From a virus, in the IMG/VR virus record IMGVR_UViG_3300032287_000350, positions 1-27,717 of that record: DNA of 27,717 nucleotides, one strand, 5' to 3'. Position 1 is the first letter of the stretch. Each line of letters starts with the position of its first letter. Positions 1 to 27,717 of this stretch are shown here, in pieces. Position numbers and translations under genes: made by a program. The notes beneath the pieces are model-generated. The model was given only the letters and a program-made list of their open reading frames with translations, was not told where the DNA came from and did not search any database.

Positions 1-63
1 TGCTGATTCTGCTTTAGATAGCGGATATGGTTTATTAATCAAAACAGGTGCATCTAACTATAA
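1..63. repeat. Terminal direct repeat, left copy (contig circularises)
   Basis: These 63 bases are identical to the last 63 of the window (27655-27717). The bases before the right copy lead in frame into the fibre gene that continues here. This is what an assembler overlap on a circular or circularly permuted genome looks like. A genuine short packaged terminal repeat is possible but less likely, because the repeat lies in the middle of a gene. Confidence 0.95.
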
Positions 64-2284
64 CGGGATAGGTCTTAGTATAGATTCTACTTATGGTAAC
101 TTAATCTCAACAGAGAAATTAGGAACTGCATCTGCAAGAAATTTAACTCTACTCAATCAAAGTGGATTTGTTTCACTTACTGAATCTGGTAATTTTGGTG
201 TTGGCATTTTGACTCCTAACAACGGAATTGATATTTACAATAGTACTCAAAGTCAATTATGGTTACATAATGCTGCAAGTGGTATAACAGGAACGGATGG
301 TGTAAGATTAGCTTTGTTCAATAACTTATCGGCTAACTTAAGAAACTTTGATGGTGCATTAAGTTTAACTGCTGAGGGTGATTTTTCAATTATAACAATA
401 GGAACAGAGAATTTAAAAGTAAATAGTGCAAACGGATTTGTTGCAATTGGTGGTCCAGCTACGATAACTTCAATGCTAACTGTCAATGGTGCTATTACTC
501 AATCTTCAGTAACATCTGCTTTATTAAAAACTAATGCAAGTGGAACTCTTGTGGCTGCGGTTGCTGGTACTGATTATGTTGCTCCTTCAGGATTAAGTGG
601 ATATCTTCCATTATCAGGTGGTACAATGACAGGTGCAATTACTTTGGTAAATGGTGCTACTGGTATTAATGTAGGAGATGATGCAACAATTTCTGATGGA
701 AATATTGCAAACACAATGTTTCTGGCAGGTCTTCAAAATAGTGATAGAGGGTATATTAATTTTAGTTCAACAAGCGGAAATGCTCTTGGAGCAACTAATG
801 GTGGTAATTTAACTTGGAGAGGTAATAATGTTGGAACTGTAACAAGTGTTGGTTTATCATCTGCAACAACTGGAGTAACTATTGGTTCAAGTCCTATAAC
901 TACAAGTGGAACAATCACTTTAGCTATAGCAACTGCAAGTGGTTCACAACAAGGTTTATTATCAAGTACTGATTGGACTACTTTTAATAACAAGGCTTCT
1001 ACTGCTGCTTTAGCTAATTATCTTCCTTTATCAGGAGGTACATTAACTGGAGCATTAAATGGTACAAGTGCATCTTTCTCAAGTACATTAACGGCTGGAG
1101 ATACTACAATTATAAATGTTGCACCAATCTTAGCAATTCAATCAAACACAACTGGTAATATATTTCTAAGGTTTAGGCAGAGTGCTGATACTATGGCATC
1201 ATTGTTTTATACAAATGCAACAGGTTCATTCACTATGTCAAATAATATGGGTGGTTTACGTTTTAATACATCTGGTACAAGTGATGCATTAAATATATCA
1301 AGTAGTGGTGCTGCTACATTCTCAAGTAGAGTTTATGCAAATACAACTGGATTAAACAGTGATTTTAATGCTGGTGCATTTATAGCTTATGGAGCAAGTA
1401 GTACAACAAAATATACTCAAATAGGATTTGATTCTACATCTAACTATGGATGGATTCAAGCATTAAATCAAGGTGTTTCTTATAATAATTTAATATTAAA
1501 CGGAGCTGGTGGTAACGTTGGAATTGCAACAATTGACCCTCAACTTAGATTGCACGTTGTAAATACACAAACATCAAATTCTTCCATAGTACAATTAAGA
1601 TTAGAGGGTAATGGTGGTAACTATTTTGACTTAGGAAGAAAATTTGATAGTGGTGCTTTTGTAATTCAAGGTAATCAAACTGGAGCTAATAATATTACTT
1701 TAGCACCAACTTCAGGCAATGTATTAATAGGAACTACAAGTGATAATGGTGCTAAATTTCAAGTTGCAACTACATCTTCATTTAATGGAGACATATCAAT
1801 GGGCGCTTGTAATATAACTTGGGGTAATAGTAGTCAAGGAATATTAATGAGTAGGTCTGGTATTGGACCAAAAAAAGCATTATATGCAGATGGTGGTGCA
1901 AATTTACATTTAGGATTTTCAGAAGCTAATGGTTGGACTAATATATATGCTACTGCAACATCAAATGGAGTTTATTTGGCAAGTGGTGGTGTTGCTTGGA
2001 TTGCAAATTCCGATGAAAGGTTAAAAACAGATTTAGTTGCAATTGAAGATGCAGCAAATAAAGTATCTTCTTTAAGGTCTGTAATTGGTAGATATAAAAC
2101 TGATAAAATAGGTACTAAAAGGGCTTTTTTAATTGCACAAGATGTTTTAAAAGTATTACCAGAAGCAGTTACAGAAGAAAAAGAAACTGGAAATTTAGGT
2201 GTTAGTTATAGCGAGGTTATTCCTTTATTGGTTGCAGCTATAAAAGAAATTAAAGCCGAAATAGATCAACTTAAAAATAAATAA
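1..2284 (+). CDS. Tail fibre / tip protein, C-terminal part, with S74 chaperone domain (gene begins at 25907)
   Basis: This is the continuation of the reading frame that starts at 25907 and crosses the contig junction; codons run from base 2 without a stop to the TAA at 2282-2284. The joined product is 1343 residues. The shaft is low-complexity Gly/Ser/Thr/Asn-rich beta sequence with fibre motifs such as YLPLSGGTMTG (about 601-636), GTVTSVGLSS and LSSTDWTTFNNK. The last ~90 residues are an intramolecular chaperone of endosialidase (peptidase S74): SDERLKTD begins at base 2009 (about residue 1253), followed by FLIAQDVLKVLPEAV and a C-terminal helical coiled coil. S74 domains help fibre trimers fold and then cut themselves off just before the Ser of the SxER motif, so the mature fibre should end near residue 1252. 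It is probably the host-recognition fibre. A TTG at 209 is internal and is not a real start. Confidence 0.9.
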   Translation, partial: ADSALDSGYGLLIKTGASNYNGIGLSIDSTYGNLISTEKLGTASARNLTLLNQSGFVSLTESGNFGVGILTPNNGIDIYNSTQSQLWLHNAASGITGTDGVRLALFNNLSANLRNFDGALSLTAEGDFSIITIGTENLKVNSANGFVAIGGPATITSMLTVNGAITQSSVTSALLKTNASGTLVAAVAGTDYVAPSGLSGYLPLSGGTMTGAITLVNGATGINVGDDATISDGNIANTMFLAGLQNSDRGYINFSSTSGNALGATNGGNLTWRGNNVGTVTSVGLSSATTGVTIGSSPITTSGTITLAIATASGSQQGLLSSTDWTTFNNKASTAALANYLPLSGGTLTGALNGTSASFSSTLTAGDTTIINVAPILAIQSNTTGNIFLRFRQSADTMASLFYTNATGSFTMSNNMGGLRFNTSGTSDALNISSSGAATFSSRVYANTTGLNSDFNAGAFIAYGASSTTKYTQIGFDSTSNYGWIQALNQGVSYNNLILNGAGGNVGIATIDPQLRLHVVNTQTSNSSIVQLRLEGNGGNYFDLGRKFDSGAFVIQGNQTGANNITLAPTSGNVLIGTTSDNGAKFQVATTSSFNGDISMGACNITWGNSSQGILMSRSGIGPKKALYADGGANLHLGFSEANGWTNIYATATSNGVYLASGGVAWIANSDERLKTDLVAIEDAANKVSSLRSVIGRYKTDKIGTKRAFLIAQDVLKVLPEAVTEEKETGNLGVSYSEVIPLLVAAIKEIKAEIDQLKNK

Positions 2285-2285
2285 A

Positions 2286-2597
2286 ATGAAAACAATAGAA
2301 CCAGTGGTATTTCCACTTAATTTAGGAACGGCAACAATTTTAAACGCTTATTGTATTAATGACAATTTAAGCACTTCTGCTACCTTTTACTATGCACTTT
2401 TAAGCGATACTCAAAAGCAATTACAAGAAGGTAACTTAACAATGACAGGAGAAGATTACGTTGGTTGGGCGACAAATGATTATGCTTACAATTGGGTAGC
2501 TACTCAAATTGATGTTACAATTACAGGCGATTATGTGCCTCCTGTACCTACTCAAGCAATACCTATTGTTGAAGAAAATATTGAAGAAGCAATTTAA
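2286..2597 (+). CDS. Small fibre-associated protein, unknown function
   Basis: A 103-residue protein starting one base after the fibre stop, so it is co-transcribed with the fibre. It is Thr/Tyr/Asn-rich with a predicted all-beta character, contains TATILNAYCINDNLSTSATFYY near the N-terminus, and ends in a Pro-rich and acidic tail (PPVPTQAIPIVEENIEEAI). It has no signal peptide or membrane segment. Similar short proteins are commonly encoded just after fibre genes in Bacteroidota siphophages, as I recall without having checked. A role as a fibre assembly factor or a small decoration of the tail tip is inferred from position only. Confidence 0.75.
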   Translation: MKTIEPVVFPLNLGTATILNAYCINDNLSTSATFYYALLSDTQKQLQEGNLTMTGEDYVGWATNDYAYNWVATQIDVTITGDYVPPVPTQAIPIVEENIEEAI

Positions 2598-2610
2598 TTG
2601 AATATTTAAC

Positions 2611-2618
2611 TATATTTG
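2611..2618 (+). promoter_or_regulatory. Bacteroidota-type -7 promoter box (TATATTTG) before the lysis genes
   Basis: TATATTTG matches the TAnnTTTG -7 consensus and ends 17 nt before the ATG at 2636. I do not see a TTG at the expected 17-23 nt upstream, so the call rests on the -7 box and its position at the head of the lysis block. Confidence 0.45.
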
Positions 2619-2635
2619 TATATAAAATAAAAACT

Positions 2636-2779
2636 ATGATAACAATTAATCAAGATCAAATCAAGGAATTAGAAGCGTTTATCAACACAATCCCTACTGC
2701 TTATGGTTTACCATTATTGCAATTTTTGGGTAAGTTAGCGCAAGAGCAAAATCCACCACAAGAAACAACTGAAGCGTAA
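2636..2779 (+). CDS. Small hypothetical protein (47 aa) opening the lysis block
   Basis: The frame MITINQDQIKELEAF...QETTEA encodes 47 residues. Its stop overlaps the next start as TAATG at 2777-2781, the same coupling used by the following genes. The N-terminal half looks helical (QDQIKELEAFINTIP); the rest has a short hydrophobic stretch (YGLPLLQFLGKLA) and a polar Gln/Pro/Glu tail. No family is recognised. Translational coupling to the holin-like gene behind it suggests a lysis-associated or structural accessory, but that is inference. Confidence 0.6.
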   Translation: MITINQDQIKELEAFINTIPTAYGLPLLQFLGKLAQEQNPPQETTEA

Positions 2780-2952
2780 TGGTACATAATAGCAATCAAT
2801 CGGACTTATTAACTATTGTTAGCGGAACATCCGCCTTTATTAGTGTTGCGAATGTGCAACCCATAGTTTCTTTATTAGCGAGTTTGATTGCTATTATTTC
2901 TGGACTTTTAGCTGCAAGATATTACATCAAAGCGACTAAAAGATTCAAGTAA
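2779..2952 (+). CDS. Small membrane protein, holin-like (57 aa)
   Basis: 57 residues. A hydrophobic core runs from about residue 10 to 47 (TIVSGTSAFISVANVQ, then PIVSLLASLIAIISGLLAA), enough for one long or two short membrane segments, and it is followed by a basic tail YYIKATKRFK. Size, hydrophobicity, basic C-terminus and location three genes before an endolysin fit a holin or holin partner. Both ends are coupled: the start overlaps the previous stop and the stop overlaps the next start (TAATG). A second candidate holin at 3491 fits the usual Bacteroidota phage pattern better, so this one may be an antiholin or accessory protein. Confidence 0.65.
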   Translation: MVHNSNQSDLLTIVSGTSAFISVANVQPIVSLLASLIAIISGLLAARYYIKATKRFK

Positions 2953-3491
2953 TGAAAGAGGTAGTAATCGTTCTATTAGTGGCGGTTCTAATCTTTTTTA
3001 TCGCAAGTGATGCTCGATACACTAAGTCTGCACCTACAATTGTAAGCGACACAGTTTACCAACAGAAAACTTTTACTAAGTTTATAAAGGGAAATTCAAT
3101 CCCTTTTGTCATTTTAGACACTATTTACCTAATAGACACAATCAAAGACACAATTACAATCGTAAAGGATTACAACCAAGTAAAGGTTTATTCCGATACT
3201 ATGCGCATAGATTCACTTGGATACGCATACATCCAAGATACCATTAGCCGTAATTCAATCATTGGAAGGTCATTTAACGCTCAAATTAAGGAGAAAGTGA
3301 TTTATAAAACAATTACTAATGAGCAAAAGAACAGAAACCAGCTTTATTTGGGATTTATAGGCGATTTAAAGCACTCAAACGGACAAATTGGTATTGGTGG
3401 CTCAATTGCCCTTAAAACGGCTAAAAACACCTTATATACGGCAACGGCTACAATGAACGGATATTCTTTTGGTTACTATAAAAAATTCTAA
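2952..3491 (+). CDS. Membrane-anchored lysis-region protein, possible inner-membrane spanin (DUF6808-like)
   Basis: 179 residues. An N-terminal hydrophobic anchor (EVVIVLLVAVLIFFIAS, residues 3-19) precedes a periplasmic-type domain rich in Asp/Thr/Ile with a repeating DTI pattern (LDTIYLIDTIKDTITIVKDY). A more helical stretch follows near residues 110-130, then a C-terminal beta region with Gly-rich alternation (GFIGDLKHSNGQIGIGGSIA). The anchor-plus-periplasmic layout and position between two holin-like genes suggest an i-spanin or other envelope-disruption protein. The resemblance to the DUF6808 proteins of Bacteroidota phages is from memory. No lipoprotein o-spanin partner is visible nearby. 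Confidence 0.6.
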   Translation: MKEVVIVLLVAVLIFFIASDARYTKSAPTIVSDTVYQQKTFTKFIKGNSIPFVILDTIYLIDTIKDTITIVKDYNQVKVYSDTMRIDSLGYAYIQDTISRNSIIGRSFNAQIKEKVIYKTITNEQKNRNQLYLGFIGDLKHSNGQIGIGGSIALKTAKNTLYTATATMNGYSFGYYKKF

Positions 3492-3694
3492 TGAAGTTTA
3501 AGCAGTTTATAATATCAATGTTTAGCGATGAAGTTGGCTCAATGAGTCATAAAAGGGTATTGGCAACCATTGGTGCTTTGTGCTTATTTACAACCTTTGT
3601 TATTACTAAAAGCGACCATTTAGGCGATTTAGTATTTTATATGACTATGGCTTTTGCTGGATTAACAACAATAGATAAATTTACCAACAAATGA
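3491..3694 (+). CDS. Putative holin (67 aa, two membrane segments)
   Basis: 67 residues. A short N-terminal cytoplasmic part containing MFSDEVGSMSHKRV leads into one hydrophobic helix (LATIGALCLFTTFVI) and a second (LVFYMTMAFAGLTTI), ending in DKFTNK. The motif order S-x-KR-V, then helix, then GL-x-x-x-(D/E)KF is one I associate with putative holins of Bacteroidota phages. It directly precedes the endolysin and overlaps it by four bases (ATGA at 3691-3694), which couples membrane-hole formation to enzyme synthesis. Its start overlaps the preceding stop by one base (TAATG). Confidence 0.7.
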   Translation: MKFKQFIISMFSDEVGSMSHKRVLATIGALCLFTTFVITKSDHLGDLVFYMTMAFAGLTTIDKFTNK

Positions 3695-4293
3695 TCTCCA
3701 AGAAAGCAATTGAGATGATTATTAAGCACGAAGTAGGTGGCAGAGCCGTTTACGAGAAGCGATACCAAAAGCCTATTTGGGCTGGTGGTGATTCAGGAGT
3801 TACTATTGGGCTTGGGTACGATTGCGGTTATGTAACTGAAAAGCAGTTCTTTATTGATTGGGATGGGCTTAATTTAAACTATCTCAATGCGTTAAGGAAA
3901 GTAGTAGGGATAAAAGGTGAGGCGGTTAAAACGATGCTTAGAGGGGAAATTCTACAAGTTAGGATTCCATACAATTTTGCCTACGATGTGTTCGTTAATA
4001 AGTCGCTACCTAAGTATTATGCTTTGACTAAGACAATATACCCAGAGATAGATTCGTTAAACGAGGACACAAGAGGTGCTTTGGTTTCAATGATCTATAA
4101 TAGAGGAAACAAATTAGATGGCGATAGGAGAAAGGAAATGAGGGCAATAGTTGACCTTGTTGCTAAAGCTGACTACGAAGGAATTGCTGACCAAATAGAG
4201 CGAAGCAAGAGATTGTGGGAGAATGTCGGCTTGGATGGATTGGTCAAACGTAGAGAGGAGGAGGCGGATTTAATTCTAAATTCACTAACCTAA
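3691..4293 (+). CDS. Endolysin: pesticin / T4-lysozyme-type muramidase
   Basis: 200 residues, cytoplasmic with no signal peptide, so it would need a holin to reach peptidoglycan. Hallmarks: IIKHEVGG with Glu14 as the probable acid catalyst, then GGDSGVTIGLGYDCG with Thr38 and Asp44. The E-T-D spacing (24 and 30 residues) is close to the catalytic triad of pesticin-type lysozymes. LVSMIYNRG near residue 131 matches the conserved helix of the same fold. The enzyme should hydrolyse the beta-1,4 bond between N-acetylmuramic acid and N-acetylglucosamine. It starts inside the holin stop (ATGA). Confidence 0.88.
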   Translation: MISKKAIEMIIKHEVGGRAVYEKRYQKPIWAGGDSGVTIGLGYDCGYVTEKQFFIDWDGLNLNYLNALRKVVGIKGEAVKTMLRGEILQVRIPYNFAYDVFVNKSLPKYYALTKTIYPEIDSLNEDTRGALVSMIYNRGNKLDGDRRKEMRAIVDLVAKADYEGIADQIERSKRLWENVGLDGLVKRREEEADLILNSLT

Positions 4294-4302
4294 AATAAAC
4301 CA

Positions 4303-5343
4303 ATGCCAACAACAAAAAACAAAGGTGGAAGTAAAACCACAATGAGCGGTCAGATAGTCTTAGACTATTTAGCCAAATATCCTCAATGGATGCCCTCAAA
4401 CACTTTAGCTTCTTTGATTATGAAGGAGCAATCTGCTCACTTTGACAATCAAGAAAACGTACGTTATTTGATACGTTATTACAGAGGCAAGACTGGAGAA
4501 GATAGAGGAGTTAGAGGAAAGAATACACAACACATAGAAGATTTTAAGCGTACAGGTTCACACTTTGTCCAGCCACCTACTTGGGTAGAGGAGAAAGTAG
4601 TTTATTGTTTGCCGATAGGAATTAAGAAAATGGGATTTATAAGTGATCTACAAGTTCCTTTCCACGACCCAAAGGCAATTGATGTTTGCTTTAAATACTT
4701 AAACGAACAGAAGATTGATTCATTATTTATCAATGGTGATTTGGTTGACTTTTACCAATTAAGTGATTTCCAGAAAGACCCAAGAGTAAGAAAGTTTGAT
4801 GAGGAGTACGAGGCAATTATTGAGATGCTTGGATTTATAAGAGCATCATTTCCTTTGATTCCTATTTACTACAACTTAGATGCAAACCACGAGTTTCGTT
4901 ATGAAAGGTATATGAGAACCAAAGCACCAGAGTTATTAGGTTTGAATGGCAAGTTTGATATTGAGGAGATTTTAATGCTAAATACTTTTAACATTATTCC
5001 TATTAAGAACATAGATCACGTTAAATTCGGCAAATTGCCAATCATTCACGGAGATACAACATTTAGGAGAGGAAGCGGTGTAAACCCAGCAAAGACCTTA
5101 TATGATAGGGTTAAACAGTCGGCAATTGCTTCTCACGTTCATCAGGTCCAATCTTACACAACTAAAAACCAATTTGATGAGGAAGTCTTTACTTGCTGGA
5201 CAACTGGACACCTAATGCATCCTAACGTGGAATATTGTAAGCACGTTGATAATTACTCACAAGGGTTTGCCATATTAGAAAAGGATGTTGAAGGTTACTA
5301 TTCGGTGCAAAATAAAAGAATCTATAAAAACAAAATATTCTAA
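4303..5343 (+). CDS. Calcineurin-like metallophosphoesterase with N-terminal helical extension
   Basis: 346 residues. Residues 1-95 form a basic helical extension containing an HTH-like stretch (SGQIVLDYLAKYPQW, then TLASLIMKEQS). The phosphoesterase domain runs from about 109 to 335 with all metal-binding motifs in order: SDLQVPFHD (Asp115), GDLVD (Asp146), ANHE (Asn195-His196-Glu197), IIHGD (His249) and SHVHQ (His278, His280). The first motif is D-x-Q instead of the more common D-x-H. Such phage enzymes are often annotated as phosphatases or Mre11/SbcD-like nucleases; the substrate cannot be read from the sequence. It follows the endolysin after 9 nt, so it may belong to the late transcript. 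Confidence 0.82.
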   Translation: MPTTKNKGGSKTTMSGQIVLDYLAKYPQWMPSNTLASLIMKEQSAHFDNQENVRYLIRYYRGKTGEDRGVRGKNTQHIEDFKRTGSHFVQPPTWVEEKVVYCLPIGIKKMGFISDLQVPFHDPKAIDVCFKYLNEQKIDSLFINGDLVDFYQLSDFQKDPRVRKFDEEYEAIIEMLGFIRASFPLIPIYYNLDANHEFRYERYMRTKAPELLGLNGKFDIEEILMLNTFNIIPIKNIDHVKFGKLPIIHGDTTFRRGSGVNPAKTLYDRVKQSAIASHVHQVQSYTTKNQFDEEVFTCWTTGHLMHPNVEYCKHVDNYSQGFAILEKDVEGYYSVQNKRIYKNKIF

Positions 5344-5344
5344 T

Positions 5345-5536
5345 ATGAGATACCCTAAAAACTTTGCAAAATTGACATCACTACAACAAGAGCAATGGTT
5401 AGTTGCTAAACTAATTGAAATCCACAACTTAGAGCAAGAGATCAAATTAACCTTAGGTAAGATAAGAGGTGGCGAGAAACTTATATTTAAAGAGATAGAT
5501 AGACCAGATTTAGCTTTATTGAAAGATGAAGATTAA
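5345..5536 (+). CDS. Small hypothetical helical protein (63 aa)
   Basis: The ATG at 5345 follows the preceding stop by one base and is preferred over an in-frame ATG at 5285 that would lie inside the phosphoesterase gene. The 63-residue product is mostly helical (SLQQEQWLVAKLIEIHNLEQEIKL within residues 9-32) with charged ends, and has no cysteines or membrane segment. No family is recognised. Its stop overlaps the next start by 11 bases, placing it in one translational unit with the HExxH protein. Confidence 0.65.
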   Translation: MRYPKNFAKLTSLQQEQWLVAKLIEIHNLEQEIKLTLGKIRGGEKLIFKEIDRPDLALLKDED

Positions 5537-5795
5537 AGTAATATATCGCAAACTGGGTAGGGAACAAGCACACGGCATTGCTGAAAGTGATGGTGTTGTG
5601 TATATTGATTCAAGACTAAAAGGCAAGAAACAACTTGAAATCCTCTTGCACGAGTGCTTACACATACTCAATCCAATGGATGATGAAGATGCCATTATTG
5701 AGAAAAGCGTAACTTTATGTAAGGTTCTTTGGCAGCAAGGATACCGAATGGTAGACAATTCTAACGATACTCCATTGCAAGATGGTTCTAAATAG
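5526..5795 (+). CDS. Mini zinc-metallopeptidase-like protein (HExxH, 89 aa)
   Basis: 89 residues. A beta-rich N-terminus (KIKVIYRKLG, then GVVYIDSRLKGK) is followed by a helix carrying LLHECLHIL, a clear HExxH zinc-peptidase motif (His42, Glu43, His46). Glu59 in EDAIIEKSV is a candidate third ligand. The beta strand before the HExxH helix and the overall size resemble minimal gluzincin or ImmA/SprT-like folds. Many short phage proteins of this kind are uncharacterised. It is the last gene before a strong terminator (5812-5839), so it closes the transcript running from the lysis block. Confidence 0.72.
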   Translation: MKIKVIYRKLGREQAHGIAESDGVVYIDSRLKGKKQLEILLHECLHILNPMDDEDAIIEKSVTLCKVLWQQGYRMVDNSNDTPLQDGSK

Positions 5796-5811
5796 TTGTT
5801 GGTTCATAGTT

Positions 5812-5839
5812 CCCCAGTCCTAAAAAGCTGGGGTTTTTT
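5812..5839 (+). terminator. Intrinsic terminator after the late/lysis transcript
   Basis: CCCCAG (5812-5817) pairs with CTGGGG (5828-5833) around a 10-nt loop and is followed by six T (5834-5839). It lies 16 nt after the stop of the HExxH gene. Confidence 0.85.
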
Positions 5840-5842
5840 ATA

Positions 5843-5850
5843 TATATTTG
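5843..5850 (+). promoter_or_regulatory. Possible -7 promoter box between two terminators
   Basis: TATATTTG matches TAnnTTTG. It sits just after the first terminator and 26 nt before the stem of the second. No good TTG is present at the usual upstream distance. If active, it would make only a short RNA ending near 5908. Confidence 0.3.
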
Positions 5851-5876
5851 CAATTCATATTGGAGAACTTAGGTTT

Positions 5877-5908
5877 AACCCCTTCTATTTTCATAGAGGG
5901 GGTTTTTT
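5877..5908 (+). terminator. Second intrinsic terminator
   Basis: An 11-pair stem, AACCCCTTCTA (5877-5887) with TAGAGGGGGTT (5894-5904) around the 6-nt loop TTTTCA, runs into a T-tract ending at 5908. It contains one G-T pair. It gives a double stop between the late and early regions. Confidence 0.85.
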
Positions 5909-5962
5909 ATCAATCATATAAAGTTCATTTATCGCTCATAAAAGGTAGTAATACTACTCTAT

Positions 5963-5995
5963 TATCAAAAAATGTAAACTGTTCAAGTTTTGATA
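5963..5995. repeat. Inverted repeat, 8-bp arms with 17-bp spacer
   Basis: TATCAAAA (5963-5970) and TTTTGATA (5988-5995) are perfect reverse complements. It ends one base before the next inverted repeat. Spacing and symmetry suit a dimeric DNA-binding protein. Confidence 0.6.
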
Positions 5996-5996
5996 G

Positions 5997-6016
5997 TGTT
6001 CACGTATTCGTGAACA
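5997..6016. repeat. Inverted repeat, 8-bp arms with 4-bp spacer
   Basis: TGTTCACG (5997-6004) and CGTGAACA (6009-6016) flank TATT. The 20-bp near-palindrome is GC-richer than its surroundings and has no T-tract after it, so it looks more like a protein operator than a terminator. Confidence 0.65.
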
Positions 6017-6166
6017 TCATATATTGTGTAACATTGCTACACTTATTTGTACGATAAAGTGTCAAAAAACGCACTTTTTGCTACATATTTATCCATTATA
6101 AGTCAAATTGAACCATTTATCCTTTTTATTTGCCGTTCATCATATTTATACAAAATACTTCCATTG

Positions 6167-6200
6167 TTTGATAAAGATATAAGTTTATGCCCTATCTTTG
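6167..6200 (+). promoter_or_regulatory. Early promoter (TTTG -33, TATCTTTG -7)
   Basis: TTTG at 6167-6170 and TATCTTTG at 6193-6200 are separated by 22 bp, within the range reported for Flavobacteria-type promoters. The first early gene starts 24 nt downstream at 6225. Confidence 0.65.
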
Positions 6201-6224
6201 ATTTTATAAACCAAAACAATCAAT

Positions 6225-6353
6225 ATGAACAGGCTAAAAACCCAACAAGAAAAAGCGAACGAACGCTACCAAGCAGAAAGCATCAAACCTATTTACGCAT
6301 TTATCATTGTATGCGTGGCATTTTTAATTACTGCAATCCTTCAAAACATTTAA
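6225..6353 (+). CDS. Small single-pass membrane protein (42 aa), first early gene
   Basis: The frame starts MNRLKTQQEKANERYQAES and ends in one strongly hydrophobic helix, about residues 23-42 (PIYAFIIVCVAFLITAILQN). The charged N-terminus and C-terminal membrane anchor suggest a tail-anchored early protein. It is the first open frame after the early promoter, two bases before the next start. No family is recognised. Early-expressed membrane peptides of phages often act on host functions or superinfection, but nothing in the sequence proves this. Confidence 0.55.
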   Translation: MNRLKTQQEKANERYQAESIKPIYAFIIVCVAFLITAILQNI

Positions 6354-6355
6354 CT

Positions 6356-6523
6356 ATGACACCAATTCAAACATTTATTTACACATTAGAAACTCAATTA
6401 AAAACAATGCCAGATGGCTATGTTAGAGAAACAGTTGAAGCCTGTTTAAACTTAGCAAAAGGAATTAAAGAAATGTATGAAAACACTTATAACAACGTTG
6501 GTGAGCCAACAGATCAAGACTAA
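6356..6523 (+). CDS. Small hypothetical early protein (55 aa)
   Basis: The ATG at 6356 comes two bases after the preceding stop and is chosen over upstream in-frame starts, which fall in the promoter region. The product (MTPIQTFIYTLETQLK...) is mostly amphipathic helix, including ETVEACLNLAKGIKEMYE, and ends in an acidic, polar tail GEPTDQD. No domain is recognised. Its 3' end overlaps the start of the ribbon-helix-helix gene at 6477 by 47 bases. Confidence 0.55.
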   Translation: MTPIQTFIYTLETQLKTMPDGYVRETVEACLNLAKGIKEMYENTYNNVGEPTDQD

Positions 6524-6695
6524 TCTGCAAACAGAAGCCGACACTAAAGGCATTACTTTAAGTAAGTTGGTTTATAAAATCCTAAAACAATATGAGCAAA
6601 CTAATATATCAAGAGAAACAACTGAAGTTGCACAAAAGAGCAACAATGCTGCTGGAACTACTAAAACAAGCACAAGGAAGACAAAATCTATTTGA
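6477..6695 (+). CDS. Ribbon-helix-helix-like small DNA-binding protein
   Basis: 72 residues. Residues 5-18 give a beta strand (ITTLVSQQIKTNLQ). Residues 19-42 give two helices (EADTKGITLSKLVYKILKQY) with the G-I-T-L-S-K-L pattern of Arc/MetJ/CopG ribbon-helix-helix proteins, which bind DNA as dimers through the strand. The tail is Thr/Lys/Ser-rich and low complexity. An RHH dimer made early, next to a control region with inverted repeats at 5963-6016, is a natural candidate to bind those repeats; this pairing is inference. It overlaps the genes on both sides, so its exact boundaries are less certain. Confidence 0.6.
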   Translation: MKTLITTLVSQQIKTNLQTEADTKGITLSKLVYKILKQYEQTNISRETTEVAQKSNNAAGTTKTSTRKTKSI

Positions 6696-6888
6696 GGCTG
6701 ATCTTGCAGAATGGAGGCGAGGATTGGATGACACAAGGACAATGATAAGCGAGGAAGACTTATTAATCAAGGTTGCAAGGATGAATGACATCCAGCGTAG
6801 AATCCTTAAAAGCTATCATTTCCTGATTCTTGACCTTTATACATTAACAGAGGAGTTTATGCTCCCAATTAACCTATTACATTTTTAA
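6592..6888 (+). CDS. Hypothetical helical protein (up to 98 aa), start uncertain
   Basis: The frame encodes a charged helical protein (LLELLKQAQGRQNLFEADLAEW, then EEDLLIKVARMNDIQRRIL). The 6592 start overlaps the preceding gene by 104 bases in another frame. An internal ATG at 6646 (MLLELLKQ) would cut the overlap to 50 and may be the real start. The C-terminus is hydrophobic (YHFLILDLYTLTEEFMLPINLL). No family is recognised. It is followed after one base by the next gene. Confidence 0.5.
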   Translation: MSKLIYQEKQLKLHKRATMLLELLKQAQGRQNLFEADLAEWRRGLDDTRTMISEEDLLIKVARMNDIQRRILKSYHFLILDLYTLTEEFMLPINLLHF

Positions 6889-6889
6889 T

Positions 6890-7111
6890 ATGATACCAAA
6901 AGAAAAAGCGATAAAAATGTTTGACAAGTATATGGAAATAACAAATAATTATTATCAAGCTAAAGAATCTGCAATAGAATCAGCAAATCAATTAATTAAA
7001 TATCACGACTATTTTATGGATTATGTTAGAATGGATTTGCCATCAAATGTTATAGCATCAATACCATATAAATTTTGGGATAAAGTAAAAGAAGAATTAG
7101 AAGCATTATGA
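6890..7111 (+). CDS. Small hypothetical protein of a type common in Bacteroidota phages (73 aa)
   Basis: 73 residues (MIPKEKAIKMFDKYMEI...). The I-x-K-x-K-A-x-x-x-x-D-K-(Y/F) opening followed by a helical body (YYQAKESAIESANQLIKY) and a short C-terminal helix (FWDKVKEELEAL) is a recurrent small-protein pattern I recall from Bacteroidota phage early regions; its function is unknown. Mostly helical, no cysteines, no membrane segment. Its stop overlaps the next start as ATGA (7108-7111), so it is translationally coupled to the DnaA-domain protein. Confidence 0.65.
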   Translation: MIPKEKAIKMFDKYMEITNNYYQAKESAIESANQLIKYHDYFMDYVRMDLPSNVIASIPYKFWDKVKEELEAL

Positions 7112-7545
7112 GAGAAGTACATAAGACATATATGGCAGAACTTGAAATCGAGGTTTTGCGAGATAAGAACAAAGAACTAAAGAAAGAGATAGAAAGATTA
7201 AAAGACCAATTAGACCAACAATTAAACATAAAAACTATAAGAATGGACAAAGAACAACAAAAAGAGTATGCGATTGAAATAGCCGAAAAGGTGTGTAATT
7301 ACTATCAAATTAAATATGGACAAATGATGTCCAAATATAGAGGCGAGGAGGTTACTTTGGCAAGGCAAATAACTATGTACTTAACTAAGCAAAAAACTGC
7401 CTTAAATGGTGAGGAAATTGCAAAATTGTTCAATAGGGATAGAACCACAGTTTTACATTCAATCTCTAAAATTAAGGGTCAGCTATCAAATAAGTTTGAT
7501 GATACCATAAAAAATGACATTTTCAACTTAAATGTGCTTGTTTAA
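7108..7545 (+). CDS. DnaA domain IV-like DNA-binding protein with N-terminal coiled coil
   Basis: 145 residues. Residues 8-46 form a coiled coil (EVLRDKNKELKKEIERL plus continuing heptads). Residues about 73-127 match the C-terminal domain of DnaA, which binds the 9-mer DnaA box: VTLARQITMYLTKQ, then EEIAKLFNRDRTTVLHSI. In chromosomal DnaA the signature reads D-H-T-T-V; here it is D-R-T-T-V (Arg112 for the base-contacting His), which may alter site preference. There is no AAA+ domain, so it cannot act as a full initiator. It may mark a phage origin, compete with host DnaA, or regulate transcription. The TTATC cluster at 5907-6174 is a possible target. Confidence 0.8.
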   Translation: MREVHKTYMAELEIEVLRDKNKELKKEIERLKDQLDQQLNIKTIRMDKEQQKEYAIEIAEKVCNYYQIKYGQMMSKYRGEEVTLARQITMYLTKQKTALNGEEIAKLFNRDRTTVLHSISKIKGQLSNKFDDTIKNDIFNLNVLV

Positions 7546-7596
7546 TTTGGTTATTAACACCAAAGTACCTAATTTTAAACTCTAAAACCAACCAAT

Positions 7597-8316
7597 ATGA
7601 GCGAACAACAACTGGCTAAAAAGCCACAACTTTCGTACACGAAAGACCAAGTAGAGTTAGTAAAATCACAGATTGCTCCAGAGGCAACAGTTGATGAACT
7701 AAAACTCTTTCTTTACCAAGCACAACGCACAGGACTTGATGCGTTATCAAGACAAATTTATTGCATCCACAGGAACGTAAAAACACCTAATGGATGGACT
7801 AAAAAAATGACAATCCAAACAAGTATTGACGGCTTCCGAGTAATTGCTGAAAGAAGCGGAAACTATGGTGGACAAAGCGAACCAATCTTTGTAGAACAAG
7901 ATGGTAAATTAGTATCTTGTAAGGTTTCAGTATTTAGATTTCACGGAGAAACAAGGTATGAAGCATCAGTAGGTGTGGCTTATTGGAATGAATACTGCCA
8001 AAGAACAAACGATGGCAAACCAATGGGTTTATGGGCGAAGATGCCACATACAATGTTAAGCAAAGTTGCAGAGGCATTAGCTTTAAGAAAGGCTTACCCA
8101 CAAGATTTGAGCGGACTTTACACAGGAGATGAAATGGCACAATCAACAGAGGAAACACCAGCTTACATTAAGACTCACGAAAATTTAGAGGACTTAGAGT
8201 TAGCGATTGATTTGTGCATAAATACTACCGAATTAAGCCAACTTTACGCACTTAATAGCGAACTTGCAACTAAAGATGTAACTAAATTATTTACCAAGAA
8301 AAAACAAACTTTATGA
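7597..8316 (+). CDS. bet: Bet/RecT-type single-strand annealing recombinase
   Basis: 239 residues. The N-terminal half carries the Redbeta/Bet family signature: VDELKLFLYQAQRTGLDALS (34-53) then RQIYCIHR, followed by the conserved MTIQTSIDGFRVIAERSGNYGG and, later, MLSKVAEALALRKAYPQDLSGLY. Bet proteins anneal complementary single strands during phage replication and repair. The C-terminal ~60 residues are a helical tail typical of the family. A lambda-like partner exonuclease is not recognisable nearby, so it may work with host nucleases or an unrecognised gene. Upstream, TTTGGT/ACCAAA (7546-7551 and 7559-7564) could form a small hairpin in the leader. Confidence 0.9.
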   Translation: MSEQQLAKKPQLSYTKDQVELVKSQIAPEATVDELKLFLYQAQRTGLDALSRQIYCIHRNVKTPNGWTKKMTIQTSIDGFRVIAERSGNYGGQSEPIFVEQDGKLVSCKVSVFRFHGETRYEASVGVAYWNEYCQRTNDGKPMGLWAKMPHTMLSKVAEALALRKAYPQDLSGLYTGDEMAQSTEETPAYIKTHENLEDLELAIDLCINTTELSQLYALNSELATKDVTKLFTKKKQTL

Positions 8317-8558
8317 CACCATTAAATAAACTTTGGGATTTAAGAGAGGAAGTTAAGTTTTGGAATTACAAGTTTGATACAAGTTACACTCACAATGCAA
8401 GGGAAATATTGGATAAACTTAACAAAGCTAAAGAGGAACTTAAAAATCATAAACTAAAGTACTTTCCTGAGTTGTTAGATCAACCTAAAAGAAATTACAT
8501 TCCTTATGAAATGTTAACTGATAAATTTGAAGTATTTGAAAACTATTTAAACGATTAA
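8313..8558 (+). CDS. Hypothetical helical protein (81 aa) coupled to bet
   Basis: The start overlaps the bet stop by four bases (ATGA), so it is translated with bet. The product is helical and highly charged (LWDLREEVKFWNYKFD, then AREILDKLNKAKEELKNHKL), with an aromatic-rich C-terminus (YIPYEMLTDKFEVFENYLND). No catalytic motif or cysteine cluster is seen, so it is not an obvious exonuclease. Coupling suggests a recombination accessory, but this is positional inference only. Confidence 0.7.
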   Translation: MTPLNKLWDLREEVKFWNYKFDTSYTHNAREILDKLNKAKEELKNHKLKYFPELLDQPKRNYIPYEMLTDKFEVFENYLND

Positions 8559-8560
8559 TT

Positions 8561-8737
8561 ATGCCATACTCAACTTGCTGCGGCGCACATACCAACTTTG
8601 AAGAAATCGACATCTGCCCTGATTGTTTAGAGCATTGCGATTGGGAAGATGAAGAGGAAGATGAGGAAGAAAAAGAACAAGATAGACAAAACGAAATCGC
8701 ATTAGAACAAGATAAAATTCATAAACACGAAAACTAA
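8561..8737 (+). CDS. Small cysteine-cluster (zinc-finger-like) protein with acidic tail (58 aa)
   Basis: The frame starts two bases after the previous stop. The N-terminal 26 residues carry six Cys/His (MPYSTCCGAHTNFEE, then CPDCLEHC), arranged CC-x2-H-x8-CxxC-x3-C, a pattern that can hold one zinc ion. The second half is an uninterrupted acidic stretch (WEDEEEDEEEKEQD) followed by a helical Gln/Lys/His end. Small zinc-ribbon proteins with acidic tails occur in many phage early regions. Function unknown; DNA mimicry by the acidic tail is conceivable. Confidence 0.65.
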   Translation: MPYSTCCGAHTNFEEIDICPDCLEHCDWEDEEEDEEEKEQDRQNEIALEQDKIHKHEN

Positions 8738-8742
8738 AAACA

Positions 8743-9015
8743 ATGATTGTATTAAACATTTGCAAAGAGGAAATCAACTGGAAAGAAGCTAAGAACGGCA
8801 AAAGTTACGCAAACGTAGCTACCGACTTTCTTAAACAACCAGATGACAAAGGAAACACTCACACAGTATGGAACAACCAAAGTCCAGAAGAAAGAGCCGA
8901 AAAAGCAAAGAAAAACTATTGTGGTAGAGGTAAACAAGTTTCTTATAACGCACCAGCTGCTAAGAAGGAATTTGCCGTAAACCAACAGGAATCAGAAGAT
9001 GATTTACCATTCTAA
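8743..9015 (+). CDS. Small protein with an SSB-type acidic C-terminal tip (90 aa)
   Basis: 90 residues ending ESEDDLPF, very close to the DDDIPF tip with which bacterial SSB recruits replication and repair partners. The N-terminal part (MIVLNICKEEINWKEAKNGK, then SYANVATDF) reads like an oligonucleotide-binding strand pair: W-x-x-x-x-x-G-K-x-Y resembles the L45-type turn of some phage ssDNA-binding proteins. It is shorter than a typical SSB OB-fold (about 110 residues). A linker rich in Lys/Asn/Gln joins the two. Location after bet supports a role at single-stranded DNA. It may be a reduced SSB or a decoy for SSB-partner proteins. Confidence 0.65.
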   Translation: MIVLNICKEEINWKEAKNGKSYANVATDFLKQPDDKGNTHTVWNNQSPEERAEKAKKNYCGRGKQVSYNAPAAKKEFAVNQQESEDDLPF

Positions 9016-9067
9016 AACAACCCCTCGTTGGGCGATAACGTAAAGCGCAAATTTAAAACCTACAATT

Positions 9068-9262
9068 ATGAGCCAAACAACACAAATCGCAAACTACCTA
9101 AATAAAGGTAGAAAATTAACCCCTATTGATGCTTTAAACAAGTTCGGATGCTTTAGATTAGCAGCACGAATTGCAGACCTTAGAAATGATGGAATGAACA
9201 TTAAAACTACCATTATTAAGCTAAAAAATAAGAAGCAAGTCGCACAATATTCGATAAATTAG
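9068..9262 (+). CDS. Helix-turn-helix protein (HTH_39-like, 64 aa)
   Basis: 64 residues covering almost exactly one winged-helix-like domain: TTQIANYLNKGRKLTPIDAL (4-23), then FGCFRLAARIADLRNDGMNI and a C-terminal wing KKQVAQYSI. The L-T-P-x-x-A-L-x-x-F-G-x-x-R-L-A-A-R-I-x-D-L-R pattern is that of the small phage HTH_39 family. It may regulate the downstream block, whose presumed promoter and structured leader begin three bases after its stop. No dimerisation extension is visible. Confidence 0.8.
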   Translation: MSQTTQIANYLNKGRKLTPIDALNKFGCFRLAARIADLRNDGMNIKTTIIKLKNKKQVAQYSIN

Positions 9263-9264
9263 GT

Positions 9265-9272
9265 TATCTTCG
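9265..9272 (+). promoter_or_regulatory. Possible -7 box (TATCTTCG) for a structured leader or small RNA
   Basis: TATCTTCG differs by one base from TAnnTTTG. Transcription starting 5-7 nt downstream would begin at the first hairpin of the RNA candidate at 9278. No clear TTG element lies upstream. Confidence 0.35.
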
Positions 9273-9277
9273 TACAA

Positions 9278-9361
9278 AGGATGTAGGATATCCTAACTCA
9301 AACTTATTGGCTCAAAGCTGAAACCCTAATCCTACTGGGGTGGATGCCGAGAGCCTTTTTT
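9278..9361 (+). ncRNA. Candidate structured RNA/leader with complementary hairpin loops and a 3' T-run
   Basis: This fills the 104-nt gap between the HTH gene and the replication gene. Hairpin 1: AGGAT (9278-9282) with ATCCT (9290-9294), loop GTAGGAT (9283-9289). Hairpin 2: GGCTC (9309-9313) with GAGCC (9351-9355), inner GC/GC (9317-9318, 9346-9347) and ACCC (9323-9326) with GGGT (9338-9341), apical loop TAATCCTACTG. The loop bases ATCCTAC (9329-9335) are a perfect 7-nt complement of loop 1, so the loops could kiss. GAGCC is followed by six T (9356-9361), six bases before the ATG at 9367. TAGGATATCCTA (9284-9295) is also a perfect palindrome, giving an alternative fold. This could be an attenuator, a ligand-sensing leader or a short RNA. 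I do not recognise a known class; it does not match fluoride, preQ1, SAM or hammerhead consensus features. Confidence 0.4.
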
Positions 9362-9366
9362 ATTTT

Positions 9367-10017
9367 ATGGCTAAAGACCCAGCAGTATTATTTTATACAA
9401 GCGATTTTCTTAGTGGCACTTTTACAATGGATAATGAACAAGTCGGTAAATATATTCGACTTTTGTGCTTACAACATCAAAAAGGCAAATTAAGTGAAAA
9501 GGATATGCTAAGCATATGTAAAGCATATGACAACGAGATTTGGGATAAATTTAAAATTGAAGATGGTTTATACTACAATGAAAGAATGTTTAATGAAACC
9601 ATTAGAAGGCAAAAATTTAGTGAAAGTAGGCGAAATAACGCTAAATCACCTAAAAAAGAAAGCACAAGCAAAGCATATGCTGAGCATATAGAAACTGAAA
9701 CTGAAAATAGAACTATAACTATAAATGAAAATATAAATATAGATTTTGAATGGTTTTGGAATGAATATGATAAAAAGATAGGAGATAAGCAAAAGTTAAA
9801 AAAGAAGTGGAATAAATTAACAGATGAAGAAAGGCAAAATGCAATGAATTATATTGAACTTTACAAACAATCAGTACCAGACAAGCAATTCCGTAAAAAC
9901 CCAGAAACCTTTTTAAACAACAAATCTTGGAACGATGAAATCATTAACAGAAATAATACCCCAATCCATAAACTCTCTTACTCCGAGCGAGAGGCTAATG
10001 CACTTAGAAATTTATAA
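9367..10017 (+). CDS. Replication protein, DUF1376-like (replisome organiser type)
   Basis: The ATG at 9367 begins MAKDPAVLFYTSDFLSGTFT, the usual opening of this family. An in-frame GTG at 9340 lies inside the RNA hairpin and is rejected. 216 residues. The N-terminal ~75 residues form a winged-helix-like domain (EQVGKYIRLLCLQHQKGKLS, then KFKIEDGLYYNERM). A low-complexity linker follows (SESRRNNAKSPKKESTSKAY, Thr/Glu/Asn repeats). The C-terminal helical domain FEWFWNEYDKKIGDKQK...KNPETFLNNKSW resembles the tail of phage replication initiators. Such proteins are thought to bind origin DNA and recruit host helicase. The 3' end overlaps the next gene by 83 bases. Confidence 0.75.
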   Translation: MAKDPAVLFYTSDFLSGTFTMDNEQVGKYIRLLCLQHQKGKLSEKDMLSICKAYDNEIWDKFKIEDGLYYNERMFNETIRRQKFSESRRNNAKSPKKESTSKAYAEHIETETENRTITINENINIDFEWFWNEYDKKIGDKQKLKKKWNKLTDEERQNAMNYIELYKQSVPDKQFRKNPETFLNNKSWNDEIINRNNTPIHKLSYSEREANALRNL

Positions 10018-10669
10018 CAAACTTGAACCAGATGAGTTAAAAGTTTTTTCTGCATTAGAAACAATGAGTGTTGGAAGATGCTCACCGATTGAGGTAAAAG
10101 AACACTTAAAGACCTGTATTGCATTAAGTGGATGTCAAACACCAACAATAGAGTTGTTTCAATTTTTATGCGAATTTGTTATAAAGAACTATGGAAACTA
10201 CAAACTAAAAGAATTAGGAGTAGCTTTTGAACTTTATGCAATGGGGAAACTTTCGGTTGATAAAGCGATTACTTTTAACCCTAAATTCTTTGGTGATGTT
10301 ATGGCTGCGTATAAACCAATAGCAATTCAAGTAAGGAATAAGAGTTACATAGAGCCAAAAGCATTAGATATACCAAAAATCAATGATGATGAAATTGTTG
10401 ATGCATTGTACCAAAATTGGGAAAACTCTACAAAAAAGGATTGGAAACTACTTAACATTATGGCTTTTGACATTCTTTGGAAGCGTAAAGATTTAAATAC
10501 AACCAATTTGTCAAAGGAGGTAGCTGAAAAGATAAAGGCTAAGGTAATTGCATACTACAAGGTAAATGCTAAAACAGAACAAGAGTTAGAAAGATTAACG
10601 GATGAATTATTTATTAAAAACGAGTGCAAAAGATTTTCTTTGTACCTATATTTACAAAACCAACTATGA
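9935..10669 (+). CDS. Hypothetical replication-region protein (244 aa)
   Basis: Mostly helical. Notable stretches are CSPIEVKEHLKTCIALSGCQ, then ELFQFLCEFVIKNYGNYKLK, KLSVDKAITFNPKFFGDVMA, and a lysine-rich C-terminal half. No Walker motif is present, so it is not a DnaC-type ATPase. The first ATG (9935) lies deep in the preceding gene; an ATG at 9998 (MHLEIYNK) would reduce the overlap to 20 bases and could be the true start. Placement directly after the DUF1376-like gene suggests a helicase loader or origin accessory, without direct support. The stop overlaps the next small gene by four bases. Confidence 0.65.
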   Translation: MKSLTEIIPQSINSLTPSERLMHLEIYNKLEPDELKVFSALETMSVGRCSPIEVKEHLKTCIALSGCQTPTIELFQFLCEFVIKNYGNYKLKELGVAFELYAMGKLSVDKAITFNPKFFGDVMAAYKPIAIQVRNKSYIEPKALDIPKINDDEIVDALYQNWENSTKKDWKLLNIMAFDILWKRKDLNTTNLSKEVAEKIKAKVIAYYKVNAKTEQELERLTDELFIKNECKRFSLYLYLQNQL

Positions 10670-10794
10670 AAAAATTAACATTTATTTATGAATTAGCAAA
10701 GTTTATGCTAATTAGCGTTCCTTTAGCTTGTTGCATTTATTTAACCGCAGTTATCTTAACTGAAATTAAACATATATGCTTAAAATATTTATAA
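10666..10794 (+). CDS. Small membrane protein (42 aa)
   Basis: The ATG overlaps the preceding stop (ATGA at 10666-10669). 42 residues: a short start (MKKLTFIYELAK), one hydrophobic helix (FMLISVPLACCIYLTAVIL) and a basic tail EIKHICLKYL. It carries three cysteines. Coupling at both ends argues that it is translated. Function unknown. Confidence 0.5.
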   Translation: MKKLTFIYELAKFMLISVPLACCIYLTAVILTEIKHICLKYL

Positions 10795-10850
10795 CCATAG
10801 CAATCTGGGAACTATTGAAAGTATTATACTATAAACTTATAAACCGATGA
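10776..10850 (+). CDS. Possible tiny hydrophobic peptide (24 aa)
   Basis: The frame from 10776 reads MLKIFITIAIWELLKVLYYK plus LINR, one hydrophobic helix with a basic end. It bridges the preceding and following genes, overlapping the first by 19 bases and the second by four (ATGA at 10847-10850). It may be a real micropeptide or only a ribosome-transit frame. Confidence 0.3.
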   Translation: MLKIFITIAIWELLKVLYYKLINR

Positions 10851-11044
10851 CAGGATTAGACAACAACATTGAAGTAAGATTGATTTACTTAGATACAAAA
10901 GAGGAGATAGAATTTAGATCAATAGCAAAAGCAGTTAGGTTTTTACATACTGACTACAAAACGATTATGACCTATATGAACCCAATTAACAAAAAACGCT
11001 ACAAGCATAATGACAGATTATGTGTTGTTAGATTGAAAAAGTAA
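10847..11044 (+). CDS. Small NUMOD1-like DNA-binding module (65 aa)
   Basis: 65 residues. The order strand (IEVRLIYLDTKEEIEF), then S-I-A-K-A-V-R-F-L helix, then TIMTYMNPINKK and a final strand (RLCVVRLKK) resembles the NUMOD1 modules that help homing endonucleases and related phage proteins contact DNA. No nuclease domain is attached. The gene directly after the next promoter encodes NinG, a zinc-site recombination nuclease; whether the two cooperate is unknown. The family call is tentative. Confidence 0.5.
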   Translation: MTGLDNNIEVRLIYLDTKEEIEFRSIAKAVRFLHTDYKTIMTYMNPINKKRYKHNDRLCVVRLKK

Positions 11045-11055
11045 CCCTAATTTTG
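11025..11055 (+). promoter_or_regulatory. Promoter (TTG / TAATTTTG) four bases before ninG
   Basis: TTG at 11025-11027, a 20-bp spacer, then TAATTTTG at 11048-11055. The ATG of the next gene is at 11060, only four bases later, so a transcript from this promoter would start at or next to the start codon. Confidence 0.55.
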
Positions 11056-11059
11056 CTTT

Positions 11060-11419
11060 ATGCCATTGATACCTTTACCTAAGTTGTTAGAAAAAACCCA
11101 AAAGGTAGTTAATGCATACATAAGGAAACGAGATGAAGGTTTACCTTGTATTAGTTGCGGAAGCTATAATGGTAATCAAGCTGGACACTACTTTACAGTT
11201 AAGGGGTATTCGGCTTTAAGGTTTAACGAATGGAATATCCACTTGCAATGTGCTGGGTGCAATATGTATAAACACGGCAACCAAGCAATGTACAGGATTG
11301 GCTTAGTAGAAAGGATAGGCGAGAAAGCGATTAAAGAGTTAGAGTTTGAGGCGGTTAACAATAGGGTTAAGAAATGGCAAAGAGCAGAACTAATAGAATT
11401 AATTGATAGATACAAGTAA
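11060..11419 (+). CDS. ninG: NinG/Rap-type recombination nuclease
   Basis: 119 residues, shorter than lambda NinG (about 200), but the core is intact. Two CxxC pairs, CISC (Cys30, Cys33) and CAGC (Cys64, Cys67), surround QAGHYFTVKGYSALRFNEWN (40-59), which includes His43, and are followed by KHGNQAMYRIGL (71-82). The family acts at branched recombination intermediates and promotes RecA-independent or RecBCD-linked exchange in lambda. Together with Bet and the SSB-tailed protein it forms a recombination set. The start lies four bases after a promoter box. Its 3' end overlaps a TTG-started frame. Confidence 0.85.
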   Translation: MPLIPLPKLLEKTQKVVNAYIRKRDEGLPCISCGSYNGNQAGHYFTVKGYSALRFNEWNIHLQCAGCNMYKHGNQAMYRIGLVERIGEKAIKELEFEAVNNRVKKWQRAELIELIDRYK

Positions 11420-11570
11420 CATATTCGCAACGTGCAAAGAGGAAAATATAGCTGGTTATTCTTGCTATTCTTTTGTCATTGACGGATGTACGCACTATGT
11501 ATTTGGCGAAACACAAGAACAGGCATTTGATTATTTAGCAGATTTAATAAACAACTATGGCGAAAGTTAG
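11403..11570 (+). CDS. Small hypothetical protein (55 aa), probable TTG start
   Basis: The frame reads (M)IDTSNIFATCKEENIAG, then YSFVIDGCTHYVFGETQEQA and FDYLADLINNYGES. It looks like a genuine small domain: strand, strand, helix. It has no ATG; TTG at 11403, just after an in-frame stop, is the only start that keeps all of it, and it overlaps ninG by 17 bases. Its end overlaps the next gene by 14 bases. The I-D-G-x-T-H-Y-V-F-G-x-T-x-x-x-A pattern is reminiscent of small HicB/antitoxin-like strands, but too short to assign. Confidence 0.4.
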   Translation: MIDTSNIFATCKEENIAGYSCYSFVIDGCTHYVFGETQEQAFDYLADLINNYGES

Positions 11571-11676
11571 TAACGGGAACAAAGTAACATTTGGTAAAAG
11601 AAAGACAGGAAAGTACAAAAAGACATCTGGTCCTAAAGATAAACCAGTTAAACCTTATAATCAACAAGGCAGATAA
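11557..11676 (+). CDS. Very basic small protein (39 aa)
   Basis: The 39-residue frame starts MAKVSNGNKVTFGKRKTGKY and has roughly one Lys or Arg in three to four residues; the C-terminal half is KTSGPKDKPVKPYNQQGR. I recall similar short lysine-rich proteins with an N-terminal M-A-K-V-S-N-G motif from Bacteroidota phages. Probably disordered and nucleic-acid-binding. It overlaps the preceding frame by 14 bases. Confidence 0.6.
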   Translation: MAKVSNGNKVTFGKRKTGKYKKTSGPKDKPVKPYNQQGR

Positions 11677-11679
11677 AAT

Positions 11680-11715
11680 ACTTGGTAAAGCCTCTTAGAA
11701 ATAACGTAACCAAGT
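11680..11715. repeat. Inverted repeat in a short intergenic gap
   Basis: ACTTGGT (11680-11686) and ACCAAGT (11709-11715) are perfect 7-bp arms 22 nt apart. No T-tract follows, so it is not an obvious terminator. It lies just upstream of the zinc-ribbon gene and could occlude or expose its start. Confidence 0.4.
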
Positions 11716-11722
11716 TAAAGAA

Positions 11723-11920
11723 ATGACTATGAAAGATACCTACGGAAAGAAACTATATACTTGCAACTGCGGTTCAGTTACAGAAGGATACGTTTGGTTC
11801 GGTAAGATAAAAGAAACCCAGTTTGAATGTACTAAGTGTGGCAAGTGGGTTGGATACGACAATTTAGAGAAAAAAGTAGATAGCATTATTTCAATAAGAA
11901 CACCAACAAAGAACAGATAA
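11723..11920 (+). CDS. Zinc-ribbon protein (65 aa)
   Basis: 65 residues with two cysteine knuckles: CNCG (Cys14, Cys16) and CTKC (Cys36, Cys39), separated by aromatic strands (YVWFGKIKETQFE). The second knuckle CTKCGKWVGY is typical of zinc ribbons; the first is a shortened C-x-C. A second ATG at 11729 could also be the start. The stop overlaps the ParB-like start by one base (TAATG), linking the two. Probably a nucleic-acid-binding adaptor; partner unknown. Confidence 0.65.
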   Translation: MTMKDTYGKKLYTCNCGSVTEGYVWFGKIKETQFECTKCGKWVGYDNLEKKVDSIISIRTPTKNR

Positions 11921-12354
11921 TGAACATAAACGAAATAAAACCAAATCCTAACAATCCAAGAAAGATTGATGCAGATGATTTTGCAAAGTTGGTTAAATCT
12001 ATAAAGGATGACCCAAAGCTATTAGAAGCAAAGCCGTTAATTATAGATGAAAACAATGTAATATTAGGAGGTAATCAGAGGTATCGTGCTTGTTTAGAAT
12101 TAGGCATCCAAGATGTTCCTGTGATTAAAATGGCTAACTTAACAGATCAAGAGAAAAAGAAATTACTCGTAATTGATAACACTCACTATGGAATGTGGGA
12201 TATGGATATGTTAGCAAATGATGATTGGCAATTAGAAGATTTAAGTGATTGGGGTGTTAATGTTGACTTCTTAGTACCAACCAATGATGAACCAAAAGCA
12301 ATAGACAATACTAAAAAAGGAAAGGTTTGCCCTAATTGTGGCTTATCTTTGTAA
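11920..12354 (+). CDS. ParB/Srx-fold protein with C-terminal zinc knuckle
   Basis: 144 residues. The N-terminal ~90 match the ParB/sulfiredoxin domain: IKPNPNNPRKI, then KSIKDDP, PLIIDENNVILGGNQRYRAC (39-58), LGIQDVPVI. In this fold the GGNQRYRA loop is the nucleotide-binding site, and phage relatives can be nucleases or nucleotide hydrolases, or can be fused to DNA methylases. Here no methylase domain follows; the protein ends with an acidic linker and KVCPNCGLSL, half of a zinc ribbon. Placement right before the terminase suggests a role in DNA processing or packaging, by position only. Confidence 0.8.
   Translation: MNINEIKPNPNNPRKIDADDFAKLVKSIKDDPKLLEAKPLIIDENNVILGGNQRYRACLELGIQDVPVIKMANLTDQEKKKLLVIDNTHYGMWDMDMLANDDWQLEDLSDWGVNVDFLVPTNDEPKAIDNTKKGKVCPNCGLSL
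12344..12351 (+). promoter_or_regulatory. Possible -7 box (TATCTTTG) before the terminase genes
   Basis: TATCTTTG matches TAnnTTTG and ends 26 nt before the TerS start at 12378. It overlaps the end of the ParB-like gene, and no TTG lies at a suitable distance, so it may be chance. Confidence 0.3.
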
Positions 12355-12377
12355 AATATAGAAGAAATTAAGAGAAT

Positions 12378-12725
12378 ATGGCAAATGAGCATAATTTAAT
12401 ACCAGCACAAAAAGGAGAGGTGAGAAACCCAAAAGGCAGAGGGAAAGGTGTGCAAAATAGTAAAACTCGTTTACTTAGATTACTTGAATTAGTACAAAAG
12501 AAACGCAACCCAATTACAGGAGAAGAAGAAGATTTTACTGTGCTTGAATTGATGGATATGCAAATGATATCAAAGGCATTAAGAGGAGATCAAAGAGCCT
12601 ATGAGGCAGTAGTCGATAGATTAGAAGGTAAGCCTAAACAAACAACCGACATCACCGCCGACATTAAGGGGAATGTGCAAATCACAATAGAACCAGATGC
12701 AGATTGTCAACCAATTAAAGATTAA
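12378..12725 (+). CDS. terS: Terminase small subunit
   Basis: 115 residues. The N-terminal GEVRNPKGRGKG (14-25) is the K-G-x-x-x-N-P-x-G-R-x-K-G motif of DUF5681-type small terminases. A helical centre follows (TRLLRLLELVQKKRNP), then VLELMDMQMISKALRGDQRA and KPKQTTDITADIKGNVQITI, the usual ending of such proteins. TerS recognises the packaging site and stimulates the large subunit. It overlaps the large-subunit gene by 29 bases in another frame, the classical arrangement. Confidence 0.85.
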   Translation: MANEHNLIPAQKGEVRNPKGRGKGVQNSKTRLLRLLELVQKKRNPITGEEEDFTVLELMDMQMISKALRGDQRAYEAVVDRLEGKPKQTTDITADIKGNVQITIEPDADCQPIKD

Positions 12726-13863
12726 GGCTACTCCTGTCTTTTATGCCAATAAAAAGGCATACGAGGAAGGTTATCCGATAATATGCAATGAAGGTGGGTC
12801 AAGGTCAAGTAAAAGCTATTCGGTTGTTCAGTTATTAATCCACATTGCGTTAACCAAGCCTAATACAAGAATTTCGTGCGTTTCTCATTCCCTACCACAT
12901 ATTAAGCGTGGAGTTTATAGGGATTTTAAAAACATACTTGAACAATGGAATATCTGGGATGAAAAGGATTTTAGGTACACGGATTTCATTTATACGTTTA
13001 AGAACGGCTCTTACATTGAGTTGTTCGGCTTAGAAGACCCAGATAAAGCAAAAGGACCAGCAAGGGATATACTATTTGTAAACGAGGCAAACCTAATTAG
13101 CAAGGCATTGTTTGACCAGCTTTTAATTCGTACAACTGGACAATCATTCTTAGACTGGAATCCAGCTGACTTTATTTCTTGGGTATATGAGGTAGCCGAT
13201 AACCCAAAGAACAAACGCATACATTCTACCTACCTAAATAACATAAGTAACTTAAGCGAAAGCCAAATAAGAAACATTGAGCAGTACAAAGATTTGCCAG
13301 ATGACTTTATGTGGAAGGTTTATGGATTAGGGGAACGAGGCTCTGCAAAAGAAATTATATACACTCAATGGAAGCAATATGATGAAGCACCTGATGGTGA
13401 TGTGTTTTATGGATTGGACTTTGGTTACGTTCACCCAGCAGCACTTATAAAGGTTACGCACTATGAAGGACAAAACTACTTTGAGGAAATAGTTTATCAA
13501 AGCGGACTTACTCTTAGTGATCTATCAAGATTGATTAAAGAGAAGCTACCAGAGAGAGCAACAATCTATGCGGATGCAGCAGAGCCAAAGTCAATTGAGG
13601 AACTTTATCGACAAGGGTTTAACATTAAACCAGCACAAAAGGATGTATGGGCTGGGATAGTAAAGATGAAATCTTACCCAATAAACTTGCACTACAATAG
13701 CAAAAACCTAAGAAGGGAGTTTATGTCTTACAAATGGAAAAAGGATAAAAACGATAACGTAATAGAAGAACCTGTAAAGGCAAATGATGACTTGATGGAT
13801 GCGTGTCGATATGCCGTGTTTACACATTTAACCAAGCCTAAATTTGAGGTGTCGGTATTTTAG
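12697..13863 (+). CDS. terL: Terminase large subunit (PBSX-like packaging ATPase/nuclease)
   Basis: 388 residues. ATPase: Walker A GGSRSSKS (33-40) and Walker B ILFVNEA (125-131), with Glu130 catalytic, followed by the coupling-type FLDWNPAD (151-158). RNase H-fold nuclease: GLDFGY (Asp241), YADAAEPKS (Asp293) and DDLMDACRYAVF (Asp368), three acidic metal ligands. Order and length fit the PBSX/Terminase_3 group, which mostly packages by headful from circular or concatemeric DNA. That agrees with a contig that closes into a circle. The start inside terS is supported by the KATPVFYANKKAYEEG opening. Confidence 0.93.
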   Translation: MQIVNQLKIKATPVFYANKKAYEEGYPIICNEGGSRSSKSYSVVQLLIHIALTKPNTRISCVSHSLPHIKRGVYRDFKNILEQWNIWDEKDFRYTDFIYTFKNGSYIELFGLEDPDKAKGPARDILFVNEANLISKALFDQLLIRTTGQSFLDWNPADFISWVYEVADNPKNKRIHSTYLNNISNLSESQIRNIEQYKDLPDDFMWKVYGLGERGSAKEIIYTQWKQYDEAPDGDVFYGLDFGYVHPAALIKVTHYEGQNYFEEIVYQSGLTLSDLSRLIKEKLPERATIYADAAEPKSIEELYRQGFNIKPAQKDVWAGIVKMKSYPINLHYNSKNLRREFMSYKWKKDKNDNVIEEPVKANDDLMDACRYAVFTHLTKPKFEVSVF

Positions 13864-13874
13864 GATAAATTGTC

Positions 13875-13882
13875 TAACTTTG
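13875..13882 (+). promoter_or_regulatory. -7 promoter box (TAACTTTG) before the portal gene
   Basis: TAACTTTG matches TAnnTTTG and ends 16 nt before the portal ATG in a 35-nt gap. A TTTG at 13843-13846 is 28 bp upstream, longer than ideal. The same TAACTTTG octamer recurs at 16555. Confidence 0.5.
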
Positions 13883-13898
13883 TTAAAATTCATATATA

Positions 13899-15278
13899 AT
13901 GGGATTACTTGACTTTTTTAGTAAAAGACAAAAACTATCAACAGTTTTACCACAAATACCTTTTAACGGACAAGTTGCGATACAACAAGGGATAATAACT
14001 TGGCAAGGTGGCGATAACATTAGTTTTGTTCGTGATGGATATTCTGCAAATGACATAGTTTATTCTATCGTTAAATTAATTACGGATAAAGCAAAACTTG
14101 CTCCATTCCACGTTTACAAAGTAGTTGATGAAACATCAGCAAAGAAATACAAGGCTTTAATGAGCCAACCAGATAAGATTGAGAACTGGAAGGAAATGCA
14201 AAAGCTACATAAGAAAGCATTTGTATTATACACAGGAGATGCAAGATTAAACGAGTTATTAAAATATCCAAACGAGGAAGATACTTTTGGTGATTTCGTA
14301 GAGGCTTGGTGTTCGTTTAAGTTAATTACAGGTAACTCTTTTGTTTACGCAAAGATGATTGAAGGCGGTAACAACGATGGCAAACCTTATGAGTTGTACG
14401 TGCTTCCTTCTCAATATATGTACGTATTAGCGAACATTCAAAACTTTCCTCCAACTATTAGCGGTTACCAATTAAATTATGGTCCACTTTGGAACTTTAC
14501 TAAACAAGAAATATTACAAGATAAATACTTTAATCCACAATGGAATACTACTGGGAATCAACTATATGGTCAATCACCATTGATGGCTGCTGCGAGAAAC
14601 TTGACTCGTTCGAACGAAGCGAAGACAGCAGCAGTTGCTTCCTTCCAGAATGGTGGTCCAGCTGGAGTTCTTTTTATGAATGATGAACGCTTTGACCCTA
14701 TTAGTGGAACACAACAAGCACAAGCACTTAAAAGAGCAGTAAGCGAGAAAAGTGGCTCTGCTAACTTTAATTCAATTGCGGTTAGTGGCTACAAAGTAGA
14801 CTGGAAACAAATAGGATTGAGTCCTGTTGAATTAGATATTATCGAGAGTGAGAAGTGGGATATGAAAGCACTTTGTAATATTTATGGAGTGCCTTCTCAA
14901 TTATTAAATGATGCTGATAACAAGACTTACAACAATCAAAGAGAAGGAGAGAAAGCATTAACAGTTCGTTGTGCTATTCCTTTGTTAGTTGGTATTAGAG
15001 ATAACTTAAATAGAAAATTACATTCTGATTGGGGTTATAGAAATACAGATATATATGTTGACTTTGACCCATCTATTTACGGAGAGTTAGAAGCAAACAA
15101 AGCGGAGCAAGTTGAATGGTTAGATAAGGCTTGGTGGATTGCACCTAAGCAAAAGATGGATATTATGGGATTAGAGATTCCACCTTACATAGATCAAACT
15201 GAAATGGAAAAATTATACATCCCTTCAAGTTTGCAAAGTCCAGATGAGTTTCAACCATTAAATATACCAAATGAATAA
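13899..15278 (+). CDS. Portal protein (HK97 family)
   Basis: 459 residues. The start MGLLDFFSKRQKL is typical of HK97-type portals. Core motifs include NDIVYSIVKLITDKAKLAPF (near 50-70), EDTFGDFVEAWCSFKLITGN with SFVYAKMI, and GQSPLMAAARNLTRSNEAKT with an AGVLF stretch after it. KWDMKALCNIYGVPSQLLND (about 322-341) is the conserved wing/clip region. Twelve copies form the ring at the capsid vertex through which DNA is pumped by TerL. It has its own promoter box and overlaps the next gene by eight bases. Confidence 0.92.
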   Translation: MGLLDFFSKRQKLSTVLPQIPFNGQVAIQQGIITWQGGDNISFVRDGYSANDIVYSIVKLITDKAKLAPFHVYKVVDETSAKKYKALMSQPDKIENWKEMQKLHKKAFVLYTGDARLNELLKYPNEEDTFGDFVEAWCSFKLITGNSFVYAKMIEGGNNDGKPYELYVLPSQYMYVLANIQNFPPTISGYQLNYGPLWNFTKQEILQDKYFNPQWNTTGNQLYGQSPLMAAARNLTRSNEAKTAAVASFQNGGPAGVLFMNDERFDPISGTQQAQALKRAVSEKSGSANFNSIAVSGYKVDWKQIGLSPVELDIIESEKWDMKALCNIYGVPSQLLNDADNKTYNNQREGEKALTVRCAIPLLVGIRDNLNRKLHSDWGYRNTDIYVDFDPSIYGELEANKAEQVEWLDKAWWIAPKQKMDIMGLEIPPYIDQTEMEKLYIPSSLQSPDEFQPLNIPNE

Positions 15279-15663
15279 CGTACAAAAGTTCGTAGAGTTA
15301 GCTAATCAGTTAATAAGCGAAATCAAGAAAACAACAGGCATCAATCGTAGTGGTATTACTCAAGCTGCTTCATTGATAAGTCAAGGAAAAGTAATTAGTT
15401 CAAGAAGTTGGAATCCACCATCTGCAAGTGAGGAGAATGCATACATTGAAGAAAATGGTATGGCTGCTTATGGCAAGTGGTTTTTAGCTATTGATGCTAA
15501 TGCTGATATGGAAACTAAAGAACATTGGCACTACATTTATACAAGTGATTTTGTAAACGTTGATAGAGCTGGTCTTATTGCGATTAGACAAAGATCAGGT
15601 CAACAAGGTCAAACAGATGTATTTAATGCAGCTGGAAAGTTACTTGAAAAATTAGATGCATAA
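15271..15663 (+). CDS. Conserved-looking head-region protein of unknown function (130 aa)
   Basis: 130 residues between portal and MuF genes, overlapping the first by eight bases and the second by one (TAATG). A helical N-terminus (KFVELANQLISEIKK) leads to SRSWNPPSASEENAYIEENG, WFLAIDANADMETKEHWHYI and VDRAGLIAIRQRSGQQ. The acidic, aromatic centre and the DVFNAAGKLLEKLDA ending look well ordered. I recall similar proteins in the same slot of Bacteroidota HK97-type phages, but no function. A minor head or portal-associated role is inferred from position. Confidence 0.65.
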   Translation: MNNVQKFVELANQLISEIKKTTGINRSGITQAASLISQGKVISSRSWNPPSASEENAYIEENGMAAYGKWFLAIDANADMETKEHWHYIYTSDFVNVDRAGLIAIRQRSGQQGQTDVFNAAGKLLEKLDA

Positions 15664-16544
15664 TGATTTGGCAAGATTATAGGAAACTATACTTAAACGC
15701 AATAAAAACCTACTCACCAAAGTTCAAGAAAGAACTACAAAGGCAAGTGGATACTTATTGCGATACTCAAGATTTAAACGCTATTAGCGACAAGAAGATA
15801 AAAAAGACCATCCAAAACGTTCATATTGCAATGGGCGTTAAGATGGCACAAATTACCGAGAAAAACGTTTCTAAATCAGTAAAAGGTTATTTCGGACCAG
15901 AGGAGTTTAAGAGTAAGCAAACTGATTTGTTTACTTATGTGATGTTGACATATTTAGAATTAAAAGGATTAGATAATATTGCAGCAGAGATAACTCAAAC
16001 AACTAAAAACCAAATTCAACAATACTTAATGAAGTCAGTTGAGGAAGGTTTAACTATGCAAGAAACAATAAAGCTATTGAGAACGGCTGGTATAACGGAT
16101 TACAGAGCGGAGATGATAGCGAGAACGGAAACAGGAAGAGCAGCGAACATAGGCTCAATGGTAGGTACGGCTGCAACAGGTCTTGTTACTATGAAGGAGT
16201 GGATAGCTGCAAAAGATAACCGAACAAGGAGAGTTCCAAGAGATCAGTTTGACCATTATCATATGGACGGAATAAAAGTAGCTTACGATGAAAAATTTAA
16301 TGTTAAAACTAAGAACGGAGGTTTTGAGCAAATGTTACATCCTTGCGACCCAAGTGGAAGTGCTGGCGATGTTATCAACTGCCGTTGTACGTTAGGTTAT
16401 GAAGCGGTGAGAGGCACAGATGGAAAGCCAAAAAGGTTGCAAGATAACCCACCAATGGGCGATATGGGGTTAGTTTGGAATCTGATAAATAATGTGGCTT
16501 TAATGCAAATTTCTAACTTAATAAGAGATTTGTTAGCAGATTAA
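15663..16544 (+). CDS. MuF-like minor head / head morphogenesis protein
   Basis: 293 residues. The N-terminal two thirds are helical. The C-terminal MuF core is clear: TDYRAEMIARTETGRAANIG (about 155-174), then KEWIAAKDNRTRRVPRDQF and DHYHMDGIKV, ending with HPCDPSGSAGDVINCRC, which carries the conserved C-x-C pair. MuF/SPP1 gp7 proteins are packaged in small numbers beside the portal and help DNA exit or head assembly. Usual gene order (portal, MuF, protease, capsid) is kept. Confidence 0.88.
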   Translation: MIWQDYRKLYLNAIKTYSPKFKKELQRQVDTYCDTQDLNAISDKKIKKTIQNVHIAMGVKMAQITEKNVSKSVKGYFGPEEFKSKQTDLFTYVMLTYLELKGLDNIAAEITQTTKNQIQQYLMKSVEEGLTMQETIKLLRTAGITDYRAEMIARTETGRAANIGSMVGTAATGLVTMKEWIAAKDNRTRRVPRDQFDHYHMDGIKVAYDEKFNVKTKNGGFEQMLHPCDPSGSAGDVINCRCTLGYEAVRGTDGKPKRLQDNPPMGDMGLVWNLINNVALMQISNLIRDLLAD

Positions 16545-16562
16545 AAAAAATTAATAACTTTG
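16529..16562 (+). promoter_or_regulatory. Promoter (TTTG / TAACTTTG) four bases before the prohead protease
   Basis: TTTG at 16529-16532, 22-bp spacer, TAACTTTG at 16555-16562; the protease ATG is at 16567. Spacer length is identical to the early promoter at 6167-6200. A transcript would be leaderless or nearly so. Confidence 0.6.
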
Positions 16563-16566
16563 TTAT

Positions 16567-17322
16567 ATGAAAACATACGCATCAAAAGACATCATTGTTG
16601 AAAAACAAGATATTGGTTATGAAGTAATGGATGTAGATACCGAGCAACGCAGAGTAAAAGCGGTGTGGGCAAGGACTGGTAATATTGACTTAGATAACGA
16701 TATTATCGTTCCAGAAGCATTTACTAAAACATTAAAAGAAAGAGGACCAGCTGGTAAAAACTTAGTTTGGTCATTAGTAGATCATTGTGCTGAAATGGAA
16801 GCCGTAATCGGTAAACCAGAGCAATTATATGTTGAAGGCGATATGTTAATAGCTATCACTCCAATCGTAATGACTGAAACAGGCGAAGATGTGCTTAAAA
16901 TGTACGAAGCTGGGTTAATCAATCAACACTCTATTGGTTTTAGTACAATAAATTCAAGTGTAGGTAAAGATGGAGTAAGAACAATAACTGAACTTAAACT
17001 TTATGAAGGTAGTGCGGTATTATGGGCAGCAAACCCAGAAACACCAACTATTTCAGTTAAAAGTGAAGTAAAGAAAGAACAATTAGCAAACAGGCTTGAA
17101 AAACTCTTGAAAGCGTTTAAAGGTGGTCGTTTCACAGACGAAACCTTTGCGTTGATGGAGATTGAAATAAAAAGGATTCAATCTGATTTATTAGAAATTG
17201 AAATCGTTGAAGAAATCACTACGACCGCAGAAGCATCGCAGCCGATTAATGATGAAGTTTCAAAGAATGATGAGAAAGTTCTAAAGGCAATTAAAGAATT
17301 TAATAATCTATTTAAAAAGTAA
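16567..17322 (+). CDS. HK97-type prohead protease (S78)
   Basis: 251 residues. The protease domain covers about 10-165: RRVKAVWARTGNIDLDNDII (28-47), LVDHCAEMEAVIGK with catalytic His73, and INQHSIGF with catalytic Ser122. This His/Ser arrangement is that of herpesvirus/HK97-fold maturation proteases. The C-terminal ~85 residues are charged helix, likely scaffold. It should cleave the N-terminal arm from the capsid protein encoded next and then itself inside the prohead. Two bases separate it from the capsid gene. Confidence 0.92.
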   Translation: MKTYASKDIIVEKQDIGYEVMDVDTEQRRVKAVWARTGNIDLDNDIIVPEAFTKTLKERGPAGKNLVWSLVDHCAEMEAVIGKPEQLYVEGDMLIAITPIVMTETGEDVLKMYEAGLINQHSIGFSTINSSVGKDGVRTITELKLYEGSAVLWAANPETPTISVKSEVKKEQLANRLEKLLKAFKGGRFTDETFALMEIEIKRIQSDLLEIEIVEEITTTAEASQPINDEVSKNDEKVLKAIKEFNNLFKK

Positions 17323-17324
17323 AA

Positions 17325-18416
17325 ATGGAAAACGTAATTAACGAAATGGCTGAGAACCTTAAAGGTTTTCAAGCTAACGCAGAAGCACAAATTAAAGAAG
17401 TGTCTGCACAAATAACTGTTGTAAAAGACGAGTTACAAAAACAAATCGATGGTCAATTAGCTGCACAAAAGAAAGCTGCTAAGAAAGAAGTAAAGTTTAT
17501 GGATGAGGTTATCCTTGAGAAATTAGATGGTCAATTTGATGCAATGGAGAAATCTTTAAAGAACAATGGTAAGTTCCGTTTGGATTTATCTGACGTTAAA
17601 ACTATGACTTTATCTGGTAACTTAACTGGTGATGCTCAAGCATCTTATGCTCCAAATCCAGCTATCCAACCTTCTCAAAGCATTAATTTTAGAGATTTAA
17701 TCCCAACAGTAAGAAGCGAAAGCGGTCTTTATGTTTACTATCGTGAGAATAGCGGTTTGACTAACAACATCGCTGCTCAAACTGAAGGTTCTAACAAAGG
17801 TGAGAACAACTACTCTTTGACTGAAGTTAAAGTTGTAAACGACTACTTAGCTGGTTTCTCAACTTTCTCTAAGCAAATGTTGAAGTCATTACCTTTTATG
17901 ACTCAAACTTTACCAAGAATGTTACAAAGAGATTTCTTCAAAGCTGAGAACTCTGCGTTTTTCTCTACTGTATCTGCTGCTGCAACTGGTTCAACTACAA
18001 CTGCTGAAACTAACGATTTGTTACAATTAGTAGATTATATCGCTAATCAAAAAACTGCAAACTTTGTTCCTTCTTATGCTTTAGTATCTGAAACACAAAT
18101 GGGTCGTTTATTGAAAGCAACTATTGCTGCTGGTTACTATGCTGGTGCTGGTAGTGTTACAGTTTCTCCTAATGGCGGAATCACAATTTGGGGAGTTCCT
18201 GTAATTTCTGCATCTTGGGTAACTGATGACAAAGTATTAATCTTTGACAATAGCTACTTAGAGAGAGTTGAAGTTGAAGGATTAGCTATCGAGTTCTCTT
18301 ATGAGAATGGCGAAAACTTCCAAAAGAACTTGGTAACTGCTCGTATTGAGTGTTACGAAGACATCAACTTAATGTTAACAACATCTGCTATCTATGCAGA
18401 TATGGGTAACGTATAG
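17325..18416 (+). CDS. Major capsid protein (HK97 fold) with N-terminal delta/scaffold arm
   Basis: 363 residues. Residues 1-80 are a helical, coiled-coil arm rich in Lys/Glu/Gln/Ala (FQANAEAQIKEVSAQITVVK), the built-in scaffold expected to be removed by the upstream protease. From about 97 the HK97 fold follows: SINFRDLIPTVRSESGLYVY (120-139), AQTEGSNKGENNYSLTEVKV, AGFSTFSKQML, then GGITIWGVPVISASWV (A-domain) and NLVTARIECYEDINLML at the end. Codon use differs from neighbours: Ser is mostly TCT, Ala mostly GCT, Asn and Tyr favour AAC and TAC, consistent with very high expression. A strong terminator follows. Confidence 0.93.
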   Translation: MENVINEMAENLKGFQANAEAQIKEVSAQITVVKDELQKQIDGQLAAQKKAAKKEVKFMDEVILEKLDGQFDAMEKSLKNNGKFRLDLSDVKTMTLSGNLTGDAQASYAPNPAIQPSQSINFRDLIPTVRSESGLYVYYRENSGLTNNIAAQTEGSNKGENNYSLTEVKVVNDYLAGFSTFSKQMLKSLPFMTQTLPRMLQRDFFKAENSAFFSTVSAAATGSTTTAETNDLLQLVDYIANQKTANFVPSYALVSETQMGRLLKATIAAGYYAGAGSVTVSPNGGITIWGVPVISASWVTDDKVLIFDNSYLERVEVEGLAIEFSYENGENFQKNLVTARIECYEDINLMLTTSAIYADMGNV

Positions 18417-18440
18417 TTCTAAAGGATTAGTAAATAATGA

Positions 18441-18467
18441 CCCCTACCAATTTGGTGGGGGTTTTTT
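18441..18467 (+). terminator. Strong intrinsic terminator after the capsid gene
   Basis: A nine-pair stem, CCCCTACCA (18441-18449) with TGGTGGGGG (18453-18461) including one T-G pair, a 3-nt loop, then six T (18462-18467). It closes the head transcript 24 nt after the capsid stop. Confidence 0.9.
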
Positions 18468-18483
18468 ATTGGAATAAATTAAG

Positions 18484-18491
18484 TAATTTTG
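18484..18491 (+). promoter_or_regulatory. -7 promoter box (TAATTTTG) starting the tail transcript
   Basis: TAATTTTG lies right behind the capsid terminator and 12 nt before the connector ATG. A TTG at 18469-18471 is too close (12 bp) to be a standard -33. Location after a terminator makes promoter function likely. Confidence 0.5.
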
Positions 18492-18503
18492 TAAAAAAAG
18501 GGT

Positions 18504-19046
18504 ATGTCTTATTCTAATTATATTAATGATTTTAGTGCTGTTCCTATCGCACCAATAACAGAGCCAGTTACTTTAGCAGAAGCAAAATTGTATTGCCGTG
18601 TTACAACAAGTGCTGAAGATACTTTAATCACTTTGATGATTACACAAGCAAGAGAAGCTATCGAAGTTGCAACAGGATTGAGTTTGATACCAAAAGACAT
18701 AACTACATATTTCTATAATATTAGTGGCAATTTTGATATTCCATTCGGACCAGTTGATATTGATACTTTTGAGTTATTTGATATGGAGCAAGACGAATTA
18801 GAGATTACAGGAACAAACCTACAATTAATAGGTAATGAGTTCCCTAAGTTAGTATTTCCAAGATATGCCAATTTAAAGGCTACTTATGAAGCTGGTTACA
18901 CAACTATCCCTAAAGACCTTAAATTAGCTATATTAGATCAAATCTCTTATGACTACGAGAATAGAGGATTAGATGGCGATTCTGGTATTTGTGAGAAGTC
19001 TTGGAAAGCGTGTCAAAGATGGACAAGATTATCCCCAATTTTATAA
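18504..19046 (+). CDS. Head-tail connector (gp6-like / phiE125 gp8 family)
   Basis: 180 residues. EPVTLAEAKLYCRVTTSAED (20-39) followed by LITLMITQAREAIEVATGLS is the diagnostic start of gp6-like connectors. The centre is beta (FDIPFGPVDI, then FELFDMEQDE) and the C-terminus carries AGYTTIPKDLKLAILDQIS, the conserved helix. It forms the ring below the portal that receives the tail. It ends one base before the next gene. Confidence 0.85.
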   Translation: MSYSNYINDFSAVPIAPITEPVTLAEAKLYCRVTTSAEDTLITLMITQAREAIEVATGLSLIPKDITTYFYNISGNFDIPFGPVDIDTFELFDMEQDELEITGTNLQLIGNEFPKLVFPRYANLKATYEAGYTTIPKDLKLAILDQISYDYENRGLDGDSGICEKSWKACQRWTRLSPIL

Positions 19047-19047
19047 T

Positions 19048-19389
19048 ATGAAGTTAGGAAAAGCGAAAGCAAATTACGTTGATGCCAACACAATGACTCG
19101 TCAGGTTGGAATTTATGCCTCTACAAGGGTTAGTGATGGTCAAGGTGGCTACACAACAACATTTGCTCTACAAAGCACAGTTTGGGGCGATTTAAGACCA
19201 GATAATCAAACTCGTGCAATAGATGAGTCGGAATTGCAATTTAACGAAAGGAGTAGGCTTTATATTCGTTTTGATGTTAATATTAACGATTCATATGAGG
19301 TAGATGTTGAAGGAGATAGATACACAATACATTCCATTAAGAACGTAGAGGATCAAAATAGGTTCTTAGAGTTAATAATTTACAGATAA
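19048..19389 (+). CDS. Head-tail joining protein (SPP1 gp16-like stopper)
   Basis: 113 residues from the ATG at 19048, one base after the preceding stop; an earlier in-frame ATG (18973) would lie inside the connector gene and gives an unrelated N-terminus. Beta-rich: TMTRQVGIYASTRVSDGQGG, YTTTFALQSTVWGDLRP, then DSYEVDVEGDRYTIHSIKNV and a final LELIIYR. This is the order of strands in the Phage_H_T_join family, which plugs the connector to hold DNA in. It overlaps the next start by one base (TAATG). Confidence 0.8.
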   Translation: MKLGKAKANYVDANTMTRQVGIYASTRVSDGQGGYTTTFALQSTVWGDLRPDNQTRAIDESELQFNERSRLYIRFDVNINDSYEVDVEGDRYTIHSIKNVEDQNRFLELIIYR

Positions 19390-19919
19390 TGGCATTTACA
19401 GTAAACTTAAATGGACTAAAAGACATTCAAGATGCTTTAAAGAATATTGATGTAAAATTAAAGCAAGATGTAGGCGATGAGATTAACGCTTCGGCTTTAA
19501 AGATATTAACCGATGCCAAAAGACTTGCACCTGTCAATTTCGGTCAACTAAGGAATCAAATAGCTTTAGTACAAGAAAGCCAATTAACATTTGGGGTTGA
19601 ATCAAAGGCATCTTATTCTGCTTATGTAGAATTTGGTACTGGTCCTCAAGTAAGCGTTCCAGCTGACTTTACATCTTATGCAGCACAATTTAAAGGTAAA
19701 AAAGGCGGTAAATTTAAAGACTTTGTTGATGCTTTAACTCTATGGGTAAAGCGTAAAGGCATTGGAGATGGCAAAAATGATAGAGGATTAGCATATGTTA
19801 TTGCAAGGAGTATATTACAAAAAGGTATGCGACCTCAACCTTTTTTAATACCTTCGTATGAATCAGAGAAGCCAAAATTAATACAAAGACTAAAAAAATT
19901 GTTAGATGTTAAATCCTAA
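19389..19919 (+). CDS. Tail completion protein (HK97 gp10-like)
   Basis: 176 residues. Typical features: an N-terminal GLKDIQDALKNIDVKLKQDV helix, AKRLAPVNFGQLRNQIALVQ (60s-70s, the A-P-x-x-x-G-x-L-R motif), SAYVEFGTG, and QPFLIPSYE near the C-terminus. A Lys/Gly-rich insertion (KGKKGGKFKDF) and a GKNDRGLAYVIARSI stretch lie between. The family sits at the head-proximal end of the tail. It overlaps the next gene by 14 bases. Confidence 0.85.
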   Translation: MAFTVNLNGLKDIQDALKNIDVKLKQDVGDEINASALKILTDAKRLAPVNFGQLRNQIALVQESQLTFGVESKASYSAYVEFGTGPQVSVPADFTSYAAQFKGKKGGKFKDFVDALTLWVKRKGIGDGKNDRGLAYVIARSILQKGMRPQPFLIPSYESEKPKLIQRLKKLLDVKS

Positions 19920-20313
19920 TATTGAGATAAAGAAATGGTTTTATACCAACTTGACAAGTGCAACTGGATTGGTTGTTTACGATGGTTTTGCTCCAGAGGG
20001 TGCTGGTGATGAGTATATTGTAATGACAGGTAGAACATCAACACAAGATCAAGGAAAAGCTGGTTATACAAATACTATAAGCATCGATGTTGATATTATT
20101 ACAAAAAATGCTAACTTTGGATATAAACGTGCTGAAACTATAAGCGATTTAGTGTTGGAAGATATAAACTCTGATACCACAATAACCCTATCAAATGGGT
20201 TTGGTGCATCAAGTTTAAGTGTAGAAAGTATAAGGAATTTAGATGGCTTAAACCCTTTGGATAACGTTTTTAGAGTATTGATAACTTATAACATAATAAT
20301 AACACAAATTTAA
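19906..20313 (+). CDS. Tail terminator-like protein (DUF3168 / gp17-like)
   Basis: 135 residues. It opens with a helix (PNIEIKKWFYTNLTSATG), then GDEYIVMTGRTSTQDQGKAG and a strand-rich body (SIDVDIITKNANFGYKRAET), ending in VFRVLITYNIIITQI. Length, fold order and position between gp10-like and tube genes fit the ring protein that caps the finished tail tube. Sequence similarity in this family is weak, so the assignment leans on gene order. Confidence 0.7.
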   Translation: MLNPNIEIKKWFYTNLTSATGLVVYDGFAPEGAGDEYIVMTGRTSTQDQGKAGYTNTISIDVDIITKNANFGYKRAETISDLVLEDINSDTTITLSNGFGASSLSVESIRNLDGLNPLDNVFRVLITYNIIITQI

Positions 20314-20324
20314 AATTAAATAAA

Positions 20325-20774
20325 ATGGCAGAAACAAAAGTAAGCGCAAGAGATTATATTCTTTTAGCTGACATAGACAATGATGGTACATTCAAGCCTG
20401 TTGCTTGTTTGACTACTAACTCATTAACATCAACTAATGACACAATAGATGCAACTTCTAAATGTGGTAATCAGTTCACTCCAGCTCCTTCTTTTAATCA
20501 GTCTTTTGATTGTGAAGGTTTTGCGATTGATGAAACAGGAACTCCATCTAAAGATAGCTACCAACAATTATATGCAGCTCACGCTGCTAAAACTTTGTTT
20601 GCTATTAAAATGGGTAAAGCAACTCCAACTTCAGGTGATATCACTTATGGTGGTGTTGGTTCTTTAGTGTTTATTAGCGATTTCGGTGTTACTGCTGATG
20701 ATAAAGATGATGTTAAATTTACTGCAACTTTTGTGGTAAGTGTACCACCTATTACACAAACTGAAACTGTATAA
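20325..20774 (+). CDS. Major tail (tube) protein, TP901-1-like
   Basis: 149 residues, mostly beta. SARDYILLADIDNDGTFKPV (6-25), then SLTSTNDTIDATSKCGNQFT, FDCEGFAIDETGTPSKDSYQ and ATFVVSVPPITQTE at the end. The opening strand followed by the TIDATSKCG turn is characteristic of TP901-1-type tube subunits, which stack into hexameric rings. It precedes the tail-assembly chaperone pair, as usual. Codons resemble the highly expressed capsid gene (many TCT, GCT, ACT). A second tube-like gene lies at 25208. Confidence 0.82.
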   Translation: MAETKVSARDYILLADIDNDGTFKPVACLTTNSLTSTNDTIDATSKCGNQFTPAPSFNQSFDCEGFAIDETGTPSKDSYQQLYAAHAAKTLFAIKMGKATPTSGDITYGGVGSLVFISDFGVTADDKDDVKFTATFVVSVPPITQTETV

Positions 20775-20787
20775 TAAATAAAAAACT

Positions 20788-21144
20788 ATGTTCGAATTAA
20801 AGACTGACAACAACAACACAATCCACCTAAAGTGGGGAACTTGGGCAATGAAAAGGTTTTGCGAATTAGAGAATAAAAATCTAATGCAGCTAATTGAGGT
20901 TTTATCTGGTGGAATTTATGACTTAGATACAATCGTTCATATTGTTCAAGCAGCAGCAGAGAGTGGATGCAAGAGCCTTAAAAAGCCTATTGATTTTGAT
21001 GAGTTTGATGTGTGTGAATGGATAGATCAAGTTGGTGGGTTATCGGCAAAAGATGGACAATTGGTTGCGTTTATGAAATATATGCAAGACTCAATGACTC
21101 CAGAACTAAAGCCAGAGAGTGGCACGGATGAAAAAAAAAATTAG
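20788..21144 (+). CDS. Tail assembly chaperone, upstream product (gpG-like)
   Basis: 118 residues. KTDNNNTIHLKWGTWAMKRF (4-23), then CELENKNLMQLIEVLSGGIY and FDVCEWIDQVGGLSAKDGQL, mainly helical. It lies between tube and tape-measure genes, the fixed place of gpG-type chaperones, which keep the tape measure soluble while the tube polymerises. The frame ends GAA AAA AAA AAT TAG at an A10 run; a -1 shift there fuses it to the next frame. Both products are normally required in a fixed ratio. Confidence 0.85.
   Translation: MFELKTDNNNTIHLKWGTWAMKRFCELENKNLMQLIEVLSGGIYDLDTIVHIVQAAAESGCKSLKKPIDFDEFDVCEWIDQVGGLSAKDGQLVAFMKYMQDSMTPELKPESGTDEKKN
21130..21144 (+). other. Programmed -1 frameshift (or slippage) site at A10
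   Basis: G followed by ten A (21131-21140) then TTAG. In frame 0 the codons are GAA AAA AAA AAT TAG. In the -1 frame a TGA at 21129-21131 stops anything upstream, and the frame is open from 21132 to 21449. The shift must therefore occur in these bases. A AAA AAA heptamers are standard slippery sites; RNA polymerase slippage on A10 would do the same. Confidence 0.8.
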
Positions 21145-21449
21145 GGTTTTATAGTTGGGACTCAATAATTATTCTCGCTATTGAAGTTGGCTTAACGATT
21201 AACGAGTTTTGGCAATTGACGTGGCGAGAATTTTTGTTGTATAAAAAGGCTTATGATAATAAACAGTTGAAGGAATGGGAAAGAACAAGGATGATTAGTT
21301 ATTTGATTTATAAAGCTAATACAACCGATAAAAGTCCTAAAAGCATTAAAAGTTTCTTTCCTTTGCCAAGTGATGAAGTTGAAGATGATAAGCCAAAACT
21401 GACACAAGAACAATTGGCAAGGACTTTAAAGTTGTATGGAGTAAAATAA
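21132..21449 (+). CDS. Tail assembly chaperone, frameshift extension (T part of gpGT-like)
   Basis: The open frame from 21132 has no ATG before its conserved part; translated by -1 shift it continues ...KKLGFYSWDSIIILAIEVGL, TINEFWQLTWREFLLYKKAY, and ends EQLARTLKLYGVK. The fused product would be about 220 residues (117 from gpG plus 103). The W-x-L-T-W-R-E-F stretch resembles T-domain sequences that bind the tape measure. The TTG at 21216 is an unlikely start. Four bases separate the stop from the tape-measure gene. Confidence 0.78.
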   Translation, partial: KKKLGFYSWDSIIILAIEVGLTINEFWQLTWREFLLYKKAYDNKQLKEWERTRMISYLIYKANTTDKSPKSIKSFFPLPSDEVEDDKPKLTQEQLARTLKLYGVK

Positions 21450-21453
21450 TAAA

Positions 21454-22983
21454 ATGGCACAAGAAACGTTAAAAATTACGATAACCGCAGACAATCAACA
21501 AGCGGTTCAAAATATACAAGAAACAGTTACCGCAACTCAAAAATTAGGTACTGCCTTTAAAACGTTGCCAAATACAAGCAATCAAGCAACAAATGCTTTA
21601 ACAAATTTATCAAGGGTTGCACAGGATGCTCCTTATGGATTTATTGGTATTGCGAATAACTTAAACCCATTATTAGAATCATTCCAAAGATTAAGCAAAG
21701 AGGCTGGTGGAACAGGAGGTGCTTTAAAAGCAATGGCAAGTGGTTTAATGGGTCCAGCAGGTATTGGTTTAGCTTTAGGTGCGGTTTCATCTATTATTGT
21801 CGCATTTGGTCCTAAAATAGCAGATTTTATAAGTGGCACAAATGAAGCAACAAAAGCAGAAGAAAAATTTGCACAAGGATTAAAAGATGCAAGAGCCGAA
21901 GCAAGTGAAACAGGAATAAGATTACAAGCATATTTATCTATAAGTGAAAATGCAAATGTAAGTGAGGAAAGAAGGGCAGAAGCATTTAAAGCTGTTAAAA
22001 ATGAATTAAGTAAAGTTAATTCTGCTTATGCTTCAACAATTACAAATGTTGACCAAGCAAGAGTAGCGGTTGATCTATATACACAAGCATTGGTTGCACA
22101 AGCTTTAACATCAAGGTATATTGATGAAATTGCTAATAAGACAATTGCATTAGCAGACGCAAATAAAAGAATACTACAAACAGGAAGGGAATATTATAAA
22201 ACTTTAGAGTCAACTAAATTAGCTATAAATGGGTATGCAGATGCTTCGGTTTATCAAGCAAGTGCAATTTCTAAAGCAAAGAATGCTAACATTGAGGCAA
22301 GAAATGAAGCATTAGCATTAAGAAGTGGAATTATAGGTTTAAAAACTTCAGTAAATGATTTATATGTTGCTGCAGCTAAAGACCCATTTTTTACTTTTAA
22401 TAAAGGTGCAAAGGAATTAGCTACATCAACAAAGCAAGTAGCTGATAATATACAAAGAATAGGTGGTGAGGCAAGAGGAATAACAACTGATATGACTGCT
22501 CCAATCTTAATGGAAAGAGGTGCAGCACCAACAATAACAAATCCAACTGGAAATGCACCTTTGGGTGGAAGAACAAGTGGTTATGATGCTATTCAATTAA
22601 CAAGTCAAATAAATGAGCAAACAAAAGCACAAGAATTATTTAACTTTCAATTGCAACAAACACAAGCAATAACTAGTTTACTTGCACCAGCTTTTGATAG
22701 CGTTGTTCAAGCAATGGTAATGGGTGAAGATATTGGAAAGGCTTTAGAAGCAGCATTTAAACAAATTGTAATTCAGTTGATTTCAATGGTTGCACAAGCA
22801 TTATTATTTAAAGCTATTATGGCAGCAATTACAGGTGGTACAAGTGAAATTGGAGGTGCAATTGGCGGAGGTTTGGGAATGAGTGGTGGTAATTTCTTAG
22901 GGGAGTTTTTATTGAAGGGTTCTGATTTGGTTTTGGCAACTCAAAGAGCAAACAACAACTTAAATATTAGACGAGGAAACTAA
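21454..22983 (+). CDS. Tail tape measure protein
   Basis: 509 residues, helical with Ala/Gln/Lys/Thr-rich composition. A central hydrophobic segment (ALKAMASGLMGPAGIGLALG, then AVSSIIVAFG, about 90-120) and a second near the C-terminus (IQLISMVAQALLFKAIMAAI, about 447-466), followed by Gly-rich GGAIGGGLGMSGGN, are typical membrane-active parts of tape measures that help DNA cross the envelope. At about 0.15 nm per residue the tail would be near 75 nm. It directly follows the chaperone pair and overlaps the next start by one base. Confidence 0.88.
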   Translation: MAQETLKITITADNQQAVQNIQETVTATQKLGTAFKTLPNTSNQATNALTNLSRVAQDAPYGFIGIANNLNPLLESFQRLSKEAGGTGGALKAMASGLMGPAGIGLALGAVSSIIVAFGPKIADFISGTNEATKAEEKFAQGLKDARAEASETGIRLQAYLSISENANVSEERRAEAFKAVKNELSKVNSAYASTITNVDQARVAVDLYTQALVAQALTSRYIDEIANKTIALADANKRILQTGREYYKTLESTKLAINGYADASVYQASAISKAKNANIEARNEALALRSGIIGLKTSVNDLYVAAAKDPFFTFNKGAKELATSTKQVADNIQRIGGEARGITTDMTAPILMERGAAPTITNPTGNAPLGGRTSGYDAIQLTSQINEQTKAQELFNFQLQQTQAITSLLAPAFDSVVQAMVMGEDIGKALEAAFKQIVIQLISMVAQALLFKAIMAAITGGTSEIGGAIGGGLGMSGGNFLGEFLLKGSDLVLATQRANNNLNIRRGN

Positions 22984-25190
22984 TGGCATACGAAATAAAA
23001 TATAGAATCACGGCAGCAACTAAAAGTGATGTTACGAGTTATGTTTATTTGTATGAAGATGGATATACAGGGGATATAATAGACTATCCTTGTATTAGTT
23101 TACAAATACAATACATTCCTCGTTCAGATGATACTTTTGAGCCTATTTACGTTAGTCAGTTAAATCTATCAATAGATGTAACGGATGACGTTGCAAATAT
23201 GCCAGACTTTACAACTTTAAACGATAGAAAGTATTTTGTTAGAGTTATAAGTGGAGATAATTTAGATTGGCAAGGATGGGTTTTAAGTGATAACGTACAA
23301 TATGTATTTAGCACAGGAAGGAAAGAATTAGCTTTTAATGCTCTTGATGGATTAGGTATGTTAGAAAGAATACCTTTTTTTATTTCTAATGATACTACTT
23401 TAGTTGACTTATTTACGGCATTATTTTATATAAAGACTGCATTACTAAATTTACAATATCCTTTAAACTATGATATAGTAAGTGGTGTAAGTTTTTATTC
23501 TGAATTAATGGATAATAGAACTGATAATCCAAGTGCTGATACATTAAGTCAATCTTATATAAATTATGCAACATTTATTAATGATAATCAAATTGCAATT
23601 AATTGTCTTGATGTATTAACAAAGATTGTGAGATCAGTTGGTTCAAGATTATTTCAAGCTAAAGGAAACTTTTATATAGTTCCTTTAACACAATTTGCAC
23701 AAGATTCTTATTACGTTACTATATACAATAGTGATGGAACAATATTTGATGATGCAATTTATGAATCAACAGGTAATATTGAAGGATTTACAAGCAATAC
23801 AAGTGGTTTATACTTTGTTGACAATAGCCAATTTAAGCTAATTAGAAAAGGGTTTAATAAAATAAGGTTTGATAAAGTAGTTGAATATCCTAATAACTAC
23901 ATTACGAATTGGGATTTAAAAAGATACACAGTTGTAAGTCCAACAGAAAGCGATGCATTCTCTTGGGAAGAAGAAAGATATGTTGATGGAATAATTTACG
24001 TTAAATCGTATCCAGATAAGAGTTACAACTCTTACATAATGGAATATTCAATATCAAGTCCATATACGGCATTAGTTAGACCTATAAACTTACCTAAAGT
24101 AAATACAAGTGATGTATTGACTTTAAAAATGGATGTAGCTGGATTAGGTGTTCCAGCAAGTGGTCCTGATGCTTTATTTATACTTAAAATAGTAGTTACT
24201 GACGGAGTTGATTCTGTATTTTTAGATGATACAAAGCAATGGATAAATTCACTTGCTAATAACCATTATTACTATTATCCTTTTGACTCTACAAAGCCTA
24301 AAGTAAATTTAGATTTAGTTATGCCTTTGTTACCAATAGGAGGCGATTTAAGTATTGAACTTATTTTATGTGATAATTCTGCTCCTTATTGGAAATCAAC
24401 TGTTGGCTCTATTGAAGCAAGTAACTTTCAATTAACAGTAGAAACATATTTTAAGCAAGTAACAACAGAAAGTTTTATTACTGACTCAAATGAGTATGTT
24501 TTAAATATTGACCTTCCTTTAGGGTTTAATGACATAAACGATGGATTCTTCACATATAGAGGATTTTTGAGTGATGTAGATGGTTTAAACTTAAAGAATT
24601 GGTACAGACAAGAATATCCATTAGATATTTATAGAAGCCTTAGTGAGTTAGTTGTTAAGCAATATTCAAACTGCTTAAATAAGAACATTATTAATTTGGA
24701 TGCTTCTTTTATGGGTATGGAAACTGATAATGGTAGATTTAGCGGTGCAATGAGAATAACTGCTTTTGATACAGACCCAGCACAAATAAGTGTTACTAAT
24801 AAAAGTTATATAATAGGTAATTCAACAATGGATTTGCCTAATGATGTTATTACGGCTACTTTATTAGATATTAATCCAAATAATGTAGAAACAACAATGA
24901 CAACTATTTACGATAGTAATAGATTACCAACAGAGGTTACAGGATTTGCACACGTTAGGTCTAATGGATATATAACAAAAGAAGCTGCTTTAGCTGCGCC
25001 TTTAACAAGTAATTTGGTTTATTTAGATCAAGCTGGAGTTCCTTCAATTGGAGATTTCTTCTATCAAAGTGATTTATTAAGTGTAGGATTTAATGGTGCG
25101 AATATTTGGTGGAAGGTTTTAGTTACGGATACATATTCACAAGCATACCGAATAAGTGGTGCTGGGGAAATATTAGAAACATACGGATAA
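22983..25190 (+). CDS. Large tail-tip / baseplate hub-like protein (735 aa)
   Basis: 735 residues, mostly beta with many Tyr, Asn and Asp. The N-terminal ~120 residues (KYRITAATKSDVTSYVYLYE, then SLQIQYIPRSDDTFEPIYVS) resemble distal-tail (Dit-like) openings of Bacteroidota siphophages. The middle has IAINCLDVLTKIVRSVGSRL and FYIVPLTQFAQ, like hub proteins, and an inserted beta region. The C-terminus SDLLSVGFNGANIWWKVLVT with QAYRISGAGEI looks like a small terminal module. It follows the tape measure, as expected for a tip protein. Exact class (Dit or Tal) is not resolved. Confidence 0.7.
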   Translation: MAYEIKYRITAATKSDVTSYVYLYEDGYTGDIIDYPCISLQIQYIPRSDDTFEPIYVSQLNLSIDVTDDVANMPDFTTLNDRKYFVRVISGDNLDWQGWVLSDNVQYVFSTGRKELAFNALDGLGMLERIPFFISNDTTLVDLFTALFYIKTALLNLQYPLNYDIVSGVSFYSELMDNRTDNPSADTLSQSYINYATFINDNQIAINCLDVLTKIVRSVGSRLFQAKGNFYIVPLTQFAQDSYYVTIYNSDGTIFDDAIYESTGNIEGFTSNTSGLYFVDNSQFKLIRKGFNKIRFDKVVEYPNNYITNWDLKRYTVVSPTESDAFSWEEERYVDGIIYVKSYPDKSYNSYIMEYSISSPYTALVRPINLPKVNTSDVLTLKMDVAGLGVPASGPDALFILKIVVTDGVDSVFLDDTKQWINSLANNHYYYYPFDSTKPKVNLDLVMPLLPIGGDLSIELILCDNSAPYWKSTVGSIEASNFQLTVETYFKQVTTESFITDSNEYVLNIDLPLGFNDINDGFFTYRGFLSDVDGLNLKNWYRQEYPLDIYRSLSELVVKQYSNCLNKNIINLDASFMGMETDNGRFSGAMRITAFDTDPAQISVTNKSYIIGNSTMDLPNDVITATLLDINPNNVETTMTTIYDSNRLPTEVTGFAHVRSNGYITKEAALAAPLTSNLVYLDQAGVPSIGDFFYQSDLLSVGFNGANIWWKVLVTDTYSQAYRISGAGEILETYG

Positions 25191-25195
25191 TTGAT

Positions 25196-25203
25196 TAAAT
25201 TTG
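25196..25203 (+). promoter_or_regulatory. -7 promoter box (TAAATTTG) four bases before the second tube-like gene
   Basis: TAAATTTG matches TAnnTTTG; the ATG is at 25208. No TTG is seen at the usual upstream distance. It is the third case of a box exactly four bases before a start. Confidence 0.45.
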
Positions 25204-25207
25204 TAAT

Positions 25208-25900
25208 ATGGCAGCAGTAATTGGAAATAACGTAATGCTTTATTGGCATAGAACAGATGTAGACCCAGAGGTGGATGTTGCATTTGCTTGTAGTACAAAT
25301 TGTACGTTTGATGTAAGCGTAGACCAAAAAGAGGTAACAAGCCAATCAAGTGCTTGGTTTAGAGAATATAAGAACGATGTAGCATCTTGGAATGTAAGTT
25401 GTGATGGTTTGATTACTTTGAGTGGTTTCTCTTATTTGTTTATGCTTGAAAAGCAGTTAGCAAGAGAGCCAATAGAAATTAAGTTTGTTGTTGATAATGG
25501 AATTGATGGCTTGGTTATTATTCAAGGAATTTGTAATATATCAAGTTTAGCAATAAACGCACCACAAAAAGATGTTGCTACATACAACATAAGTTTACAA
25601 GGCTCTGGAGCATACAATACAACAGGAACACAAGTTGATCCAAGCGGTGTTATTATCGTAGGTTCAAACCCAGTTAAGACAAAAGGTTACACGGCAAGTG
25701 GTGGAGAAACATCAATTACATTTGCAGATACGATTGGTTATGCTTGTTTATACGTTTCAAGAGGTGGTGTGGATGCACAAAACATTTTAACAAGCGGAGT
25801 TCCAACGGGCGATGATGTGAAGTTTGTGAGTGCGACAGGAGTTCTTACTTTTGGTCGAGCTTTAGCAGCTGGGGAATATATTAGAGGATTATTTCAATAA
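25208..25900 (+). CDS. Second tail-tube-like protein with C-terminal beta module
   Basis: 230 residues. Residues 1-140 resemble a TP901-1-type tube subunit: AVIGNNVMLYWHRTD, then STNCTFDVSVDQKEVTSQSS, DVASWNVSCDGLITLSGFSY, and ATYNISLQGSGAYNTTG. Residues 155-230 form a separate beta module (KGYTASGGETSITFADTIGY, ending FGRALAAGEYIRGLFQ) that looks like a surface decoration or carbohydrate-binding domain. It lies between tip and fibre genes, far from the main tube gene at 20325. It could be the actual tube, an alternative subunit, or an adaptor holding the fibre. Confidence 0.6.
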   Translation: MAAVIGNNVMLYWHRTDVDPEVDVAFACSTNCTFDVSVDQKEVTSQSSAWFREYKNDVASWNVSCDGLITLSGFSYLFMLEKQLAREPIEIKFVVDNGIDGLVIIQGICNISSLAINAPQKDVATYNISLQGSGAYNTTGTQVDPSGVIIVGSNPVKTKGYTASGGETSITFADTIGYACLYVSRGGVDAQNILTSGVPTGDDVKFVSATGVLTFGRALAAGEYIRGLFQ

Positions 25901-25906
25901 AATATT

Positions 25907-27717
25907 ATGAGTCAATTACAAGTTACAGGCGAAGCAAAGATTAGGGAAATACAAGGTCCAGTAGTGGCTAATAGTGGTGTAATATCTGCTTTAAATGGTG
26001 GTGCATCTCAATATGTACGAGGAGATGGTACTTTAGCGGACTTTCCAACATCAACAGGTGGTGGTAGTTCGGTTTCTTATTATCTTAACTCAAGCGTAAG
26101 TCAAGGTACAATAGGTGGGGTTGCTTATAGACAATTAAGCAAAACACCTATAAGTGGTGCTGGAACTGATATTACGGCTTCGACTAATGGTTACATAGCT
26201 AACTATATTACAGATGCCAATGATCCTTCTTTATTGGAAATACCAGCTGGTAACTTTAATTGTGAGTTTTATTTTAGTGTGAACTCAAATAATCACAATC
26301 CTTATGTTTATGCACAACTTTACAAATATGATGGCACAACTTTTACCTTATTAGGTTCAAATCAAGCGATACCAGAGTATTTAACTAATGGCACTACTTT
26401 AAGTGCTTACTACTTTGCTATTCCTGTGGCGGTTGCTGCTTTGAATATTACAGATAGATTAGCGATTAGAATCTATGTAAACGTAGATGGTAGAGTTGTT
26501 ACTTTACATACTGAGAATAATCATTTGTGTCAAGTAGTAACGACTTTTTCAAAGGGATTAATCTCTTTGAATAACCTTACAAGACAAAACCAATTCTTTG
26601 CGACAGGAACAAGTGGAACTGACTTTAACATATCAAGTTCAACGGCTACACATACTTTTAACCTACCTGTGGCTTCGGCTGCAAATACTGGTAAGTTAAG
26701 TTCAACGGATTGGAGTACGTTTAATTCAAAGCAAAACGCTTTAACTAACCCAATAACAGGAACAGGAGCAAGTACACAAATAGCTTATTTTAACGGAACT
26801 ACAAGCATAACAAGTGAGGCAGCATTTAACTACGATGCTTCTACAAATAGATTAGGAGTTAATACTTCAGTTCCAAATGCGACAATTGGTGCAAACGCTG
26901 GGATTGATAGCGGTTACTCTTTGTTGCTTAAAAATGACAACGCAAACTATAATGGTATCGGATTCGGTACTGATTCAACATACGGAAACTTAATATCAAC
27001 TGAAAAGTTAGGAACGGCTTTAGCGAGGAACTTAACCTTACTAAATCAAAGCGGTTACATCTCTTTAACGGAGGCTGGTAATTTAGGGGTAAACATTTTA
27101 AACCCTAATACAGGAGTAGATATTTATAATGGCACGAGTGCCTATTTATGGCTTCATACGGCTAACTCTGGCATCACTGGTACAGATGGTGTTAGATTGG
27201 CTTTATTTAGCACTAATGGTGCTAATTTGAGAAACTTTGATGGTTCGTTTAGTATTACGGCTGAAGGTGATTTCTCAATCATTACAATAGGTGCTGAAAA
27301 CTTTAGAATTAATAGTTCAGATGGTAGCATTTATCAATCTAAGGTTGCTAATGCAATGCTTAAGTCAGTAAGTGGTGTAATTACTGCTGCGGTTGCTGGT
27401 ACTGATTATCTTGCTCCAGCTGCTTTAAGTGGTTATGTACCTACATCAAGGACTTTAACGATTAATGGTACTACTTATGATCTAAGCGCAAATAGAAGCT
27501 GGACAATTACTTCTGATATTACTGGTAGTGGTGCAGATGGTAGAGTTGCTTATTGGAATGGTACAAATAGTATCACATCTGAAGCTGGGTTTATTTACGA
27601 TGCATCAACAAATAGATTAGGGGTAAACACAAGCGTACCTAATGCAACAATAGGTGCTGATTCTGCTTTAGATAGCGGATATGGTTTATTAATCAAAACA
27701 GGTGCATCTAACTATAA
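25907..27717 (+). CDS. Tail fibre / tip protein, N-terminal part (continues at base 1)
   Basis: The ATG at 25907 opens MSQLQVTGEAKIREIQGPVV and the frame stays open to the window end, then continues in phase from base 2 to 2284. The N-terminal ~230 residues are a globular domain; EIPAGNFNCEFYFSVNSNNH and LAIRIYVNVDGRVVTLHTEN look like a jelly-roll receptor or attachment domain. Then GTSGTDFNISSSTATHTFNL and LSSTDWSTFNSKQ start the shaft, followed by two homologous blocks (see repeats). Joined length is 1343 residues, with the S74 chaperone at the end. It starts six bases after the tube-like gene. Confidence 0.9.
   Translation, partial: MSQLQVTGEAKIREIQGPVVANSGVISALNGGASQYVRGDGTLADFPTSTGGGSSVSYYLNSSVSQGTIGGVAYRQLSKTPISGAGTDITASTNGYIANYITDANDPSLLEIPAGNFNCEFYFSVNSNNHNPYVYAQLYKYDGTTFTLLGSNQAIPEYLTNGTTLSAYYFAIPVAVAALNITDRLAIRIYVNVDGRVVTLHTENNHLCQVVTTFSKGLISLNNLTRQNQFFATGTSGTDFNISSSTATHTFNLPVASAANTGKLSSTDWSTFNSKQNALTNPITGTGASTQIAYFNGTTSITSEAAFNYDASTNRLGVNTSVPNATIGANAGIDSGYSLLLKNDNANYNGIGFGTDSTYGNLISTEKLGTALARNLTLLNQSGYISLTEAGNLGVNILNPNTGVDIYNGTSAYLWLHTANSGITGTDGVRLALFSTNGANLRNFDGSFSITAEGDFSIITIGAENFRINSSDGSIYQSKVANAMLKSVSGVITAAVAGTDYLAPAALSGYVPTSRTLTINGTTYDLSANRSWTITSDITGSGADGRVAYWNGTNSITSEAGFIYDASTNRLGVNTSVPNATIGADSALDSGYGLLIKTGASNY
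26753..27320 (+). repeat. Fibre internal duplication, copy A
   Basis: Encodes ITGTGASTQIAYFNG to ENFRINS. It aligns without gaps to copy B, which starts 765 bases (255 codons) later at 27518. By my own residue count about three quarters of ~189 residues are identical, with perfect stretches such as ASTNRLGVNTSVPNATIGA. Confidence 0.85.
27518..27717 (+). repeat. Fibre internal duplication, copy B (continues to about base 430)
   Basis: Encodes ITGSGADGRVAYWNG onward. It crosses the contig junction and the homology ends near base 430 (ENLKVNS). The constant 765-base offset across the junction also confirms that the two window ends join as proposed. Confidence 0.85.
27655..27717. repeat. Terminal direct repeat, right copy
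   Basis: Identical to bases 1-63. The matching part of copy A (starting at 26890) differs at many bases, so the overlap is not a false join between the two fibre repeats. Confidence 0.95.

Follow-up and report, generated by a model that had tools for sequence, protein, structure and literature searches.

Comparative analysis shows that an RNA of the transcription strand keeps, by compensatory change, two hairpins whose loops pair with each other in an intramolecular kissing helix of 7 bp. The window, which is the whole stretch of DNA analysed, is a single virus record of 27.7 kb. As judged from the sequences of its relatives, the RNA is more than a chance fold, the comparative evidence being decisive, and well over a hundred related viruses carry this kissing-hairpin leader, upstream of replication and DNA-cutting genes that are not related to one another. 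The leader is probably an on/off switch for the genes downstream of it.

All parts of the element lie on the + strand of the window. The Bacteroidota sigma-A -7 box TATCTTCG (consensus TAnnTTTG) occupies 9265-9272. The published position of this box is -12 to -5 (PMC9723704, PMC6847099), which places the predicted transcription start (+1) at about 9277, at the foot of hairpin 1. Hairpin 1 (9279-9293) is formed by GGAT at 9279-9282 and ATCC at 9290-9293, and its 7-nt loop GTAGGAT (9283-9289) is the first kissing strand. A single-stranded linker follows (9294-9308), with the conserved AACTTATT at its 3' end (9301-9308). Hairpin 2 (9309-9355) consists of a base stem (GGCTC 9309-9313 with GAGCC 9351-9355), a 3x3 internal loop above it (AAA/CGA), a middle stem of 2 bp (GC 9317-9318 with GC 9346-9347), a 4x4 internal loop (TGAA 9319-9322 with GGAT 9342-9345) and an apical stem (ACCC(T) 9323-9327 with (G)GGGT 9337-9341). 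The apical loop contains the second kissing strand, ATCCTAC (9329-9335), which is complementary to GTAGGAT. Directly 3' of hairpin 2 lies the terminator-like U-rich tract TTTTTTATTTT (9356-9366), with six T at 9356-9361, and then a gene for a replication initiation/primosomal-type protein of 216 aa, as assigned by PHROGs (9367-10017). On the 5' side, an HTH_39 gene (9068-9262) lies between the leader and an SSB-like gene (8743-9015), which is two genes 5' of the leader. The 90-aa product of the latter has a DDLPF end resembling the acidic tail of single-strand DNA-binding proteins; it gave a weak PHROG match of unknown function and no match in a Pfam search.

The two hairpins, their loop complementarity, the six T, the -7 box and a 12-bp palindrome had been pointed out in a preliminary description of the window, and all of them were found in place. 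When the single sequence was folded, the energy was weak (z -1.65, with 11 of 200 shuffles equally good), and the MFE fold gave another hairpin 1, built on the palindrome TAGGATATCCTA (9284-9295). The palindrome is absent from AGGTGTCGGATACCT-type members. Neither it nor the MFE hairpin 1 is conserved in relatives, and the competing fold that had been proposed from the palindrome was therefore rejected. A simple terminator scan missed the element because of the internal loops of hairpin 2, and a simple sigma-70 scan is uninformative for this phylum.

Relatives were collected by searching viral contigs with a 22-nt pattern from hairpin 2, which gave 36 stretches. About 85 nt are nearly invariant in all 36, the upstream genes are of several kinds, and the downstream gene varies. 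Looser patterns yielded 37 distinct RNAs from 75 loci, and then more divergent members. The kissing loops vary as pairs, including GTAGGAT/ATCCTAC, GTCGGAT/ATCCGAC, GTCAGAT/ATCTGAC, GTGAGAT/ATCTCAC, GTACCAT/ATGGTAC and others. A descriptor of two hairpins, complementary 7-nt loops and a T run matched 120 times in the fetched sequence (2.19 Mb) and 3 times after shuffling; this count is a check of specificity and gives no occurrence rate, because the fetched loci are enriched by construction. The leader was present in 43 of the 45 whole contigs searched, mostly in one copy, and in four contigs (L038, L150, L152 and L232) an HNH endonuclease is preceded by a second copy, whose kissing sequence differs. 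A scan of sequenced host-species contigs with one pattern returned only two chance-looking matches (L144 and L145), and blastn against phage and plasmid records returned nothing meaningful. Weak model matches at L247:4222 and L248:4749 were rejected as coding sequence without kissing loops. The contig IMGVR_UViG_3300042471_000049 carries two slightly different leader copies near its opposite ends (L012 at the start, L033 at the end), and a near-identical element of about 85 nt may break or join metagenome assemblies.

The pairing was then followed through alignments of increasing depth. No member of a set of 24 close relatives breaks any of the 23 pairs (16 nested and 7 kissing), and 5 of the pairs are changed on both sides. 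With 32 members, 98.6% of the cells are paired, 17 pairs are double-changed, and the kissing helix is paired at 100%. With 68 distinct homologous RNAs (alignment A7), 97.9% of the 1,531 cells over the 23 pairs are standard pairs, and 21 of the 23 pairs are changed on both sides. These include all 12 pairs of hairpin 2 and all 4 of hairpin 1, in which 99.6% of the cells are paired. The double-changed cells in A7 number 437, compared with 121 +- 11 in shuffles, and slid structures paired at most 49%. Two kissing positions have 4 unpaired cells each, which result from a gap inside the loop of an L264-like subgroup; the ungapped loops are perfectly complementary. Genes kept behind pairings lost without compensation, named in the preliminary description as the outcome that would speak against the structure, were looked for, and the opposite was found.

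Alignments made by model search lean to the nested structure, but none of the models used included the kissing helix. APC-corrected mutual information was calculated over all column pairs with no structural input. At an effective sequence number of only about 13, the top two pairs are kissing pairs and 16 of the top 17 fall in the structure, the seventeenth lengthening hairpin 1 by one pair. G-U combinations occupy 56 cells and A-C combinations 1 cell, which indicates that RNA of the + strand is under selection. All-pairs covariation and a scan for alternative helices found no conserved alternative (antiterminator) helix, only weak purine/U-tract pairing.

A second sample was gathered independently of the RNA, from loci encoding proteins that resemble DUF4373-type (Lin1244_N) replication proteins (n=80, including a few contigs already met, e.g. 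L241, L253, L279 and L298). A significant match was obtained at 66 of the 80 loci, and 65 of the matches lie directly before the protein gene. The other one (L286) lies before the neighbouring upstream gene, which by eye resembles the L104 methyltransferase. All 45 distinct significant RNAs have perfect 7-nt loop-loop complementarity, with ten loop sequences among them, and when loops were swapped between RNAs none of 1,900 combinations fit. The comparative tests support the kissing loop proposed from the window. Fourteen loci gave no model match. Two of these (L255 and L320) are cut at the contig end, four (L305, L316, L318 and L319) carry a more diverged kissing-hairpin leader, which in L305 is not immediately upstream of the query gene, and the remaining 8 have no kissing leader. 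Five loci without a kissing leader (L304, L306, L308, L311 and L312) have another hairpin (e.g. GCACGAGGCACCTA...TAGGTGCTTTCGTG) just 5' of the DUF4373-type gene.

The family is organised, 5' to 3', as TAnnTT[TC]G, about 4-20 nt, hairpin 1 with its 7-nt loop, a linker of about 15 nt, hairpin 2, a U-rich tract and ATG. The box TAnnTT[TC]G precedes every distinct RNA checked, in agreement with the near-consensus -7 box first noticed in the window. The linker end AACTTATT is invariant in the closer member sets; in distant members it reads AACTYATT, or AACAATATT in one branch. The idea that AACTTATT is an antisense -7 box was set aside because, in an alignment read by eye, it fails in distant members. 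Hairpin 2 has a base of 4-5 bp and an apical stem; between them, a purine-rich 3x3 loop and then another internal loop, typically UGAA/GGAU, flank a 2-bp stem. Family-wide its apical loop holds the 7-nt kissing partner. The symmetric UGAA/GGAU loop, with its tandem G-A (9319-9322 / 9342-9345 in the window), is seen again in very distant members (GAUGAA / GGAUUC) and may represent a recognisable motif of RNA structure or a site for binding.

The 3' end of the leader is equally regular. The U-rich tract directly follows the G+C-rich base of hairpin 2, 5' of the start codon, in all members. It is imperfect in some (TATTTTATTT), and in distant members hairpin 2 resembles an ordinary terminator (L319, AAAGGGTG...CACCCTTTTTTT). 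The ATG is 9-12 nt after the hairpin 2 stem in 71 of 71 aligned members; the frame varies and the genes are unrelated. A GTG at 9340, considered as a conserved small-ORF start, was rejected because its frame to the gene shifts with the 9-12 nt spacing. Leader genes have a U-rich start context, in which the stem lies at about -11 to -14. The other genes of the window are A-rich at the start (A at -11 in 23/29 and at -3 in 17/29), and adenines at such positions favour initiation in F. johnsoniae (PMC6847099). A U-rich start context where A is favoured suggests that the U run is kept for a role other than ribosome binding, most simply termination.

The genes behind the leader belong to several unrelated families. 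The window protein matched the replication initiation/primosomal families phrog_270 (2.6e-11) and phrog_9327 (3.6e-10) of PHROGs. It does not reach Pfam DUF1376, the family named in the preliminary description, and a relative reaches it weakly, below the cut-off. Other leaders precede Lin1244_N/DUF4373 initiators (phrog_2562), a DnaA-like replisome organizer/DnaD-like loader (phrog_6251, phrog_1701), a phrog_428-like initiator (L207), DNA methyltransferases (phrog_757; PF01555), NUMOD4-HNH homing endonucleases (PF07463, PF13392) and an unassigned family, MAKRFTDTEKW. The leader subtype with loops GTGAGAT/ATCTCAC (AGGCTTGA...TGATAGCC; L038:7439-7529, L150:6265-6355, L152:3933-4023, L158:8530-8620, L167:3696-3786 and L227:178-268) occurs only before NUMOD4/HNH-type endonuclease genes with differing insertion points, as if it travelled with the homing endonuclease.

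Leaders of this kind were also located in cultured Flavobacterium phages. A broad model gave a weak match (E 0.013) in Flavobacterium phage hattifnatt9-1, where the loops kiss over 8 nt (GCTTCGAC/GTCGAAGC) and a helicase gene follows. A strict descriptor, which required a promoter, kissing hairpins, a base stem adjoining the U tract, and an ATG that opens an ORF of 50 codons or more, matched 5 times in 12 cultured phages (487 kb in total) and once in ten shuffled copies. In the F. columnare phage FCL-2, TATATTTG at about 37475-37482 is followed by the kissing pair CATCCAC/GTGGATG and an ATG at 37596, and the gene behind it, gp54, is a replication initiation protein (phrog_428, 4.7e-32). The other leaders have their promoters at 9358 and 13299 in hattifnatt9-1, at 11640 in mymlan6-1 and at 12545 in stinky9-1. 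The second copy in hattifnatt9-1 and the copy in mymlan6-1 each precede a gene annotated as a NUMOD4 (PF07463) endonuclease, and stinky9-1 has an identical leader and the same gene start as these copies. The annotated start of the gp034 helicase of hattifnatt9-1 (MN812207), at 9441, falls inside the 3' strand of hairpin 2, and the gene more likely starts at 9477, where an in-frame ATG lies 3' of the U tract. No leader was found in Cellulophaga phi18:1 and phi10:1 or in Flavobacterium 11b. The recurrence of replication-initiator and endonuclease genes behind matches made by structure only strongly supports the family; these leaders, matched by structure and not by sequence, may be distant relatives or convergent. 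The cultured carriers FCL-2, hattifnatt9-1, mymlan6-1 and stinky9-1 make the leader directly testable.

The fixed spacing from stem to ATG, the non-homologous genes and the varying frame argue for a cis-acting leader and not a free small RNA. Of the functions first suggested for the element (a switch, an attenuator or an independent small RNA of about 85 nt), the attenuator or leader is favoured by the 9-12 nt spacing before unrelated genes, and the independent small RNA is disfavoured. We lean, with slightly better than even confidence, towards a cis-acting 5' leader that is likely a transcription attenuator, with a terminator hairpin held by the kissing contact and a default state of off. 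Transcription would start at hairpin 1, and hairpin 2 with the U tract would act as an intrinsic terminator that stops most transcription just 5' of the start codon. Hairpin 2 may also cover the ribosome site, which would leave the gene off in the default state. How well the base of hairpin 2 closes as the polymerase reaches the U tract would depend on the kissing contact with the 5' hairpin. A signal would then change read-through, and with it when, or how much of, the replication protein and endonuclease are made; candidates are an RNA-binding protein of phage or host, a ligand occupying the conserved purine-rich internal loops, and polymerase speed. Three findings stand against the attenuator: no classical two-state switch is visible, there being no conserved alternative helix, the two internal loops in hairpin 2 are unusual for a terminator, and the U tract is imperfect in some members. 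Since no competing helix is conserved, switching, if it occurs at all, probably involves the tertiary contact or a bound factor, and not two mutually exclusive secondary structures. It is possible, though we think it improbable, that the leader is a new phage riboswitch-like device, in which the kissing complex senses a ligand or a replication- or host-state factor in the purine-rich loops and gates transcription of initiators and homing endonucleases across Bacteroidota phages.

A translational leader without termination, acting as a stable 5' cap against decay and/or controlling ribosome access, with the U tract as ribosome landing site, is unlikely but deserves serious weight. The T4 gene 32 leader pseudoknot is a parallel, and an SSB-like gene lies two genes upstream (8743-9015). 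The stem base, at a constant 9-12 nt from the ATG, is within the ribosome footprint, and a fully satisfied fold with no alternative helix is compatible with such a leader. However, a GC-rich base stem followed immediately by a U run is the signature of a terminator, and U at -3 and -6 is poor for the A-favouring Flavobacterium ribosomes (PMC6847099). A trans-acting small RNA of about 80-85 nt is less probable still. It would account for the promoter box, the terminator-like end and the near-invariant sequence of close relatives, but distant members diverge freely in sequence and keep the pairing alone, the kissing loops are consumed inside the molecule, and a start codon always stands 9-12 nt further on, before unrelated genes that include homing endonucleases elsewhere in the same genomes. 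There is little to recommend a polymerase-binding antiterminator like HK022 put, through which the nascent leader would make the polymerase ignore downstream terminators: two hairpins of about 70-85 nt just after a phage promoter recall putL (PMC9378689), but put has neither a kissing loop nor a U tract after its second hairpin, and it acts on distant terminators, by way of the zinc-binding domain of polymerase beta', whereas the leader abuts one gene. Control by antisense RNA as in plasmid pT181, where a terminator-like hairpin also immediately precedes the rep start (PMC8383071), is very improbable: that scheme does not need an intramolecular kissing partner, and inspection of the alignment by eye showed no conserved reverse TAnnTTTG, AACTTATT being similar to a leftward -7 box in the window and not in distant members. 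Single-stranded DNA hairpins of a replication origin or recombination site would suit the position beside replication genes and are hardly credible in view of the 56 G-U cells against 1 A-C cell, the promoter, the start-codon spacing and the copies before endonuclease genes.

No Rfam 15 covariance model matched at the gathering threshold, in the window or in ten sources with divergent members, and matches at E<=10 were chance matches only; the initial impression that no known riboswitch or ribozyme class fits is borne out. No earlier description was found in the literature, within a limited coverage of subscription papers and supplements. Structured phage leaders, attenuators and kissing-loop RNAs are known as kinds, and the present architecture and family appear new. 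Rfam has no entry for this structured-RNA family, in which covariation is unusually clean and extends to a tertiary (kissing) helix. The family is widespread among phages of a phylum in which little is known of phage gene regulation. On a replication-start gene the leader may set the commitment point of infection, and the same leader on homing endonucleases suggests shared control.

Several known systems resemble the leader in part. In the ColE1 RNA I / RNA II complex, which controls replication and is bound by Rom/Rop, seven-nt loops are fully paired between two molecules; loop pairing of the same length and a link to replication are shared, whereas the contact in the leader is intramolecular. 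The Guanidine-II (mini-ykkC) riboswitch, which binds guanidinium and has short conserved ACGR loops, is also a 5' leader with two hairpins whose loops are thought to kiss. Its ACGR tetraloops have no match here, where the loops are 7 nt, vary freely over at least 10 sequences and gave no hit in the Rfam search. The T4 gene 32 leader pseudoknot, through which gp32 autoregulates translation, is likewise a tertiary RNA structure before the start codon of a phage replication gene, but it has no terminator and a different fold. HK022 putL forms two hairpins soon after a phage promoter (PMC9378689), and two hairpins near the predicted start of a phage transcript are present in our members. The put RNA, of about 70 nt, is cis-acting as is the leader, and differs from it in having no kissing loop, no terminal terminator, no link to a start codon and no sequence relation that could be found. 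The pT181-type rep mRNA attenuator needs an antisense RNA and mutually exclusive folds (PMC8383071), whereas the leader has its loop partner in the same molecule and no conserved alternative fold; the two share a terminator-like hairpin immediately before a replication-initiator gene and, as proposed for the leader, RNA-based control of the initiator dose.
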